Origin: Fimbriimonadaceae bacterium
GTDB taxonomy: Bacteria; Armatimonadota; Fimbriimonadia; Fimbriimonadales; Fimbriimonadaceae
DNA: 64,000 bases
Direction of reading: 5' to 3'
Assembly (NCBI GenBank): GCA_019454145.1
Contig: CP075366.1
Span: 1,219,564-1,283,563, forward strand
Shown: piece after piece, positions 1 to 64,000 of the stretch
Numbering within the stretch: position 1 is the stretch's first letter
How the letters are laid out: each line of letters starts with the position of its first letter
Made by a program: the position numbers and the translations under genes
Notes under the pieces: model-generated
Database searches by the model: none
What the model was told of the DNA's origin: nothing
Seen by the model: the letters and a program-made list of their open reading frames with translations, nothing else

Positions 1-814
1 CGACGTAGCCTGCGGCAAGGATCAGCTTTCGGCAGGAAGCCTGCATTTCCGCCCACAACTGCTCGGTCATGATTGGGCTGGGAGCTTCTTCTAATACCTT
101 TTGATGACGCCGCTGCAAACTGCATTCGCGTTCGAATAAGCACGCAACGTTCCCGTGCCGATCGGCAAGGATTTGGACTTCTATATGGCGCGGCTTTTCG
201 ACTAGCTTTTCGACCATCATCGCCGAGTTACCGAACGACTTTTGTGCTTCGTCCATCGCCATGCGGCATTCACGGTCAAATTGATCTGGATCGCGGACAA
301 TGCGCATTCCCCGTCCGCCGCCGCCTGCACTTGCTTTGAGCATGATTGGGTAACCGATGCGATCTGCTTCCTTTTTAAGTTGATCTGGCTCGGCTCCCGG
401 TTCAAAGAATCCCGGCGTGATTGGCACTCCCGAGGCAACCGCTAACTGCTTGGCATCAATTTTTTCGCCAAGCTTTCGCATCGCGCTAGCAGGCGGCCCG
501 ATGAAAATAACTCCCGCCGATTCACAAGCTTCGGCGAATTCTGGGCGTTCGCTCAAAAAGCCGTAGCCGGGATGGATTGCATCCGCGCCCGTTTCCCGAG
601 CCGCATCTAAAACACGTTGAATATCAAGATAACTCTTTGCCGCTTCAGGTTCACCGATGCAAACTGCCTCGTCGGCGAATGCAACATGCATCGCGTGTTC
701 ATCCGCCTCCGAAAAAACCGCTACGGTAGCGATGCCCATTTCACGGCAAGCGGCAAAAACACGGACAGCGATTTCTCCGCGGTTTGCAACCAGAACTTTC
801 TTGATTTGCGCCAT
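1..814 (-). CDS. Biotin carboxylase subunit of an acyl-CoA carboxylase (partial, runs off the window)
   Basis: The N-terminal 271 residues are in the window; the gene continues past base 1. The start reads MAQIKKVLVANRGEIA, the hallmark of biotin carboxylases, followed by the ATP-grasp glycine loop KASAGGGGRGM and FERECSLQRRHQKVLEE. These enzymes carboxylate biotin with ATP and bicarbonate. It begins 4 bases after the stop of a methylglutaconyl-CoA hydratase-like gene, the order of the leucine/isovalerate cluster (liuC-liuD), so the alpha subunit of methylcrotonyl-CoA carboxylase is more likely than accC. The missing C-terminus, where a biotinyl domain would lie, would decide. Family certain, substrate inferred. 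Confidence 0.9.
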   Translation of the reverse strand, partial: MAQIKKVLVANRGEIAVRVFAACREMGIATVAVFSEADEHAMHVAFADEAVCIGEPEAAKSYLDIQRVLDAARETGADAIHPGYGFLSERPEFAEACESAGVIFIGPPASAMRKLGEKIDAKQLAVASGVPITPGFFEPGAEPDQLKKEADRIGYPIMLKASAGGGGRGMRIVRDPDQFDRECRMAMDEAQKSFGNSAMMVEKLVEKPRHIEVQILADRHGNVACLFERECSLQRRHQKVLEEAPSPIMTEQLWAEMQASCRKLILAAGYV

Positions 815-818
815 CAAA

Positions 819-1580
819 TTACTCTTCGATCGTACTCACAAAACTCGCCGGTCGCTTATCCAAAAACGCGGCGACGCCTTCTTTGCCTTCGGCTCCAGCC
901 CTAGCTTTGGCGAGCAGCTTGCTCGAATCTTCTTTGCTCAATGGCGGTTGATTTGAAAGCCACTTACTGGTTGCAACCGATTCTGGCCCGTTGCGCAGAA
1001 CATCTGCCACTTTCGCCATCACTATGGAATGGCACTCGCCTGGAGCGGCTACATCATGAACTAAACCTATGCGCAATGCCTTTTCAGTCTCAAACACTTC
1101 ACCAGTAGTAAACAGTGCTCGGGCATGACCGCTGCCGATCTTGCTGATTACAAACGGAGAAATTGTTGCCGGAACCAAGCCAAGGCGAACTTCACTAAAT
1201 GAAAACTTTGTGCCTTCTTCTGCCACAGCAACATCTGCCGCCGCAACTAGGCCGCACCCGCCACCGAATGCCGCCCCATGCACTTCGGCGATGACAACAG
1301 CTGGGCAGTTCACGATTGCCTCAAAAAGGGTAGCTAATTTGAATGCATCCGCCGCGTTTTGCTCTTCTGTGTAATTTGCGGCCTGCCTCATCCAGTTCAG
1401 ATCGCCACCGGCGGAAAATACTTTTCCTTGCCCACGCAATCGCACAGCGCGAACATTGGAATTCAACTCCGTGAAAACCTTAGTCAAAGCGGCGATCAGT
1501 TCGTCGTTAAAAGCGTTACGGACATCAGGGCGATCCAGAGTCACACTTAACCACTCACCGTGGTTATCTATTTGAAGCAT
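819..1580 (-). CDS. Enoyl-CoA hydratase family, probably methylglutaconyl-CoA hydratase (LiuC-like)
   Basis: A 253-residue crotonase-fold protein of normal length. It has the oxyanion-hole segments FSAGGDLNWM (near residue 58) and HGAAFGGGCGL (near 100), then the SEVRLGLVPATISPFV stretch typical of methylglutaconyl-CoA hydratases of leucine breakdown, which hydrate 3-methylglutaconyl-CoA to HMG-CoA. The C-terminal EGKEGVAAFLDKRPA also fits that subgroup. It leads a unit with the downstream biotin carboxylase. There is no ribosome binding site; a CATAAT hexamer ends 6 bases before the ATG inside an inverted repeat, suggesting a leaderless, regulated transcript. Crotonase family certain; exact substrate inferred from motifs and context. 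Confidence 0.85.
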   Translation of the reverse strand: MLQIDNHGEWLSVTLDRPDVRNAFNDELIAALTKVFTELNSNVRAVRLRGQGKVFSAGGDLNWMRQAANYTEEQNAADAFKLATLFEAIVNCPAVVIAEVHGAAFGGGCGLVAAADVAVAEEGTKFSFSEVRLGLVPATISPFVISKIGSGHARALFTTGEVFETEKALRIGLVHDVAAPGECHSIVMAKVADVLRNGPESVATSKWLSNQPPLSKEDSSKLLAKARAGAEGKEGVAAFLDKRPASFVSTIEE

Positions 1581-1599
1581 GGGTGAATTATGTCACCCA
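1580..1599 (-). promoter_or_regulatory. Inverted repeat over the -10 of the liuC-like gene
   Basis: TGGGTGA and TCACCCA flank 6 bases. On the minus strand these 6 bases read CATAAT, placed 6 bases before the ATG. If transcription starts at or next to the ATG, the repeat lies at the promoter, not in the mRNA, so it is a candidate repressor operator. Inference from sequence only. Confidence 0.4.
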
Positions 1600-1618
1600 G
1601 CCAGTTCAAAAACTCGGG

Positions 1619-2188
1619 TTAGTCTTTCAACCCGGCCTTATACCGAACTGAAGCCATGACCTTATCAATACCGGTCAGCGAATTTGGCTCGGATGGATAG
1701 CCAACGGCGAGAACTGCATAAACATTGTTCGCATCGCCCAGCAAGAGACTTTTGAAAACGATCTTGTTTTTATCCTTGCCCATTTCATGAGCTTGAGTGA
1801 TTACCGATTTACCATCGATTTTTATCGTTTTCTTGCTTAATTCTTTAACAGATTCCTCACTCTCGGAAATACCAAGCACAAGGTCTTTAGCAACTTTTTC
1901 CAGGTGAGCGGCGTTCGCTACCGTGCCTTTTTTGCCGACGAAAACCGTGACCTGGACGTAATAGTCATCGGTTTCAAAAACATGATCGGTGGTTCGCTCA
2001 ACCCAGTCGGTTTTATCTTCGACTTCGGTTTCACCTTCCTGCGAGAGTTTGCCAGGGATAGAGATTGAGAATGTTGAGTCAGGCAGGTACTGACGCTTCC
2101 ACGGCTTTGCCTGCAGATCGGCAATCGCCGTTCCGCCCAGCACCGCGGCTGCGAACAAACCCATCAACATCGTCTTGTAAATCTTCAT
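1619..2188 (-). CDS. Exported protein of unknown function
   Basis: About 189 residues. The N-terminus MKIYKTMLMGLFAAAVLGGTAIA is a clear signal peptide, and the mature part begins FSISIPGKLSQEGETEV and continues with alternating strands, loosely like PsbP/Mog1-type folds (weak resemblance). I chose the ATG at 2188 because AAAGGGA lies 5 bases upstream and the signal peptide follows at once. A TTG at 2263 overlaps the previous stop (TTGA) but would add a 25-residue non-signal stretch. It is the last of three genes for exported proteins. No function can be assigned. Confidence 0.75.
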   Translation of the reverse strand: MKIYKTMLMGLFAAAVLGGTAIADLQAKPWKRQYLPDSTFSISIPGKLSQEGETEVEDKTDWVERTTDHVFETDDYYVQVTVFVGKKGTVANAAHLEKVAKDLVLGISESEESVKELSKKTIKIDGKSVITQAHEMGKDKNKIVFKSLLLGDANNVYAVLAVGYPSEPNSLTGIDKVMASVRYKAGLKD

Positions 2189-2259
2189 CATCTTCCCTTT
2201 CTTAATGCAATAGACGCACAATTCTGCGGCTAGTATCCTGTAAATATCAGAAATCCTGA

Positions 2260-4104
2260 TCAATTCATGCCTTTGGTCCGTACGGTGATTGTCGCCGGAT
2301 AGTGGGCACCACTAAGCGGAATCGTCTCAATGCGCACATCTTGCGACTCACCGGGAGCCAGCCGCTTTTCGTAAAGAGAGATTTCTTGTTTGGTTTGAAG
2401 CATCTTGCCGAACAAGGTTCCACCATTCACCGAGAACAATGCACCTGAATAACCAGCGGACGCCTCGAACATTACTTCCACAATCTGAGTGCGATTCGTG
2501 TTGTTCGCGATTTTGCCTTCAATAAAATACTGAACGCCAAAGTTTCCGCTGAGCGGATTGCCGCCGATGGCAGAAGCAATACTCTCTTGTCCGATGCGGA
2601 CAAATCCAAGTTTGCCTCCTACTTCATAGTCAAATCGCACTTGTCGCAACGGTTTTGAAAATACCAACTTTGGTTGACCGTTCAGAGGAAGCGTGAATCG
2701 TTCAATTTGCATCGCGCGCTGGACAAGCCACGGTTTACGCTGAGAATCAGCACCGCTCCATTCAACTGGAAGCTCCGGCGGATAAATCGCGTTCGCCACC
2801 ATAACAACATCGTCCGAGCCACCTGGCAATAGACGAAGGGTGGCGAGTCCGCTCACCGTTTCTTCATTTGCCATTCGTCGCAGAACAATCGGCACTACCG
2901 AGCGAGGCGGAATATTGACCACGGTGCCTTGATGCTTGAGCCAAGCGCTGAAATACTCGTTTCCGGCATTAAATCCAGCCTTGGCCGGGTCAAGATTAGG
3001 ATCAGAATCGCCAGTGATTAACCACACGCGGGCTGGCTCCGCAGATCGGTTGGCTAAAACGTATTGCACAACTAACGGGGCACTGCTTTTGTTGCAGTGA
3101 TGCCAAAGCAATCGCGCTGGCGAATCGGTCTGCAATCTCCCAAAATAAAGCTGACCAGTTGCTCGAACGTTCTCCGGCTCGTTGCTATACCAAAGAAAAT
3201 CTTCAAAAACCCTGCCCCCGCCGAGATTCCGAACTGTGACGTTAATGGTTCCGTTCGAGGGATAAAAGCCAGGAGCTTCGACTTTTGCGGCCACTTGGTA
3301 CACCCTCGTACTGCCAGGGATGAGAGCATCGATTGGAGGGACATCAAAGCTGATTCGAGCACCTGGCTGAGCCTCAACCATAGTCGAAACGGCACCTCGG
3401 ATCGCATCCAGCACGAGTTCCTTGCTAGCTGGAGAGCCGGTTACATCTGTCACAACGTTCTGCGGCAGGTTCGCCGCAACCGCCATGACGCTGAAAGGAA
3501 CCGCTTTCTCTAAATCCCCGGATTTAACAATAAGCTGACCTTCACCCACCGTCATGGCCTTTACGGAAAGTCGGTATCCATTACGTTTGACTTCCAGAGC
3601 ACCGGAAGGCTCGACCAAAATCGAAGCTGTGCGCGCCATCGAACCAAGAATCTTGATTTCCTGGGATTTGCCAACGACCAAGTTGATGTTTTCGGTCTGC
3701 AAAACCAACGGCGGAACATAGAGTGCTTTGTTGATCGCCCTTGCCCAAGATTCCGCGAGTTCATCTGGGGTCACACCTTGCGCTTTAGCTTCGGCGACTG
3801 TGATCGTAACCACCGTTTTGCCCTGTAGGGCAACCCGCAAACCAGGATCGGCGACGACCGAAACTGTTTGTCCTCTGCGAAAATCCCAAAGTGTTTTCGA
3901 TATGACATTGGCCCGCTCCGCCGGGGCAAGCCCCCCCGCAGAAGTTTTCAGCGTAAAAACTTGAACTCCGTTGATCACTAATGTAGCGGAATCAGTGAGT
4001 ACATCTGCATCAGGCGATTGAGCCACGACCAACGAGGAAAAGCAAAGAAGGAATGCCAATGCAGCGCACTTGACATATCGAATTACGCCCCCCTGAATCG
4101 CCAT
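2260..4104 (-). CDS. Large exported protein with an N-terminal segment like that of periplasmic MscS-type domains
   Basis: About 614 residues with a signal peptide ending near AQS. Residues ~36-135 contain ATLVINGVQVFTLK, APAERANVISKTL, VTITVAEAKAQG and LAESWARAINKAL, a pattern I associate with the extracytoplasmic N-terminal region of some MscS-family channels; here no channel domain follows. The remainder is beta-rich and ends without a membrane anchor. The start is ATG 4104 (TTG just before it), with AGAAGG upstream, 9 bases after the stop of a zinc-ribbon lipoprotein gene, so they are probably co-transcribed. It may act in the cell envelope; no activity can be named. Confidence 0.75.
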   Translation of the reverse strand: MAIQGGVIRYVKCAALAFLLCFSSLVVAQSPDADVLTDSATLVINGVQVFTLKTSAGGLAPAERANVISKTLWDFRRGQTVSVVADPGLRVALQGKTVVTITVAEAKAQGVTPDELAESWARAINKALYVPPLVLQTENINLVVGKSQEIKILGSMARTASILVEPSGALEVKRNGYRLSVKAMTVGEGQLIVKSGDLEKAVPFSVMAVAANLPQNVVTDVTGSPASKELVLDAIRGAVSTMVEAQPGARISFDVPPIDALIPGSTRVYQVAAKVEAPGFYPSNGTINVTVRNLGGGRVFEDFLWYSNEPENVRATGQLYFGRLQTDSPARLLWHHCNKSSAPLVVQYVLANRSAEPARVWLITGDSDPNLDPAKAGFNAGNEYFSAWLKHQGTVVNIPPRSVVPIVLRRMANEETVSGLATLRLLPGGSDDVVMVANAIYPPELPVEWSGADSQRKPWLVQRAMQIERFTLPLNGQPKLVFSKPLRQVRFDYEVGGKLGFVRIGQESIASAIGGNPLSGNFGVQYFIEGKIANNTNRTQIVEVMFEASAGYSGALFSVNGGTLFGKMLQTKQEISLYEKRLAPGESQDVRIETIPLSGAHYPATITVRTKGMN

Positions 4105-4113
4105 CAACCTTCT

Positions 4114-4530
4114 CTACAGCTTAAGTTCTGCCGCACATGCTGGGCAATAGGTTTTGCCGTTTTTGGTTACTGCATCCTCTTTAGGGAGATGGCCTTTGCA
4201 GTTTTCACACCAAACCCGACCCACCGGCGCAGGGCGGCCCTCCTCATGCTTGATGATTTTGCCGTCGGAGTCAATGGATGGATTTTCGGTTTTTTGAGGA
4301 ATAGCTGGTGCAGTACCTCCTGGTAAACCAGGTGTAGACGTCGTACCAGATCCTGACGGATTAGCGAGTGCAACATCAGTAGCATCGCCCGGAGCCGTAG
4401 GATTTTCAGAACCGGTTGTTGATTCTGATGCCGTTTTGTTTGGTACCAAAGGTGTATCCGATTTGTTGCATCCGCTCAAAACGAATCCCGCCATCAAACT
4501 CAATGCAATCAATTGTCCAAAAATTTTCAT
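4114..4530 (-). CDS. Lipoprotein with a C-terminal zinc ribbon
   Basis: 138 residues. The start at 4530 gives a signal peptide with lipobox LSGC, so the mature protein should be lipid-anchored outside the inner membrane. A Ser/Thr/Pro-rich linker (about residues 30-95) leads to a compact C-terminal module with CENCKGH and CPACAAEL, two CxxC pairs about 20 residues apart, a zinc-ribbon or rubredoxin-like knuckle. Cysteine zinc ribbons are usually cytoplasmic, so one on an exported lipoprotein is odd. A longer reading frame upstream to 4692 lacks signal character and overlaps the next gene, so I rejected it. Function unknown. Confidence 0.75.
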   Translation of the reverse strand: MKIFGQLIALSLMAGFVLSGCNKSDTPLVPNKTASESTTGSENPTAPGDATDVALANPSGSGTTSTPGLPGGTAPAIPQKTENPSIDSDGKIIKHEEGRPAPVGRVWCENCKGHLPKEDAVTKNGKTYCPACAAELKL

Positions 4531-4555
4531 AGCCGCAATGTATAGTATGACGCGT

Positions 4556-5362
4556 TTACACGGCTCGGCTAACAACCATCCCGTTGCACGTGCGAACTGC
4601 CCTTCCCCATTCGAGTAAATCCTGCTCAACAACTTGCTTATTGCTACTGGATGCATGAAGGAATTTCCCGTTGCCCGTATAGATTCCCACATGCGAAAAA
4701 TCTAAGCCATCTATTGTCGTACATAAAGCGATAAAGTCGCCAGGGCGCATTTTTGATAACACAGATTGCCACTTATCCTTAGGAATTCGTTTAAATCGAA
4801 TCGAACTTAATGAGTTTTCCATCGCTTGGCAACCTTTCACAAAGTCTTCAACATAAGTGCTGGCCTTGTACTTTTCTGGATTTCTGCTCATGTAGTTTGT
4901 AGTTGGGTTCCAGTCAATTCCTCCTGTAAACTCCTCAGAAACTATCTTTAATCTGCCGGCTTTCTGGTTACCCATTAACCAATCTGATGTGTAGTGGTAG
5001 CGACTAAAATAGCCGTCTACGCGCCCTTCTCGATACCGAGTTTTGGTAACTTCAGCTAATACACTGTTAGCACTGATCTTGGGGCTGCACTTCGCGATCG
5101 CCCAGCTAGATTCCAAAAAAGTCACGCAATCTAATCCATCTAAGAAGACCGAGCACTTTTCAGGATGACTCTCAAGAGTCCAGGCAACATACGGAGTACC
5201 CAAAAACTCGCGACCGACGACCACGATTCGTTCAGTTGTGGTCATAAATGTCCAATTTTGAGAAACAGCCTTATCAGCGAGCTTCGTGTAATTCATATCT
5301 GAAGCAAAAAAAGCATTTGATGAGCCACTCACCAAGACCGTCAGCAAAACACAAGACACCAT
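4556..5362 (-). CDS. DUF1460 family, NlpC/P60-like N-acetylmuramoyl-alanine amidase, exported
   Basis: 268 residues with a short signal peptide. The catalytic cysteine lies in LDGLDCVTFLESS (near residue 78) and the histidine in FSHVGIYTGNGKFLHASS (near 223), the arrangement of the DUF1460 group of papain-like (NlpC/P60 superfamily) enzymes that cleave peptidoglycan peptides. Length and the central RYHYTSDWL region fit the family. AAAGGGG lies 7 bases before the ATG at 5362. The expected site of action is the periplasm. It is one of three NlpC/P60-like genes within 8.5 kb. Confidence 0.85.
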   Translation of the reverse strand: MVSCVLLTVLVSGSSNAFFASDMNYTKLADKAVSQNWTFMTTTERIVVVGREFLGTPYVAWTLESHPEKCSVFLDGLDCVTFLESSWAIAKCSPKISANSVLAEVTKTRYREGRVDGYFSRYHYTSDWLMGNQKAGRLKIVSEEFTGGIDWNPTTNYMSRNPEKYKASTYVEDFVKGCQAMENSLSSIRFKRIPKDKWQSVLSKMRPGDFIALCTTIDGLDFSHVGIYTGNGKFLHASSSNKQVVEQDLLEWGRAVRTCNGMVVSRAV

Positions 5363-5393
5363 TTCATTGCCCCTTTAATAAAGAATTGTATTC

Positions 5394-5433
5394 GATAAAA
5401 AAGTCGCGTCACGCATACAGCGTAACGCGACTT
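5394..5433 (-). terminator. Rho-independent terminator
   Basis: On the minus strand a 14-bp stem (AAGTCGCGTTACGC with GCGTGACGCGACTT, one G-T pair) encloses a 5-base loop and is followed by TTTTTTAT. It lies just after the stop of the lipoprotein gene ending at 5445 and separates it from the DUF1460 gene. Confidence 0.9.
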
Positions 5434-5444
5434 GTATGCCCGCC

Positions 5445-5912
5445 TCAGTCTATAAATTCTTCCAAGTAGATTGTGTACGGGATTTGAACGTCTTCACATC
5501 CATCCCTCTGAAGAAGAACTGTGACTTGGTACTCACCGTCTGGAACTGAACCGTTGGATTCCAACGTTACTTCTACAACAGTTGGCCCTTCGTCGCTTAA
5601 CTGGATTGTGGTTGAGTTACCATCGCCATTTAAGTCAATCGTTACACCTTGTGGTAAGCCGCCTACAGAAACCGTAACTGTCTCACCAGCCTGAACTGGG
5701 GCGGCATCCGCCTGAATCCCGCCCTGAATTTCAGAAAGGCTGAAGTAAAAGTCAACGATATCAATATCATCACCTGATAGAGTGGTGGTTTGCAAATAAG
5801 CAAAGATTTCGCTACATAGCCCACTTCCGGGAACGTACGCCTTAATCCCGCCGCAACCAGCGATGACGACCGAACAAAGAATTGCGATCGCTAGGCAGAT
5901 TTTTGTTTTCAT
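5445..5912 (-). CDS. Small lipoprotein of unknown function
   Basis: 155 residues with a signal peptide and lipobox VIAGC (Cys near residue 20). The mature part is acidic and beta-rich, with GETVTVSVGGLPQGVTIDL and GEYQVTVLLQRDGC, resembling an immunoglobulin-like or cadherin-like sandwich, with four cysteines outside the lipobox. The ATG overlaps the TGA of the upstream barrel gene by one base (TGATG), so the two are translationally coupled. A strong terminator follows. No function recognised. Confidence 0.75.
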   Translation of the reverse strand: MKTKICLAIAILCSVVIAGCGGIKAYVPGSGLCSEIFAYLQTTTLSGDDIDIVDFYFSLSEIQGGIQADAAPVQAGETVTVSVGGLPQGVTIDLNGDGNSTTIQLSDEGPTVVEVTLESNGSVPDGEYQVTVLLQRDGCEDVQIPYTIYLEEFID

Positions 5913-6652
5913 CAGAACTTCACCTCAATGCCTGCCCCAAAACCAAGTCCGTTTCCGAGTCTATGGCTCATGCCAAAACCGGTTGTTGAACCCAAGGCAT
6001 TGCTTGCCGAAATCCAGAATGCATGCTCTGGAGTCGCTTGGAATCGCAATGCAAAGCTCAGAATGTCAGTTTTCATCAATGTCCCCGTATTAAAGTCAAC
6101 TGTATTGTTGCCGCGTGCAATCAGAATCGTAGAAGCATCAAAGCTTAACTTTTCGGTGATCGGAGTTCTTAAGCCAGCAGCCACACCAAGCAAGGCTGCT
6201 TCATCGGCAGCAACGCCAGTTAGTCCAAGGAAGATTCGTGAGCCATGGTCTTCGCCGGCAAAGCCAATTGTGTATGTCGCAGCGACTTGATCTTGCGACG
6301 GTGTAGAAGGGAGCGATGCTCCAACGGACGCATAGAAATTGTTTTTGCGAAAGACCAGTTGAAGTTCTACATCTGACCCTCCGGTGCGGATGACTCCGAC
6401 GTTCTTTTCAGAAGCTCCGCTGACCCTCAACATCACGTTAAATTGGTCGCTGAATCCGTAAACGAACCCTAGGTCCCCGTATGCCGAAGCATCGTTTTTA
6501 TCAAATGAGCGAATAGAAAAGGAGAGTTTTTTAGCCCCATTTTCAGTTTGGGGGGCGAGAGTTTCACTAATAGAACCCACTTGAGCCATTGCCGCTGTGG
6601 ATGCAAATAAGCAACTCAGCACCAGCCCTTGTGTGCAGAGATGTTTTTTCAT
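5912..6652 (-). CDS. Outer-membrane beta-barrel protein
   Basis: About 246 residues. The signal peptide ends at AMAQ. The mature protein is a run of short amphipathic strands with glycine turns (for example LGFVYGFSDQFNVMLRVSG and NNFYASVGASLP) and ends in phenylalanine (GIEVKF), the usual C-terminal signature of outer-membrane barrels. It fits a small 8-10 strand barrel. The first start could be GTG 6655 or ATG 6652; a TATACT hexamer ends 7 bases before the ATG and no ribosome binding site is visible. It forms a two-gene unit with the lipoprotein downstream. Ligand or role unknown. Confidence 0.75.
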   Translation of the reverse strand: MKKHLCTQGLVLSCLFASTAAMAQVGSISETLAPQTENGAKKLSFSIRSFDKNDASAYGDLGFVYGFSDQFNVMLRVSGASEKNVGVIRTGGSDVELQLVFRKNNFYASVGASLPSTPSQDQVAATYTIGFAGEDHGSRIFLGLTGVAADEAALLGVAAGLRTPITEKLSFDASTILIARGNNTVDFNTGTLMKTDILSFALRFQATPEHAFWISASNALGSTTGFGMSHRLGNGLGFGAGIEVKF

Positions 6653-6659
6653 CACAGGC

Positions 6660-6665
6660 AGTATA
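6660..6665 (-). promoter_or_regulatory. -10 element TATACT, possibly leaderless
   Basis: The hexamer is 7 bases from the ATG at 6652, with no Shine-Dalgarno sequence between. It fits the recurrent TANNNT arrangement seen in this window. Confidence 0.4.
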
Positions 6666-6712
6666 ACGCGGACTAGTAAAAATGTTGTGATTTTCGTATC
6701 AATATTTCAAAA

Positions 6713-8500
6713 CTAATTTGTTACCGCGAGGTGGTCATCTTCAGTTTCAAAGGTTCGATAATAATAAGGAGTCGCGGACTCAAACTCACCCGCGCATGTA
6801 TCTACCATTTTCACAACGGTTTTCTTCAACAATTCGCGAAGTTTCTGGTTCAAGTCTAATGCAGATTGCGCTAGCTCTTTAGTTGCTTCAGCAACCACAC
6901 CGACCCGTCTTAATTCTTCTTCAAAGTGCACTAATGCCATTTGATAAAGCTCTTCATCTAAAGTTTCAGTCTTTAACACATTTGCGGCTGTTTTCAGTAC
7001 GCCGCGACTCAATCCGACTAAATCTCGCACCGCTATCGCTGAGAATCCCAAGTTCATTGCATTGGCAGGGTCTATCTCGCCCCATCTTCCTCGCGAAGAA
7101 ACAAGGTCTCGTTCAACCTCAATGAGATTAAGCATTTTATTTAAGAACCACTCATCAACCCTAGTGATATCGTGAACCTTTGCTACTCCCATTCCCCGCC
7201 GGAGAGCTTCTGCTAGAGCCCATAACCGTTCATCGGTTGGCTTTTTACACGCACTTATTAATTCATCTTCCGTGAGCCGCGCCATTCCTGCATGACGCAA
7301 GTCTTTTGATTTGACTTCAAGCCCGCGTACTGCTTTCATCAGAGCGGACTCAAAGGTGCGGTCAATGGCCATCACCTCACCGGTAGCTTTCATTTGCGTA
7401 GAAAGGAACCGATCTCCACTTGAGAATTTATCGAAGGGCCAGCGAGGAATTTTGACAACGCAGTAGTCCAATGCCGGTTCAAAGCACGCTTTTGTTGTTT
7501 GTGTGACGGCATTATCAATTTCGTCTAGCGTTTTGCCGATTGCAATCTTCGCCGCGATCCGAGCAATGGGATATCCGGTGGCTTTACTCGCCAATGCTGA
7601 ACTCCGGCTCACGCGAGGATTGACTTCAATAATATAGTAGTCAAAGCTGTCTGGGTTCACGGCTAACTGAACGTTGCAGCCGCCCTCAATTCCCAATGCG
7701 GAAATAATCTTGAGGCTCGCGGTTCGGAGCATGTGATATTCAATGTCGCTCAGAGTTTGGCTCGGTGCAACCACAATGGAATCCCCCGTGTGAACCCCCA
7801 TTGGGTCTAGGTTTTCCATATTGCAGACCGTGATGCAGTTGCCCATGCGGTCACGCATGACTTCGTACTCAACTTCTTTCCATCCAAGCAAACTGCGTTC
7901 GACCATCAGCTGGCTACGCATTGATAGCTTCAATCCCTTGCGACCGATCTCCCACAAGTCTTCCCTCGTATTAGCTATGCCACCACCAGTGCCTCCCAAG
8001 GTGTATGCAGGGCGGATGATGCAGGGATAAGGCACCTCATCCATCACTCGGGCAAGGTCTTCTTCGCTTTCAACAATCCAACTTTCTGGAACAGGTTCGT
8101 TGATCTCGCGCATCAATGAACGGAACAATTCCCGGTCTTCCGCTTTGCGGATCGCATCTAGCTGTGTGCCAAGGAGCTTGACATTATATTTTTCAAGAAT
8201 TCCAAGTCGGGCGAGTTCAGAGGCGAGGTTCAGCCCAGTTTGACCACCGAGCGTTGGCAACAACCCGTCCGGCCTTTCTTTGGCAATAACCCGTTCGCAG
8301 AATTCTGGTGTGAGAGGCTCAATATAAACGGATTCTGCCGTTTCCTCGTCGGTCATGATGGTGGCGGGGTTTGAGTTGATAAGAACAACTTCGTACCCTT
8401 CTTCTCGAAGGCTTTTGCAAGCCTGAGTCCCCGCGTAATCAAATTCTGCCGCTTGCCCGATAATAATTGGCCCGCTACCAATGACGAGGATTTTTTTCAC
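6713..8500 (-). CDS. carB: Carbamoyl-phosphate synthase large subunit, N-terminal half only (split carB)
   Basis: 595-596 residues. It opens [21 protein letters not shown] and carries the first (carboxyphosphate) ATP-grasp domain (~1-400, with YTLGGTGGG and [21 protein letters not shown]), followed by the oligomerisation domain ending at [20 protein letters not shown]. It then stops exactly where the second ATP-grasp half begins in the usual ~1070-residue enzyme. The domain before VDTCAGEF is about 50 residues longer than usual. No second half lies downstream. Split carB is known from some archaea and Aquifex. Start is GTG 8500 or TTG 8503, directly after an in-frame stop, with no ribosome binding site. 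Role: arginine and pyrimidine synthesis, needing a separate C-terminal subunit and CarA. Confidence 0.92.
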
Positions 8501-8615
8501 CAAAGCCCGTTATACCGAAGAATAACTGGTATTCCCATAGAACCATTCCGCACAAGGTCCTGATAGAATGATTCGAATTGTCCGGACTTTTCGGGCTGAG
8601 AGGACTTGAGGATTG

Positions 8616-10352
8616 ATGCAACGATTTACAAATTCTGTAGTAATGATGCTGATTTGTATCCTCTGCATGGTTCCTGCAATTGGCTACGGTCAGGGTGACT
8701 TTACGTTTTTCGGATCAAATGAAGCAGATCCTGGAGTTATCTCAACGCACGCTGGAAAAGTGACCTTTGCTCAAAACCTAAGCAACATCGAGTTCGGTGT
8801 CAGATTCGACACGCACAATTATTTTCAGTCCACGCTTCTTGAATCGCCCGGACTCTCCGCATATGTTGCTCGAGTGCCGGAAATTTTCTTCAGACTTTCC
8901 GAAGTCCAGGCAAATGAAATACGTGATTTCAACCTGAAAATTGCCCCTAAATCAGATTACCGAGGCGTGATTACCTTTACTTTTTTCTGCCGATTCCAAA
9001 ACACTCGTCAATACCTTTTCTCCAAGGTGTATTCAGTCAGCGTCGGACAACTCCCAGCACCAGCCATGACGGTGCCCGTCGCAAACGAAAACATTGCTTG
9101 CTCACCGGTCTTTCGTGGAGTTGCAAACCTAACCTATCCACAAGATATTCAGTATCAAATAGAAGTCACTGGCCCAACAAATAAGACGATCACGCTTCCA
9201 GCCCAACCTTCAAACAACACATTTACCTACTACACGCCGCTCGAAGATGGATTTCAGCCAGGAAACTATACATGGCGGACCAGAGCTTTAGATAGCCGAG
9301 GCAAACCTGGCTTGTGGAGTGGCATCTACAATAACGTTGTTTATGGAGGCTTAGATATGGCGGGCACGGCTTCGCAATCTTTCCTCAATTCCATGCGGGC
9401 AGCAGGATGGAGTTCATTCTTTGCCGCTGCCTGGGGCGGTCGAAATATCTGGACACCCGCCGCAACAAATTTGATTCGAGCAAACAATGCCGGATTTAAG
9501 GTTGCCGCTTATGCCTTCTTGAACTTTGATAACAGTTCAACAATAGCCGGAGCACCGGCAAATCAAACTGGCCAGTGGCAAGTTGACCAGGGCTTAAAAG
9601 CAATCGGTTTCGTCGGAAATAAAAGTTCGTTGCCTTACGACCTTAAATACTTTATGATCGATATTGAAAACGCCTACCAGGGAACCATGGCTCCTGACGA
9701 CCGGGTTCAACGCATTGCCGAAGCCGTGCAACACGTGCGGAATCTCGGATTTTGGCCGATGATCTACACCCGTAACGAGGGCAGCAATCAGTGGTGGAAT
9801 CTGTACACCAACTCTAGTGACGAATTCAGAGAAATGCCCTTGTGGGATTCAAAACCAGAAGTGGGAACGGCTATTTATAAAGATCACCTCACGCTCAGCA
9901 ATGGAAGCCCGTGGGTTCCTTATGGGGGCTGGGAAGTCCGAGGCGGAAAGCAGTATTACCTTGATGTCACCGTGCTCGGACATCGCGTAGATTTCAGTGT
10001 TTGGGATCCTGAGGTTTGGAATGTGAACAGCCCAGATCCTGGCGCAATCAATGTGTATCCGGCCAACGTTTCCATCGTTCGCACTGCCACCAACACGTAT
10101 AAGGTCACCGTTACATTGGCAAACAATGGCACCGTTGAAGCGTACGGAGTGCGGCTGGGGAACGCAACCCTTGGTGCCCAAAGTCTGACCGGACGTCAAA
10201 CTCTGGGCCTGATCGCGCCAGATGGATCCAGGGCGGGAGTTTATGAGTTTCCGTTCAGCGCAGGTAATCCAGGAACTTCTGTTCAGCTCTCATTTACTGT
10301 ATGGACTGGAAATGGCTCTCAAACCCATACAGGATTTGTAAACCTTCCTTAA
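8616..10352 (+). CDS. Secreted GH25-like glycoside hydrolase with C-terminal beta domain
   Basis: About 578 residues. Signal peptide 1-26 (ends GYGQG), a beta-rich N-terminal part, an FN3-like segment (~150-245), then a TIM-barrel-like domain (~248-450) starting GGLDMAGTASQSF and containing KYFMIDIENAYQG and GFWPMIYTRNEG. A D-x-E on a strand plus a later MIYTRN strand is what lysozyme-type GH25 or related DUF1906 barrels show. The C-terminal ~110 residues look like a CARDB-type adhesive beta domain. GAGGA and AGAGGA lie upstream of ATG 8616; a TTG at 8613 is less likely. Muramidase activity is inferred, not shown. Confidence 0.7.
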   Translation: MQRFTNSVVMMLICILCMVPAIGYGQGDFTFFGSNEADPGVISTHAGKVTFAQNLSNIEFGVRFDTHNYFQSTLLESPGLSAYVARVPEIFFRLSEVQANEIRDFNLKIAPKSDYRGVITFTFFCRFQNTRQYLFSKVYSVSVGQLPAPAMTVPVANENIACSPVFRGVANLTYPQDIQYQIEVTGPTNKTITLPAQPSNNTFTYYTPLEDGFQPGNYTWRTRALDSRGKPGLWSGIYNNVVYGGLDMAGTASQSFLNSMRAAGWSSFFAAAWGGRNIWTPAATNLIRANNAGFKVAAYAFLNFDNSSTIAGAPANQTGQWQVDQGLKAIGFVGNKSSLPYDLKYFMIDIENAYQGTMAPDDRVQRIAEAVQHVRNLGFWPMIYTRNEGSNQWWNLYTNSSDEFREMPLWDSKPEVGTAIYKDHLTLSNGSPWVPYGGWEVRGGKQYYLDVTVLGHRVDFSVWDPEVWNVNSPDPGAINVYPANVSIVRTATNTYKVTVTLANNGTVEAYGVRLGNATLGAQSLTGRQTLGLIAPDGSRAGVYEFPFSAGNPGTSVQLSFTVWTGNGSQTHTGFVNLP

Positions 10353-10396
10353 ACTAATTGCAACGAACACGAAGATGCGGTTCGTAAACAAATTCA

Positions 10397-11008
10397 ATGG
10401 CAATAAAAGGGCGAAGATTGTTAGTACTCGCTGGAGTACCGATTTTAATAGCGGGCGGAATTGTATTTGCCGGGCGTGACCTGCTTTTCCCGCCTATAAC
10501 ATTGATCGAGGGCATTCCTTCAGTTGTATCAGCTGTGCAACCCGAGATTGAATCCGCCAAAGTTGCCCACATTGAAAAAGGAAACAAGTACATTTGGGGC
10601 GCAAACGATTGCTCGATTTTTGTGATGGATTACATCAAAGCCTGTGGCAAAGTTGTTCCATTTCGCCCGACCACTCAAACTTTGATGAACCCGATTGCTA
10701 CACAAGCGATGGGGTTTAGCGAGACCAACTCAACGCCTAAAACCGGAGATATTCTGGTTTACCGCTACCAAAACAGCAAAAACGAATGGAAAGGGCATAC
10801 GGGCGTAGTGGTTTGGTACAACGATTCTCTTTGGGTGGCCCACAACACACCGACCCACAATGGTTTGGTAGTTCAGCGACTCGATAAATTTGATGAACAA
10901 GCTCACCGACTCACTAAGGGGAAAGAGACTTCCTACAAAACGCTTCGCCGAAATGATTACGAAAACTGGTACGCCAGCTTCAAAAAACGTCGCGAACAAG
11001 CGCTCTGA
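10397..11008 (+). CDS. Membrane-anchored NlpC/P60- or CHAP-like peptidase
   Basis: 203 residues. An N-terminal membrane segment (residues 7-25) holds the rest outside the cytoplasm. The likely catalytic cysteine is in WGANDCSIFVMDYI (near 74) and the histidine in WKGHTGVVVWYNDSLWVAHN (near 136), with TPKTGDILVYRY between them, the order of NlpC/P60 and CHAP amidases. It follows the GH25-like gene by 44 bases on the same strand, so the pair may act together on cell wall. Family assignment from motif order only. Confidence 0.7.
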   Translation: MAIKGRRLLVLAGVPILIAGGIVFAGRDLLFPPITLIEGIPSVVSAVQPEIESAKVAHIEKGNKYIWGANDCSIFVMDYIKACGKVVPFRPTTQTLMNPIATQAMGFSETNSTPKTGDILVYRYQNSKNEWKGHTGVVVWYNDSLWVAHNTPTHNGLVVQRLDKFDEQAHRLTKGKETSYKTLRRNDYENWYASFKKRREQAL

Positions 11009-11017
11009 ATCAGCCCC

Positions 11018-11047
11018 TTGACTCGCTTTTGAACCCAGGTAACCTGG
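11018..11047 (+). promoter_or_regulatory. Promoter of the thiolase gene with palindromic -10
   Basis: TTGACT (11018-11023), 16 bases, then TAACCT (11040-11045), which ends 6 bases before the ATG at 11052, placing the expected transcript start at or beside the ATG. The -10 sits in a 13-bp perfect palindrome, CCAGGTAACCTGG (11035-11047), a candidate operator. Confidence 0.5.
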
Positions 11048-11051
11048 AATC

Positions 11052-12236
11052 ATGTCCGACAATGCCGTCTATATCATCTCAGGCAAGCGAACCCCGATTG
11101 CCGCTTTCCAAGGTGCATTTGCTTCCCTAACTGCCCCTCAACTCGGAGCAACCGCAATTCACGCAGCCTTAGAAGCCGCCGGAGTTTCACCTGAAAACGT
11201 TGATGAAGTTCTGATGGGCAACGTTCTCAGTGCTGGAATCGGCCAAGCACCTGCTCGCCAAGCTAGCAAAGGTGCGGGAATCCCCGATTCTGTTCCATGC
11301 ACCACCGTGAACAAAGTGTGTGGTTCGGGCATGAAAACCGTTATGATGGCGGCCCAAGCGATCAAGTGCGGCGATGCTCACATCGTCGTTGCGGGTGGCA
11401 TGGAATCCATGACCAACACGCCTTACGCTCTCCCAACTGCGCGAGCCGGAATGAGAATGGGCAACCAAACTGCGGTTGACCTCATGATCAACGACGGCCT
11501 CTGGGATCCTTACGACAACATGCACATGGGTTCTTGCGGCGACCTCTGCGCCAGCGAAAAAGGTTTCAGTCGTGAAGAATTAGATAACTTCTCCGCTGAA
11601 TCCTACAAACGAGCACTGGCGGCTCAGCAGGCAGGAAAGTTCCAAAATGAAATCACTGCGGTTTCTGTCCCCCAGCGAAAAGGCGACCCGATCGTAGTCA
11701 CCGAAGATGAAGAGCCTGGCCGTGGACGACCAGACAAGCTCCCCGAACTTCGCCCTGCGTTTAGCAAAGAAGGAGTCACCACCGCCGGAAACGCGAGTTC
11801 CATTAACGATGGAGCCGCCGCGATGATCCTGGCTTCTGCCGAGGCAGTTGAAAAGTACGGGCTCAAGCCAATTGGCAAAATCACGGCTTACACTCAGCAC
11901 GCGCAAGAACCCAAGTGGTTCACCACCGCGCCAGCTCAAGCCGTGCAAAAGCTCCTCGATAAAACCGGGCTTACCGTCGCCGATATCGACCTTTTTGAAA
12001 TCAACGAAGCATTTGCCGTCGTCGCCATGACCACTGCCAAGGACGTTGGAATTCCTTCTGAAAAGCTAAACGTCAACGGTGGAGCGGTTTCTATTGGTCA
12101 CCCGATCGGCGCGACCGGAACCCGGTTGGTTCTCACCGCGCTTCATGAGCTGATCCGCACCGGCGGCAAACGCGCTATCGCGAGTCCCTGCATCGGCGGC
12201 GGCGAAGCAACCGCCGTGCTAATTGAAACCTTATAA
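11052..12236 (+). CDS. Acetyl-CoA acetyltransferase (thiolase)
   Basis: 394 residues, full thiolase length. Active-site cysteine Cys90 in NKVCGSGMK, then His350 in SIGHPIGATG and Cys380 in SPCIGGGEA; SMTNTPYALP and FEINEAFAVV are also typical of degradative/biosynthetic acetyl-CoA acetyltransferases. It converts two acetyl-CoA to acetoacetyl-CoA or the reverse, serving fatty-acid and amino-acid (for example leucine) oxidation. It stands alone with its own promoter and ends at an inverted repeat. The family is certain; the direction of the reaction is not. Confidence 0.95.
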   Translation: MSDNAVYIISGKRTPIAAFQGAFASLTAPQLGATAIHAALEAAGVSPENVDEVLMGNVLSAGIGQAPARQASKGAGIPDSVPCTTVNKVCGSGMKTVMMAAQAIKCGDAHIVVAGGMESMTNTPYALPTARAGMRMGNQTAVDLMINDGLWDPYDNMHMGSCGDLCASEKGFSREELDNFSAESYKRALAAQQAGKFQNEITAVSVPQRKGDPIVVTEDEEPGRGRPDKLPELRPAFSKEGVTTAGNASSINDGAAAMILASAEAVEKYGLKPIGKITAYTQHAQEPKWFTTAPAQAVQKLLDKTGLTVADIDLFEINEAFAVVAMTTAKDVGIPSEKLNVNGGAVSIGHPIGATGTRLVLTALHELIRTGGKRAIASPCIGGGEATAVLIETL

Positions 12237-12247
12237 TTTCGCTCGAT

Positions 12248-12271
12248 TTCCTCCCCAATTCTGGGGAGGAA
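12248..12271. terminator. Perfect hairpin between convergent genes
   Basis: A 10-bp perfect stem (TTCCTCCCCA with TGGGGAGGAA) with a 4-base loop lies between the convergent thiolase and DUF1287 genes. Neither side has a good T-run, so it may be a weak bidirectional terminator or a copy of an intergenic repeat; AGGAGGGG follows at 12276. Confidence 0.5.
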
Positions 12272-12291
12272 TAAAAGGAGGGGTTAATTGA

Positions 12292-12990
12292 TCACTTATC
12301 TTTCGGACACCTGAAGTGCCCGACAATCTGCCAGCGGTGCAAAACATCTGCCTCACACGTTTGCGGGCCGACATTATGAATGATCATCGGGTCGCCGTTT
12401 TTAGATAACGTATCACTCACTACTCCGACATGATCTAAGCCACCAGGAAGCTTCCAAAAGATCACATCGCCCGGGCGATACATGAGCTGGCCCTTATCAA
12501 CTAATGGCAACTCATCTCCATGCCGTTGGAAAAATTGAATAAGATTGGGGCAACGCCGATGGTCGATGTTCGTATCCGGAACAAGGATTCGAGGATATTG
12601 AACCAGCTTGGCGTCTTCGTGAACCAGCTTTTGCAGATCGTATCCCGCATGGCGAAAAGCCCGAATAACAACATCCACGCACGCACCTCGGTTCGCCGGA
12701 ACATCTCCGTTGGGATAATCAATTGAATAGTATTTGCCCGTGTATTGAGCGGGATTCACGAGTTGCATCCTCGCACCCTCCACAATAAAATCGGCTTTGG
12801 TCACGGGCTTTGGTGGCTTGATGCTGTTATCAGCGCGAAAACCGGCGGCAATAGCACGAGATTTTGCCGCCCAAGCATAGTTATTCAATTGAATTGGAAT
12901 CCAGACAGCTGCTAGTAAACCTATGCCAAACAAACTTGCAACAATCCGCCAACGCTTTTGCATATACACGCTTAACGCAATAGGATGCAT
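12292..12990 (-). CDS. DUF1287 family exported protein (NlpC/P60-like)
   Basis: About 232 residues with an N-terminal membrane/signal segment. The family signature is plain: YPNGDVPANRGACVDVVIRAF with the presumed catalytic cysteine, LQKLVHEDA, PDTNIDHRRCPNL, YRPGDVIFWKLPGGLDHVGVVSD with the presumed histidine, and IIHNVGP. The fold is thought to be papain-like; the substrate is not established, peptidoglycan being the usual guess. Start: ATG 12990 (GTG 12993 just before); ATG 12963 cannot be excluded. Confidence 0.88.
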   Translation of the reverse strand: MHPIALSVYMQKRWRIVASLFGIGLLAAVWIPIQLNNYAWAAKSRAIAAGFRADNSIKPPKPVTKADFIVEGARMQLVNPAQYTGKYYSIDYPNGDVPANRGACVDVVIRAFRHAGYDLQKLVHEDAKLVQYPRILVPDTNIDHRRCPNLIQFFQRHGDELPLVDKGQLMYRPGDVIFWKLPGGLDHVGVVSDTLSKNGDPMIIHNVGPQTCEADVLHRWQIVGHFRCPKDK

Positions 12991-13037
12991 CACTCGTTTC
13001 AGAATTGTACGAGGAACTTAAAACTTACGATCATCTG

Positions 13038-13043
13038 TATAAT
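13038..13043 (+). promoter_or_regulatory. Consensus -10 (TATAAT) 6 bases before the start codon
   Basis: A perfect TATAAT ends 6 bases before the ATG at 13050. No ribosome binding site and no clear -35 hexamer. This is the cleanest leaderless-type start in the window. Confidence 0.6.
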
Positions 13044-13049
13044 CTCTAC

Positions 13050-13730
13050 ATGCTTTCCGCAACGCTTGCCCTCATCATGAGCACTCAAGAACTCAAACTC
13101 CCGCCCATGGAAACGAATACTCTCCTAATTTTCAAATCTGGCACGAGGCCTGAAGGCATTACTCAAGAAGCAATTGAGGAAATGCAGAAAGAACATCTTG
13201 CGAATCTAACTCGGCTGTGGAACGAGAAAAAATCTCCCGTAGCTGGCCCTTTTGAGAATGGGGGAGATTTTCGAGGCATCGTGTTACTCAAACTTCCAAA
13301 AGATAAAGTCGCTGCAGAATTCGAGCAAGACCCTTACGTTAAGAATGGTTTACTAAAGATCGAGCTCTATTCCTGGATGAATCCAAAAGATATTTTCAGC
13401 TGGGAATATAACGGCGAAATGGAAAAAGTCACCTTTGGTTGGGTGAAAAAAGGGCCGAATTACAAAGAGGATAATTCGCCAGAAGCACAGGCAGACTTCC
13501 TTAAACACGTAAACCTTAACCTCGATATGATGCGGAACGGAAGCGCGGGAGTTGTCGGGCCGCTCACCGAAGCTAACGATTGGGCTCTAGGCGTCTATAT
13601 CTTTCTGACCGACAAGCCTGAAAAAGTGAAAGAGATCACAAAGGATGATCCGCATCTCAAGTCTGGTCGGCTGGTGATGGAAACCAAAAGCCTTTGGATT
13701 GGAAAAGGGTTGTTCAAGAAACTTAAGTAA
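13050..13730 (+). CDS. Exported protein with two YCII-like domains
   Basis: About 226 residues. The start MLSATLALIMSTQ looks like a short signal peptide. Two YCII-like (ferredoxin-fold) repeats follow: residues ~20-115 (TLLIFKSG, HLANLTRLWNEKKSPVAGPF, FRGIVLLKL, DPYVKNGLL) and ~125-226 (VTFGWVKKGPNY, FLKHVNLNLDMMRNGSAGVVGPL, LGVYIFLTD, DPHLKSGRLVME). YCII proteins have been linked to small-molecule chemistry, but no activity can be assigned. The start is fixed by the consensus TATAAT 6 bases upstream; the longer frame to 13005 begins with TTG and would include the promoter. Confidence 0.8.
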   Translation: MLSATLALIMSTQELKLPPMETNTLLIFKSGTRPEGITQEAIEEMQKEHLANLTRLWNEKKSPVAGPFENGGDFRGIVLLKLPKDKVAAEFEQDPYVKNGLLKIELYSWMNPKDIFSWEYNGEMEKVTFGWVKKGPNYKEDNSPEAQADFLKHVNLNLDMMRNGSAGVVGPLTEANDWALGVYIFLTDKPEKVKEITKDDPHLKSGRLVMETKSLWIGKGLFKKLK

Positions 13731-13846
13731 TCATTCCCAAGCTGGCGGGTGAGCACTTGTATTGTCTCCCCCGCCAGTTCAAAACTATGTGTTTTGAATA
13801 TGTTCCAATTTAGTTCGACCAATTTTCCAAGGAGTTCTTGCATATA

Positions 13847-13905
13847 TGTGGAAAACCCATAGGGTTTTCCACACCTAGGTTCAAAACCCTGTACAGTTCT
13901 CCACA
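13847..13905. other. DnaA-box-like cluster and 12-bp inverted repeat between convergent genes
   Basis: TGTGGAAAACCC and GGGTTTTCCACA form a perfect 12-bp inverted repeat with 3 bases between (13847-13873), and TTCTCCACA follows at 13897-13905. TTTTCCACA differs from the DnaA box TTATCCACA by one base. An A+T-rich stretch follows to 13994. No origin-associated genes are near, so it may simply be a hairpin. Confidence 0.35.
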
Positions 13906-13994
13906 TTTTTGGGAAGAACTTCTCCAAGAATTAATGAAATCTTTACACAAGATAAATGTCTTACTCGTTGTTTGTACAAGTTTCAGCAAAATCT

Positions 13995-14363
13995 CTAATG
14001 AGTATGCGCATTAGCCAAAAGATGGCTATTTCCGTTCATAAAGCCGGCCACAGTCAGCGAAACAACCAGTGCTGCGACAAACCACATCGTGCCGATTCGC
14101 ACCCTTCGCTTAGAATGAATTTCTGATTGGCAGGTGCCACATTCGTGGCAGGCATGAGGTTTGCGGTAAGCCGACCAAAAGCCAATACCCAGGCTGATTG
14201 CCGAAAAACCGATCAACCAATACCGGATCGGTTCCAGAATTGAAAGCCAACCTGCCCCGACGCTCACGCCTCCAAATGCAAACAGCACAGTTGGCCCGCA
14301 ACAAGGCACATGGGCCAGTAAAGCCAAAGCCCCCGAACTGATCGCCGCCACTGCAGATTTCAT
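13995..14363 (-). CDS. MerT-like heavy-metal transport membrane protein
   Basis: 122 residues with about three membrane segments. The first carries the vicinal cysteine pair HVPCCGPTVLFAFGG, followed by LSILEPIRYWLIG, the layout of MerT mercuric transporters (CC in helix 1, LEPYRP after helix 1). A loop CHECGTC supplies more thiols, and the C-terminus ends in a histidine-rich AHTH. It likely moves a thiophilic metal ion across the inner membrane. No merA, merP or merR is adjacent. Its promoter carries a palindrome. Confidence 0.75.
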   Translation of the reverse strand: MKSAVAAISSGALALLAHVPCCGPTVLFAFGGVSVGAGWLSILEPIRYWLIGFSAISLGIGFWSAYRKPHACHECGTCQSEIHSKRRVRIGTMWFVAALVVSLTVAGFMNGNSHLLANAHTH

Positions 14364-14365
14364 AC

Positions 14366-14380
14366 TGCAATATTATTGCA
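14366..14380 (-). promoter_or_regulatory. 15-bp palindrome over the -10 of the MerT-like gene
   Basis: TGCAATA-N-TATTGCA, perfect on both arms, starts 3 bases upstream of the ATG. On the minus strand TAATAT within it ends 6 bases before the ATG. A symmetric site over a -10 next to a metal-transport gene is a likely operator for a metal-sensing repressor. Inference. Confidence 0.5.
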
Positions 14381-14418
14381 AAAAGGATATTGTCCCAAGG
14401 ACTTTTTAGCTTTCTTCG

Positions 14419-16683
14419 TTAAAAACCAAAGCCACCGGTTCCGCCGATGCTTTGACCCCGGCGGCCGGTTCCAAAATCGCTACCGAACGGAAGCGCCTTA
14501 ATGCGGATGTAGAACGCAATCTGCCGCCCCGAGCGGAACCCGCTCCTAAAGTCCGTTATTTCCAAAACGGCTTCCGTGCAGTGCAAATCATAAGAAATCT
14601 GGTACTGCTGAGCTTCTAACTGCTTGGTGTAGCCGTTGTAGAACAGAACCGCGTTGGTTGAAATCTGCCCCCATTTGAACCCTTCGATCTGCAAGCTTCC
14701 CGCCGCCCAAACCGCTCTTTGACCATCATAACGTGCTGAAGCTGAGACTCCTGTTCCTCCGATTTTGAACCGGCTGTCTGCCCTAAACAATCCCCAAGTT
14801 TGGTTGAAAGTATCGTAATTCGCCGCAAATTGAAAGTAAGAATCGTAGCCGTTGTAAGTAGAGGAGTAAGTGACGATCTGCCATGGAGTTTGCTGGCGCT
14901 CAATCGCTAAAACATCATAGCCAGTAGTTAACGAAGATGTCCAACCCTTGCCATGATCCACGTCGGCTCCAAACTGGAACACGTCATTTTGACCCACAAA
15001 ATCAATCGCTAACGGCGTGAACCCAAACTGCTTTTGATTGCGGTAAGAAAGCCGCAAGTTAGAGTTATAACCGAATTGATAGCGCAGGTTTCCGCCGTAA
15101 CCCAATACATATTGAGCCGTATCATCGCTATAAAGCCCTTGGCGATAAGCCCCGTTCCAGTCTAGTGAAAAACCTCGACCAAGTTCTTCCCGGCGATTAA
15201 GATCAGTCGCAAATGTCATACGAGTGATTGGATCACCCCCTGGGTTTCTGAGCTCACCGATACTTGCTTCGAGCCTGGTCGGCCAATTTCGTCCTGCCTT
15301 TGGGCCAAACAAACGAGTGGTATCGCTACGAAGCGTTAGCAGGGGCGTTCGGTCACTAGCACTGGAAAACGATTGGGAATCGCCGATCGGGATGCTCCGC
15401 TGGAAAAGCAAATCAGCGGCGAAGGAGCGTAGTTCTTGATAACCCTGGAACCGCACATCCACCCGCTCGCTTTCACTCAAAACCGATCCAGAGTTAATGC
15501 TTTGAGACTTTGACCAAGTTGTCGAAATGTTGGTGCGTGTGTTCTTGCCGAATTGGCGAACATCGGAAGCCGTAAGCGATTCCGTAACCGAAGTAAATGC
15601 CCCCGTATCCGAACTGTTCCGGAAATATCCGAGCGTTGACTGCCCCGCTCCAGATGGAATCGTGAGTTGAGCTCGGCTAGAAAGAAGTGAACTGGAAGGT
15701 GCGGTTAGGTAGTTGTTCCGCTGAAATCTTGCGTCTACATCCAGCCGAGATGCGCCGAGCAGTTGCTGATGGCGAAGATTGCCAACTAAAGAATTCTGCG
15801 TTCCCGTGAGTCCGTATGCTCCCACAGAACCGCTCATGAACTGAGTGTCATAGCCGAGTTCTCCGCCCACTCCAAATCCTAGCTTGGACATGTAATCCAA
15901 GCGGGTTTCAAACCTGTCTTCGCCCCGCAACGGCGTGATGTAGCGGGATTTTACAAAATAACCTTCGTCCTGGCTCTGCCCAAATTCAGGCAGGTAGCGT
16001 GGGCGGTCGTCCAGCAATGGAATGTAGAGATACGGCAAACCAAGCACACGCCTGCCAAGAATAACTAGCCCGAAATCTCGGAAAACGATCTTTTTGCCCG
16101 GTACAACCTCGGTACTGCCTGCATCGAAAGCGAAGTGAGGGTGATCCAGATCGCATGGAGTAAGCGTGCCATCGTAGAGATGAAAATGCGGATCGCGTAG
16201 GCTGGCTTTTCCGCCGCTGACATAAAACGGCCCGGTGGTCAATCCCTGCGTGCGCTCGGGAGTGATCACGGCTTTCCCTCCCTCTAACATATAGGTATCT
16301 TCCTTAAAATTTACTCTTATCGTATCGCCTTGGATAACATCGCCTTCACCCGTCAGGCTTCCTCCACCCGATAAAACATAGATGTCAGTCGCCGAATCTC
16401 CTTCGATTTTTGCCGCTTTTAATGTGTAGCCTTTGTATTCAAGATGGACATTCCCTTCAAAAACAGTCACAGTTCCGCGCGTGTAGGATTTATCCGCGTT
16501 GACGATTGTCAGCGGCTGTCTTGTCTGATTATTTGGAGGCGGCAAAACTCCTTGTTGGCTTGATCCGACGTCCTGGTTTGGGAGCAAATCTACTGAGGAA
16601 AGTATAGGTTCTTTGCCAGATTCTTGGGAAAATCCGATACCCGCAACACCTAAAATTGCTGCCAAGCAGAGACTCCGAATCAC
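14419..16683 (-). CDS. lptD: LptD-like LPS-assembly outer-membrane protein (OstA domain plus barrel)
   Basis: 754 residues. A signal peptide (CLAAILGVAGIGFSQ) leads to an OstA/LptA-like domain (~60-200: VTVFEGNVHLEYKGYTLKAAKIE, GEGDVIQGDTIRV, YMLEGGKAVITPE). Then comes the LptD junction region with YLYIPLLDDRPRYLPEFG and a long C-terminal part of amphipathic strands ending GFGF. In known systems LptD inserts lipopolysaccharide into the outer leaflet. The start is GTG 16683: GGAGG lies 6 bases upstream and GTGA overlaps the lptF/G stop; a longer frame to 16764 has no such signal. Last gene of the glnE-plsY-lpt chain. Confidence 0.85.
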   Translation of the reverse strand: MIRSLCLAAILGVAGIGFSQESGKEPILSSVDLLPNQDVGSSQQGVLPPPNNQTRQPLTIVNADKSYTRGTVTVFEGNVHLEYKGYTLKAAKIEGDSATDIYVLSGGGSLTGEGDVIQGDTIRVNFKEDTYMLEGGKAVITPERTQGLTTGPFYVSGGKASLRDPHFHLYDGTLTPCDLDHPHFAFDAGSTEVVPGKKIVFRDFGLVILGRRVLGLPYLYIPLLDDRPRYLPEFGQSQDEGYFVKSRYITPLRGEDRFETRLDYMSKLGFGVGGELGYDTQFMSGSVGAYGLTGTQNSLVGNLRHQQLLGASRLDVDARFQRNNYLTAPSSSLLSSRAQLTIPSGAGQSTLGYFRNSSDTGAFTSVTESLTASDVRQFGKNTRTNISTTWSKSQSINSGSVLSESERVDVRFQGYQELRSFAADLLFQRSIPIGDSQSFSSASDRTPLLTLRSDTTRLFGPKAGRNWPTRLEASIGELRNPGGDPITRMTFATDLNRREELGRGFSLDWNGAYRQGLYSDDTAQYVLGYGGNLRYQFGYNSNLRLSYRNQKQFGFTPLAIDFVGQNDVFQFGADVDHGKGWTSSLTTGYDVLAIERQQTPWQIVTYSSTYNGYDSYFQFAANYDTFNQTWGLFRADSRFKIGGTGVSASARYDGQRAVWAAGSLQIEGFKWGQISTNAVLFYNGYTKQLEAQQYQISYDLHCTEAVLEITDFRSGFRSGRQIAFYIRIKALPFGSDFGTGRRGQSIGGTGGFGF

Positions 16684-17750
16684 TCTTGCCTCCAGCCTAC
16701 GTAAACCGTTACCAAGCCAAAAATAACCGTCGGCGACCAAGCGGCTACCATTGGCGGAAGCCATCCGTTCTTCCCGACAATAGAGGTCATTACGATGTGG
16801 AAGTTAAAGAATATCCAGAGGAAAAACAAACTCATTAACAATCCCTGGAACGCTGAGCCTTTGGAGAAGCGGATTGCCAAAACCCCCGCCATCGCCGCAA
16901 AAACAACGCATGCAAATGAAATCGCCTGGCGCTCGTAAAGCGGTAGTTCAAGGCTTCGCGTATTACCGCCTGCCCTGCGCGACTCGTTGATCCTGCGAAC
17001 CAAATCAGCTGAAGCGACCGAATCAACTTGCCCGCCCACCATAAAATCTTGAATATCTATCCGTTGATTGATCACGACTTCGTCAACATCATAAATATCC
17101 ACGAATGCGTCATCCTGGAACATCCGCACACGCGGCTTTTGAATTGTCCAGACTCCTTTTTCATATGTGCCTTCGGGCGCGATATAAACCTGGAATTCGT
17201 TATCTTTTTGCCGCTCAAACAATAAGATGTCCTTTAGGATCATCGTATCGTCCTTCTCTGCTACTTCGCCAAACATCGCGACATACGGAGGGAGCTGGAT
17301 GGCTTTGTTCCGTTCAAATTGCGGCAGAATCGCCACGATATTGAGTTCGTTGGCGAGTTTGATCTTTTGCTTTTCTGCTCTCGGAATCAAAACATCCGCG
17401 TTAAAAAATGATGCGACCCCGAACAAAGCTCCGACAACAAAAACCATCCGCATAACACGCCGAATCGGAAATCCCGCCGTGCGCATCGCGGTAAGTTCCC
17501 CATCGCGAGCAATCCTGGAAATCGCCAAAGCTGACCCCATTGCCACGCCCATAGGAATCGTGTACTTAAGATAGGTGGGAACCAGCAAGATGATGTACTT
17601 GGCTATTGCTTCCGGCGGAACATTGTTCAGATTCAGCTTTTGGAATACAGCGATGAGCTCATTTGCCAAAAACAGCATCGCAGTCACGATTGTGCCGGCG
17701 ACCAAAGGTACAAATAACTCTTTCAGGATATATTGATCGAGCTTTTTTAT
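16680..17750 (-). CDS. LptF/LptG family LPS-export permease, apparent AUA start
   Basis: 356 residues if started at 17750. N-terminal helix, then YTIPMGVAMGSALAISRIARDGELTAMRTAGFPI, the LptF/LptG (YjgP/YjgQ) core, a periplasmic domain (~100-250) and three C-terminal helices. The family N-terminus (K-x-LDRYI-x-xEL) is present as KKLDQYILKELFVP, but the only codon that can start it is ATA at 17750. GGAGG sits 6 bases upstream, and ATA overlaps the previous stop as ATAA. The first ordinary start, TTG 17705, has no ribosome binding site and would remove 15 conserved residues. Whether it is F or G is unclear; only one permease lies here. Confidence 0.88.
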   Translation of the reverse strand: MKKLDQYILKELFVPLVAGTIVTAMLFLANELIAVFQKLNLNNVPPEAIAKYIILLVPTYLKYTIPMGVAMGSALAISRIARDGELTAMRTAGFPIRRVMRMVFVVGALFGVASFFNADVLIPRAEKQKIKLANELNIVAILPQFERNKAIQLPPYVAMFGEVAEKDDTMILKDILLFERQKDNEFQVYIAPEGTYEKGVWTIQKPRVRMFQDDAFVDIYDVDEVVINQRIDIQDFMVGGQVDSVASADLVRRINESRRAGGNTRSLELPLYERQAISFACVVFAAMAGVLAIRFSKGSAFQGLLMSLFFLWIFFNFHIVMTSIVGKNGWLPPMVAAWSPTVIFGLVTVYVGWRQE

Positions 17751-18541
17751 TTCTTTCCTCCGCCAATCAACCCGATCAAAATCATCACTCCGCCTGTTAA
17801 ACCTACCAGGGCCAATGCGATTTTAGCGACTGCGCCGCTTGTACCCACCTGCAAATACGGAAAAATCACCGCGATTGCCGCTAAAAGGCTCCATCCAAAA
17901 AACGCTAGCCGCCATTGGCTAAAACCTGCAACTCCACCGCGAACGAGTTCTAAAAGATGTTGCGATCCACAACCCGAGCACAAATATTGCCCTGGCCTAT
18001 TCACTCTGCCGCACTTTGGACAAGCAGTTCCGGGGGCAAGAGTCTGTGCGCCAAGGCTCAATCGCCACTTTGCAATCATCTTCCATTCGTCATCAAATAG
18101 GTTCTTGGGCTGACCGGAAATCGTTCCTTCCAAAAGCTGAACCGCTTGCAGAGTTCGACCTCGGCTCGCCAAGATTTCGCTCATCTTGACAATTGCGTAA
18201 ACATCGCCCGGTCGCATTGCCAACCGCTCGTAACAGCTACGGATCTGATCAATATCAATGGCGATCAACTCCCACTTACGTATTCCCTCGCGAACCGGAA
18301 AATAAAACGCCATTGTCAAACAGACGGCTAGGAACGGAATCCAGTTCAAGCCTGGGGCGGGCGGCTTAACGGTAGCGAATCCGAGCCCGAGGGCCAGGCA
18401 GACGGCGATGATACCAAACAGCGTGTCCACCTCATCCATGATCATCCACCCGACCATGCAGACCACCCACGCTGTGATCGGCAGCCAAACCAGCACCGAA
18501 AAAACGAGCCCGACTGAATTAGGATTGGTCGGCAGGTTCAA
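17747..18541 (-). CDS. Membrane protein with a zinc ribbon, within the lpt gene chain
   Basis: 264 residues, not recognised. Two helices at the N-terminus (~12-55) and one near 68-80, a soluble helical segment (~95-150, DIDQIRSCYERLAMRPGDVYAIVKMSEI, TPR-like), a zinc ribbon CPKCGRVNRPGQYLCSGCG (~174-192) and two C-terminal helices, ending GGGKK. The start is TTG 18541, supported by GGAGG 6 bases upstream; this overlaps plsY by 23 bases. It ends in ATAA overlap with lptF/G. Position suggests a role in envelope lipid metabolism or transport, but that is only context. Confidence 0.75.
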   Translation of the reverse strand: MNLPTNPNSVGLVFSVLVWLPITAWVVCMVGWMIMDEVDTLFGIIAVCLALGLGFATVKPPAPGLNWIPFLAVCLTMAFYFPVREGIRKWELIAIDIDQIRSCYERLAMRPGDVYAIVKMSEILASRGRTLQAVQLLEGTISGQPKNLFDDEWKMIAKWRLSLGAQTLAPGTACPKCGRVNRPGQYLCSGCGSQHLLELVRGGVAGFSQWRLAFFGWSLLAAIAVIFPYLQVGTSGAVAKIALALVGLTGGVMILIGLIGGGKK

Positions 18542-19178
18542 CTACTGCCTCCGACTTTTTGCTTGCGAAGCTAAATTTCTTCTCTTCGCCTTTAATGATT
18601 CGCTGTATGTTGGGGCGGTGCTTCCAAAATATAAATATTGCCAGAAGTGTGTAAACGATCCAAAACAATGGCGAGTTGGATTCCTTAAAGAAGAATCCTC
18701 CAACTACCATTGCGCTTACTGCAAACAAGCTGCTGAGGCTCACAATCTGAGTGAGGATCATAAGCACGATAAACGTAACGAGAACCGTTAGTCCAACTGG
18801 CCAAGCCGAACCCACCAGCATCCCAAGTCCAGAGGCAATCCCCTTCCCGCCTTTGAACTTGAGAAATGGACTCGCCATGTGACCGACCATCGCAAGGCCC
18901 CCGCAAATTAAGCCAAATTCAGCCAAAGAAACATTGAAAGGAGTTGGGACTGCCACTAAATACTTTGCACCCCATGCTGGCAAAAAGCTTTTCAGCACAT
19001 CTAAAACAAGAACAAAAATACCGGCTTTTTTTCCGAGCGTACGCCCAACGTTTGTCGCCCCGATGTTGCCACTCCCTTCTTTGAGGATATCAATCCCCAT
19101 TGATTTCGCTACGATCAATCCGAACGGAATCGCCCCAAGTAGATAGCTGGCGACCATTAAGATCCAACCGTTGATCAC
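18519..19178 (-). CDS. plsY: Acyl-phosphate glycerol-3-phosphate acyltransferase PlsY
   Basis: 219 residues, multipass. PlsY motifs are all present: GSGNIGATNVGRTLG, FKGGKGIASGLG and FWKHRPNIQRIIKGEE. It transfers the acyl group from acyl-phosphate to glycerol-3-phosphate in the inner membrane, the first step of phospholipid synthesis. Start is GTG 19178 (GAGGAG 8 bases upstream), overlapping the glnE stop as GTGA. The C-terminal ~20 residues past the family core are charged and variable. Confidence 0.95.
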   Translation of the reverse strand: MINGWILMVASYLLGAIPFGLIVAKSMGIDILKEGSGNIGATNVGRTLGKKAGIFVLVLDVLKSFLPAWGAKYLVAVPTPFNVSLAEFGLICGGLAMVGHMASPFLKFKGGKGIASGLGMLVGSAWPVGLTVLVTFIVLMILTQIVSLSSLFAVSAMVVGGFFFKESNSPLFWIVYTLLAIFIFWKHRPNIQRIIKGEEKKFSFASKKSEAVVEPADQS

Positions 19179-21775
19179 GAAACCAACTCCTCTAGGCTTT
19201 GTTCAAAAATGCCTCGCACTCTGCGAGTATGACCGTGATATAAGGCAAGCATGTCGTTTGGATCGCTCAAACCGAACCGATTTCCAAGCAACAATAGCCT
19301 ATCCGGGTTTTCCGGTAACACATCGTCACCTATTCCGAGCAGATACAGCCAGTTGCGGGCCATGATCAAAAAGCGGTGACCTTCTAGCAATGCGTCGTGC
19401 TCCACTGCATCAAGGATTCCTGCTTCAAACAGTTTTCTCAGCCGCGCATTTGTCGAAACCGGAATCGCATAAGCTCCACCCATTTCTGGACGTCGCAACA
19501 ACCAAAGCTGAAGCAACCAATTAATATCGTCCAAACCTCCGTGGCCCAATTTGAGGTGGCGATCTTGCTGGGTTGGCTTGACACGTTCTCTCTCCATCCG
19601 ACTTTTCATATTCAGGAGAGATTCCAATTCCATATCAGTTATAGGAGTTCCGTAAACAATCTCGTGAAGAAGTTCAAGAGGTTTAGGGTCGCCAAATACA
19701 GTGCGCACCCGGCCCAGGGCGAATTTTTCCCATGGCTCCATACGATCGGAAGCATATTTGACAAGTGAAGCAGGGGTGACGACCATCCTTCCGCTTTTGC
19801 CCTCTGGGCGAAGGCGAAAATCTACTTCAAATGGAGCCCCTAACCCCCGGAGTTTTGAAATTTCAATTACTGCAGACTGTACGCTCCGTTCAACTGATGC
19901 CCGGTCAGAATCTTCGGAAACCAAAACCAAAATGTCTGCATCCGATCCAGGGCTCATCTCATTGCCTGCGTAACTCCCCAGCCCAAATACGGAAACTCCT
20001 TCGCCCCACCGGTGTGCCAACGCGCTTATCGCGCTATCCATGTGGCTACTGAGCAACGGGCCAAGATCAACTCCCGCCACGAAAATCCATCTTAGGTTTG
20101 CCCTAAGCCAACCGTTTCGAATAGCCCGGTGCATCTCTTGCCGGTCGTAATGAGTTCTCAGTAGCGCGAATTTCTCATCGGGATCAACTTGCTCCTGAAC
20201 TTCCCCGCTCAGAACTTGCTCAACTACGCTGACTGACTGCTTGAGGTACGGAAGCAAAACCGGCGCTTGAGCAGAAACAAGAGCGAGTCGAGCCGCACTC
20301 GATTCATTTTCGGAAACCGCTTTTGCAAAGGCATCCCCGCCTGGTAATGAGTGCAGCCATTCATACTGTTGTTGGTCAGACCGACCAGCCATTGAACCAA
20401 AAAGCTCATCGTAAACCTCTCGCACTTGATCCCGGCGAAAAGCAAGTTCATCTTCAAGCGCGCCCACTGATCCATAGCCTAGAGAATAAGCGATCACCTC
20501 GCGTAGCTCAACCAAGTCAGGCAAGGAGTGAGTTTGCCGATTCCCTTCGATCTGACACCTATGCTCAAGCTTTCTGAAAAAGGGATAAGAATCTCGATAA
20601 ATTCCCGCCTGCTGGCTAGTCAAGGCACCAACTTTCTCGCATGCATCCAGCATTTCCATGGTATTCCTGCCACACAGTTCAGGTGTTTCGGTTCCTCGAA
20701 GAAGTTGGGCGATCTGCACGCTGAATTCGATGTCCCTGATTCCACCTCTGCCCCGTTTAATATCGCCTGGCTCAGCTTCTGCTTCGGCTCGTCGTCGCAT
20801 CTTCAAGATATTATCAACCGCCATTTCACTGCGCGATTTCCGGAATGCTATGTGCATACGCATCGCCTCCCATCGGTCGGCGACTTCACCGGGAGAAATG
20901 ATAAAACTTCTGATGAGGGCCATGTGCTCCCACGGCTCGGCGTATTTTTCGTAATACGCTTCAACCGCTTTCATCCGGCTGAACAGCGCACCCTGCTTTC
21001 CAAATGGACGCAAACGCAGGTCAATCCGATAGAGGTCACCACGCCCCATTCTGCCGGCGACCGCCGAGCGAAAATCCTCACAGAACTTCTTAACAAGCGA
21101 TTCTTCTATTTCCGACAACTGATCTGCGGCAACAAAAACTAAGTCAATATCGCTTGAATAGTTCAACTCCAGTCCACCTATCTTGCCGAAAACAGCAATC
21201 TGAATCGGACATTCTAATTCCGAATTTTCTCGTTTGCTCAGCTGATCCCAAACTGCGATTCTAGTGAGTGAAACCAAAGCCAAAGCGAGTTCGGATATTC
21301 CTTTCCAAACTTCTGGTTGAGGTTTCAATGCGCCGATATCTTGCGCCGCCAATATCAGTAAATACTTCTGCTTGAGAAACCGTAACCGATCTAACTGGTG
21401 CGAGTAGCTAGTAGAACTTCCGAGTAACCTTGATCCCTCGGCGACTACTAACTCCTGCGAAACCATTGTATCCAACATTTGGGGATCGAAGAACTGGAAA
21501 ACAAGCTCTGGGTTTTGGATCAAAACATCTCCGAGATGATGGCTTGAGCAAAGCACGGAAGCAAGTAAGCCAGCTAGCTCGGGAAACTCCACAAGCTGAT
21601 CCGCCAACACGCTTGGTGAACTTAAAACCGCAGTGATTCTTTCTAATCGAGAAAGTCCGTCTTCCCCTCTTGGCCAGTCACCAAACATGGTGCGAAGAAC
21701 ATTGGATACATCCCGGCGGCAAAGACGACCAATCCGAGCAAGAGAAGCTTCGGCTCTGATCGCATCTTCAAACAT
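19175..21775 (-). CDS. glnE: Glutamine synthetase adenylyltransferase/deadenylase GlnE
   Basis: About 866 residues, near the family length of ~900-950. Two nucleotidyltransferase domains are visible: FGKIGGLELNYSSDIDLVFV (about residue 192) with the companion KRGRGGIRDIEFSVQIAQLL (~340), and GLGSYAGNEMSPGSDADILVLV (~615) with LGHGGLDDINWLLQLWLL (~765). The C-terminal domain adenylylates glutamine synthetase and the N-terminal one reverses it, in response to nitrogen status. ATG 21775 has AGGA 8 bases upstream. First gene of an overlapping chain with plsY and lpt genes, an unusual pairing of nitrogen and envelope functions. Confidence 0.95.
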   Translation of the reverse strand: MFEDAIRAEASLARIGRLCRRDVSNVLRTMFGDWPRGEDGLSRLERITAVLSSPSVLADQLVEFPELAGLLASVLCSSHHLGDVLIQNPELVFQFFDPQMLDTMVSQELVVAEGSRLLGSSTSYSHQLDRLRFLKQKYLLILAAQDIGALKPQPEVWKGISELALALVSLTRIAVWDQLSKRENSELECPIQIAVFGKIGGLELNYSSDIDLVFVAADQLSEIEESLVKKFCEDFRSAVAGRMGRGDLYRIDLRLRPFGKQGALFSRMKAVEAYYEKYAEPWEHMALIRSFIISPGEVADRWEAMRMHIAFRKSRSEMAVDNILKMRRRAEAEAEPGDIKRGRGGIRDIEFSVQIAQLLRGTETPELCGRNTMEMLDACEKVGALTSQQAGIYRDSYPFFRKLEHRCQIEGNRQTHSLPDLVELREVIAYSLGYGSVGALEDELAFRRDQVREVYDELFGSMAGRSDQQQYEWLHSLPGGDAFAKAVSENESSAARLALVSAQAPVLLPYLKQSVSVVEQVLSGEVQEQVDPDEKFALLRTHYDRQEMHRAIRNGWLRANLRWIFVAGVDLGPLLSSHMDSAISALAHRWGEGVSVFGLGSYAGNEMSPGSDADILVLVSEDSDRASVERSVQSAVIEISKLRGLGAPFEVDFRLRPEGKSGRMVVTPASLVKYASDRMEPWEKFALGRVRTVFGDPKPLELLHEIVYGTPITDMELESLLNMKSRMERERVKPTQQDRHLKLGHGGLDDINWLLQLWLLRRPEMGGAYAIPVSTNARLRKLFEAGILDAVEHDALLEGHRFLIMARNWLYLLGIGDDVLPENPDRLLLLGNRFGLSDPNDMLALYHGHTRRVRGIFEQSLEELVS

Positions 21776-21819
21776 CTGCAAAATCCTGGTTCAACCTAAC
21801 TGCCGCCTGAATTGGAGGA

Positions 21820-21825
21820 TACACT
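21820..21825 (+). promoter_or_regulatory. -10 element TACACT before a GTG start
   Basis: TACACT ends 6 bases before the GTG at 21832. GGAGG is present but 13 bases from the start, too far to be a good ribosome site, so a leaderless transcript is the better reading. Confidence 0.4.
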
Positions 21826-21831
21826 CTCATT

Positions 21832-22233
21832 GTGCCAAGCCATGTTCCCATTAGCCGCTGGATCATTTACTGCATTGTTTTGATTACTGTTTTGGGTTGT
21901 AAAAGTGAGTCAATCGCTGGCAAATGGTCAGCTAGCGATGGTCGCCCGTTTACTCTCAAGTTTAATAACGATGAAACCATGGTTTGGGAGATTGAGGCGA
22001 TGGGTCAAAGCATGGAGATACCAGGAAAGTACACCTACTCGCGAGGTGAGCTTAAGATTACAGAACTGACGATTCCCCCAATGCTGGCAGTAATGATGAA
22101 GCAGGCTCCAGTATCTCAAGATGTTCAAATTCCAACAGAGATGCGGGCAACCGTCACCTATAAGAACGCCACCGAAATCGTTATAAATGGCAAAACCGCC
22201 ATTGACGGCGCATACAAATTGGAGAAACAGTAA
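21832..22233 (+). CDS. Small lipoprotein of unknown function
   Basis: 133 residues. Signal peptide with lipobox VLGC (Cys near 23). The mature part (IAGKWSASDGRPFTLKFNNDETMVWEIE, MEIPGKYTYSRGELKI) resembles a small lipocalin-like or heme/stress lipoprotein beta sheet, without a nameable family. GTG start. The stop abuts the manC ATG with no gap, so the two are co-translated, perhaps only by position. Confidence 0.7.
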   Translation: MPSHVPISRWIIYCIVLITVLGCKSESIAGKWSASDGRPFTLKFNNDETMVWEIEAMGQSMEIPGKYTYSRGELKITELTIPPMLAVMMKQAPVSQDVQIPTEMRATVTYKNATEIVINGKTAIDGAYKLEKQ

Positions 22234-23286
22234 ATGAATCGACGGCTTGCGGTGATCATGGCGGGCGGCTCGGGTGAACGTTTCTGGCCGGTTTCAACTA
22301 AATCAAAGCCTAAGCAGTTTCTAAAGCTAGCAAGCCCAACGCAAACACTTCTTGAGCAGGCGGTTCAAAGAGCCGCAAGTTGTACTTCAGCCGACGAGAC
22401 ATACATCGCGACCGGACGCCATCTGGTTGACCTATCTCAGAAAACCTGCCCCCAGCTATCCGATGAAAATATTTTGGCTGAGCCAGCAAAGCGCAATACC
22501 ACTGGTTGCCTTGTTTGGGTGGCGGCGAACCTCATCGCTAAATATCCCGACACTTGGCCGACCACAACGCTGGCAATCCTTACGGCTGACCAATTGATCA
22601 CTCCTCAGGAAGGATTTGAATCCACCTTTAACCGAGCAATGACAGCTGCGGAAGAGCACGGTGCTATTGTCACCATCGGAATCCGGCCAACTCGCCCGGA
22701 AACTGGATTCGGTTACATCGAATGCGGCGGAGTATCTGGCGACGTACTGGAAGTCAAACAATTCCGAGAAAAGCCAGACGTGGCAACCGCAAGTGACTTC
22801 ATCTCCGCCGGAAACTTCCTTTGGAATTCGGGGATGTTCTTTTATACTCTGCCCACTTTCATGAGCGAAATGGCGCTTGCTCAACCAGCCATTGCCGAAG
22901 CAATTCGGAGGATTGCCGGGCATCTCGCACAGGGAGAACTGACCCAGGCGGATGCAGTTTTTGAATCTCTCCCCAACATTTCTATTGATTTTGCGTTGAT
23001 GGAAAAATCGAAAAGAGTGCTGGTGACAGAAGCGGATTTCAATTGGGATGATCTTGGAGCTTGGGATTCAGTTGCCAGATCATATTCCCCAGACGCTAAT
23101 GGAAACGTCACTCTTGGTTCAGCAAATCTCGTTGAAAGCAATAACAATGTGGTTTACAACGAAACCGAAAGCCACCAAGTATGCTTGCTTGGCATTGAAG
23201 AAATGGCGGTTGTTGTAACCAGTGACAAAATCCTCGTTATTCCTAAGGATCGTGCTCAAGAAGTCAAGAAGTTTCTGAATCCATAA
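22234..23286 (+). CDS. manC: Mannose-1-phosphate guanylyltransferase
   Basis: 350 residues, the single-domain guanylyltransferase without a fused isomerase. Nucleotide-binding loop VIMAGGSGERFWPVS with PKQFLKL at the N-terminus, then AEPAKRNTTGCL, ILTADQLI, GFGYIECGG, FREKPDVATA, WNSGMFFY and FNWDDLGAWDS, all typical. It makes GDP-mannose from mannose-1-phosphate and GTP for the glycan genes that follow. The last 23 bases overlap the convergent gmhB gene. Confidence 0.95.
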   Translation: MNRRLAVIMAGGSGERFWPVSTKSKPKQFLKLASPTQTLLEQAVQRAASCTSADETYIATGRHLVDLSQKTCPQLSDENILAEPAKRNTTGCLVWVAANLIAKYPDTWPTTTLAILTADQLITPQEGFESTFNRAMTAAEEHGAIVTIGIRPTRPETGFGYIECGGVSGDVLEVKQFREKPDVATASDFISAGNFLWNSGMFFYTLPTFMSEMALAQPAIAEAIRRIAGHLAQGELTQADAVFESLPNISIDFALMEKSKRVLVTEADFNWDDLGAWDSVARSYSPDANGNVTLGSANLVESNNNVVYNETESHQVCLLGIEEMAVVVTSDKILVIPKDRAQEVKKFLNP

Positions 23287-23803
23287 TTTCTTGGACTACG
23301 GGAATCACGACTTCCCTCAAGTCACCACCAGCAAATGGAACTGGTCGGATTCCGGCTCGCTCTGCCGCCTGAATGTCGCTGACTTTATCACCGACAAAGA
23401 AAGAACGAGCCGGGTCGCCTTCTAAAAATTGGAGTGCCATATTCACCATCTTCGGGCTTGGTTTGCGTCCATCGCATTTTGCTTCCGGAGAATGGGGGCA
23501 GTAAAAAACGACCTCAACATCTATCTCCTCAGCAACCCATCCCATGAGACCAAGGAAGTCTTGTTCTGTATAATAAAATCGCCCAATCCCTGACTGATTA
23601 GTAATAATCGCAATTAGAAATCCCGCATTCCGGCAAAGTTCAATGCTCTCCTTTGCTCCCTCTACCCATTGGAAATTTTCGCGGTTGGCCACGTAGCCAT
23701 GATCTATGTTGAGCACGCCATCTCGGTCAAATAAAGCGATAGGATTGCCGCTGCTTCTAGGCGCGTTTTTTAGTTCAAACGCGTCACAGCGCATCACTTT
23801 CAC
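23264..23803 (-). CDS. HAD phosphatase, GmhB-like (heptose bisphosphate phosphatase family)
   Basis: 179 residues. HAD motif I is FDRDGVLNIDHGYV (nucleophile Asp near 26), motif II TNQSGIGRFYY, then the zinc loop CPHSPEAKCDGRKPSP and the C-terminal FVGDKVSDIQAAERAG. GmhB removes the 7-phosphate of heptose bisphosphate in ADP/GDP-heptose synthesis; related HisB phosphatases share the layout. The zinc loop normally reads CxH...CxC; here the last cysteine is glycine (KCDG), so zinc binding may be weakened or lost. GTG 23803 with AGGTGA upstream. Confidence 0.85.
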   Translation of the reverse strand: MKVMRCDAFELKNAPRSSGNPIALFDRDGVLNIDHGYVANRENFQWVEGAKESIELCRNAGFLIAIITNQSGIGRFYYTEQDFLGLMGWVAEEIDVEVVFYCPHSPEAKCDGRKPSPKMVNMALQFLEGDPARSFFVGDKVSDIQAAERAGIRPVPFAGGDLREVVIPVVQEIMDSETS

Positions 23804-23962
23804 TTAGTCACCTGGATTCGTATTGATCTCATTTACTCTGCGATTACGTCCTTATTCTGACTCTTCAGACTTCCCATTCCACAGGATGTAAGCCCAGAGG
23901 CACAGAATACTAGGGAAAACTACTTGGTATTTGCACTCAAAAAGCCGAAAATTTTAGTCTGG

Positions 23963-23981
23963 GAAGGTATCCTATACCTTC
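23963..23981 (+). promoter_or_regulatory. Inverted repeat upstream of the Wzc-like gene
   Basis: GAAGGTAT and ATACCTTC (8-bp arms, 3-base spacer) lie 22-40 bases before the ATG at 24003, just ahead of the AGAGAG ribosome site. Could be an operator or a 5' leader hairpin; no function proven. Confidence 0.35.
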
Positions 23982-24002
23982 TTCTTGAGCTAGAGAGAAA
24001 AC

Positions 24003-26093
24003 ATGACAACTGCTGAACACGAATCCCAAACTTGGCAGACCGCAGATTATTCGTCTTCGGTTACCATTGGTGAGTTTTTCAAAACCATCAAACGTAATGC
24101 CGGAGTTTTCTGGACAACGCTCGTCACAGTGCTGTTGCTCGGCGTGGTTGTTTCACTGCTCATTCCCGCTAAGTATGCTGCCGCATCCGAGGTCTTAGTA
24201 GAAGGTGCAGCCGCTAACGGCCAAGTTTCCACGCCAGACAACGTACTAGCAGAACTTTCGATTCCCAACGCAGCATTTGCTCTCACCACACTCGTAGAAC
24301 TCCTCCAATCTCAAGAAGTTTATTTCCGCGTTTTGGATGCCTCAGGAATTAAAGCTCCAACCACAAAAGAAGAGCTAGACGCCCTGCCAAAAGTATTTGT
24401 TCGCCAAAAGGAAGACTCCAACATCTTCATTGTTACCGTTGAAGGCGGCAAAAAAGAGGACGTCATCAAGATGGCCCAAAACTATGCGGAGGAATTCCGC
24501 AAGTATGCAGATAGCTTCCGCAAAGAGGCCTCAAGTAATGCTGTTCAATTTATGCAAGGCAAAATTGATGAAGAAAAGGCATTGCTGAAGCAAGCTGAAA
24601 ATGAATTCACTGCCTTTAAGAGTGCAAACCAGGTCGTGGATTCAACAGCTGAACTTCAATTCCGCCTCGGCCTTGTCTCTACCACAGAGCAGGCTCTTTC
24701 TGATGCCCGAGCCAGAGAAGCTTCTGCAATTGCCGCAGTCAACATTCTCAAGCAAGAACTCTCCAAGATTCCAGAAGTTCGGGAACGAGTGGCAGAGTTC
24801 AATAATATGCAAATTATCCTTGATATTAAGAAGCAACTCACTCTTCTCAATATCAAACGAGTTGAACTTCTGCAAGTATATCAACCAACTGCCAAGCAAG
24901 TTAAAGAAGTTGATGCCCAAATCAAAGTCCAAGAACAATTTTTGGCTGAGCAAGAGAAAGAATTAAAGCCAAATATTAAGGAATCGAACCCTGAATGGGA
25001 TAACGCCCAGCGCCGATATTCAGAGGCACTGGCCGAGCGAGAAGCGGCGATTTCTCGAGCAGCTGAACTTCAACAGCTATCGGATAACCGCACAAACCGT
25101 CTTAACCAACTTGCTAATCTGACAAAAGATCAGCGAGAATATGAGCGCAAGTTAGTAGAGCACACTCAAACTGTCTCTAATATGACTGAACTGCTCAACA
25201 GAGTTAAGTTGCGCGACAACAACCTCAAAAGCGGGGTTCAAGCTCTAACCCGCGCTGTATTCCCTCAGCAGTCTCAACCGAACTGGATCATCAATATGGC
25301 GATTGCCACAATCCTCGGTTTGACCCTTGCTGTCGTCTTCTCTATGGTGCGCGATTCGGTTCAAGATCGAGTCAACTCCAAAGAAGAGGCCTTCCTTCTT
25401 TCTGGTCTCAGCCCTCTTGCTCACATTCCAGAACGAAGCCGAAGCAAGCATCCGATCATTACCAATCCTCAAACAAATATGGCCTTTGAGTCGTATCGGG
25501 TTTTGCGGTCTAACATCGCCGTTCATTCACGAAGGGCAGATCTAAAAACATTGACCGTGACAAGTACCTTGAGAAAGGAAGGAAAGTCAGTTATCGCTGC
25601 TAACCTTGCAGTCGCTTACGTGCTTAATGGACAGCGGACGATTCTGGTTGATGCCAACCTTCGATATCCCAATGCCCACACTTTGTTCGGGTTGAATGAA
25701 AAGCCTGGTCTTGGCGACTTGCTTTTGGGAACTGCGACAGTAAACGATGTGCTTCAGCCTAGCAGCGTAGATGGCCTGTACATCGTAACCGCTGGTACTG
25801 TGCCAGCCAATGCAACCGAGGTCATTGGTTCGCCACGTATGCAAGAAATTATCAATCTGCTTTCCGAGCAGTGCGACATGGTGATCTTTGATGCACCTCA
25901 TGTATCTGGCCTTGCTGATGCTCAATCACTTGCGGCTGTCACTGATGCTGCGGTGATCGTGACCGAAATCGGTAAGCCATCTAAGAGCGAATATAAGGAA
26001 GCGGTTTCTATTTTGGATGCCGCATCGCCAGCGTTGCTTGGCATGGTAGAAAATAAAGTCAGTGCCAAAGAAGCTCACTTAACCAAAATCTAA
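24003..26093 (+). CDS. Wzc-like polysaccharide co-polymerase with degenerate tyrosine-kinase domain
   Basis: 696 residues. A helix at ~33-55, a Wzz-type N-terminal domain, a long coiled coil (~170-400), a second helix (~422-442), then a cytoplasmic BY-kinase-like ATPase (~490-690). Walker A is STLRKEGKSVIAANLA (~518-533) and Walker B VIFDAPH (~628). Walker A' reads ILVDANLRYP where active kinases have D-x-D-x-R, and no C-terminal tyrosine cluster exists (it ends KEAHLTKI). It probably sets chain length or export of the polysaccharide without normal autophosphorylation. Followed by a strong terminator. Confidence 0.88.
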   Translation: MTTAEHESQTWQTADYSSSVTIGEFFKTIKRNAGVFWTTLVTVLLLGVVVSLLIPAKYAAASEVLVEGAAANGQVSTPDNVLAELSIPNAAFALTTLVELLQSQEVYFRVLDASGIKAPTTKEELDALPKVFVRQKEDSNIFIVTVEGGKKEDVIKMAQNYAEEFRKYADSFRKEASSNAVQFMQGKIDEEKALLKQAENEFTAFKSANQVVDSTAELQFRLGLVSTTEQALSDARAREASAIAAVNILKQELSKIPEVRERVAEFNNMQIILDIKKQLTLLNIKRVELLQVYQPTAKQVKEVDAQIKVQEQFLAEQEKELKPNIKESNPEWDNAQRRYSEALAEREAAISRAAELQQLSDNRTNRLNQLANLTKDQREYERKLVEHTQTVSNMTELLNRVKLRDNNLKSGVQALTRAVFPQQSQPNWIINMAIATILGLTLAVVFSMVRDSVQDRVNSKEEAFLLSGLSPLAHIPERSRSKHPIITNPQTNMAFESYRVLRSNIAVHSRRADLKTLTVTSTLRKEGKSVIAANLAVAYVLNGQRTILVDANLRYPNAHTLFGLNEKPGLGDLLLGTATVNDVLQPSSVDGLYIVTAGTVPANATEVIGSPRMQEIINLLSEQCDMVIFDAPHVSGLADAQSLAAVTDAAVIVTEIGKPSKSEYKEAVSILDAASPALLGMVENKVSAKEAHLTKI

Positions 26094-26108
26094 TAGAAGC
26101 TAACTTCT

Positions 26109-26147
26109 AAAAAGAAGGTCAAGGTAAAAACCTTGACCTTCTTTTTT
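26109..26147. terminator. Bidirectional Rho-independent terminator
   Basis: AAAAGAAGGTCAAGG, a TAAAAA loop and CCTTGACCTTCTTTT form a 15-bp stem with A- and T-runs on both sides, serving the convergent Wzc-like and flippase genes. Confidence 0.95.
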
Positions 26148-27517
26148 CATATTTTCGAGACGAGCAGTTCGGACTTAAATTCCGCCCGACCAGCAAGAAT
26201 CGCCTTACCCAACACAAACCCGCCCATCAAGATCATCGCTCCGAGAGAAGCAGTCATCGCCTGAAGCATTCCCACCAATCCATTTGCTTTGATGAGCGGA
26301 ATTCCGACCGATATGACAATGATCGCTTGCAACACGCCCAAAGTGGCTGAAGTTTTGAGTTGATCGTAGGCATACAGCAACTGCGAAATACCCACTTCAA
26401 ATGCGCCTAAAAAGATCACAAAGCCTAAATAGGCTGCAAGCGGTTGAGTGATCACTACTTGCTTTCCGGTATACAAAAACTCGGCGACCGGCACACCAGC
26501 GAAAGCAACCGTAAGACCAGCACATGTTGCTATGAATAGTAATGCGGAGCCCAGCTTAATAATTCCGTGCTTAATCCATGGCCAATCATTGGTCTTGACC
26601 GCATTGCTAAATGAGGGCCAAGTGGAGCCAGCGAGCATTGCATAAAGCGTTTCAGTTAGTAAGAACCACGTTAGCATCATTGCGCCTGTCGCAGGGGAAC
26701 CAACTGGGCCAAACTTTGCCACAATCAAAACCACTCCTTGACGGGTTAAGATGTTTCCACTTGATGTGAGTGTAAAAAGCAAGTTCGACGAAAAGAGGTT
26801 TTTTGCCTTCTGCTTATCTACAATTGAAAAACTAGGTTTAAGATAAGTCCGATCCTTTTTGAGCAAGCGGTACATATTGACCGATTGCATCAGGATAGGA
26901 ATTCCGTGCAAAGCAAAAATGACTCCGATTGCATTTGGGTTCCAATAGCAAATTGCTAAACTCACGGGAATGCTCAGCCCATAGGCAATCATGGCAACCA
27001 AACGCGGTTTATAGGCTTCCAGATACCCTTCGTAGGCAAACGTAAACGTGGAAAGGAAGTTCTGAAAGGCCACCAAGACAATAAACATGTAGTAACCGAA
27101 TCTCATTTGCGCTGAATAAGGAGCGATTGTCTCTCCAAATAAAGCCTGCATCGGATAGATAAGCCCAACGACTGCCGCGATAGAAATGATAATGGTTGTA
27201 GATACAAGAGAGACGAAAAGTGCCGAAGCAAACCACGTTGATTCTTCTTGTTCGTCAGGATGAGAAGCGTACTTTGTCAGCTTCATCGTAATGCCTGGCC
27301 CGTGACCGAGATTAGCTAAGCCCAATACGCTTCCCAGTACGGCGAGAACCGCAAACACCTGAAAGCCGCCACCTAAAGTGCGCTCAGCAAAGGGCAACGC
27401 CAAAAACTGAATTCCTACCCCGAATACTTTTGAAAATATTGAAGTGAGAATACTGAGCCGTATGTTTTTGGCCCGCTTTCCACGGGCTAATCCAACGCTA
27501 TCGGCTCCATCTAACAT
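26147..27517 (-). CDS. Wzx-like polysaccharide flippase (MOP superfamily)
   Basis: 456 residues with about 12 membrane helices. The N-terminus (NIRLSILTSIFSKVFGVGIQFLALPFAERTLG) matches the first helix pair of lipid-linked oligosaccharide flippases, and the loop LGLANLGHGPGITMKLTKY continues the pattern. It would turn the undecaprenyl-linked glycan built by neighbouring transferases to the outer face of the inner membrane. ATG 27517 has no strong ribosome site. Stands just downstream of the exosortase pair on the same strand but separated by 62 bases. Confidence 0.85.
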   Translation of the reverse strand: MLDGADSVGLARGKRAKNIRLSILTSIFSKVFGVGIQFLALPFAERTLGGGFQVFAVLAVLGSVLGLANLGHGPGITMKLTKYASHPDEQEESTWFASALFVSLVSTTIIISIAAVVGLIYPMQALFGETIAPYSAQMRFGYYMFIVLVAFQNFLSTFTFAYEGYLEAYKPRLVAMIAYGLSIPVSLAICYWNPNAIGVIFALHGIPILMQSVNMYRLLKKDRTYLKPSFSIVDKQKAKNLFSSNLLFTLTSSGNILTRQGVVLIVAKFGPVGSPATGAMMLTWFLLTETLYAMLAGSTWPSFSNAVKTNDWPWIKHGIIKLGSALLFIATCAGLTVAFAGVPVAEFLYTGKQVVITQPLAAYLGFVIFLGAFEVGISQLLYAYDQLKTSATLGVLQAIIVISVGIPLIKANGLVGMLQAMTASLGAMILMGGFVLGKAILAGRAEFKSELLVSKI

Positions 27518-27579
27518 CGGCGTATTCCAGAGTTCAGTTTGTCAGACTTTATAGCCTACAAAGCGCAACTACCAAGGAA

Positions 27580-28230
27580 TTACATGACCCCATTGGTGTT
27601 TTCATCAAGCGTGTCGAGGTATTTGACTGCAAACTCAACCAGCTGATCCGCATCAACATCTGGGGTCAGACCAATGAATCGGTAGGAGTATCCGATTTGA
27701 CGTTGAAATGGAGCTTTAATCTTAGATTTTAGGAATCCCCATTTTGCTTGGTCATATGAACTAAAACCTTCTGGATGTCGAAAAATGTACATCGCCTCTC
27801 TCGGCAACGCACCTGGCTTGCGAATTGTCATCCAACTTACAGGGATTTTGCCGTGACGCTTGGTCTCAATAAACCGTTCTTCAACAACCATGAGCTCCCA
27901 GCCTTGGGCATTGAAACAAACCCTTTGATCATGGAATGATTCCATTGACTCGCCCGCGATCGCCACTACGTCAATCTGTTTTCCATCTGGCCGCTCCATG
28001 AGTTGACAGGCAATCCCAATTGGCTTCAAGAGATCGTATGTCGTCTTATCCATTTTGTAGCTGATCTTTGAATCGAACGATTCTGGTCGGAGAACGTAGC
28101 CATCGTTTTCCGTTAGCATTTTCTCTTCAACCCACGATTCCGGCAGTGGATCCGTCTTCCTCTGTCCCATATAGGAAATGGCCGCCATTGAAGCCATTAA
28201 GACAACGAGGACAACAATCAACTTCTTCAT
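27580..28230 (-). CDS. Exosortase-associated protein EpsI-like
   Basis: About 216 residues. One N-terminal membrane helix (KKLIVVLVVLMASMAAISYMG), then a periplasmic EpsI/DUF3485 domain with LRPESFDSKI near the start, ISWMTIRKPG-like strand (SWMTIRKPGALPREAMYIF) and GYSYRFIGLTPDVDAD. EpsI proteins accompany exosortases and exopolysaccharide export; the activity is not known. ATG 28230 overlaps the exosortase stop as ATGA, so they are translated together, confirming the functional pairing. Confidence 0.88.
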   Translation of the reverse strand: MKKLIVVLVVLMASMAAISYMGQRKTDPLPESWVEEKMLTENDGYVLRPESFDSKISYKMDKTTYDLLKPIGIACQLMERPDGKQIDVVAIAGESMESFHDQRVCFNAQGWELMVVEERFIETKRHGKIPVSWMTIRKPGALPREAMYIFRHPEGFSSYDQAKWGFLKSKIKAPFQRQIGYSYRFIGLTPDVDADQLVEFAVKYLDTLDENTNGVM

Positions 28231-29180
28231 ACTTTCCATCCCAATTTCTTCGACAAAACGTAAAGCAGCCAGAAGGCAAGAATTAGAGTCAGATAACTTC
28301 CATAATCATGGAATAGATATCCTGCTTCGGAACTGACTTGATCTCCAAATATTCCGATAATCGCAATTCGCAACGAGTTAATCGCAACTGCCAGTGGCAA
28401 CCCGACAGCGATAAGAATCAAGTTCCCCCACCATTTGAGCCTTGCGATAAGCAATATGAACACTGTGGAAGCCAACAAGGCTAATGTCAACTTCATCCCG
28501 CTGCATGCCGCAGCGATTTCTAGCACAAAATTATCGAGATGAATGGTCGTCGGGTTATCTCGAAACGGATTTAGTCCGATCACTTTCAGAATTGCATATG
28601 CACCGTCGGTGCTCCAAATCTGCAGTTGGTTCGTATGGTCGTCTATCAACCGGTTCCACATCGGTAAGCCAACCGATGCGAACAGGAGCGCGGGTGACAT
28701 GGCGAGAGCCCGTCTAAATCCGTAGATCATCCATGCAAGCGTACAAAGCGCAGCGATAAAAAGCGCGGACTGCACCAATACAAAGAAGTAAGCCCATGCT
28801 GCAATAACGCCTAAAACCAATAAGGCCACAAATAGAGGCATTGGAGCCCAAGTTGGTTTTGGCGGATACTTTTGAATTCGGTCGCGATTTGCATAAAGAA
28901 TATAGGCTATGCCAAACGGCACGAGTGGTCCGTGCTGGTAGTAGCCATCCATATTAGACCAGAACCCAAGCGTGGCACTGATTAGCTGCCAGAACACTGC
29001 CATTAACAAGCCAACAAGTAAAAACCCAATTAAAACTTCAGTCTGGAACAGCCACTCAAGAAAGGAGCGCGGTTGTAGTGCAGGGAACCAGTTCGTCTGG
29101 TTCTCATGTGGCTCAGCCTGAGTCGGTATATTTTCCCCTGTCATCAACGGGCTATCGCTACTCATCTCGTTTGTATCCAT
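28227..29180 (-). CDS. Exosortase (PEP-CTERM sorting transpeptidase)
   Basis: About 317 residues with eight or so helices. The catalytic triad is visible: cysteine in EIAAACSGMKLT (~226), arginine in AINSLRIAIIG (~271) and histidine in LFHDYGSYL (~291). Exosortases cleave PEP-CTERM signals in the inner membrane; two candidate substrates lie at 53609-54955. The N-terminal ~45 residues before the first helix are hydrophilic. I chose ATG 29180; TTG 29195 and ATG 29165 are possible. Next to glycan genes, as usual for this system. Confidence 0.93.
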   Translation of the reverse strand: MDTNEMSSDSPLMTGENIPTQAEPHENQTNWFPALQPRSFLEWLFQTEVLIGFLLVGLLMAVFWQLISATLGFWSNMDGYYQHGPLVPFGIAYILYANRDRIQKYPPKPTWAPMPLFVALLVLGVIAAWAYFFVLVQSALFIAALCTLAWMIYGFRRALAMSPALLFASVGLPMWNRLIDDHTNQLQIWSTDGAYAILKVIGLNPFRDNPTTIHLDNFVLEIAAACSGMKLTLALLASTVFILLIARLKWWGNLILIAVGLPLAVAINSLRIAIIGIFGDQVSSEAGYLFHDYGSYLTLILAFWLLYVLSKKLGWKV

Positions 29181-29342
29181 CAATTCAATAGCCAATCCGG
29201 CTCAATCGTTCCAACTCTGGGAGAAACACTGGCTTTATTCCCTGGTTTTCTACGGCTTCAATCCTACACTCATTGCGATTACAATAGTACTGAATGGTCA
29301 ACCTTCCCGATTTTATCACGGTTTGAACTCAATTCTTGGAGC

Positions 29343-30032
29343 TTAGTAAGCCCCTTTAGCTCGAACCAGTGACTTAATCGTACTCATCAGCACCCAGATA
29401 TCGCCGCCAAATGTTGCCGATTGATAATAGGAGTTGTCGAGGTTCACTCGCTCTTGATAAGTAGTGTCATTCCGCCCGCTGCATTGCCACAAACCGGCGC
29501 AACCTGGCTTCATCCGCTTGTACACCTCAAACACGTTTCCATACTTGTATGCTTCATTTGGCACAATTGGTCGTGGTCCCACTAAGCTCATGTGTCCAAG
29601 AAAAACATTCAGTAGTTGAGGTAGTTCGTCTAGACTCGACTTACGGAGAAAGTCGCCAAATTTAATCAATCTAGGATCATTTTTGAGTTTGTAAGTCTCT
29701 TCAAACTCCACTCTCAAATCATCATTGGTAGCAAGTAGTTCTTTCAAAATTGCGTCGGAATCTTTGCGCATACTTCGAAATTTGTATATCCAAAAAATTT
29801 CGCCTCGCAAGCCTATTCGCTTCTGCTTGTAAAAAATGGGAGCACCATCACCCAGCATCACGATAAGCGAGATCACCAAAAATACAGGAAACAGAACTAC
29901 GAGGCCGATTCCAGAAGCAACAATATCAAAACCCCTTTTCAACGTTTGGTACCAAAGATTTTCATAAGACCCAGGTGCGAATGCACCGAGCTCAATAACA
30001 TTTTCCCTAACAACCCTCTTTTGCCCGAGCAT
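29343..30032 (-). CDS. Membrane phosphoglycosyl transferase starting glycan synthesis (paralog 1)
   Basis: 229 residues: the short catalytic form of the WbaP/PglC family. One N-terminal membrane segment (FDIVASGIGLVVLFPVFLVISLIVM), then IFYKQKRIGLRGEIFWIYKFRSM, KNDPRLIKFGDFLRKSSLDELPQL, LVGPRP and GCAGLWQCSGRND. It transfers a sugar phosphate from a UDP-sugar to undecaprenyl phosphate. It is closely similar to the gene at 31116-31823, the two flanking a sugar epimerase. Donor sugar unknown. Confidence 0.92.
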   Translation of the reverse strand: MLGQKRVVRENVIELGAFAPGSYENLWYQTLKRGFDIVASGIGLVVLFPVFLVISLIVMLGDGAPIFYKQKRIGLRGEIFWIYKFRSMRKDSDAILKELLATNDDLRVEFEETYKLKNDPRLIKFGDFLRKSSLDELPQLLNVFLGHMSLVGPRPIVPNEAYKYGNVFEVYKRMKPGCAGLWQCSGRNDTTYQERVNLDNSYYQSATFGGDIWVLMSTIKSLVRAKGAY

Positions 30033-30096
30033 ACGTGATTCTCAAAGAAGCACGTTCCATGCCAAAGCAGAAAATATTTACGCGAATTAACTAGGT

Positions 30097-31044
30097 TCAA
30101 TTTGAACCTTGAGATTTTAGCCATTCTGCTTTCCAGGCTTTGATGTAATCAGGAAGGCGAATTTGCGGTGACCAGCCTAGTTCTGCTTGTGCCCTACTTT
30201 CGTATGCAAGTGATGTAAATCGTTCGCCTGTTCGCTCAGGAATAAACTCATAAGGGTGGTCGAACATTTCGACAACCTCAAGAATTGTCCAGTTCTCGCC
30301 ACTGCCGAGTAGATAGTTATCGCCATCCCCTTTTTCTGCGGCAAGCACAAGGCCACGCACAATGTCGTCTACGTGAGTAAAGTCTCGTTTTTGCGTACCT
30401 GGGGTCACGACGGTAAGCGGCAAGCCTTGCTTTACTTTTTCCTCAAACAATCCAATGACTGCTGCGTAGTTACCCGTCAGGATCTGCCCTGGGCCATACA
30501 CGTTGTAGAAGTAAGTGATCGCGAAATCCAGTCCAAACCAATCCTTCATGTTGTGGATGAGTTCAATATTCTTGGCTTTCATCCAAGCGTATGGAGACAG
30601 ATGTTCATCCTTACCTTCGTTTCCAAATTTAGAGCTAGAACCTGCATAAATCAACTTCGATCCGTTGCGGCGGCAGTAATCAACAACTTTAAAAGTTCCG
30701 GTTTGATTAAATTGAGCGCAGAACTCGATATCCAGAAAGCTCCTAACAATCCGTGAAAATTCTCCAAGATGAAAAACATATTTTGGGGTGGCCGGCAGGA
30801 AATCTAACCCGTCCATAGTGGCTGCATCCAAGTACATTAACCTCGGATCTTGATGATGGTTATCAGTTGAACCAGTAAAATAGTTATCAACGCTCACAAT
30901 TCTATGATTTGGGAAATGAGTGAGCAGAGCCGGGATCAATCGTCCACCGATAAAGCCCGCCCCACCAGTCACAACAATCAAATCGTTGCTTTGGGCTTCA
31001 TTCCAAAACTGAGTCTCTCCAACTACCGATCCCACAACTTTCAT
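30097..31044 (-). CDS. NAD-dependent nucleotide-sugar epimerase/dehydratase (SDR family)
   Basis: About 315 residues. NAD-binding loop VVTGGAGFIGGRLI near residue 24, a Ser-Ser-Ser catalytic strand (LIYAGSSSKFG) and the YxxxK pair (SPYAWMKAKN), followed by YNVYGPGQ and RDFTHVDDIVRGL, all of extended SDR sugar epimerases such as GalE or related enzymes. A ~20-residue N-terminal extension precedes the Rossmann fold. ATG 31044 chosen because the frame above it begins with TTG. Lies between two phosphoglycosyl transferase paralogs and may supply or modify their sugar donor. Confidence 0.88.
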   Translation of the reverse strand: MKVVGSVVGETQFWNEAQSNDLIVVTGGAGFIGGRLIPALLTHFPNHRIVSVDNYFTGSTDNHHQDPRLMYLDAATMDGLDFLPATPKYVFHLGEFSRIVRSFLDIEFCAQFNQTGTFKVVDYCRRNGSKLIYAGSSSKFGNEGKDEHLSPYAWMKAKNIELIHNMKDWFGLDFAITYFYNVYGPGQILTGNYAAVIGLFEEKVKQGLPLTVVTPGTQKRDFTHVDDIVRGLVLAAEKGDGDNYLLGSGENWTILEVVEMFDHPYEFIPERTGERFTSLAYESRAQAELGWSPQIRLPDYIKAWKAEWLKSQGSN

Positions 31045-31115
31045 ACTGATTCCGGATAAAAGATCAAGCACAATCAATGCCAGACCGATTCATTCTGCGA
31101 TAGCATTATTAAAGT

Positions 31116-31823
31116 TTAATAGGCCCCGCGTGCTAGCAGCATCGCTTTAACAGTGTTCCAAAGCACCACGAAATCCCGGCGGAACGAGGCATCGCGATAA
31201 TATTCTTCATTGAGAGCCATCCGAGCCTCATAACTGACATCGTTACGACCACTCGCCTGCCACAGCCCCGCACAACCGGGTTTCATCTTCTTGTAAGTTT
31301 CAATCCGGTCGCCCATTTTCTCGACTTCACTCAGCAACATCGGGCGGGGACCAACAATACTCATACGGCCGATAAGCACGTTCAAAAACTGAGGTAACTC
31401 ATCTAAGCTGGTAGCTCTCATAAATTTTCCGAAGCGTATGAGACGTGGGTCATTTTTCAGTTTGAAAGTCTGTTCGTACTCTTTGCGGGCTTCTGGATCC
31501 TTTTCAAGAATCTCGGCTAAAACTTTTTCCGCATCCTTCCGCATAGTTCGGAATTTGTACATCCAAAATACTTCGCCATATTGACCAATTCGTTTCTGTT
31601 TAAAGAAAATTGGTCCTCCATCCGCACTCACGACAATTGCACCAAGAATTAAAAACACTGGCGCGAAAATAATTAGACCAGCCGCAGACAAACCAATATC
31701 AGCCGTGCGTTTCATAAATTTGAAGCTGGGCTGTTCATAACGAGGAAGAGAACGAGGGCCTTTGCCACCTTTACGTTCTCGCTTTGAGGAGCTTGCCTCT
31801 ACCAACGGCTGTTCCGTAATCAT
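31116..31823 (-). CDS. Membrane phosphoglycosyl transferase (paralog 2)
   Basis: 235 residues with a basic N-terminal tail (KRERKGGKGPRSLPRYEQ), one membrane segment, then IFFKQKRIGQYGEVFWMYKFRTM, KNDPRLIRFGKFMRATSLDELPQF, IVGPRP and GCAGLWQASGRND. Nearly every motif matches the protein at 29343-30032, so this is a duplicate or diverged partner. It would start a second lipid-linked glycan or accept another donor. Confidence 0.92.
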   Translation of the reverse strand: MITEQPLVEASSSKRERKGGKGPRSLPRYEQPSFKFMKRTADIGLSAAGLIIFAPVFLILGAIVVSADGGPIFFKQKRIGQYGEVFWMYKFRTMRKDAEKVLAEILEKDPEARKEYEQTFKLKNDPRLIRFGKFMRATSLDELPQFLNVLIGRMSIVGPRPMLLSEVEKMGDRIETYKKMKPGCAGLWQASGRNDVSYEARMALNEEYYRDASFRRDFVVLWNTVKAMLLARGAY

Positions 31824-31975
31824 CCCAATCCAAATAAGGTCAAGTTTCGTGACAATTCACGACGACCAGCAAGACCTAGCAAAAATGACGCTTTTGGGCC
31901 TTTGCTTGTTCCAATACAATGAGGTCTGCACTGACCTCTCCCTCTATTATATCTATAACCTTGGTGAACGTACGG

Positions 31976-32317
31976 TTAATTGTAGTTTTGGCCCGTGAAA
32001 GTATGCGCCGGCTGCATGTAAGTTACATCAACGGCTGGTTTCCACTGGGAAAGACTCGCCTCAGGGTAGATGTCGATTCCTGCGGCACTCTTAGCCGTAT
32101 ATCCGAATGCTAACGATCCGACAAGCACCAGGGCCACTGCTGCAACGGTTGCAAACATTTTGAGTTCAAACAAAACCAGGCTTCCCACCGGGCTATCGGC
32201 AAAGCGTTCCCATTCGCTCGGACGTTCGATAAGATCAGGTCTTGCCTGATCTACCGGAAAAATGATGATCTGCGTCGGCTGCAGAATTTCCGGTGCAGTC
32301 TTACGTAGTGCTCCCAT
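31976..32317 (-). CDS. Small single-helix membrane protein, unknown
   Basis: 113 residues: a cytoplasmic N-terminal part (~60, with PTQIIIFPVDQARPDLIERP), one helix (ATVAAVALVLVGSLAFGY) and a short outer tail. No family recognised. It ends 152 bases before the transferase gene downstream and starts 56 bases after glmS on the same strand; perhaps co-transcribed with glmS. The frame has normal composition and a good helix, but it might still be a false gene. Confidence 0.55.
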   Translation of the reverse strand: MGALRKTAPEILQPTQIIIFPVDQARPDLIERPSEWERFADSPVGSLVLFELKMFATVAAVALVLVGSLAFGYTAKSAAGIDIYPEASLSQWKPAVDVTYMQPAHTFTGQNYN

Positions 32318-32373
32318 GGTTCCAATAGTCGGAACATGGAACGTGCCAATTTAGGTTGATCTCACCCGTAAAA

Positions 32374-34200
32374 CTACTCGACTGTTACGGATTTGGCCAA
32401 ATTACGGGGCTGATCGATCTCGCACCCGCGCTCAAGAGCCATGTAGTAACTGAACAGTTGCAACGGCACAATGGATAGCAGCGCGTTCAAGTACCAGTCA
32501 TTTGTTTGAGCGATCATGGCACAGCTATCCACAACCGTCGGAGTGAGTTCATCATCTTTAGTAGTGATTGCTAAAACATGAGATCCACGTGCTTGCAGCT
32601 CACGAATATTGCTCACCAGCTTGTCTCGGACATCTTCCTGAGTCGCACCTACTACGGATAAAGTACCTTGTTCAATCAGCGCAAGCGGGCCGTGCTTCAT
32701 TTCCCCAGCTGGACATTCCTGAGTTGGAATGTAGGCGATTTCTTTTAATTTGAGTGCCGCTTCCAACGCTACGTTTGCATCTGCACCCCGGCCCAAGAAG
32801 AAAGCAAGTTTGGAGTTGGCAAACTGCTTCGCAACATCTTGAATCGAGCTTTCAAGATCAAGGGCTTCTTTGACATACTCAGGAAACTCTCGCACCGCCT
32901 TTAAACCAGCTTTGACGTTAACGCCGGGCATCTCTTTGATTTCGGCGATATGCAAGCCTAATAGATAAAGCACCAAGCACTGAGCCAAATAAGCTTTTGT
33001 CGAGGCAACACTGATTTCTGGCCCAGCTTGTGTGTAAAGAACGCGGTCTACTTCCCTCGCGATGCTGGAGCCAACAACGTTGACGATGCCTAAAGTGCGG
33101 ATACGCCGTTCTTTGCAGAGTCTAAGCGCGGCAAGGCTGTCTGCGGTTTCCCCGCTTTGGCTGACAAATACTGCAAGGCTCTTTGGAGAAAGCAAAGGGT
33201 CGTTGTAGCGAAACTCGCTGGAAAAATAAACATCAGTTGGTAACCTGAGCATTTTTTCGAATAGAGTCTTGCCCATCAAACCCGCATGGTAGGCGGTGCC
33301 GCACGCAATGATGTTAACCCGGTCAATATCCTGCCAAACGTGTTCGCCAAACAAGCCGTCTAAGGTTAGGTTCTCTTGCCCGAGCCGACCAGCCAAGCAT
33401 TGACGAACTACATCGTCTTGCTCATGAATCTCTTTGAGCATAAAGTGCTCGTAGCCACCCTTCTCGGCAGATTCAATATCCCAATCAACATCAAATGGGC
33501 TGAGTTTGACAGTTCGACCATCTGGCGATACTGCAGTGATTCCTTCTGTCGTCACGAGAGCGACCATTTCGTTATCCAAAACGGCTACGGTTCGCGTGTA
33601 AGGAAGCAATGCCGGTATATCGCTTGCGATAAAATTTTCACCTTTTCCGAACCCAACAACCAGTGGACTAGCATTGCGCGCACACACGATTTTTCCAGGT
33701 TCTCGCATAGAAATAACTACAAATCCGTACGCTCCGGTGAATTTCCCGACTGCTCTGCGTACTGCTTCTTCTAGGGGAACACCTTCCGCGTACTCTAACC
33801 CTATAATATGAGCGGCGACTTCACTATCAGTTTCACTTTGAAAAACGTGACCAGCTCGGGTCAATTCTTCCTTGAGTTCAAGGTAATTCTCAATAATCCC
33901 GTTGTGGATCAGCGCAACTTCGCCAGTTGCATCATAGTGTGGGTGAGCGTTGAGGTCATTTGGAGCCCCGTGAGTCGCCCAGCGAGAGTGGGCAATCGCA
34001 ACTTCGGAAAACGGATTTTCCTCCTCGACAGCCGCACGAAGATGAGCCAACTTGCCTGCCCTCTTCATGATCTGCAACGAATCGCCGCTTTTGAAGGCAA
34101 CCCCAGTTGAATCGTAACCACGGTATTCCAATCGTTCTATCTGATCAAGAACAATTTCAATAGCATTCCGCTGACCTACATATCCTGCGATTCCACACAT
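32374..34200 (-). CDS. glmS: Glutamine-fructose-6-phosphate aminotransferase GlmS
   Basis: 608 residues, full length. Starts MCGIAGYVGQRNA with the catalytic Cys2 of the class II glutaminase domain (to ~230), then two SIS sugar-isomerase domains (VNIIACGTAYHAGL, VSQSGETADS, SVASTKAYLAQ, ECPAGEMKHGPLALIE) and the conserved C-terminus PRNLAKSVTVE. It makes glucosamine-6-phosphate, the entry to UDP-GlcNAc, feeding peptidoglycan and the surrounding glycan genes. I see no glmS ribozyme upstream. Confidence 0.97.
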   Translation of the reverse strand: MCGIAGYVGQRNAIEIVLDQIERLEYRGYDSTGVAFKSGDSLQIMKRAGKLAHLRAAVEEENPFSEVAIAHSRWATHGAPNDLNAHPHYDATGEVALIHNGIIENYLELKEELTRAGHVFQSETDSEVAAHIIGLEYAEGVPLEEAVRRAVGKFTGAYGFVVISMREPGKIVCARNASPLVVGFGKGENFIASDIPALLPYTRTVAVLDNEMVALVTTEGITAVSPDGRTVKLSPFDVDWDIESAEKGGYEHFMLKEIHEQDDVVRQCLAGRLGQENLTLDGLFGEHVWQDIDRVNIIACGTAYHAGLMGKTLFEKMLRLPTDVYFSSEFRYNDPLLSPKSLAVFVSQSGETADSLAALRLCKERRIRTLGIVNVVGSSIAREVDRVLYTQAGPEISVASTKAYLAQCLVLYLLGLHIAEIKEMPGVNVKAGLKAVREFPEYVKEALDLESSIQDVAKQFANSKLAFFLGRGADANVALEAALKLKEIAYIPTQECPAGEMKHGPLALIEQGTLSVVGATQEDVRDKLVSNIRELQARGSHVLAITTKDDELTPTVVDSCAMIAQTNDWYLNALLSIVPLQLFSYYMALERGCEIDQPRNLAKSVTVE

Positions 34201-34255
34201 GGTCTAAGTCCGAAATGTTACCGCTCAACCCATGATCAAGCGGGGACTGAGTATT

Positions 34256-35404
34256 TCATTCCCAAGGAGCGGTAGGCCGATTTGTCCCGTCGCCTAAATA
34301 TCGAATAATTTGCGTTAGGTAGTAAGCAGCGGCCGTTGGCTGAATTGATTTAGACCAAAGCATCGTCTTCTTGCGCTCGGCCGCTTTCGCTGGCCCTTTT
34401 GATATTTGAGCGGCAATCTGATCAGCTAGAGCTTGTATATTTTCAGATGGAAAAACTGAGCCTAAGTGGTCTTTGGTAATAAGCGAAGAGGCTCCTGCCG
34501 CGTCACTCACCACAACTCGAGTCCCCCGCATTATCGCTTCACTAACAACCGCATTCCATCCGTCATGGCGACTTGGCGCAACCACAAGGTCGGTCGTTGC
34601 AATCGAACTCATTGCTTCGTTGTATGGCTTAAACGGCTCATAGGTGATGCGGTCTTCAATTCCGCCAGTTCTAGCAATTTCCTTGCATTTCTCTAAATCT
34701 GGCCCTTGTCCAATACAGTTGAATTCCCAGTCCAAATCTTTCAAAGTGCAGAGCGCTTGAAAAAGAATGTCCGTACCTTTAGTATGTGAAACAACTCCAA
34801 GGTAAGTGATTTTGAATTTGCTCGACGAGCGTTTGAAGCTCACTTGTGAAGCAGGCGGAGGTGGAAAATACGCCCACGGAAACAAGGCATTTGTTGGATA
34901 ACCAATTTTGCTAATCCATTTGCGACTCTGATCACCAATGCACAAACCGAGAATGAATCGCCTTCGCAGTTTTAACATCACAAATTTATGCGCCAATGTG
35001 TGTAGGAAAGGAATTCGTTTGAGTTTGCTTACGCCATCCACTTCATGGAATCCGGGAGGAACAGGAGCTTCGCGCATGAGTCCAAGTGGTACACCAAGCT
35101 TTAATGCATATTTGATCCCTAATTTGGAGCTGGGAAGATTAAACAGCCCCCCAAAAATGTGTAGAGTTTTTTCTGGCTGATCCGAGACTAATTCTTTCAC
35201 GCGTGCCTCGTCCGGACGCACAACAAGCTCTATTGATCCATCTTCAAGTTCCGGCCATCCCATAGCAGATCGGTCTTTTGAAAGTGGTTCTTCGACTACC
35301 CAAACTATTTGAAAATTATGGACTTTTGCAAGCTCAGACAACACCAACGCTTGATGGTGCGAAGCCATATTTTGCCAGAATACTATGCGACTAAACTGTG
35401 TCAT
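34256..35404 (-). CDS. Glycosyltransferase family 4
   Basis: 382 residues, GT-B fold. C-terminal donor-site motifs: KITYLGVVSHTKGTDILFQAL, DWEFNCIGQGPD, and VVAPSRHDGWNAVVSEAIMRGTRVVVSDAAG, the acidic E-x7-E region. The N-terminal half (QIVWVVEEPLSK, HIFGGLFN) is the acceptor side and variable. ATG 35404 has GGAGAG 3 bases upstream. Diverges from the next transferase gene across a 177-base region containing a perfect 14-bp palindrome. Sugars unknown. Confidence 0.88.
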   Translation of the reverse strand: MTQFSRIVFWQNMASHHQALVLSELAKVHNFQIVWVVEEPLSKDRSAMGWPELEDGSIELVVRPDEARVKELVSDQPEKTLHIFGGLFNLPSSKLGIKYALKLGVPLGLMREAPVPPGFHEVDGVSKLKRIPFLHTLAHKFVMLKLRRRFILGLCIGDQSRKWISKIGYPTNALFPWAYFPPPPASQVSFKRSSSKFKITYLGVVSHTKGTDILFQALCTLKDLDWEFNCIGQGPDLEKCKEIARTGGIEDRITYEPFKPYNEAMSSIATTDLVVAPSRHDGWNAVVSEAIMRGTRVVVSDAAGASSLITKDHLGSVFPSENIQALADQIAAQISKGPAKAAERKKTMLWSKSIQPTAAAYYLTQIIRYLGDGTNRPTAPWE

Positions 35405-35469
35405 TTACTCTCCAGCCTCCAAAACTCCCTGCAATTTCCATTCCAGACGCTGTAATTATTGACTTATGT

Positions 35470-35483
35470 TATCAAATTTGATA
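35470..35483. promoter_or_regulatory. 14-bp perfect palindrome between divergent glycosyltransferase genes
   Basis: TATCAAATTTGATA lies in the 177-base gap between two divergent genes. Its position and symmetry suggest a shared operator; an A+T-rich chance palindrome is possible. Confidence 0.35.
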
Positions 35484-35581
35484 GCGTTTTGCTCATTTGG
35501 TTCCCAGTCACTTAATAAAGCCTAGGATTAGCTTCAAATAAAACAACCATCTGGTATTGTTTTAGTTCCCAAAAGACCGTC

Positions 35582-36820
35582 ATGAAGCTTCTGCTTGTTG
35601 TTGATGCGCAATCACCCCATGCTATCCACTGGATTGAATATCTGGCGAATGCAGGGCATGAAGTTCATCTGGCCTCAACATATCCTGTTGATCCGACCAC
35701 GCTTCCGGTCAAAACATACGAGTGTTTTCCCGTAGACTTTTCTGCAAAGGTGCGAAGCGGAGAAAAAGCGGCCAATATGGGCACCGCCAAATCCAAAAAG
35801 AGCTACTTCTTCTCAAAGCTTCGTGGTTCATTCCTTTGGAAAGCGTTGGCAACTCTGCGGAACAGGCTTGCTCCAGCAATGATCAAGCGAAGAGCACATG
35901 GTTTGGCTGCTCACATTCAAAAGGTCAATCCCGACATAGTTCACGCGATGCGAATTCCCTTTGAGGGGTTAGTCGCGCATGCCGCAGTGAAGATCGCGAA
36001 GAAGCCGTTTGTCATCTCAACTTGGGGAAACGACTTCACCCTCTTCGCCTCCCGAGACCCAAGCATAAAATCGTTGACTCTTGATTTGCTCCGGGACGTC
36101 AACGGTCTTCATTCGGACTGCAACAAAGATGTGCGCATCGCGCATTCCTGGGGTTTAGCTGACCATATTCCGACGACCGTTGCACCGGGCAACGGCGGAA
36201 TCAATGCGGCAGTCTTTCACATATCGCCTGACCCGGAATCCTTGAGAAAGAAACACAACCTCCCTATCGGTGTCCCGCTCATAATCAATCCACGCGGGCT
36301 CAAAGAGTACGTAAGGAACGATACATTTTTTGCCAGTATCCCTATGGTTCTCAAGAAGTTTCCAGACGCATTCTTTATTGCCCTTTCGATGGAAGGTAAA
36401 GCTAAAGCTGAAGAGTGGGTCGAAAAATACGACATCAGCAAATCGGTTCGGTTGCTTCCATCTGTTTCTCATTCCGCTATGGCCGAGTACTTCCAAGCAT
36501 CCGACTTGATTATTTCAAGCTCCGATCATGACGGAACCCCCAACAGCCTGTTGGAAGGAATGGCCTGTGGTTGCTTCCCTTGCGCGGGCGATATTGAATC
36601 CAGCCACGAATGGGTTACTCATAGCGAAAATGGGTTCATTCACGATCAGAACTCCCCAGAAGCTCTCGCGAACGATATGATTCGCGCTATTGAAGACGAG
36701 GCCCTTCGCCAATCCGCTCGCGAGAAAAATAAAACTATTATTGAAGAAAGGTGCACTATTCCCGCATCTGTTGCAAAAATCGAGCATCTTTATCAGCAAG
36801 TGTTGGAGACATATAAGTGA
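35582..36820 (+). CDS. Glycosyltransferase family 4
   Basis: 412 residues, GT-B fold. MKLLLVVDAQSPHAIHWIEYLANAGHEVHLAS at the N-terminus, VNPDIVHAMRIPFEGLVAH in the middle, and the donor-site region SSSDHDGTPNSLLEGMACGCFPCAGDIESSHEWV with the E-x7-E-like pattern. Related transferases are common in capsule and O-antigen loci. Its stop overlaps the start of the next epimerase gene (GTGA), so the two are co-translated. Confidence 0.88.
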   Translation: MKLLLVVDAQSPHAIHWIEYLANAGHEVHLASTYPVDPTTLPVKTYECFPVDFSAKVRSGEKAANMGTAKSKKSYFFSKLRGSFLWKALATLRNRLAPAMIKRRAHGLAAHIQKVNPDIVHAMRIPFEGLVAHAAVKIAKKPFVISTWGNDFTLFASRDPSIKSLTLDLLRDVNGLHSDCNKDVRIAHSWGLADHIPTTVAPGNGGINAAVFHISPDPESLRKKHNLPIGVPLIINPRGLKEYVRNDTFFASIPMVLKKFPDAFFIALSMEGKAKAEEWVEKYDISKSVRLLPSVSHSAMAEYFQASDLIISSSDHDGTPNSLLEGMACGCFPCAGDIESSHEWVTHSENGFIHDQNSPEALANDMIRAIEDEALRQSAREKNKTIIEERCTIPASVAKIEHLYQQVLETYK

Positions 36821-37722
36821 ATGCGCTTGTAACCGGTGGGGCAGGATTTATCGGCTCACATTTGGTACTCACCCTCGCTAATCAAGGTCATCAGGTTGCG
36901 GTGCTGGATGACCTTAGCAATGGGCTGGAATCCAACATCGCGCTGTTTCCCCCAAGTGTAAGGGTTGTTCAAGGATCAATCTTAGATGAATCTGCCCTCG
37001 CTTCTGCAAGTGATCAAGTAGATGTTATCTTTCACCTAGCCGCTGTGAGCAACGTGATGGAGACGATCGAGTTTCCGCTAACTACCCATGCAGTTAACTT
37101 GACTGGAACTCTTGCAATCTGCGAAACAGCACTTAAAACTAATGCAAGCATTGTTTTTAGCTCATCAGCGGCGGTTTACGGAGATTTAGGAGCTCTTCCG
37201 CTCACAGAGGATTCTTCAACCAACCCTATATCACTCTACGGAACCCAAAAACTAGCTGGCGAAAATTACATCCGCAATTACTGCCGACTCCATAACATCA
37301 AGGCAACCTGCCTCCGATATTTCAATGTTTACGGCCCTCGACAACGAGCAGATTCTCCCTACAGCGGAGTGATCAGCAAATTTTTAGAGCTTGCAAAGCA
37401 GAATCTTCCAATTCCCATCTACGGCTCAGGTGAACAGACCAGAGATTTCGTTTGCGTACACGATGTTGTGCAAGCTAACATTAAAGCGGCAGAGCACCCT
37501 GGTTCAGGCGAAGCTCTCAACATCTGCTCGGGAAACAGAATCTCAATTATCGAGCTAGCGCAACTCATCTGCAAAATCACAGAATCCCAGTCCGAAATTG
37601 TGCTCAATCCTGCAAGAGAGGGAGACATCCTGCATTCTCAAGGAAATAACAAGTTAGCTTCAGAACGGATTGATTTTCGCCCTCAGGTTGAGCTTGAAGC
37701 TGGTTTATCAGAACTCGTCTAA
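36817..37722 (+). CDS. UDP-glucose 4-epimerase-like NAD-dependent epimerase
   Basis: 301 residues. MNALVTGGAGFIGSHLVLTLANQGHQVAVLDDLSNG, catalytic serine strand IVFSSSAAVYGD, YxxxK as SLYGTQKLAGE, YFNVYGPRQ and RDFVCVHDVVQANIKA. These are GalE/WbpP-type motifs; the natural substrate may be UDP-Glc, UDP-GlcNAc or UDP-GlcNAcA. GTG start overlaps the upstream transferase stop. The 3' end overlaps the convergent acetyltransferase by 4 bases. Confidence 0.9.
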   Translation: MNALVTGGAGFIGSHLVLTLANQGHQVAVLDDLSNGLESNIALFPPSVRVVQGSILDESALASASDQVDVIFHLAAVSNVMETIEFPLTTHAVNLTGTLAICETALKTNASIVFSSSAAVYGDLGALPLTEDSSTNPISLYGTQKLAGENYIRNYCRLHNIKATCLRYFNVYGPRQRADSPYSGVISKFLELAKQNLPIPIYGSGEQTRDFVCVHDVVQANIKAAEHPGSGEALNICSGNRISIIELAQLICKITESQSEIVLNPAREGDILHSQGNNKLASERIDFRPQVELEAGLSELV

Positions 37723-38294
37723 TTTGAACGAATTGATGGCCGAGGCTTAATCGGCTTACAAGGATTCCCGGCGCATATTTGCCATTCCGGCATATCCTTT
37801 GTCACCACGCTCGCACTCGCGATGATTGTCCCATCTCCGATTGTTACTCCCGGAGCGACGAAGCACTTTGCCGCAACCCAAGCTTGGTCACCAATCGTGA
37901 TTGGTTGATAGGTGAGCGGAAAAGTTGGGTCTTCAAAATCATGAGTACCTGTGCAAAGGTAGCTGTACTGGGAGACAACGCTCATTCGCCCAATTTTCAC
38001 ACGAGCATAGTTGTAAACGTCGACATCCCACCCGATCCAACTGCCCTCACCGATTTCCAATTCCCAGGGATAGAGCACTTTGACCGAATTGTGGATCTTA
38101 ACCTTCGCCCCGACCTTAGCCCCAAACAAACGCAAAAGCATATTTCGCCAACCATAAAAAAACAACTTTGGTGATGGTCTAAAGAACAATGTCCAGCAGA
38201 TTCCCCACAGAATCCTTCGGATAATTATGGACTTCGACCACTTTGTTCGGCTTGTAGTTAGATCGAGTTCTCCGCCTGTTTGACTCATCAGCAT
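37719..38294 (-). CDS. WcaF-like hexapeptide-repeat acetyltransferase
   Basis: 191 residues. A conserved N-terminal region (RILWGICWTLFFRPSPKLFFYGWRNMLLRLFGAKVG) is followed by left-handed beta-helix repeats (IGEGSWIGWDVDVYNY, IGDQAWVAAKCFVAPGVTIGDGTIIASASVVTKDMPEW) and GNPCKPIKPR, matching putative colanic-acid acetyltransferase WcaF. It would acetylate the polysaccharide, catalytic His in TGTHDFEDPTFPL. Start ATG 38294 or 38288. Confidence 0.9.
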   Translation of the reverse strand: MLMSQTGGELDLTTSRTKWSKSIIIRRILWGICWTLFFRPSPKLFFYGWRNMLLRLFGAKVGAKVKIHNSVKVLYPWELEIGEGSWIGWDVDVYNYARVKIGRMSVVSQYSYLCTGTHDFEDPTFPLTYQPITIGDQAWVAAKCFVAPGVTIGDGTIIASASVVTKDMPEWQICAGNPCKPIKPRPSIRSN

Positions 38295-38519
38295 CTCTAT
38301 TGTGGCTCAGTTGATCTTTTTGGCCGTCGAAAGGGCAATGCAACTGCAAAAACTGGGCCAAGTACTAAAATGCAAGCATCTTTACCGCTGATATTTGAAC
38401 CAGTTTATGGCGTCTAACTAGGAGTTGTACTGGCATTTAACAAGGGATTATTGTTCTCTCGCAGTACAATACAGATCGTTCGAGACCACTTTGAGTCTCG
38501 GTGGAGTTTGATTTTGGAA

Positions 38520-39944
38520 ATGAAAGTTACGTTGGATGGTGTTCCTGTAATGAATGGGGCTGGCACAGTAAACGCGGAAGCGCTTAATGCAAGTAAGGCT
38601 GTTGTTTCATTGAACGGGGAAAAAAGTGCTCCGCGACAGAGAGTTACCCGCACATTAAATGTGTCGGTTATTGGAACCGGCTACGTAGGTTTGGTTACTG
38701 GGGCAATTCTTGCCGACCAAGGAAGTAACGTTATTTGCGTAGATAACAACCCCGCCAAGTTAGAAGTGATTGAGCGTGGCGAATCACCGATATATGAACC
38801 AGGTCTTGACAAGATTATTCAAAGTGCTCTGCGAGCTGGTCGGCTAAAAACTTCCGGCGACCTTGCAGCGGCCGTAGAGAATTCAGACGTCGTTTACATT
38901 GCGGTAGGAACTCCACCTTCTGCCGATGGAACACCAGACCTCACCGCTGTTATACAAGTTGTTAACCAAATCGCTCCAGCGATCAAAAAGCACATCACTC
39001 TGGTTACAAAGTCAACCGTACCCGTTGGAACTGGTGATTTGATCGAAAACACCTTGCAAGATCTCGGCGTTGATCCAAATCTGGTTGATGTTGTCAGCAA
39101 CCCTGAATTCTTGCGCGAAGGCTCTGCTGTTTACGACACTTTTAACCCAGACCGAATTGTTGTCGGGGTCAACCGACCAGGTGCAGAAATCAAATTGCTT
39201 GAGCTCTATGGTCGCTACGGTTGCCCAATTTTAGTCACTAACCGCACTAGTGCCGAACTTATTAAGTACGCAAGCAACTCATTCCTTGCCGTTAAGATCA
39301 GCTTTATCAACGCGATCAGCCGAATCTGCGAACAAAGTGGCGCCGACGTTGCCGAAGTCGCAAAAGGAATGGGGCTTGATTCCCGAATCGGCAAGCAATT
39401 CCTCAACGCCGGTCTTGGCTGGGGCGGGTCGTGCTTCCCCAAGGATGTTCAAGGCCTTCTCAAGTGCGCAGAAACAACTGGCTACGACTTCACTATGCTC
39501 AAGAGTGCTGAGGACATTAACAACGATCAAACCAGTCACTTTATGAGCCGACTTCGAGATCAACTTGGCACCTTTGAAGGCAAAACCATTGCCCTCCTAG
39601 GACTTGCATTCAAGCCAAACACCGACGACATTCGTGACGCTAAGGCTTTAGAGATTATTGATCTCCTCAAGGCAGGCGGCGCAAAAATCCGCGCTTACGA
39701 TCCGGTGGCTATGCCAAACATGATGGAAGTTCACCCAGATATTGAATACAAATCTGGTGGTCAAGAAACTGTTGAAGGGGCAGACGCAGTAATCTTAGTC
39801 ACCGAATGGGAAGAATTCAAATGGCTGGACTTTGATCTGACCGCTTCAACAATGAAGGGAGATTTGCTTTTCGACGGTAGAAGGGCATTTCGACGTGAAG
39901 ACGTCGAAAAATCTGGACTTCGATACTTCACGATTGGCGTTTAA
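38520..39944 (+). CDS. UDP-glucose 6-dehydrogenase
   Basis: About 474 residues. The core starts LNVSVIGTGYVGLVTGAILADQGSNVICVDNN and has VAVGTPPS (as IAVGTPPSADG), STVPVGTGD, NPEFLREGSAV, the catalytic cysteine in GWGGSCFPKDVQGL and LGLAFKPNTDDIRDA. It oxidises UDP-glucose to UDP-glucuronate. An unusual ~45-residue N-terminal extension precedes the Rossmann fold; start chosen at ATG 38520 (TTG 38451 also possible). A strong terminator follows. Confidence 0.94.
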   Translation: MKVTLDGVPVMNGAGTVNAEALNASKAVVSLNGEKSAPRQRVTRTLNVSVIGTGYVGLVTGAILADQGSNVICVDNNPAKLEVIERGESPIYEPGLDKIIQSALRAGRLKTSGDLAAAVENSDVVYIAVGTPPSADGTPDLTAVIQVVNQIAPAIKKHITLVTKSTVPVGTGDLIENTLQDLGVDPNLVDVVSNPEFLREGSAVYDTFNPDRIVVGVNRPGAEIKLLELYGRYGCPILVTNRTSAELIKYASNSFLAVKISFINAISRICEQSGADVAEVAKGMGLDSRIGKQFLNAGLGWGGSCFPKDVQGLLKCAETTGYDFTMLKSAEDINNDQTSHFMSRLRDQLGTFEGKTIALLGLAFKPNTDDIRDAKALEIIDLLKAGGAKIRAYDPVAMPNMMEVHPDIEYKSGGQETVEGADAVILVTEWEEFKWLDFDLTASTMKGDLLFDGRRAFRREDVEKSGLRYFTIGV

Positions 39945-39961
39945 ACCAATCTTCAAATTTT

Positions 39962-40002
39962 AGGTGTTTCAGTGGCTCTTTGAGCTACTGAGGCACCTTT
40001 TT
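39962..40002 (+). terminator. Rho-independent terminator
   Basis: A 17-bp stem with three G-T pairs (AGGTGTTTCAGTGGCTC with GAGCTACTGAGGCACCT), a TTT loop and a run of T. It separates the UDP-glucose dehydrogenase from the following dehydrogenase. Confidence 0.95.
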
Positions 40003-40029
40003 CATTGCAAACACACATTCACACAAACG

Positions 40030-41340
40030 ATGATTATCAACGAACTTCTGACAAAAATTGAAAACAAGACGGCTAAGATCGGAGTTCTTGGTCTGGGTTA
40101 CGTGGGACTTCCGATGGCACTGGAGGCGGCAGAAGTCGGTTTCCCGGTCACAGGAATTGATCTCAACGCTCAAAAGGTAGATGGGCTGAATCGAGGCATC
40201 TCGCACGTTAAAGACATCCAAGATTCGGAAGTGCTCCGCCCTGTCGAATCAGGTAAATTCAAATCAACCACTGACCTTGATGTTCTTCGCGAACTTGATG
40301 TGATCATTATCGCGGTGCCTACTCCGCTAGATGTCCACCTAGTTCCTGATATGGCATTTGTTGAATCGGCTTCAAAAATGGTCGGTGATCGAATTCAACG
40401 AGGACAACTCGTTTGTCTAAAATCTACGACTTATCCGGGAACTACTCAAGATGTGCTTGTTCCTGCTTTGGAAAAGTCAGGTTTGAAAGTCGAAGAAGAT
40501 ATATTTGTTTGCTACGCTCCGGAGCGGGTTGACCCAGGCAACGCCAAATACACAACCAAAAACACACCTAAAATCGTGGGAGGTGAGGGGCCGAATTCGC
40601 TCACTGCCGCATCCAGTCTTTTTGGAGCAATCATTGACGAAATCGTCCCAGTATCATCGTGTGCGGCGGCCGAGTTAGCCAAGGTCTTTGAAAATACGTT
40701 CCGCGCTGTTAACGTTGGCCTTGTTAACGAACTCCTCATTTTCTGCGATAAAACCGGACTAGATGTTTGGGAAGTGCTCGATGCTGCCAATACAAAACCG
40801 TTCGGAATTATGAAGTTCATGCCAGGTCCTGGCGTTGGTGGACACTGTATTCCACTCGACCCACATTACTTAGAATGGAAAGCCCGCGAATACAAATTCC
40901 GTACGCGGTTTATTGAGGTAGCTGGTGAAGTCAACCGACTCATGCCAGGATTCTGTGTGCAGAAAGCAGGTCGCATCCTCAATGATTTTTGCAAGCCACT
41001 AAAGAACGCGAAGGTTGTAGTGCTAGGAGTTGCTTATAAAGGGGATATTGACGACTGGCGCGAGTCCCCTGCACTTGATATCATATTAGAACTTGAATCT
41101 TACAATGCGGATGTTGTTTACCACGACCCTTACTTGCCCGAGTTTCATGAACACGGCAAGCACTTTAAAGGAGTAGAAATGACGGATGATCTAATCAGGA
41201 GTTCTGATCTTGTCATCATTGCTACCGCCCACAAGATCACGGATTACCAAAAGGTAATAGACCTAGCACCAGCCATTTTGGATACCAGAGGAATCACGCG
41301 CAATTACCAGGATCCAGACAAAAAAGTGACTCTACTTTAG
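40030..41340 (+). CDS. UDP-N-acetylglucosamine/mannosamine 6-dehydrogenase (WbpA-like)
   Basis: About 436 residues. MIINELLTKIENKTAKIGVLGLGYVGLPMALEAAEVGF matches the N-terminus of WbpA/TviB-type dehydrogenases, followed by IIAVPTPLD, CLKSTTYPGTTQDV, YAPERVDPGN, the catalytic cysteine in GPGVGGHCIPLDPHYLEWKA and LGVAYKGDIDDWRESPALDI. It likely makes UDP-GlcNAcA. Distinct from the upstream UDP-glucose dehydrogenase (about a quarter identical by eye). Start ATG 40030; the frame upstream of it overlaps the terminator. No clear ribosome site. Confidence 0.92.
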   Translation: MIINELLTKIENKTAKIGVLGLGYVGLPMALEAAEVGFPVTGIDLNAQKVDGLNRGISHVKDIQDSEVLRPVESGKFKSTTDLDVLRELDVIIIAVPTPLDVHLVPDMAFVESASKMVGDRIQRGQLVCLKSTTYPGTTQDVLVPALEKSGLKVEEDIFVCYAPERVDPGNAKYTTKNTPKIVGGEGPNSLTAASSLFGAIIDEIVPVSSCAAAELAKVFENTFRAVNVGLVNELLIFCDKTGLDVWEVLDAANTKPFGIMKFMPGPGVGGHCIPLDPHYLEWKAREYKFRTRFIEVAGEVNRLMPGFCVQKAGRILNDFCKPLKNAKVVVLGVAYKGDIDDWRESPALDIILELESYNADVVYHDPYLPEFHEHGKHFKGVEMTDDLIRSSDLVIIATAHKITDYQKVIDLAPAILDTRGITRNYQDPDKKVTLL

Positions 41341-41423
41341 TTTTGGCACATGCCAATGATTGAATATTCAACAGAATCTGGTAATTGTCGCGAACTTTCA
41401 AGCACTACGGATCAGTAGTATTA

Positions 41424-42593
41424 ATGAGGATGATTCCAGCACCAAGAATTTTGGTTTGGCAGCCTGTTGTGCCCAAATACCGAGTGCCATTTTTTGAGGA
41501 TTTAGAGCAACACTTTCCCGACCACGAGCTTGTAGTTAACGCTTGCCTGGAAATGGAAGATTCTCCAAAAACAGTTGTAGAAAACCGACCACCTTATAAT
41601 CTGAACTGGAAAATTCCGAAATTCCTCGGGAAATCCCTGCCGATGCAGGTTCCCACTAAAAAGTTTGAGTGGCCCCGAAAGGGTGACACGGTAGTTGTTT
41701 GCGGACATACGAAACTGCTGGGCACGGTTCTTTATCTTTTAGTGCGTTGCAAGCTCAAAAAGATTCCCATTATCTGGTGGGGCCAAAGTTTTACGTTTGG
41801 ATCAACGAAATCCTGGCGAATTGCAATTCGCCAGTGGCTGATGAATCGATTTGACATGATCATGCTTTACACCGAATGGGGTGTTCAGAGATATGTCAGT
41901 GCGGGGTTTAATCCCGACCGCCTAATCGCTCTCCAAAATACGGTTGATGTAAAAGAAATTAATCGTGTGATCAAGCAAGTAACCGAGACGGATATCTTAA
42001 GTACCAAATCAAAATACGCAATCCCAGAAGGGAAAAATCTTATTGCAGTTTCTCGCTTGGTGGAAAAAGCACATCTTGATCAACTGATCCGATCTATGCC
42101 TGTAATTCAAAAGCGGGCCGAATCACCGGTTAACCTCATACTGGTGGGTTCTGGGCCAGTCGGAGATGATTTGAAGCAGCTCGTTAAGAGCTTGGATTTA
42201 GAGAAGAGTGTGATTTTTACGGAAGCCGTTTATGAAGAAAAATCATTGGCACCCCTCTTTATGATGTCTTCCCTTTTTGTTTACCCTGGCGCCATCGGAC
42301 TTTCCGCCAATCACGCGTTTGCTTATGGACTTCCCGTGGTAACTCACGACAACTATGAATATCACGGCCCTGAATTCAGCTATATCAACCAAGGAGTCAA
42401 TGGAATGACCTTTAAACAGGATGACGAAGCAGACCTTGTACGAGCCGTATGCGAAGCTCTCGATCCGGAAACGCTTATAAAATTGCAATCAGGCGCAAAA
42501 GCAAGTGGTCAAGAAATGACAATTGAAAATATGCAAAAACGCTTCACTAAAGCCGTTGATACGGCACGTAGTCATGCTTACTTGAGTTCATAG
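41424..42593 (+). CDS. Glycosyltransferase family 4
   Basis: About 389 residues. N-terminal half with ILVWQPVVPKYRVPFFEDLEQHF, a Trp-rich acceptor region (PIIWWGQSFTFGSTKSWR), then the GT4 core LIAVSRLVEKAHLDQLIRSMP, LILVGSGPVGDDL and LFVYPGAIGLSANHAFAYGLPVVTHDNYEYHGPE; the second Glu of E-x7-E is not obvious (G-L-S-A-N-H-A), which is a feature of some variants. ATG 41424 or 41430; weak ribosome signals. Sugar unknown. Confidence 0.85.
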   Translation: MRMIPAPRILVWQPVVPKYRVPFFEDLEQHFPDHELVVNACLEMEDSPKTVVENRPPYNLNWKIPKFLGKSLPMQVPTKKFEWPRKGDTVVVCGHTKLLGTVLYLLVRCKLKKIPIIWWGQSFTFGSTKSWRIAIRQWLMNRFDMIMLYTEWGVQRYVSAGFNPDRLIALQNTVDVKEINRVIKQVTETDILSTKSKYAIPEGKNLIAVSRLVEKAHLDQLIRSMPVIQKRAESPVNLILVGSGPVGDDLKQLVKSLDLEKSVIFTEAVYEEKSLAPLFMMSSLFVYPGAIGLSANHAFAYGLPVVTHDNYEYHGPEFSYINQGVNGMTFKQDDEADLVRAVCEALDPETLIKLQSGAKASGQEMTIENMQKRFTKAVDTARSHAYLSS

Positions 42594-42616
42594 TAGGCTC
42601 GAATTTCTACGGTAGG

Positions 42617-42622
42617 TAGACT
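42617..42622 (+). promoter_or_regulatory. -10 element TAGACT, possibly leaderless
   Basis: TAGACT ends 6 bases before the ATG at 42629, with no ribosome site between. Confidence 0.4.
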
Positions 42623-42628
42623 CAAAAT

Positions 42629-43621
42629 ATGGCTGAGGCATCCCCGGAAGAACTTAAAGCGATGTGGCCCAGCCTCAAGGCCGAGCTATTAGCGGCGAAC
42701 CATATTATTCTCGGCACCCATGTGAACCCCGATGGTGACGCCCTAGGTTCGATACTTGCTTTCAGCGAAGTTTTGACTCAACTCGGTAAATCACACGACG
42801 TTCTCTGCCATCATCCGGCCCCCAAGTATTTAGGGTTCCTCCCTAACCTAGACCGCCTGACCAGTACTCCAACTCAAAAAGCTGATCTTGCAATCATTCT
42901 TGATCTGGAAGCGATGGATCGGCTGGGTTCATTGCGCGACGTTTTCGAATCAACCGCAAAGGTAGTTGTTATTGACCACCACCAACCGCACGAAGAACCA
43001 GGCGATATTCGGATTATCTCTACCAAATCGCCAGCGACGGCGGCTATCTTGGCCGACCTCTGGATTGGTGGCGATGATGTTGAATTTACTCCTGATATCG
43101 CAACAAATTTGCTCGTTGGAATTCTCACCGATACAGGTAATTTCCGCTATCCGAACACAACTCCCCACTCCATGCACGTGGCGGCTGATTTACTGGAAGC
43201 CGGGGCGAAACTCAGACAGATTAACGAGGCGGTCTATCTCAGCAAACCTCTCCCAGCAGTGAAATTGTTTGGAACTGCATTGACCAACCTCAGGCTCGCG
43301 GCAGATAACCAGGCGGCGTGGACAACGTTGCGGCAATCGGACTTTCAGCGAAGCGGAGCAACCGAAGAAGATACGGAAGGTTTTGTCAACGAGCTATTAG
43401 CGATCGACACAGTCAAATTAGCCGCGATTCTCAGGGAAAGCCACACGGGCCGGGTCAAGATTTCAATTAGGAGCCAAGGCAATATAGATACGACCGCTGT
43501 CGCTCGTCAATTTGGCGGTGGCGGGCATATCAATGCCTCCGGCGCCCACAGCGACGATCCTATTGATGTCGCCGCCGAAAAACTCGTGCAGGCCATGGTG
43601 GAATGTTTGGAATCCTCCTAG
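42629..43621 (+). CDS. nrnA: DHH/DHHA1 phosphoesterase, NrnA-like
   Basis: 330 residues. Metal-binding motifs THVNPDGDALGS (~31), LDLEAMDR (~91) and VIDHHQPH (~113), TDTGNFRYPNT (~170), then a DHHA1 domain with RQFGGGGHINASGA. NrnA enzymes degrade nanoRNA and pAp, cytoplasmic. It overlaps the truB gene by 19 bases, the common nrnA-truB arrangement. First gene of a unit with truB and a DUF2752 gene. Confidence 0.92.
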   Translation: MAEASPEELKAMWPSLKAELLAANHIILGTHVNPDGDALGSILAFSEVLTQLGKSHDVLCHHPAPKYLGFLPNLDRLTSTPTQKADLAIILDLEAMDRLGSLRDVFESTAKVVVIDHHQPHEEPGDIRIISTKSPATAAILADLWIGGDDVEFTPDIATNLLVGILTDTGNFRYPNTTPHSMHVAADLLEAGAKLRQINEAVYLSKPLPAVKLFGTALTNLRLAADNQAAWTTLRQSDFQRSGATEEDTEGFVNELLAIDTVKLAAILRESHTGRVKISIRSQGNIDTTAVARQFGGGGHINASGAHSDDPIDVAAEKLVQAMVECLESS

Positions 43622-44481
43622 TCGATAAACCCCAGGGAATTACATCGCATGGGGTGATTTCGCGTCTGCGCAAAATTCTGAACACCCGGCGAATTGGTCA
43701 TGCAGGAACTCTCGATCCGCTTGCAACCGGATTGCTCGTTATCGCAGTTGGGCCAGCTACAAGATTTCTGCAATATTTAGCACTTGAACCAAAAATATAC
43801 GAAGCCACGGTACGGTTTGGTGAATCAACTAATACTTATGATGCGGAAGGAGAGATTTCTCAAACTCGGCCCGTACCACACGATTTAGAATCGCAAATTC
43901 AAAAAAACATCCCTCAATTCCTTGGCAAGATTGCACAGTATCCGCCTATCTTTTCAGCGATCAAGCACCAAGGTCAACCACTTTATGAATACGCCAGAAA
44001 AGGCCAAGATATTACAATTAAACCTAGACATATTTTTATTGAAGAATTTAGATTCAATTCTTTTGACCAGCAAGAAGCATCCTTCTCAATCACCTGTTCA
44101 GGAGGCACTTATATTCGGTCGCTTGCTCACGATTTAGGTGAAGCTATCGGCTGTGGTGGGCACATCACACAACTCCGAAGAGTTGGCGCAGGTGAATTTC
44201 ACGTAGACCAGTCAATTCCACTAGATCAAGTGACTGCCTTTAACATTATTCCGCTAAAAAATGCGCTGACTCATCTTCCCTGTGCTCACCTTTCCGCTCT
44301 GCAAACCATTGATATCCGGCATGGTCGAACGGTTGACTACCCTATCGCTGAAACTCCTCAACCAGTCGTACTAATTACACCGGATGGCAACGTACTCGGC
44401 ATTGCGCGCGTGGTAAAAACAGACGGCGACACATCAACCTTGCAACCCGACTGCGTGATTCCCGCTGAATTCAACTCATGA
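43603..44481 (+). CDS. truB: tRNA pseudouridine(55) synthase TruB
   Basis: 292 residues. MFGILLVDKPQGITSH, catalytic aspartate in RRIGHAGTLDPLATGLLVIAVG, then YEATVRFG, YPPIFSAIKHQGQPLYEYAR and CSGGTYIRSLAHDLGEAIG. It makes pseudouridine 55 in the T-loop of tRNA. Starts 19 bases inside the end of nrnA in another frame; its stop overlaps the next gene start (ATGA). Confidence 0.97.
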   Translation: MFGILLVDKPQGITSHGVISRLRKILNTRRIGHAGTLDPLATGLLVIAVGPATRFLQYLALEPKIYEATVRFGESTNTYDAEGEISQTRPVPHDLESQIQKNIPQFLGKIAQYPPIFSAIKHQGQPLYEYARKGQDITIKPRHIFIEEFRFNSFDQQEASFSITCSGGTYIRSLAHDLGEAIGCGGHITQLRRVGAGEFHVDQSIPLDQVTAFNIIPLKNALTHLPCAHLSALQTIDIRHGRTVDYPIAETPQPVVLITPDGNVLGIARVVKTDGDTSTLQPDCVIPAEFNS

Positions 44482-44966
44482 AACAAGCCAACTGGCTCTT
44501 TGACCCAGAGGTCACCAAACTTCAACTGAGAGGACAACTCGCTTGGTTTTTGGTTTGGCTGGCGGTTACAGTGATCGGCGCGTTTATTCTCAAACCAGCT
44601 TCAGATCTCCACGGAACCCACACCCAGCTTGGATTACCCGCTTGTTATAGCGTTGTGATGTTTGATCGTCCCTGCCCTGGTTGCGGGCTGACGACCAGCT
44701 GGACCAGCGTATTGCACGGAGATTTTTCGCACGCTTTCCATGCTCACACTTTGGGGCCGATCATGTACGGGCTTTATTCGCTCAGTGCATTAGCTGCTCT
44801 GTATGGCGTGGTTCGTAAGCTCCGACTCCGAACCGATACAAAAATTGCGACCGTCACGCTAGCTTCGGCGATTGTGATCTTTCTAGCATACGGTGCGATC
44901 CGGTTTGCAAACACCACCTACAACGATCCTAGACATAAGATCTGGATGACAGCGCAAGGACGTTAA
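44478..44966 (+). CDS. DUF2752 membrane protein
   Basis: 162 residues. The DUF2752 signature FDRPCPGCGLTTSWTSVLHGDFSHAFHAHTLGP is exact: a CxxCG motif at the start of a helix and histidines after. Three helices (~20-40, ~83-103, ~112-135). Function unknown in the family; its CxxC may bind metal or redox partners. ATGA overlap with truB; 4-base overlap with the convergent PLP-enzyme gene. Confidence 0.85.
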   Translation: MKQANWLFDPEVTKLQLRGQLAWFLVWLAVTVIGAFILKPASDLHGTHTQLGLPACYSVVMFDRPCPGCGLTTSWTSVLHGDFSHAFHAHTLGPIMYGLYSLSALAALYGVVRKLRLRTDTKIATVTLASAIVIFLAYGAIRFANTTYNDPRHKIWMTAQGR

Positions 44967-45934
44967 CCTGGTTTAGCAAACAAAGCGGGAATCCCCCCCG
45001 TATGCCAAAACAGAATCCTCCCTTCCAATTGGTTAGTGCTCACTAGACTCAGCAACGCGGAAAACGCCTTTGCTGAATAGATTGGGTCAAGTGCAATGCC
45101 TTCGGATTTCATGAGAATTCGAGTCGCCGCCTGCCCCGCTGAACTCGGAATTCCATAACCCGCACCCACAAAGTCGAGCGAAAACTTGATTTCTTCCCGG
45201 CTTAAACTGTGCGTGCCCACTTCGTCGGCATATGATTGGCTGAGATCAATGAGGTCATCTACAATTTCCGGCTCAGGGTCGGCGCTGATGCCCAACACTT
45301 GGGTTTGGGAATCTCGAAAAGCATGGGCAAGCCCGATATGAGTGCTTCCGCTGCTGCTTGCGGTGATAATCCAATCGAATGCGAAATCCACTTGCTTTTG
45401 AATTTCACGACCAGCTTCCACAAACGCATGAACTGCGCTGGGTGAACTCCCGCCTAATGGAATCCTGAACACCTTTTCCCCGTTACGCTCAAGCTCGAAC
45501 TGAAGTTGCTCAGCATGCGCTTTCAAGTCAGCCCAGGTTCCGTCCGCAAACTCACGCCGATCTACTCCACACAGTTCGTCCAAGTCTCGATTCCCACCCC
45601 GCGAAAAAGCGCCGCTAACTTTTCGGTCTAGTGATTCGTAGGGCGATTCCATAGTCGCAACCGCACAATGCATTCCGCACATCTGCGCCGCCGCTCCCAG
45701 TTGCCGGATGAAGTTACTCTGTGAAGCTCCACAGCTCACTATCGCGGTTGCATTTTGAGCCATCGCCTCAGCCATCAAGTATTCAAGTTTGCGGCCCTTG
45801 TTTCCGCCTAATGCGAACCCAGTGAGATCATCCCGCTTAATCCAGGTATCGCTGCCTAATTGCTCCGAAATACGATCTAGCCGATGAATTGGCGTTGGCA
45901 ATACACACAGCGGAACCTTCGACCAATTCTTCAC
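44963..45934 (-). CDS. PLP enzyme of the D-cysteine desulfhydrase / ACC deaminase family
   Basis: About 323 residues. VPLCVLPTPIHRLDRISEQLG and IKRDDLTGFALGGNKGRKLEYLM, the latter with the PLP lysine, then IVSCGASQSNFIRQLGAAAQMCG, the phosphate-binding ITASSSGSTHIGLAHAF and a C-terminal FWHTGGIPALFAK. These belong to tryptophan-synthase-beta-fold proteins named 1-aminocyclopropane-1-carboxylate deaminase or D-cysteine desulfhydrase; sequence alone does not separate them. The start is uncertain: GTG 45934 fits family N-termini, TTG 45943 and TTG 45988 are alternatives. Confidence 0.88.
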   Translation of the reverse strand: MKNWSKVPLCVLPTPIHRLDRISEQLGSDTWIKRDDLTGFALGGNKGRKLEYLMAEAMAQNATAIVSCGASQSNFIRQLGAAAQMCGMHCAVATMESPYESLDRKVSGAFSRGGNRDLDELCGVDRREFADGTWADLKAHAEQLQFELERNGEKVFRIPLGGSSPSAVHAFVEAGREIQKQVDFAFDWIITASSSGSTHIGLAHAFRDSQTQVLGISADPEPEIVDDLIDLSQSYADEVGTHSLSREEIKFSLDFVGAGYGIPSSAGQAATRILMKSEGIALDPIYSAKAFSALLSLVSTNQLEGRILFWHTGGIPALFAKPG

Positions 45935-46024
45935 AAGCCTCAAGATACCAACTCTTTGTGGGCATTTGAAGTAATTTCCGCCACTCAAACGTCCGAGTAA
46001 TATCTTTATAAGATTCGATTTCTC

Positions 46025-46591
46025 ATGACTGAAGAAAAAAATCCAAGAGCAAGAAGAATGATGTTTGGCTGCCTCGGCGTATTCGTCGGGGTTGTTATTG
46101 CGTTAGTTATATGGCTTGGCCCGCTGGTAAAGGCAGCCAATAAAGTGGGAGTGTTGGACCCGCAAGTCAAGCGGGATTACGAGGGCAACACGATGGAAAA
46201 TCTGAAGAATATCCATAACGCCCTTCTGCAATACGAAGCATCAGAAGGCCAACTTCCGTTTGCAGAAACTTGGATGGATGCAGCTTGGCGACGGCTCCAA
46301 ACAGCCGATATGGACGAAGATCAAGCGAAGCGCAAGCTCAAATCTCCTAGCCTGTATGAAAGCAATCCTCAGGCATTTGGATACGCTTTTAACGAAGCAC
46401 TCAGCGGGCAATACTCAGGTGACGTAGAAAACCCGGCGCAAACTCCGCTCATTTTTGATAGCAGCGACCTCACGTGGAACGCATTCGGCAATCCGGCTCA
46501 ACTTGCCCCAAACCCTCCGCGACCAGAAGGCAACTATGCGGTAACAGTTGAAGGGAACGTTATGAAGCTGGACGAACTGCTTAAAAAATAG
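46025..46591 (+). CDS. Membrane protein with a pseudopilin-like outer domain
   Basis: 188 residues: a short basic N-terminus, one helix (MMFGCLGVFVGVVIALVIWLG), then NLKNIHNALLQYEASEGQLPFAETWMDAAWRRL, a sequence pattern common in DUF1559-type/type II pseudopilins. The prepilin-peptidase site (G-F-T-L-x-E) is missing, so it is probably a fixed membrane-anchored relative. The C-terminal region has an FGYAFNEALSG stretch like the minor-pilin glycine-rich part. No family name can be given. Confidence 0.7.
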   Translation: MTEEKNPRARRMMFGCLGVFVGVVIALVIWLGPLVKAANKVGVLDPQVKRDYEGNTMENLKNIHNALLQYEASEGQLPFAETWMDAAWRRLQTADMDEDQAKRKLKSPSLYESNPQAFGYAFNEALSGQYSGDVENPAQTPLIFDSSDLTWNAFGNPAQLAPNPPRPEGNYAVTVEGNVMKLDELLKK

Positions 46592-46613
46592 GTATTCATC
46601 CTATTCGTCCCCC

Positions 46614-46641
46614 TTGCATCACGGCACCCCTTAGCTATACT
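46614..46641 (+). promoter_or_regulatory. Promoter of the E1 fusion gene
   Basis: TTGCAT (46614-46619), 16 bases, TATACT (46636-46641), about 60 bases before the ATG at 46703, which has a GGTGA ribosome site. A leadered promoter, unlike the leaderless ones elsewhere. Confidence 0.5.
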
Positions 46642-46702
46642 TGAGTTTAGTGGACAAGTCTCTTGTTCGCTCGAATTGTTTCAATGATGAAACGGTGAAG
46701 AT

Positions 46703-48664
46703 ATGTCCGTGATTGCGCACACTAAGCCCCTTGTTAAGCTCGATTTCCTTCGCATGATGATGACCAGTCGCGAAGGCGACCGCCGTGAAGGCATCCTGCT
46801 CCGTCAGAGCAAAGGATGGTTCCAGGTGAGTGGTATGGGCCACGAAGCTTTGGGCGCGATGTGTTATTTGCTCCGCGAAGACGATTTCTTGTTCCCTTAC
46901 TACCGCGACCGTGGTCTGATGATGGCCCGAGGAATGAGCACCAAAGAACTTGCGCTTGCCTATTTCGCAAAGCGAGACTCCAGTTCGGGCGGACGCCAAA
47001 TGCCAGGGCACTACAGTAGCCGAAAACTCAACGTTGGAAGCGTCTGCACTCCAACCGGTGGTGGATTGCTCCCTGCTGCAGGTGTGGCTTGGGCAATGCA
47101 ACTGGATAAAAAAGATTCCGTCGTCATCGCTACCGTTGGCGACGCCGCTATGCGACAGGGCGAGTTTTTTGAAGCCTGGGCGTTTGCAGTTCAGGAAAAA
47201 CTTCCTTTGATCATTGCAATTGAAGATAACAAGTACGGAATTTCCACTCCAACCGAGAAGTTCATGGCTCTCAACCTGCCAGGGATCGTCGCCCACGATT
47301 ACATGGTCAAGGTGGACGGACGCCAAGTTGACAAGGTTCTAGAGGCCGCAAACACCGCAATCAACAAGGCACGTGCGGGCGAAGGGCCAACCCTGATGTG
47401 GTTCGACCTCGACCGGCTCAGTAGTCACACAAGTTCAGATGACCACCGTACTTATCGAGATCAAGCGGACATTGACGCAATGGCAGATCGCGATCCGATC
47501 AAGTTGCTCAAAGATGAACTGATCGCGGCGGGCGAACTCACGGAAGACGGTTTCAGCAAACTTCAAGAAGAAATCATCGCCGAGGTTGACTCAATCTACC
47601 GAGAAGCTGAAAAAGCTGAAGACCCACGAGCCGAAGAAGTGATGGATCATCTTTGGGGCGTTCCCGATCAACCAGCGGCTCCACCAATCGAAACCGGAGC
47701 CCAGACAATGGTGGATGCGATCAACAAAACGCTCGCAAAGACCTTAGCCGACGATCCAGACGTGATCATGTTCGGTGAAGATATTGAAGACCCGAAAGGT
47801 GGCGTTTTCAAACTCACCGAAGGTTTAAGCGATGCCTTTCCAAAGCAAGTTTTCAACTCCCCACTCGCCGAAGCGACCATCATCGGCGTAGCGGTTGGCA
47901 TGGCGATGTACGGCAAACGACCAGTTTTTGAACTGCAGTTCGTTGACTTCTTCTGCCCCGCCTGGAACCAGATCATGAGCAACGTCAGCACGACTCGCTG
48001 GCGCAGTTTTGGCGAATGGCCGACGCCGATGACGGTTTATGCTCCTTACGGTGCGTACCTACCCGGTGGATCGCTCTGGCACAGCCAAAGCAACGAGGCG
48101 TATTTCGCCCATACTCCTGGCCTCAAGATTGCGATTCCGAGCACGCCTGAGGATGCGGCTGGACTGTTCTGGACGGCTGTTCACAGCGACGATCCATGCT
48201 TTATCTTCGTTCCCAAGCACATCTTCCGCAAACGTGTAGATGTGAAGGAAGTCAAGCCACTTGGATTCGGTAAGGCAAAGGTGGTTCGAGAAGGTAGCGA
48301 CCTGACCATCGTCACCTACGGCAACACACTAGAACTTGCTCACGAAGCGGCAGACAAACTAGACGCCAGCGTGGAAATCATTGATATCCGCTCACTGGTT
48401 CCGCTTGATGTAGACACCATTGCGAAGTCTTTGGAAAAAACCGGTCGCTTGGTTGTGATTCAGGAAGACACCAAAACTTGCGGCTTCGGTCAGCACATTA
48501 TCAGCGAAATTACGTCAAATCCTGATCACTTCGGTTTGCTCTTCAGCAGCCCGCAACTGGTTAGCCGCCCGGATATCCACATTGGCTACAACCCGATTTA
48601 CGAGTATGCGGCGTTACCTGATGTACACGATGTTCTTACGGCTTGCAAGACTGCACTAGACTAA
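46703..48664 (+). CDS. Branched-chain 2-oxoacid dehydrogenase E1, alpha and beta fused
   Basis: 653 residues. Residues ~1-320 are E1 alpha: QVSGMGHEALGA, FLFPYYRDRGLMMARGM, the TPP motif GDAAMRQGEFFEAWAFA ... EDNKYGIST, SHTSSDDHRTYR. Residues ~335-653 are E1 beta: DPDVIMFGEDIEDPKGGVFKLTEGL, NSPLAEATIIGVAVGMAMYGKRPVFELQFVDFF, CFIFVPKHIFRK, LVVIQEDTKTCGFGQHI. It decarboxylates 2-oxoisovalerate-type acids with TPP and passes the acyl group to a lipoyl E2. No E2 or E3 is near. Stands alone, ending at a 15-bp hairpin. Confidence 0.93.
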   Translation: MSVIAHTKPLVKLDFLRMMMTSREGDRREGILLRQSKGWFQVSGMGHEALGAMCYLLREDDFLFPYYRDRGLMMARGMSTKELALAYFAKRDSSSGGRQMPGHYSSRKLNVGSVCTPTGGGLLPAAGVAWAMQLDKKDSVVIATVGDAAMRQGEFFEAWAFAVQEKLPLIIAIEDNKYGISTPTEKFMALNLPGIVAHDYMVKVDGRQVDKVLEAANTAINKARAGEGPTLMWFDLDRLSSHTSSDDHRTYRDQADIDAMADRDPIKLLKDELIAAGELTEDGFSKLQEEIIAEVDSIYREAEKAEDPRAEEVMDHLWGVPDQPAAPPIETGAQTMVDAINKTLAKTLADDPDVIMFGEDIEDPKGGVFKLTEGLSDAFPKQVFNSPLAEATIIGVAVGMAMYGKRPVFELQFVDFFCPAWNQIMSNVSTTRWRSFGEWPTPMTVYAPYGAYLPGGSLWHSQSNEAYFAHTPGLKIAIPSTPEDAAGLFWTAVHSDDPCFIFVPKHIFRKRVDVKEVKPLGFGKAKVVREGSDLTIVTYGNTLELAHEAADKLDASVEIIDIRSLVPLDVDTIAKSLEKTGRLVVIQEDTKTCGFGQHIISEITSNPDHFGLLFSSPQLVSRPDIHIGYNPIYEYAALPDVHDVLTACKTALD

Positions 48665-48672
48665 GAATCCTT

Positions 48673-48706
48673 GCACTTGGTCGAATAGATTTATTCGACC
48701 AAGTGC
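48673..48706 (+). terminator. 15-bp perfect hairpin
   Basis: GCACTTGGTCGAATA and TATTCGACCAAGTGC with a 4-base loop, 9 bases after the E1 stop. The T-run (TTTTTT) begins about 14 bases later, so it is a hairpin of terminator or mRNA-stability type rather than a textbook terminator. Confidence 0.65.
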
Positions 48707-48808
48707 CCTACACATGAAATTTTTTAGCGATTCGTTCTGTTTCTTAATCTGAATCCAAGCTGCTCAAACCTTAGATTCAATTCAAACCAAGTAAACTGGA
48801 CTCACCAC

Positions 48809-49873
48809 ATGCGAATTCTTGTCACCGGCGGATGCGGCTTTATCGGCGCGAACTTCCTCAACCTTTACGTTCCCAAGCTCCGCGACGTGCAGTTTCTCAA
48901 CCTGGATGCCCTCACCTACGCGGGTAACCCCTTATCTCTCCAATCGATTTCTGATGCAGAAAATTACGAATTTCGCCGCGTGAATCTCGCAGATTCTGAC
49001 GCTACGGCTCAAGTTGTTTCCGAATTTCAGCCAACTCACATCGTTCACTTTGCGGCCGAAACTCATGTTGATCGCTCTATCAAATATCCACGCGACTTTT
49101 TGAACGCCAACATCATCGGCACATTCAATTTGCTGGAGGCAGCCCGTCAAACTTGGGGAGAAAACTACGAGGGCAAGGTTTTTCATCATGTTTCTACCGA
49201 TGAAGTTTTCGGCGAGCTTGGCGAAACTGGACTATTCTCTGAAACAACCCCCTACGCACCAAATTCGCCGTACAGCGCAAGCAAGGCTTCATCTGACCAT
49301 ATGGTTAGAGCTTGGCAGCACACATACGGTTTGCCCATCAAGATCACGAACTGTAGCAATAACTACGGGCCATACCAGTTTCCAGAAAAACTCATTCCTC
49401 TTATGTCGCTGAACGCGCTTGCCGGAAAACCTTTGCCCGTTTATGGAACAGGCGCAAACATTCGCGACTGGCTTTTTGTGGGTGATCATTGCGAAGCAAT
49501 CTTCAAAGTAATGACCGAAGGCAAGGTCGGCGAAACCTACAACGTCGGTGGAAATTCTGAGCGCACAAACCTGCAAGTCGTCCATGCCCTGTGTGAATCG
49601 GTTGCGGATATTACTAACCAATCGGTGGATCAAGTCAAGTCGCAAATCACTTTTGTTCCCGATAGACCGGGACACGATTTCCGGTACGCAATAGATGCCT
49701 CGAAAATTCAGAAAGATTTAGATTGGAAACCAAGTCAAACTTTTGAAAAGGGCCTTCACCAAACGGTTAAGTGGTATCACGAAAATACTGATTGGGTTGA
49801 ATCGGTTAAATCAGGCGACTATCAAACTTGGATCGATTCCCACTATGGACAACCAGGAGTCTCCACGAAATGA
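48809..49873 (+). CDS. rfbB: dTDP-glucose 4,6-dehydratase
   Basis: 354 residues. [21 protein letters not shown], the HVDRSI motif in [58 protein letters not shown] with the catalytic Yxxx[19 protein letters not shown]. First committed step toward dTDP-rhamnose or other dTDP-6-deoxysugars. No ribosome site before ATG 48809. It overlaps rfbA by 4 bases (ATGA). Confidence 0.97.
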
Positions 49874-50742
49874 GAAAAGGCATTGTTCTGGCGGGCGGCT
49901 CTGGTTCTCGCCTCCACCCAATCACACTGGGAGTCAGCAAGCAACTCATTCCGGTTTACAGCAAACCGATGGTCTACTACCCGATCAGCGTGTTGATGCT
50001 CGCTGGCATCACAGACATCCTGATCATCACAACCCCGCACGAGCAGGAGGCATTCAAACGACTGCTAGGAGATGGCTCAAAACTCGGGATCAAATTCGAA
50101 TACGCCGCCCAACCCAAACCAGAGGGATTAGCTCAAGCATTTCTCATTGCCGAAGAGTTCCTGGCAGGTAATCCGGCCGCGCTCGTGCTTGGCGACAACA
50201 TCTTTTATGGTCAAAACCTCACTGGCTTAGTGCGGGATGCGATGAACCGCGATGCAGGCGCAACCGTATTTGCCTACCAAGTGGAAAATCCAACTTCATA
50301 TGGCGTGGTTTCATTTGATTCAAATGGCAAAGCCGAAACTCTAGAAGAAAAGCCTACAGCACCAAAATCAAACTTCGCGGTTACCGGACTTTACTTTTAC
50401 GATAATCAGGTTGTTGAACTAGCCAAAGCTCTCAAGCCTTCTCCCCGTGGTGAACTAGAAATCACCGATCTCAATCGCCTCTACTTAGAACGCAATCAGC
50501 TTCATGTCACCCACTTTGGCCGGGGATTTGCATGGCTTGATACTGGTACCGCCGAATCCATGCTGCAAGCCGCCAACTTCGTGCAAGCGGTGGAAGAGCG
50601 CCAAGGTTTAATGGTTGCCAATTTAGAAGAGATCGCCTACCGAATGGGTCACATTGACCGCGAGCAGCTAAAAGCTCTCGCAGAACCAATGTCGAAAAAC
50701 CTTTACGGGCAGTATCTTCTCAAAATCTTGCAAGAAAAATGA
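49870..50742 (+). CDS. rfbA: Glucose-1-phosphate thymidylyltransferase
   Basis: 290 residues. [43 protein letters not shown] is the substrate-binding N-terminus; [35 protein letters not shown] and [16 protein letters not shown] follow. It makes dTDP-glucose. Start at ATG 49870 within ATGA overlap; a longer frame is a chance extension. Confidence 0.97.
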
Positions 50743-51290
50743 TCATTCATCCAACCGAATTAGAAGGAGTAGTCATCCTCGATCCCCAGGTTTTTAGCGA
50801 CCATCGCGGCTATTTTTTTGAAAGCTACAACCAAGAAAAGCTCTCGCTCTTCGGCTTTGATCACACTTTTGTGCAGGATAATGTCTCCCTTTCGACGGCA
50901 AACGTTTTGCGAGGCCTGCATTACCAATGGCCGATTCCTCAGGGCAAATTGGTTCAATGCCTGCAAGGGGAGATTTGGGATGTCGCGGTCGATATCCGTG
51001 AAAACAGCCCCACCTTCGGGCAGTGGCACGCGGAAACCTTGACCAGCGAAAACCACCGCGCACTTTACATTCCAGAAGGATTTGCCCACGGCTTCGCTGT
51101 GATTTCTGATACTGCTTTGGTCAGCTACAAGTGCACCCAGCCATACCGAGCAGAGCAGGATGCAGGAATCCTTTACAACGACCCTACCTTTGCCATTCCT
51201 TGGCCGATTATTCGTCCAGTGCTGTCACCAAAAGACCAAGCCTTGCCAACCTGGGATAAAGTCGCGCCTGAAAAGCGACCACAGCTCTAG
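50739..51290 (+). CDS. rfbC: dTDP-4-dehydrorhamnose 3,5-epimerase
   Basis: 183 residues. [65 protein letters not shown] with the catalytic His in [45 protein letters not shown] overlap with rfbA. The next expected gene, rfbD (dTDP-4-dehydrorhamnose reductase), is absent here; the stop abuts the convergent sdhC stop with no gap. Confidence 0.95.
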
Positions 51291-52010
51291 TTAGCGGTTG
51301 CGGATCGGTTCAGATTGAACTACGCTTTGGGGCGTAATGTTCGCCGCATGCTCACCCGATGCCAAAACAGGTTTGAAGAATCCAAACAAAGCGAGAATTC
51401 CCAACGCACTCACCAGAACAAATAGCCCTTGACTAAGTTTTGCCGTTTTCATTTGAGCGGATTCACTGATCGTGATGCCCCAACGAATGCAGAAATTCCA
51501 GATGCCGTAAGCAAAGTGGTAAGAACTTGCCAAGATTCCAAGAATGTAAATGAAGAGAACCAAGTAGGTTCCGCCGGGAGCTGCTAGCCGCTCGGCCCAA
51601 GTATCGTAGTAAATCTTGTCCGCACCTTGGATTTGCCCAAGGATTGATGTCGAAGCCATGTGGTAGGCCAAGAAGAAAAATGCGAATATCCCGCTCCATC
51701 GTTGAAGGGTGTAGTAGCGATTCTCTCGGAACTTCATTGCAGGTTTCGAGTAATTCCCTTCCGATCTGGAAATGATGAACAACCCATAAACCGCGTGAAA
51801 GATTAACGCTGGCCAAACCACACCAAACTTCAAAAAGTACAGCAGGTGCTTGGGCATCCCTTCAAAAAACTGGATGACTCCGTTAAATTTTTCTGGCCCA
51901 GCAAGTGAAAATGTATTGAGCGACAAATGTTGGAGCAAATAAAATCCAGTCGGAATAACCCCGGTGAGGGAGTGCAACTTGTGCCAGAAATAATTCTCGC
52001 GTCCAGCCAT
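51291..52010 (-). CDS. sdhC: Succinate dehydrogenase cytochrome b558 subunit (SdhC)
   Basis: About 239 residues with five helices. The Bacillus-type b558 pattern is seen: FWHKLHSLTGVIPTGFYLLQHLSLNTF with axial-haem histidines, HAVYGLFIISRSEGNYSK, YYTLQRWSGIFAFFFLAYHM, and YHFAYGIWNFCIRWGITIS. It anchors the flavoprotein and iron-sulfur subunits and passes electrons to quinone. No sdhA or sdhB follows on the minus strand; the gene stands alone. ATG 52010 has GGGA 8 bases upstream; ATG 52028 is possible. Confidence 0.9.
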   Translation of the reverse strand: MAGRENYFWHKLHSLTGVIPTGFYLLQHLSLNTFSLAGPEKFNGVIQFFEGMPKHLLYFLKFGVVWPALIFHAVYGLFIISRSEGNYSKPAMKFRENRYYTLQRWSGIFAFFFLAYHMASTSILGQIQGADKIYYDTWAERLAAPGGTYLVLFIYILGILASSYHFAYGIWNFCIRWGITISESAQMKTAKLSQGLFVLVSALGILALFGFFKPVLASGEHAANITPQSVVQSEPIRNR

Positions 52011-52096
52011 AATGTCTATCCCGATCATACCTAGCCTGCGCCATTCAAGGCCCTGGCCTAACTTCTAACTTGGCTGGTAGATATGCTTGCGAATAG

Positions 52097-53404
<1,308 letters not shown>

Positions 53405-53608
53405 AGATTTCATAAAGCTTTGGGGCAGATAGGCAAGATTCCGCTCTTTTTGCCCCTAAATTTAACACTATTTGAACCTGAAACCCAGTAAAGGTACTAG
53501 TTCGCAGTAATAGCCAGGAACCTAACGACATTTTGAAGCACTAACACTATATACTGGGAAGTGTTCGGATACGTGTGGTATTCGACAGCTCTTTGCAGAG
53601 GAAAAAAT

Positions 53609-54265
53609 ATGCGCAAATTCATTTTATTGGCCTTAGCGATCACAGGGTCAGCGGCTCATGCCTTAATGATTGATGATTTCAGTACTGGAAACATCAATGA
53701 TGTGATCTCAACTGGGAACAACGTTTTGGTGACGGCGGCGGGCGTTCCCGGCGGATTCCGCTACACCAACAATATTATTGATGCGAATCCGCTCAACCGA
53801 AGCCACAGCGTGATTGTCACGAATGGTGTTTTCGTTTCGGACTCCCAAACATTGGTGGATGCTCAAGCTTGGGTCGGCTATGGTGCAGATGCGAACAGCC
53901 AATTTACAAACTTCTTAAACCTCGATCTTTCTGGTCAAGATCGCTTCAGATTCACATTTGCATCAAACGATCTGCCCGCAACTCTTCAGATGCAGGTTTT
54001 CAATTCGGTAACTGGATCCGTGCTATCCAGCTTCTACAACATTGCACCAAACATGATTTTGACCAATCAAACCATTGAAATCATGTTCTCTGACTTTGGC
54101 GGATTCAATTTTGCTGACGTTGATGGAATCGCCTTTTTCATTGACACTACGCCTAGCGGTGACGTCGTACTTGATTCTTTTGAAGCGGTTCCAGAACCAG
54201 CTTCCATGGTTGCCCTCGGTCTTGGAGTGGCCGCACTTGCTGCTCGCAAAAAGCACAAGGCGTAA
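53609..54265 (+). CDS. PEP-CTERM protein (paralog 1)
   Basis: 218 residues. Signal peptide (FILLALAITGSAAHA), then MIDDFSTGNINDVIS, a beta-rich domain with FGGFNFADVDGIAFFID and VLDSFEAVPEPASM, where PEP-CTERM begins, followed by a hydrophobic helix and the basic tail AARKKHKA. An exosortase (28227-29180) would process it. AGAGGAAA lies upstream of ATG 53609. The domain matches the next gene, so the two are a tandem duplication; function on the surface unknown. Confidence 0.9.
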   Translation: MRKFILLALAITGSAAHALMIDDFSTGNINDVISTGNNVLVTAAGVPGGFRYTNNIIDANPLNRSHSVIVTNGVFVSDSQTLVDAQAWVGYGADANSQFTNFLNLDLSGQDRFRFTFASNDLPATLQMQVFNSVTGSVLSSFYNIAPNMILTNQTIEIMFSDFGGFNFADVDGIAFFIDTTPSGDVVLDSFEAVPEPASMVALGLGVAALAARKKHKA

Positions 54266-54283
54266 TTGATTTTGGAGAGAAAA

Positions 54284-54955
54284 ATGAAAACTTACTTAAA
54301 TGCCATTTTGTTCACTGGTGCAGTAATCGCTGCTTCGTCTGCAAACGCTTATGTGCTGATTGATGATTTCTCATCGGGTGCATTTAGCGGTTCGATTACT
54401 TCAGGCACTCAATTCTTCAACTCAACCGGAACGATGATTGGCGGCGACCGGGTTGCAGCTCTCAACGTTCAATCAAACGCATTTGGACTATCCATCAGCG
54501 TTGATGCTGGGGCTGGAGTTCTCACTTTAAACTCCCAATCCGGGGTTGATGGAAGAGCTCAAATCGGTTACGGATTCGACTACGTTGATCCTAACACTGT
54601 CGCCAACTCCGATTTGAACCTTGATCTTTCAGGAGAATCCGCATTTAATCTCAATCTCCTTTCCCGGGATGGGGATACGATGGTAACCGTGTTCGTAGTT
54701 GGAAGTTCAGGAACGGTTAGTTCTTCGCAAACCCTGCTGGGTAGTTCAATCAACACTCCAGAAGTGGTGACTTTTAACTTCGCGAGTTTTGGTGCATTCA
54801 ACTTTGCTGATGTAGATCAAGTTTTCTTTGAAATTGATACCAGTAACACCGGCGACATTGCGGTTGATTCATTCGAAGCGGTACCCGAACCAGCCACTAT
54901 GGCTGTCCTTGCTGGAGCTGCTGCGCTCGCTGCAAGCCGCAAGCGCAAGAAATAA
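54284..54955 (+). CDS. PEP-CTERM protein (paralog 2)
   Basis: 223 residues. Signal peptide (AILFTGAVIAASSANA), then LIDDFSSGAFSGSI, FGAFNFADVDQVFFEID and AVDSFEAVPEPATM followed by a hydrophobic stretch and tail ASRKRKK. GGAGA 5 bases before the ATG. Starts 18 bases after the first paralog's stop region, same operon. The shared IDDFS-x-G and FNFADVD motifs mark a common ancestor. Confidence 0.9.
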   Translation: MKTYLNAILFTGAVIAASSANAYVLIDDFSSGAFSGSITSGTQFFNSTGTMIGGDRVAALNVQSNAFGLSISVDAGAGVLTLNSQSGVDGRAQIGYGFDYVDPNTVANSDLNLDLSGESAFNLNLLSRDGDTMVTVFVVGSSGTVSSSQTLLGSSINTPEVVTFNFASFGAFNFADVDQVFFEIDTSNTGDIAVDSFEAVPEPATMAVLAGAAALAASRKRKK

Positions 54956-55000
54956 TAATCAAACCCACTACGCGGAGTGCGCATACTCCGCAACTCCTTT

Positions 55001-55034
55001 AGGACGACCTGCACGATGGTTGTCCTAATTTTTT
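55001..55034 (+). terminator. Rho-independent terminator of the PEP-CTERM operon
   Basis: AGGACGACC and GGTTGTCCT (9 bp, one G-T pair) enclose 8 bases, followed by AATTTTTT. Confidence 0.85.
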
Positions 55035-55044
55035 AAGTCAGACC

Positions 55045-55081
55045 TAAAAAAGTGGCGACCTCTTCCAAGAGGTCGCCACTT
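55045..55081 (-). terminator. Rho-independent terminator of the DinB gene
   Basis: A 15-bp perfect stem (AAGTGGCGACCTCTT and complement) with a tight CC loop; on the minus strand it is followed by TTTTTAGG. It faces the preceding plus-strand terminator. Confidence 0.92.
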
Positions 55082-55095
55082 AGAGTTCTACTTAC

Positions 55096-55569
55096 TTAGA
55101 TGATCGTTGCAACTTCAGTTGCCAAATAGCTGGAAAGTTGCTCCAAGTGTTCCATGTCGTGCATCAGCACAAACTGGACAAATTCGCGGATCGTGTATTC
55201 CGCTCCGTCTGGTCGCTTCATCGTTTTTGACCAATCGTCAGCAGTGAACCCATCCAAATAATCCATCGTCATACGGCGGCGAGATTCATATACTTCTGCT
55301 TCGTGGAACACTTCTTTATCGCCAAAATGATGCTCAGACGCCCGCGCATCTGGTTCGTAAAATGGAACTTCGCGCCCAGGCTTATCATGGGCAACACGGA
55401 TCCGATCTAGGACAGTTTGTTCGTAATCTGCAAGGTGGGCTACTACTTCCCTTGCAGTAAATCGGTCGGAATCCACTCGATCATCAATTCGATCATGTGG
55501 GAATACGCGGAGAATTCGCTCGATCACCTTTGGTGCCGCGCTCAAAGACCTGTGAAGTGCTTCGTCCAT
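55096..55569 (-). CDS. DinB-like four-helix metal-binding protein
   Basis: 157 residues. HLADYEQTVLDRIR carries one histidine and FVLMHDMEHLEQLSSYL two more, the three-His metal site of the DinB/YfiT superfamily. Members include thiol transferases with bacillithiol or mycothiol and unassigned proteins. TAACCT ends 6 bases before the ATG and no ribosome site is present. Function unknown beyond family. Confidence 0.85.
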   Translation of the reverse strand: MDEALHRSLSAAPKVIERILRVFPHDRIDDRVDSDRFTAREVVAHLADYEQTVLDRIRVAHDKPGREVPFYEPDARASEHHFGDKEVFHEAEVYESRRRMTMDYLDGFTADDWSKTMKRPDGAEYTIREFVQFVLMHDMEHLEQLSSYLATEVATII

Positions 55570-55575
55570 AGTTCT

Positions 55576-55581
55576 AGGTTA
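55576..55581 (-). promoter_or_regulatory. -10 element TAACCT, possibly leaderless
   Basis: The same TAACCT hexamer at the same 6-base distance as in the thiolase promoter, on the minus strand. Confidence 0.45.
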
Positions 55582-55730
55582 CACAGTCGGCGAGCTATTA
55601 AGAAGACTTGATACCAGTTTTTTTAAAAATTCCTCTTTTCTTTATGAGTTATTCGCGCTTGGCCCATGGAGAGCACACTCAGCCACCATTAATCGTAGCT
55701 AAAATGGAGATGTTAAGCAGAGAAGTAACC

Positions 55731-56336
55731 ATGGAACCAAAACTCGTTACCGTCCCCGAAGCCATTCCCGTCAAAGTTTATTCTTCCGAGAAAGTGGGCA
55801 TTTCTAAAGCGACCCACGATGCTCACCTCGGCCTGTGGAAAGGTTATGCAAACAAAACCAATGAAATTCGCAAAGCACTCCACGAAATAGATACTGATCC
55901 AAGCAAAGCGAACCAGATATACAGCCAAATGCGCGCACTCAAAGTGAACTACGCTTTTGCATACGGTGGATTTATCAATCACACGGTTTACTTCGATACG
56001 ATGGGTGGTGATGGTGGAACCGCTAGTGGCGACGTGGCTACTCTCATCAAAGACGCCTATGGCAGTTTTGAGCATTGGGAAGCCGATTGGAAATCAACTG
56101 GTATGGCTGGTCGAGGATGGGTTTTCCTTGGCTACGACCATGACGAGCAGCGAGTCCACACCTACATTGGTGACGCACAAGATACATTCCCAACCTGGAA
56201 CCACACGTTGCTGTTGGCGATGGACGTGTACGAACACGCATACTTCCTCGATTTCCAAGCCGCACGCATGAAGTATATCGAAGCCTACATGCAATGCATT
56301 GACTGGAACGCAGTTAACGCCAGATTGCCGAAGTAA
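55731..56336 (+). CDS. Fe/Mn superoxide dismutase
   Basis: 201 residues from ATG 55731. The four metal ligands are recognisable: His in ISKATHDAHLGLWKGY, His in GGFINHTVYFD, and Asp and His in LLAMDVYEHAYFLDFQ. The usual Trp of DVWEHAYY is Tyr, and the N-terminal ligand motif diverges, so it is a distant SOD subgroup; metal preference cannot be read. Cytosolic as started here; earlier starts at 55608-55704 would add a hydrophobic leader. Followed by a strong terminator. Confidence 0.88.
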   Translation: MEPKLVTVPEAIPVKVYSSEKVGISKATHDAHLGLWKGYANKTNEIRKALHEIDTDPSKANQIYSQMRALKVNYAFAYGGFINHTVYFDTMGGDGGTASGDVATLIKDAYGSFEHWEADWKSTGMAGRGWVFLGYDHDEQRVHTYIGDAQDTFPTWNHTLLLAMDVYEHAYFLDFQAARMKYIEAYMQCIDWNAVNARLPK

Positions 56337-56350
56337 TTTCTGACCTCTTG

Positions 56351-56391
56351 AAAATCCCTGCTTGATCACGAGCAGGGATTTTTTGTTTTTT
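56351..56391 (+). terminator. Rho-independent terminator after the SOD gene
   Basis: AAAATCCCTGCT and AGCAGGGATTTT (12 bp), 8-base loop, then TTGTTTTTT. Confidence 0.95.
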
Positions 56392-56439
56392 GAATGAAGA
56401 ATTCTTGAATACAATCAGTTACTACTATTACAAGGGCAA

Positions 56440-56931
56440 ATGACTAATCAATTTTCGCTCCGACATACGCAAGTCTTAGATAGAGCCGCAATCCTTGAAG
56501 TCTATCGCGCGGAATCGTTCCGTCTCGCACTGCGGATAACAGGAAACCCCACCGTAGCGGAAGACGTAGTTCAAATCGCATTTCTCCGCCTGCTGCAGGC
56601 TCCAGAGCTGCCGATAGTTCTTCCTGAACTCATTAAGTATGTGCGGCGCACGGTTACAAACTGCTCAATTGATTTTTTGAATAGGCAGCGTCCCCAAGTT
56701 GAACTCTCAGAAAGCCTTCCGAACACGGAAAATCCGGTTTTAGACTTTGAAGTCAGGCAGGCACTGAGCCAGCTATCAGTTGAGCACCAGGCGATTCTTG
56801 CGCTTGCTCACGGCGAAGGCTATTCCTACCGAGAAATCGCCGAAACGCTCGATATTCCTATCGGAACCGTGGGCAGTCGGTTAAACCATGCTCGCGCTGA
56901 ATTTAAAAAGATTTGGGAGGCAGGTGAATGA
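56440..56931 (+). CDS. ECF-family RNA polymerase sigma factor
   Basis: 163 residues. Region 2 is ILEVYRAESFRLALRITGNPTVAEDVVQIAFLRLLQAP and region 4 ALSQLSVEHQAILALAHGEGYSYREIAETLDIPIGTVGSRLNHARAEF with its helix-turn-helix, joined by a short linker as in ECF sigmas. AGGG precedes ATG 56440. It overlaps a small ORF by 4 bases (ATGA) and heads a unit ending in msrB, downstream of the SOD gene. Its signal is probably envelope or oxidative stress (inferred). Confidence 0.92.
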   Translation: MTNQFSLRHTQVLDRAAILEVYRAESFRLALRITGNPTVAEDVVQIAFLRLLQAPELPIVLPELIKYVRRTVTNCSIDFLNRQRPQVELSESLPNTENPVLDFEVRQALSQLSVEHQAILALAHGEGYSYREIAETLDIPIGTVGSRLNHARAEFKKIWEAGE

Positions 56932-57089
56932 AGAACCGTGACATCAACCGCCTGTTAACCGATCACTATGATCGATTGATTTACCCACCTCAACCGTTGA
57001 AATCTGAAAAAACACGGTCGAAGATCATGGCTCTGTTTGCACGCAAACAGTTGACGGTGCCTGCTCACAAGGCGGAAATCAAACCCTAA
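56928..57089 (+). CDS. 53-residue small protein, coupled to the ECF sigma gene
   Basis: A short ORF starting MKNRDINRLLTDHYDR and ending KAEIKP, start ATG in ATGA overlap with the sigma stop, 12 bases before the next gene. Basic, no membrane segment, no known family. The position immediately after an ECF sigma is where anti-sigma factors usually sit, so a tiny anti-sigma or a remnant of one is possible. Real translation is suggested by the exact coupling but not proven. Confidence 0.5.
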   Translation: MKNRDINRLLTDHYDRLIYPPQPLKSEKTRSKIMALFARKQLTVPAHKAEIKP

Positions 57090-57101
57090 CGGAAATCCAC
57101 C

Positions 57102-58811
57102 ATGGAATCTCTTAAACCCCTCAAAATCATCGGGGGCCTAGCCCTCCTGTGTCTTTTTATTCTGCTGGGCACACCAGATGGAAGGCTCAATGCAATGGCG
57201 ACTTATCGGATAGTTGGGCGCATAGACACTCAGCCAGTCGGCGAATACGCCCCTTTTATAAAAACGTATCGCAACACGTATCAAACATACAACCGATCCA
57301 CAATCGAAGTCTTTGAAGCGAGGATACGAACGGCCGAGGCCGCAATCAATTCTTCAAGCATCACGGCTAAAGCAATGGCATGCCGCATTATTTCAATCCC
57401 GGGAACTAGACAAGATCTAAAACCTGACGAAGAACAAGCTTATCAAAAGCTTCTCGGGATAGCGAGGGAGCTAGCATCCCAAGGCATAAAAGCCGAGCCA
57501 AATAATTGCTTTTGGGCTCTCCAGTTAGCCGTTTTCTCTTCGGATAGCGAAAATGCCGCCCGATATTTGGAGCAAGCAAGCAAATGTACTTACTATAGTG
57601 ACTATGCTTGGGAAGAGAATACGCTCATCCAAAAAGCCTCTCCCTATCAGTTATCTTCTTACGAGCAAGTTCAGGGTGCTGCCGTTATCCTCTTTCCTCA
57701 TTTAACATACTATCGGACTACATGTTCAGCTTATATTGGCAATGGAAGCCTTGAAAATACAATTCGACAAAGGCTGATTGTAATTCAAATTGGAAAAATA
57801 ATGTCTACGACGGCAAATGTTTACATTCCCGTCCTAGTTGGTAAGTCTTTGATCGTCAGTGCTCTGAACAAGCAGGATGCAGAATCCTCTGCCAAGCAAA
57901 AATATAGCCTTGATGCACTTGAAGCCGCATGCGCTCATGCAGGAATTGATTCAAGCGGCGCCTTTAAGGCAGCTGTTGATATGCAAAGGGAGATTAAGGA
58001 AGTAAATTTCCCACGATTTGAAGGCTGGTCGATAATTGAGCGATTTGGCCCGGGCTTGATCGTGCTACCATTCCTTGCCGCAATCTTACTGCTCACTGTG
58101 CCTTTGCTCATATTGGGCACGCAAAAAGTAGCAGACCGCCCCTGGTTAAGGCCAGTTCGATACTTGGCGGTACTGCCCTTGTCCCTCTGCTTTATCAATA
58201 GCAGCACCAGTCAGTCATTCCATACTGGAATTATCGCAATTATCTTTCTTGTGAGTTTGCCTCTCGCTTATTTTGCCTTTACAGAGCGATTTATTCCGGT
58301 GATCCACTTAACGACAGTTGCTATTGCTTTTCAAAGTAACTATCGTGGGGAGAATTTTGATAGTTTTGTTTTTGAAACAGGATGCATTGCGGTCATGACG
58401 CTTGCCGCCTGGGCCAAAAACCGTGCGCCTGAAAAGCGTTTGAGCAAAGTGCTCTCATATATATTGCTTCTCTCAGCTTCCGCCGCAATCGTTTTTGGAA
58501 TCGCTACAAACTTAGGATCCAGTCGGCTCTTTGATGGCGTCCACCTCATCTTGATACTGTTGGCATTTATTGGCATTACAGATTCGGATAAAATGACTGC
58601 CCGCCGCCAAGCCAACCTATTTGCCGCATTGGGCCTTGCCTTTCTGGCAGCAAGTTCTATTTTTAGCCTACAGGTGAGCGAAAAAATTCGACGGACACTT
58701 CCTGAAGAACAGGCATTCATACGCAGTCAACAACAAATGAACGAGAGATATTTTTCTAGTGCCATTAACGCAACAAACCCTCATGAATCCGACGTAAAAC
58801 CAAGCAAATGA
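57102..58811 (+). CDS. Large multipass membrane protein, unknown
   Basis: 569 residues. One helix at ~8-25, an outer region of ~285 residues (~26-310; NSSSITAKAMACRIISIP, KLLGIARELASQGIKAEPNNCFWALQLAVF looks TPR-like), then about seven to eight helices (FLAAILLLTVPLLILG, GIIAIIFLVSLPLAYFAF, HLILILLAFIGIT, NLFAALGLAFLAASSIFSL). A sensor for the coupled ECF sigma is possible. No family recognised. Co-translated with msrB (ATGA overlap). Confidence 0.75.
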   Translation: MESLKPLKIIGGLALLCLFILLGTPDGRLNAMATYRIVGRIDTQPVGEYAPFIKTYRNTYQTYNRSTIEVFEARIRTAEAAINSSSITAKAMACRIISIPGTRQDLKPDEEQAYQKLLGIARELASQGIKAEPNNCFWALQLAVFSSDSENAARYLEQASKCTYYSDYAWEENTLIQKASPYQLSSYEQVQGAAVILFPHLTYYRTTCSAYIGNGSLENTIRQRLIVIQIGKIMSTTANVYIPVLVGKSLIVSALNKQDAESSAKQKYSLDALEAACAHAGIDSSGAFKAAVDMQREIKEVNFPRFEGWSIIERFGPGLIVLPFLAAILLLTVPLLILGTQKVADRPWLRPVRYLAVLPLSLCFINSSTSQSFHTGIIAIIFLVSLPLAYFAFTERFIPVIHLTTVAIAFQSNYRGENFDSFVFETGCIAVMTLAAWAKNRAPEKRLSKVLSYILLLSASAAIVFGIATNLGSSRLFDGVHLILILLAFIGITDSDKMTARRQANLFAALGLAFLAASSIFSLQVSEKIRRTLPEEQAFIRSQQQMNERYFSSAINATNPHESDVKPSK

Positions 58812-59218
58812 GCGACAAATACAACGTCGAAAAATCGGAAGCCGAATGGAAAGCTCAGCTCACTGAAGACGAATACCACGTCCTCCGCGAGCACGGCACC
58901 GAGCGTGCGTTCACCGGCGAGTATTGGGATTTTAAAGGCGAAGGTGAATATCGGTGCAAAGCTTGTAACGCGCTCCTGTTTGATAGCACTACTAAGTTCG
59001 ATTCAGGGTGTGGTTGGCCAAGCTTCTTTCGCGCCCATCACGATACCATCGAATACGTTGGCGATACTTCTTACGGCATGCACAGAATCGAAGTGCTCTG
59101 CAAAAACTGTGGCTCTCACCTTGGGCACGTATTTGAAGATGCTCCTCAAACCCCAACGGGCAAACGATATTGCATCAACAGTGTGAGTATCACCTTTAAA
59201 GATAAAGAAGCAACATAA
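58808..59218 (+). CDS. msrB: Peptide methionine-R-sulfoxide reductase
   Basis: 136 residues. Zinc cysteines in YRCKACNALLF and VLCKNCGSHLGHVFEDAP, GCGWPSFF and the catalytic cysteine in GKRYCINSVSITF. No signal peptide, so cytoplasmic. It reduces methionine-R-sulfoxide in proteins. Last gene of the ECF sigma unit and followed by a terminator. Confidence 0.96.
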   Translation: MSDKYNVEKSEAEWKAQLTEDEYHVLREHGTERAFTGEYWDFKGEGEYRCKACNALLFDSTTKFDSGCGWPSFFRAHHDTIEYVGDTSYGMHRIEVLCKNCGSHLGHVFEDAPQTPTGKRYCINSVSITFKDKEAT

Positions 59219-59246
59219 AAAACGGCCCTGAAGAAAGGGCCGTTTT
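59219..59246. terminator. Terminator after msrB
   Basis: AACGGCCCT and AGGGCCGTT (9 bp, 6-base loop) with a short T-run (TTTT) on plus and A-run on the other side, so it may act both ways for the convergent gene. Confidence 0.85.
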
Positions 59247-59273
59247 GGATTTGAGGATTGAGCTTTCGTAATT

Positions 59274-59765
59274 CTATTTCTTCGGGTTGATTTTCACCAT
59301 TCGCTTGATGAGTTCTTGAGCCGACGGCTCGCTAACCAATCCACCGACAAAAGCGATATCGTTGGTGCCACGCCTAGCCACTGCGTATGTATCTTGCTTA
59401 CTCACAGAGGCTTCAAATAGATTTGAGTTAGTCAGCCAATTCATATGCTTTTTGAGATCAACTGAACTCGTTGTCTTCGATTGATAGATGTCAAAAGCCG
59501 TGGAAGTGGATTTGTTGACAAACCGCATTCGGACAGCTTTGCGGGTTTCTAATCCAGGCAAGGAGGATGACTTCGGCGCATCAACAATTTCAATAGCCTT
59601 AAGAGCAAACCCTCGCGCCGTATTGTCGGGCGCATACAAGGGATGCCCAAGCATAGTAGCAACATCCTGAATGGTTGAAAACTGAGATTCCGGGCCAGAA
59701 TCTCTTACATTGGAAACCCCATCTTGCGTGGCTCCAATTGCGGCGGCGGCGAGGAGAGCGATCAT
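59274..59765 (-). CDS. Exported protein of unknown function
   Basis: 163 residues from ATG 59765, beginning MIALLAAAAIGATQDG, a short signal-peptide-like stretch. The rest (TIQDVATMLGHPLYAPDNTARGFALKAIEI, RKAVRMRFVNKSTSTAFDIYQSK, AVARRGTNDIAFVGGL) is a small alpha/beta domain like those of anti-sigma or stress-exported proteins, unassigned. The start is weak: the frame extends to 59987 but through non-signal sequence and across the neighbouring gene. Confidence 0.6.
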   Translation of the reverse strand: MIALLAAAAIGATQDGVSNVRDSGPESQFSTIQDVATMLGHPLYAPDNTARGFALKAIEIVDAPKSSSLPGLETRKAVRMRFVNKSTSTAFDIYQSKTTSSVDLKKHMNWLTNSNLFEASVSKQDTYAVARRGTNDIAFVGGLVSEPSAQELIKRMVKINPKK

Positions 59766-59935
59766 GAACTTATGGAATTCATTAAGGTTGAAATCTAAAT
59801 TTACTCCACAAGTAATTTTGTGAGGGTGATTGAAAACAACTATAAATGCGGGTGGAGCATCCCTACTCCGTCCTCCGTTACCACCTGCCCTGGTGCGCCC
59901 GCACTTATTACTATAACGCCAAGCGGGGTGCCGCG

Positions 59936-60922
59936 TTACGATTTGGTCACAATGTCCCGGATGAGATCGCGGAATTCCCGGGCACAACGGTCTAGGCTGA
60001 GATAATCCTCGGCCCGAGTTTTCGCGGCGGCACCGAGAGTTTCGAGATAAACCGGAGCCGATAACATATCCATTGCGCGGTAGTAAGCATCGTCTTCCCC
60101 CTCAAAAAACTCCATGCTGACATCGGGCACTCCGAGTTCACGTAATGACGGAAGTTGTCGGGCCAAAACCGCTTTGCCAAGCGACATTGCCATCGCACCG
60201 CTCATTGAAAATCCCGCCCGTCTCGCCGGAACGATTACCAAATCTGCGGCTTGAAGGAAGTGCCATGGATCAAGTGTTTTGGGCATGACCCGTGAGTGCT
60301 GAAGCTTCGGCTCTCTACCAATCGGCAAGACTAAGCCCTCTAATCGAGGCACTTCTTCTTTCAGCATACCGATGATTTCGTCGAATGCATCTAAGCCGGA
60401 ATCGCCTACAGTTCTACCCATGCAAGCAACAATCCTCGCATCGTCGCGCAAGCCCAAGTCAGCCCTCACTGCTTGCTTGGTCGGCAGTCCTTGCGGAACC
60501 TTTAAACCGGGAATGACAACTTCAAGATTCACAGCGTCGGCTTCATCCAGAACTCGCTTAGTTGTACGGGAGCAACAGATTCCTGCGCGCGCGCTGGAAA
60601 GCCGGTCAATCAACTGCTGGTGAGTTGTGCGAGGTGTGTCGTACGCCACATAGGCCCACGGCTTTTTGAGATAAAACGCTTCCCCGCAAGCCCAAGCCGC
60701 CCGATAGCCAAACGGCATGATGATATCAAACCCCTTTGCAGCATCTCGAAGTTTTTTGCTAACTCCACGGTCTACTTGCCAGCCCGTTTTGTCTGGAATC
60801 CAGTCACTGACTTCATCAACAACCACTTCAATATCGAGTTCTTCCAGAGCTTCTGCAAGTTGACGGGCAAAAAATGCAGTTCCGCCTGCTGGTTGTCGCA
60901 GAACGAAAAGTGCTCGGATCAT
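59936..60922 (-). CDS. Glycosyltransferase-like protein (GT-B, family 4-like)
   Basis: 328 residues. IRALFVLRQPAGGTAFFARQLAEALEELDIEVVV, ARIVACMGRTVGDSGLDAFDEIIGMLKEEVPRLEGLVLP, LQAADLVIVPARRAGFSMSGAMAMSLGKAVLAR. The donor-side acidic pattern is changed (AGFSMSGAMAMSLG rather than E-x7-E), so it may be inactive or use a different donor. AGGAAA lies 5 bases upstream of ATG 60922; the moxR stop is 12 bases upstream, so the two are likely co-transcribed. Confidence 0.75.
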   Translation of the reverse strand: MIRALFVLRQPAGGTAFFARQLAEALEELDIEVVVDEVSDWIPDKTGWQVDRGVSKKLRDAAKGFDIIMPFGYRAAWACGEAFYLKKPWAYVAYDTPRTTHQQLIDRLSSARAGICCSRTTKRVLDEADAVNLEVVIPGLKVPQGLPTKQAVRADLGLRDDARIVACMGRTVGDSGLDAFDEIIGMLKEEVPRLEGLVLPIGREPKLQHSRVMPKTLDPWHFLQAADLVIVPARRAGFSMSGAMAMSLGKAVLARQLPSLRELGVPDVSMEFFEGEDDAYYRAMDMLSAPVYLETLGAAAKTRAEDYLSLDRCAREFRDLIRDIVTKS

Positions 60923-60934
60923 CGGATTTCCTAA

Positions 60935-61882
60935 TTAGCGAGGCACGACCTGAGCGTCGAGAATCCTTTGTAAGACTTGCTCTACGCCGTGTCCTTCGAT
61001 TTCCGCTTCTGGTTTGAGAAGCACCCTATGCCGGAGAACTGGCATCGCAAGTTCTTTGATGTCGTCGGGAATTACAAAGTCTCGCCCGCGAATAGCGGCA
61101 AGAGCTTGAGATGCCGAAACAAGTGCTAATCCCGCGCGAGGAGAACCACCTACCAATAAGTCGCCACTGCTTCTTGTTGCCCGCACAATGTCATAGATGT
61201 AGCGGAACATCCGGTCTTCCATCTTGACTTCCCTGACCTCCGCTTTCATTTTTTCAAGGGCTTCAAGATCAAGAATTGGCTGGATGTTTGCCTCTTCTAG
61301 CTTTTGGCTCCGGAATCCAGCATGGAAGCGGCGCAGAACGTCAACTTCCTGTTCATCACCAGGATAATCCATGACGATCTTGAAAAGAAATCGGTCTTGC
61401 TGAGCTTCCGGCAGAGGATAAGTGCCCTCGTATTCAATTGGGTTTTGAGTTGCAAAAACAATAAAAGGTTTGGGAAGTTCATAGCGAACGCCGTCAATCG
61501 TTGCCTGCCGTTCTTCCATGGCTTCAAGCAATGCGGCCTGCGTTTTTGGCGGAGTCCGGTTGATTTCGTCTGCCAGCAATATAGATGTAAAAATCGGCCC
61601 TTTGCGGAGTGAAAAGTCTGAAGTTTTCTGATCAAAGATGTTTGTGCCAATCACATCGCTTGGCATCAGGTCAGGCGTAAATTGAATTCGTTTGAATTCC
61701 AGCGACATCACCTGAGACAAAGCTCGAACGAGCAAAGTTTTTCCAAGTCCAGGAACACCTTGAAGCAAACAGTGACCGTCTGCAAGCAGCGCAACGAGTG
61801 ATTGTTCAACCGCGCGGCTTTGACCAACCAGCGCTTTCCCCATCTCGGCATAAACCCGAGTCGCCATATCGGCTACTAACAT
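60935..61882 (-). CDS. MoxR-family AAA+ ATPase
   Basis: About 315 residues. Walker A GVPGLGKTLLVRAL, FTPDLMPSDVIGTNIF, Walker B ILLADEINRTPPKTQAALLEAMEERQATIDG, sensor ATQNPIEYEGTYPLPEAQQDRFLFK and the C-terminal GGSPRAGLALVSASQALAAIRGRDFVIPDDIKELAMPVLRHRVLLK. MoxR proteins act as chaperones, commonly beside DUF58 and vWA proteins; here none follow. TACGAT ends 6 bases before ATG 61882. Confidence 0.92.
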   Translation of the reverse strand: MLVADMATRVYAEMGKALVGQSRAVEQSLVALLADGHCLLQGVPGLGKTLLVRALSQVMSLEFKRIQFTPDLMPSDVIGTNIFDQKTSDFSLRKGPIFTSILLADEINRTPPKTQAALLEAMEERQATIDGVRYELPKPFIVFATQNPIEYEGTYPLPEAQQDRFLFKIVMDYPGDEQEVDVLRRFHAGFRSQKLEEANIQPILDLEALEKMKAEVREVKMEDRMFRYIYDIVRATRSSGDLLVGGSPRAGLALVSASQALAAIRGRDFVIPDDIKELAMPVLRHRVLLKPEAEIEGHGVEQVLQRILDAQVVPR

Positions 61883-61888
61883 TGCTCC

Positions 61889-61894
61889 ATCGTA
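61889..61894 (-). promoter_or_regulatory. -10 element TACGAT, possibly leaderless
   Basis: TACGAT is exactly 6 bases before the ATG at 61882. GGAGCA fills the gap; a ribosome site this close (2 bases from the ATG) would be poor. Confidence 0.35.
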
Positions 61895-61986
61895 CCTGCC
61901 AGATAGCGCATTGTTCTGGAGTGGGAACAATGACCGACGGTAAACTGTTCACTTAGAAAGCAGCTTGTAGCTGCAGCAGTCTTCTC

Positions 61987-63096
61987 ATGAAATCATCAAT
62001 CAAAGTGGGGCTCACGGTCGCCGCGGTGTTTGCCGTGGCTTATGGTGGTTTCTGGGCCTTCGGCGAAATTCAACTCAAAAATTTTGATCCTGCTCCAATT
62101 CAACCGGGCGAAGTCACATTGATAGCACTCAATCCCAAATTGGGATTCAGAGTTCGCGTAGCTAACTCCGTTGCGCAGCTTGTACAAACATCCTCGAATG
62201 AATCAGGTTTTCAATCAACGGATAAAAGTGACTCGGAAGACGCCCGAAGAATTCCAATCAAAGAATTACTGGAATCGTTGCAAGGGAACGAAGAATCACT
62301 CGGTAAGCTCATTGCTGTAATCAATAAAATCAGCCTGGATGAACTCCAGCCAGGCCTTTCTTACTGGTCAGCCGATGACGTGCAGAAGGCGATCAACGGA
62401 GATCCGGAACTCGAAAAAAAGCTTGTTCAAGACTTAAACGTTGAATTGGATGGAACCCCGATTGACACGATTCGGGTGAAATCTATTCGCAACGGCATCA
62501 TCGTTAACGTTCCCGTGCCTGTTCAAGTTCAAGTAGGCAACGAACTGAAAACACTCACTGGGCAAGTTCCTATTTCTTACCAACCTCGGTTTACAAAGGC
62601 GGTCAGCGATATTATCGAAAAACGGTTTAACCCGCCAGAAGAGTTTATTGTTGGTAACTATCGGGATATTGCTCGCAAGTTTATTTCTGGGGAAATGGGC
62701 AAGGAGGATATTAGAAAATCTCTTGAAAGATTTATCTCCCCCCAAGAAAAAGAGCGATTAGCAGCTCAACCGGAACAACTCTTGCAGAGTGCACAGGTAT
62801 TGATCAACGACAGCCTAATTACAAGTGCAGCATCTGAACTGCGGCAGGATGAAAAAGGAAAAGATTTGATCACATTGAAAATTGGGCTCAATGACGAAGG
62901 GCGAAAACGATTGTGGAAGTACAGCCGCAACACCCAAGGGTTCGCTTTGCTTGTTGTTGTTAACGGGGTGGCAATTGCTGCGCCGCGCATTTCCACCGAG
63001 CTTTCTCAATCGGAAATCAGCATCACTGGTTTGCGAGAAAAACGCTTAGTAGATGACGCGGTAACTGCAATCAAAAACCTAAAAACATCAAAATAG
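61987..63096 (+). CDS. Exported protein with a SecD-like head segment
   Basis: 369 residues with one N-terminal helix (GLTVAAVFAVAYGGFWAFG). The C-terminal ~90 residues (LALLVVVNGVAIAAPRIS-type strand FALLVVVNGVAIAAPRISTELSQ..., ITGLREKRLVDDAVTAIKNL) resemble the head part of SecD domain P1 (V-x-I-D-G-K-V-x-S-A-P, then ITG). The middle region (~100-260) is unknown. May bind unfolded exported proteins; this is inference from a short motif. Upstream of two lipoproteins and possibly in an operon with them. Confidence 0.7.
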   Translation: MKSSIKVGLTVAAVFAVAYGGFWAFGEIQLKNFDPAPIQPGEVTLIALNPKLGFRVRVANSVAQLVQTSSNESGFQSTDKSDSEDARRIPIKELLESLQGNEESLGKLIAVINKISLDELQPGLSYWSADDVQKAINGDPELEKKLVQDLNVELDGTPIDTIRVKSIRNGIIVNVPVPVQVQVGNELKTLTGQVPISYQPRFTKAVSDIIEKRFNPPEEFIVGNYRDIARKFISGEMGKEDIRKSLERFISPQEKERLAAQPEQLLQSAQVLINDSLITSAASELRQDEKGKDLITLKIGLNDEGRKRLWKYSRNTQGFALLVVVNGVAIAAPRISTELSQSEISITGLREKRLVDDAVTAIKNLKTSK

Positions 63097-63104
63097 GAAC
63101 ACAC

Positions 63105-63824
63105 ATGAAGAATTTTGTAACTGGATTCACTTTGCTTGCGCTAGCATCCTTTGCATTGGTTGGATGCAACAAAGACAACGGCGGAGCGGCAAAATCGGCG
63201 GCAGCACCCAAAAAGATAATTTCATTTGGCGACCCCAAAACCGTAAAAGTTCAGGACTTGCTACCAAAAACAAAGGGGACACAAGCAACCTATGAAGTCG
63301 TTGGCAATCCTGGCAACGATCTCACGATTAGAGTGAAGGACTATCAAGAAAATGGCGGAATGCCTCGCCTCACTCTGGAGTTTCTGGAAGGCAACAAAGT
63401 GACAGACGTTTCGGAATGGGAGTTCCGAGAAAAAGGTCTCTACCAACTCTCGGCTCGGAAAGGCAAACCGTACAATCCTCCCACACTTCAGATTAGCAGC
63501 GATTTAACAGACCGGAAGGAATACAGTTTTAAAGGCACAGGGCCTTATCCATCTGTTGAGGCAGGCAAACCTGATACCGGCCCGATGGAATCCCTGACTA
63601 AGATTCGTGGCGTAGAAACTGTCGATACGAGCATGGGTCAAATTGAAGCATTGGCCGTTATCACTGCTACCATTTACACGTCTGATGGTAAGAAGTACCG
63701 ACAAATGAACACCACGTGGTTCGCCCCGAAATACGGTATCGTTCGGTATGTTCAAAACCTACAGCGAGAGGACGGTCAATCCAGTTCGTTTACTCTGAAA
63801 CTTAAAGGGTTCAGCGCAAAGTAG
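63105..63824 (+). CDS. Lipoprotein of unknown function
   Basis: 239 residues. Signal peptide with lipobox LVGC (Cys near 21), then DLLPKTKGTQATYEVVGNPGNDLTIRVKDYQENG and TTWFAPKYGIVRYVQNLQ near the end, a beta-rich single domain of lipoprotein type seen in envelope assembly, without a family name. AGGA 8 bases before the ATG. Starts 8 bases after the previous gene. Confidence 0.72.
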   Translation: MKNFVTGFTLLALASFALVGCNKDNGGAAKSAAAPKKIISFGDPKTVKVQDLLPKTKGTQATYEVVGNPGNDLTIRVKDYQENGGMPRLTLEFLEGNKVTDVSEWEFREKGLYQLSARKGKPYNPPTLQISSDLTDRKEYSFKGTGPYPSVEAGKPDTGPMESLTKIRGVETVDTSMGQIEALAVITATIYTSDGKKYRQMNTTWFAPKYGIVRYVQNLQREDGQSSSFTLKLKGFSAK

Positions 63825-63842
63825 TAACGGTTAGAAAAAATT

Positions 63843-64000
63843 ATGCGAAGGTTCTTTACACTCATCACAGTCCTGACAATTGCTGGAATTCTTACTGGCT
63901 GCACGCCGCCAGCAAAAAAGACTGAAGTACCACCTAAAACTCAAGCTGAGAACGGCGGTGGTCAAGAGGCTCCTCCCGCAGATCCCGCTACCATTCCTGA
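63843..64000 (+). CDS. Lipoprotein (partial, runs off the window)
   Basis: The first 52 residues: signal peptide MRRFFTLITVLTIAGILTGC with lipobox LTGC, then a low-complexity linker rich in proline, glycine and lysine (PPAKKTEVPPKTQ, GGGQEAPPADPATIP). The rest is beyond the window. Probably the third exported protein of the same unit. Confidence 0.65.
   Translation, partial: MRRFFTLITVLTIAGILTGCTPPAKKTEVPPKTQAENGGGQEAPPADPATIP

Follow-up and report, generated by a model that had tools for sequence, protein, structure and literature searches.

Genetic organization of the lptF locus

The window, that is, the whole stretch of 64,000 nucleotides analyzed here, belongs to a Fimbriimonadaceae genome (G000) assembled as a single 2.76 Mb contig. 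Within it, a tightly packed run of minus-strand genes comprises a glnE-like gene (presumably so, as recognized from its sequence), plsY (18519-19178), a gene for a zinc-ribbon-like membrane protein (17747-18541), a gene for an LptF/LptG-family permease (16680-17750), and a gene for a protein with an LptA/LptD_N domain (14419-16683; weak match to PF03968). The GTG start of plsY shares bases with the stop codon of the glnE-like gene as GTGA, and the LptA/LptD_N-domain gene likely starts at GTG 16683, in a GTGA overlap with the stop codon of the permease gene. Thus, the 4-nt overlap appears to be the style of this operon. The gene preceding that of the permease is a 264-codon frame whose product carries a zinc-ribbon-like CxxC...CxxC motif and, in its C-terminal part, hydrophobic segments; no match to it was found in Pfam or NCBIfam, and homologues occur in 78 of 85 family genomes, adjoining lptF as a rule, a conserved gene order.

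The permease frame is open on the minus strand between a stop at 17825-17823 and TGA at 16682-16680. Read from an ATA codon at 17748-17750, it encodes 356 amino acids, the N-terminus being IKKLDQYILKEL. Residues 6-354 match the PF03739 LptF_LptG profile (E 3.6e-61; 207.6 bits against a gathering score of 27.9), which places the protein in the LptF/LptG permease family. The NCBIfam equivalog cut-offs for LptF and LptG were both missed (TIGR04408, 135 vs 240; TIGR04407, 133 vs 230) and, therefore, the identity as F or G was left unassigned, lptF being used below as a label. The solved LptF/LptG example 6mjp_F has a similar N-terminal region, and the PF03739 match is full-length. The first-pass annotation had claimed that translation must start at ATA 17750 for the conserved family N-terminus to be included. 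Indeed, the motif K/R-x-LD-x-Y-I/V-x-x-E, present in nearly all of 70 family relatives, is matched by the encoded N-terminus.

The lptF frame lacks an upstream standard start codon

The proposed AUA start codon (17748-17750, minus strand) shares bases with the TAA stop of the upstream gene (17747-17749, minus strand) as ATAA, and is preceded by the Shine-Dalgarno (SD) sequence GGAGG (17757-17761, minus strand), separated from it by the 6-nt spacer AAAGAA. Direct reading of the sequence agreed with the earlier description of both elements, as well as with the statement that no ATG, GTG or TTG occurs in the lptF frame from the upstream stop (17825-17823) to a TTG at codon 16 (17703-17705, minus strand). 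The sole other near-start codon upstream in this frame is an ATT at 17816. Conserved coding sequence precedes the TTG by 45 nt, and the locus contains no ATG, GTG or TTG able to start the conserved protein. Predicted pairing with the anti-SD was -9.5 kcal/mol at the ATA, a value equalled by 3% of 2,000 random sites, whereas 5' of TTG 17705 it was -2.4 kcal/mol, equalled by 69% of random sites, in line with the claim that this TTG has no ribosome site.

Comparison with a sister genome locates the onset of coding

The nearest genome found, G004 (JAHBTE010000001.1), is a Fimbriimonadaceae metagenome-assembled genome from a separate assembly, in which LptF shows 98% protein identity to that of the window, with nucleotide identity between both genomes of about 87-90% (10-13% divergence). 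G004 retains the GGAGG, the ATA and the TAA at the lptF site. The two genomes differ at 3 of the 18 nt that precede the ATA, and these differences are all silent in the upstream gene, but each replaces a residue in the lptF frame (D/N, R/W, and E/K). The reverse is observed at lptF codons 8, 12 and 14, where the changes are silent in lptF and mostly non-silent in the upstream frame. Over the whole of lptF, 116 silent codon changes were counted vs 6 replacements. Because the silent changes switch from one frame to the other between codon -1 and codon 8, the comparison indicates that the onset of lptF coding lies within this interval, at or near the ATA and before the TTG. Codons 1 to 7 carry no substitution, which sets the resolution at about 8 codons, and the substitutions taken alone fit a start at the ATA or a codon or so away.

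Start codons of lptF across relatives and origin of the ATA

Among 70 family members, start and stop codons at the lptF site normally overlap as XTGA, with ATG, GTG or TTG as the start codon, aligned with the ATA of the window or beside it. ATA together with TAA was found in G000, in G004 and, independently, in G034, which belongs to a different genus; it was absent from the other relatives examined. Consistently, a search of 291 genomes of the phylum with the pattern ATA-Lys-x-Leu-Asp-x-Tyr matched only these three. Other departures from the norm involve different codons: two genomes of one genus, G064 (L062) and G065 (L060), show an ATC after GGAGG as the likely start, G060 and G013 have a CTGA overlap with an apparent CTG start, and G029 (L085) may use GTT, an uncertain case in which a TTG is available 12 codons upstream. 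As controls, plsY and the upstream gene were surveyed as well, with less precision because their N-termini are less conserved; two likely CTGA starts were noted, one in plsY of G041 (L107) and one in the zinc-ribbon gene of G040 (L130).

The first-pass annotation had explained the ATA by a single G-to-A change in an ancestral ATGA overlap, which is one of two possible routes. In its favor, XTGA at the register of the ATA is the family norm, and G003 and G006 have GTG at this very position. In the LptF tree, however, G000 and G004 group with G005, with G001, G002, G007 and G003 adjacent, and G005, G001, G002 and G007 carry an XTG one codon upstream, the codon aligned with the ATA being one for Ile. 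Thus, whereas derivation from an ancestral ATG by one G-to-A change is possible, the ATA may also have been the second codon of a frame that lost the start before it, as is conceivable from the arrangement in these close relatives.

Alternative readings of the site

A mechanical ORF call would choose TTG 17705, the first standard start codon, giving a protein 15 residues shorter. Nevertheless, besides its weak SD pairing, this start would drop conserved residues 1-15, and with them the N-terminal motif and the part that aligns to the 6mjp_F N-terminus, and it would leave upstream of the TTG the three codons with silent-only changes, so that we consider it very unlikely. An N-terminal extension from ATT 17816, which is in the lptF frame, or from another upstream near-start codon is hardly credible, given that all three sister differences downstream of this ATT alter the lptF-frame residue while being silent in the upstream gene. 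An assembly or sequencing error hiding a true XTG codon might be suspected, since the record of G004 (L042) is a metagenome-assembled genome and that of the window may be one too. However, the same ATA and TAA are present in two separate assemblies that are 10-13% divergent, and ATA/TAA appears again in another genus, making such an error very improbable.

A programmed -1 frameshift in the last codons of the upstream gene, fusing the zinc-ribbon protein to LptF, would yield an identical substitution pattern. The lptF frame is indeed -1 relative to the upstream frame, the C-terminal part of the upstream protein contains hydrophobic segments, and the G004 junction (GGA GGA AAA AAA TAA) offers both a slippery run of A and an SD-like stimulator. 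In G000, however, the corresponding codons are AAG AAA, a poor slip site, the G034 junction (AGC TCA TAA) has no slippery run, and in relatives the codon overlapping the upstream stop is as a rule a standard start, all of which renders the fusion unlikely. The start at the ATA is instead supported by its conservation, the switch of silent substitutions around it, the SD sequence, and the separate ATAA case in another genus. Taken together, these data sustain the initial proposal, and translation of lptF very probably begins at an AUA fused to the upstream stop.

Proposed mechanism and comparison with known systems

E. coli-type systems use AUA poorly as a start codon; it is one of the weakest, and AUA starts have been described, to our knowledge, for only a handful of bacterial genes. 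In E. coli, infC starts at AUU, and IF3 discriminates such starts; this gene shares with lptF the third-position mismatch of AUH codons, although its codon is AUU and not AUA. The arrangement at lptF suggests that ribosomes terminating at the UAA of the upstream gene would be held by the GGAGG located 6 nt before the AUA, and that a 30S or 70S ribosome would then re-initiate on the overlapping AUA with fMet-tRNA, whose anticodon does not pair with the third base of this codon. The weakness of the codon could be offset by the strong SD together with delivery coupled to termination, and the expected outcome would be a low, upstream-dependent and IF3-sensitive synthesis of LptF. Among the 30 of 41 tRNA loci of G000 that were examined, no tRNA-Ile with a UAU anticodon was found. 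A predicted tRNA-SeC gene was also observed in this genome (L209:151-245), suggesting selenocysteine use.

Several elements of this scheme have precedents. In a reconstituted system, IF3 disfavors weak third-position pairs (PMC10158994). According to a study on coupled genes, a tight stop/start overlap favors re-initiation, which at native E. coli gene pairs needs very short stop-start distances (PMC10666635). The termination-reinitiation overlaps given there for the -4 arrangement, ATGA and GTGA, involve the same 4-nt stop/start overlap, and lptF relatives likewise use XTGA, whereas in lptF of the window the overlap is ATAA, in which the UAA stop makes an AUA start necessary. AUA starts are reported for S. 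aureus infC, ccpN and citZ from Ribo-Ret and/or reporters, with AUA reporters reaching about 10-30% of AUG expression; the infC and ccpN cases are described as conserved or long known (PMC13009471). These genes, like lptF, combine AUA with an upstream SD, and low initiation is expected. Fusion to an upstream stop is not described in the passages on these genes, whereas the Fimbriimonadaceae AUA overlaps TAA as ATAA; furthermore, the S. aureus starts were tested by experiment, and the present one, a probable start supported by comparison, belongs to a transporter permease. Although AUA starts as such were already known, their overlap with a stop as ATAA appears to be new, as does the repeated occurrence of AUH starts within one lineage. 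The recurrence of a comparatively supported AUA start fused to UAA in a conserved outer-membrane biogenesis gene suggests that the 4-nt overlap can persist once the third-position G is lost.

Further apparent AUH starts within the lineage

A coding-onset scan was carried out over about 0.75 Mb of G000 against G004. Antisense shadow ORFs gave many false candidates, which were removed by an overlap filter, leaving 641 conserved non-overlapping ORFs. Four of them were real genes with coding before any standard start, namely lptF and three others with AUC or AUU; apart from that of lptF, no ATAA overlap lacking a nearby XTG was seen in the sample. An M20/DapE-like peptidase (G000:C1:1451802, L265; L266 in G004) has an ATC after GGGAG (SD -9.9), relatives having ATG at this site. 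A signal-peptide protein (G000:C1:1492705, minus strand, L196) shows ATC in G000 and ATT in G004, directly after an in-frame TAG, with AGAGGTG as SD (-11.7). The remaining gene is hemW-like (G000:C1:1177022, L235, L163), with ATC in G000, G004, G001 and G002 and ATG, GTG or TTG in most other relatives, its first ATG being located past the CxxxCxxC motif. Its start is less certain because no SD precedes the ATC; G001 has an upstream GTG as well, and the transcript is possibly leaderless.

Two further candidates were identified. The infC gene of G000 (L151, around G000:C1:633300-633491) is devoid of an ATG, GTG or TTG start and has an ATT with an SD of -9.3, so that AUU appears to be its start, as in E. 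coli. When G001 was scanned against G000 at the protein level, most candidates were shadow ORFs and one good lead was retained: a PEP-CTERM-like protein of G001 (G001:C1:2191959, plus strand, L304) which appears to start at an ATA that immediately follows an in-frame TAA, AGAGG being located upstream; the G000 homologue has Met.

In a published comparison of 36 genome triplets, one of 61,358 ancestral AUG starts had changed to AUU and none was listed as changed to AUA or AUC (PMC5622118), a figure derived from annotated starts, among which AUH codons are rarely allowed, and hence not a matched baseline. The excess of AUH starts in this lineage over that figure is suggestive. Tentatively, the genus, and perhaps the family, might be lax on start codons, with all three codons AUA, AUC and AUU serving as starts in roughly 0.5-1% of conserved genes, including housekeeping genes such as lptF and hemW, and with ATAA as a stable variant of ATGA coupling, a view to which we give somewhat less than even credence. 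The other AUH starts provide a testable case for unusually permissive initiation, or for a deliberate use of weak starts, in the lineage, and gene callers limited to ATG, GTG and TTG will mis-start genes of this kind.
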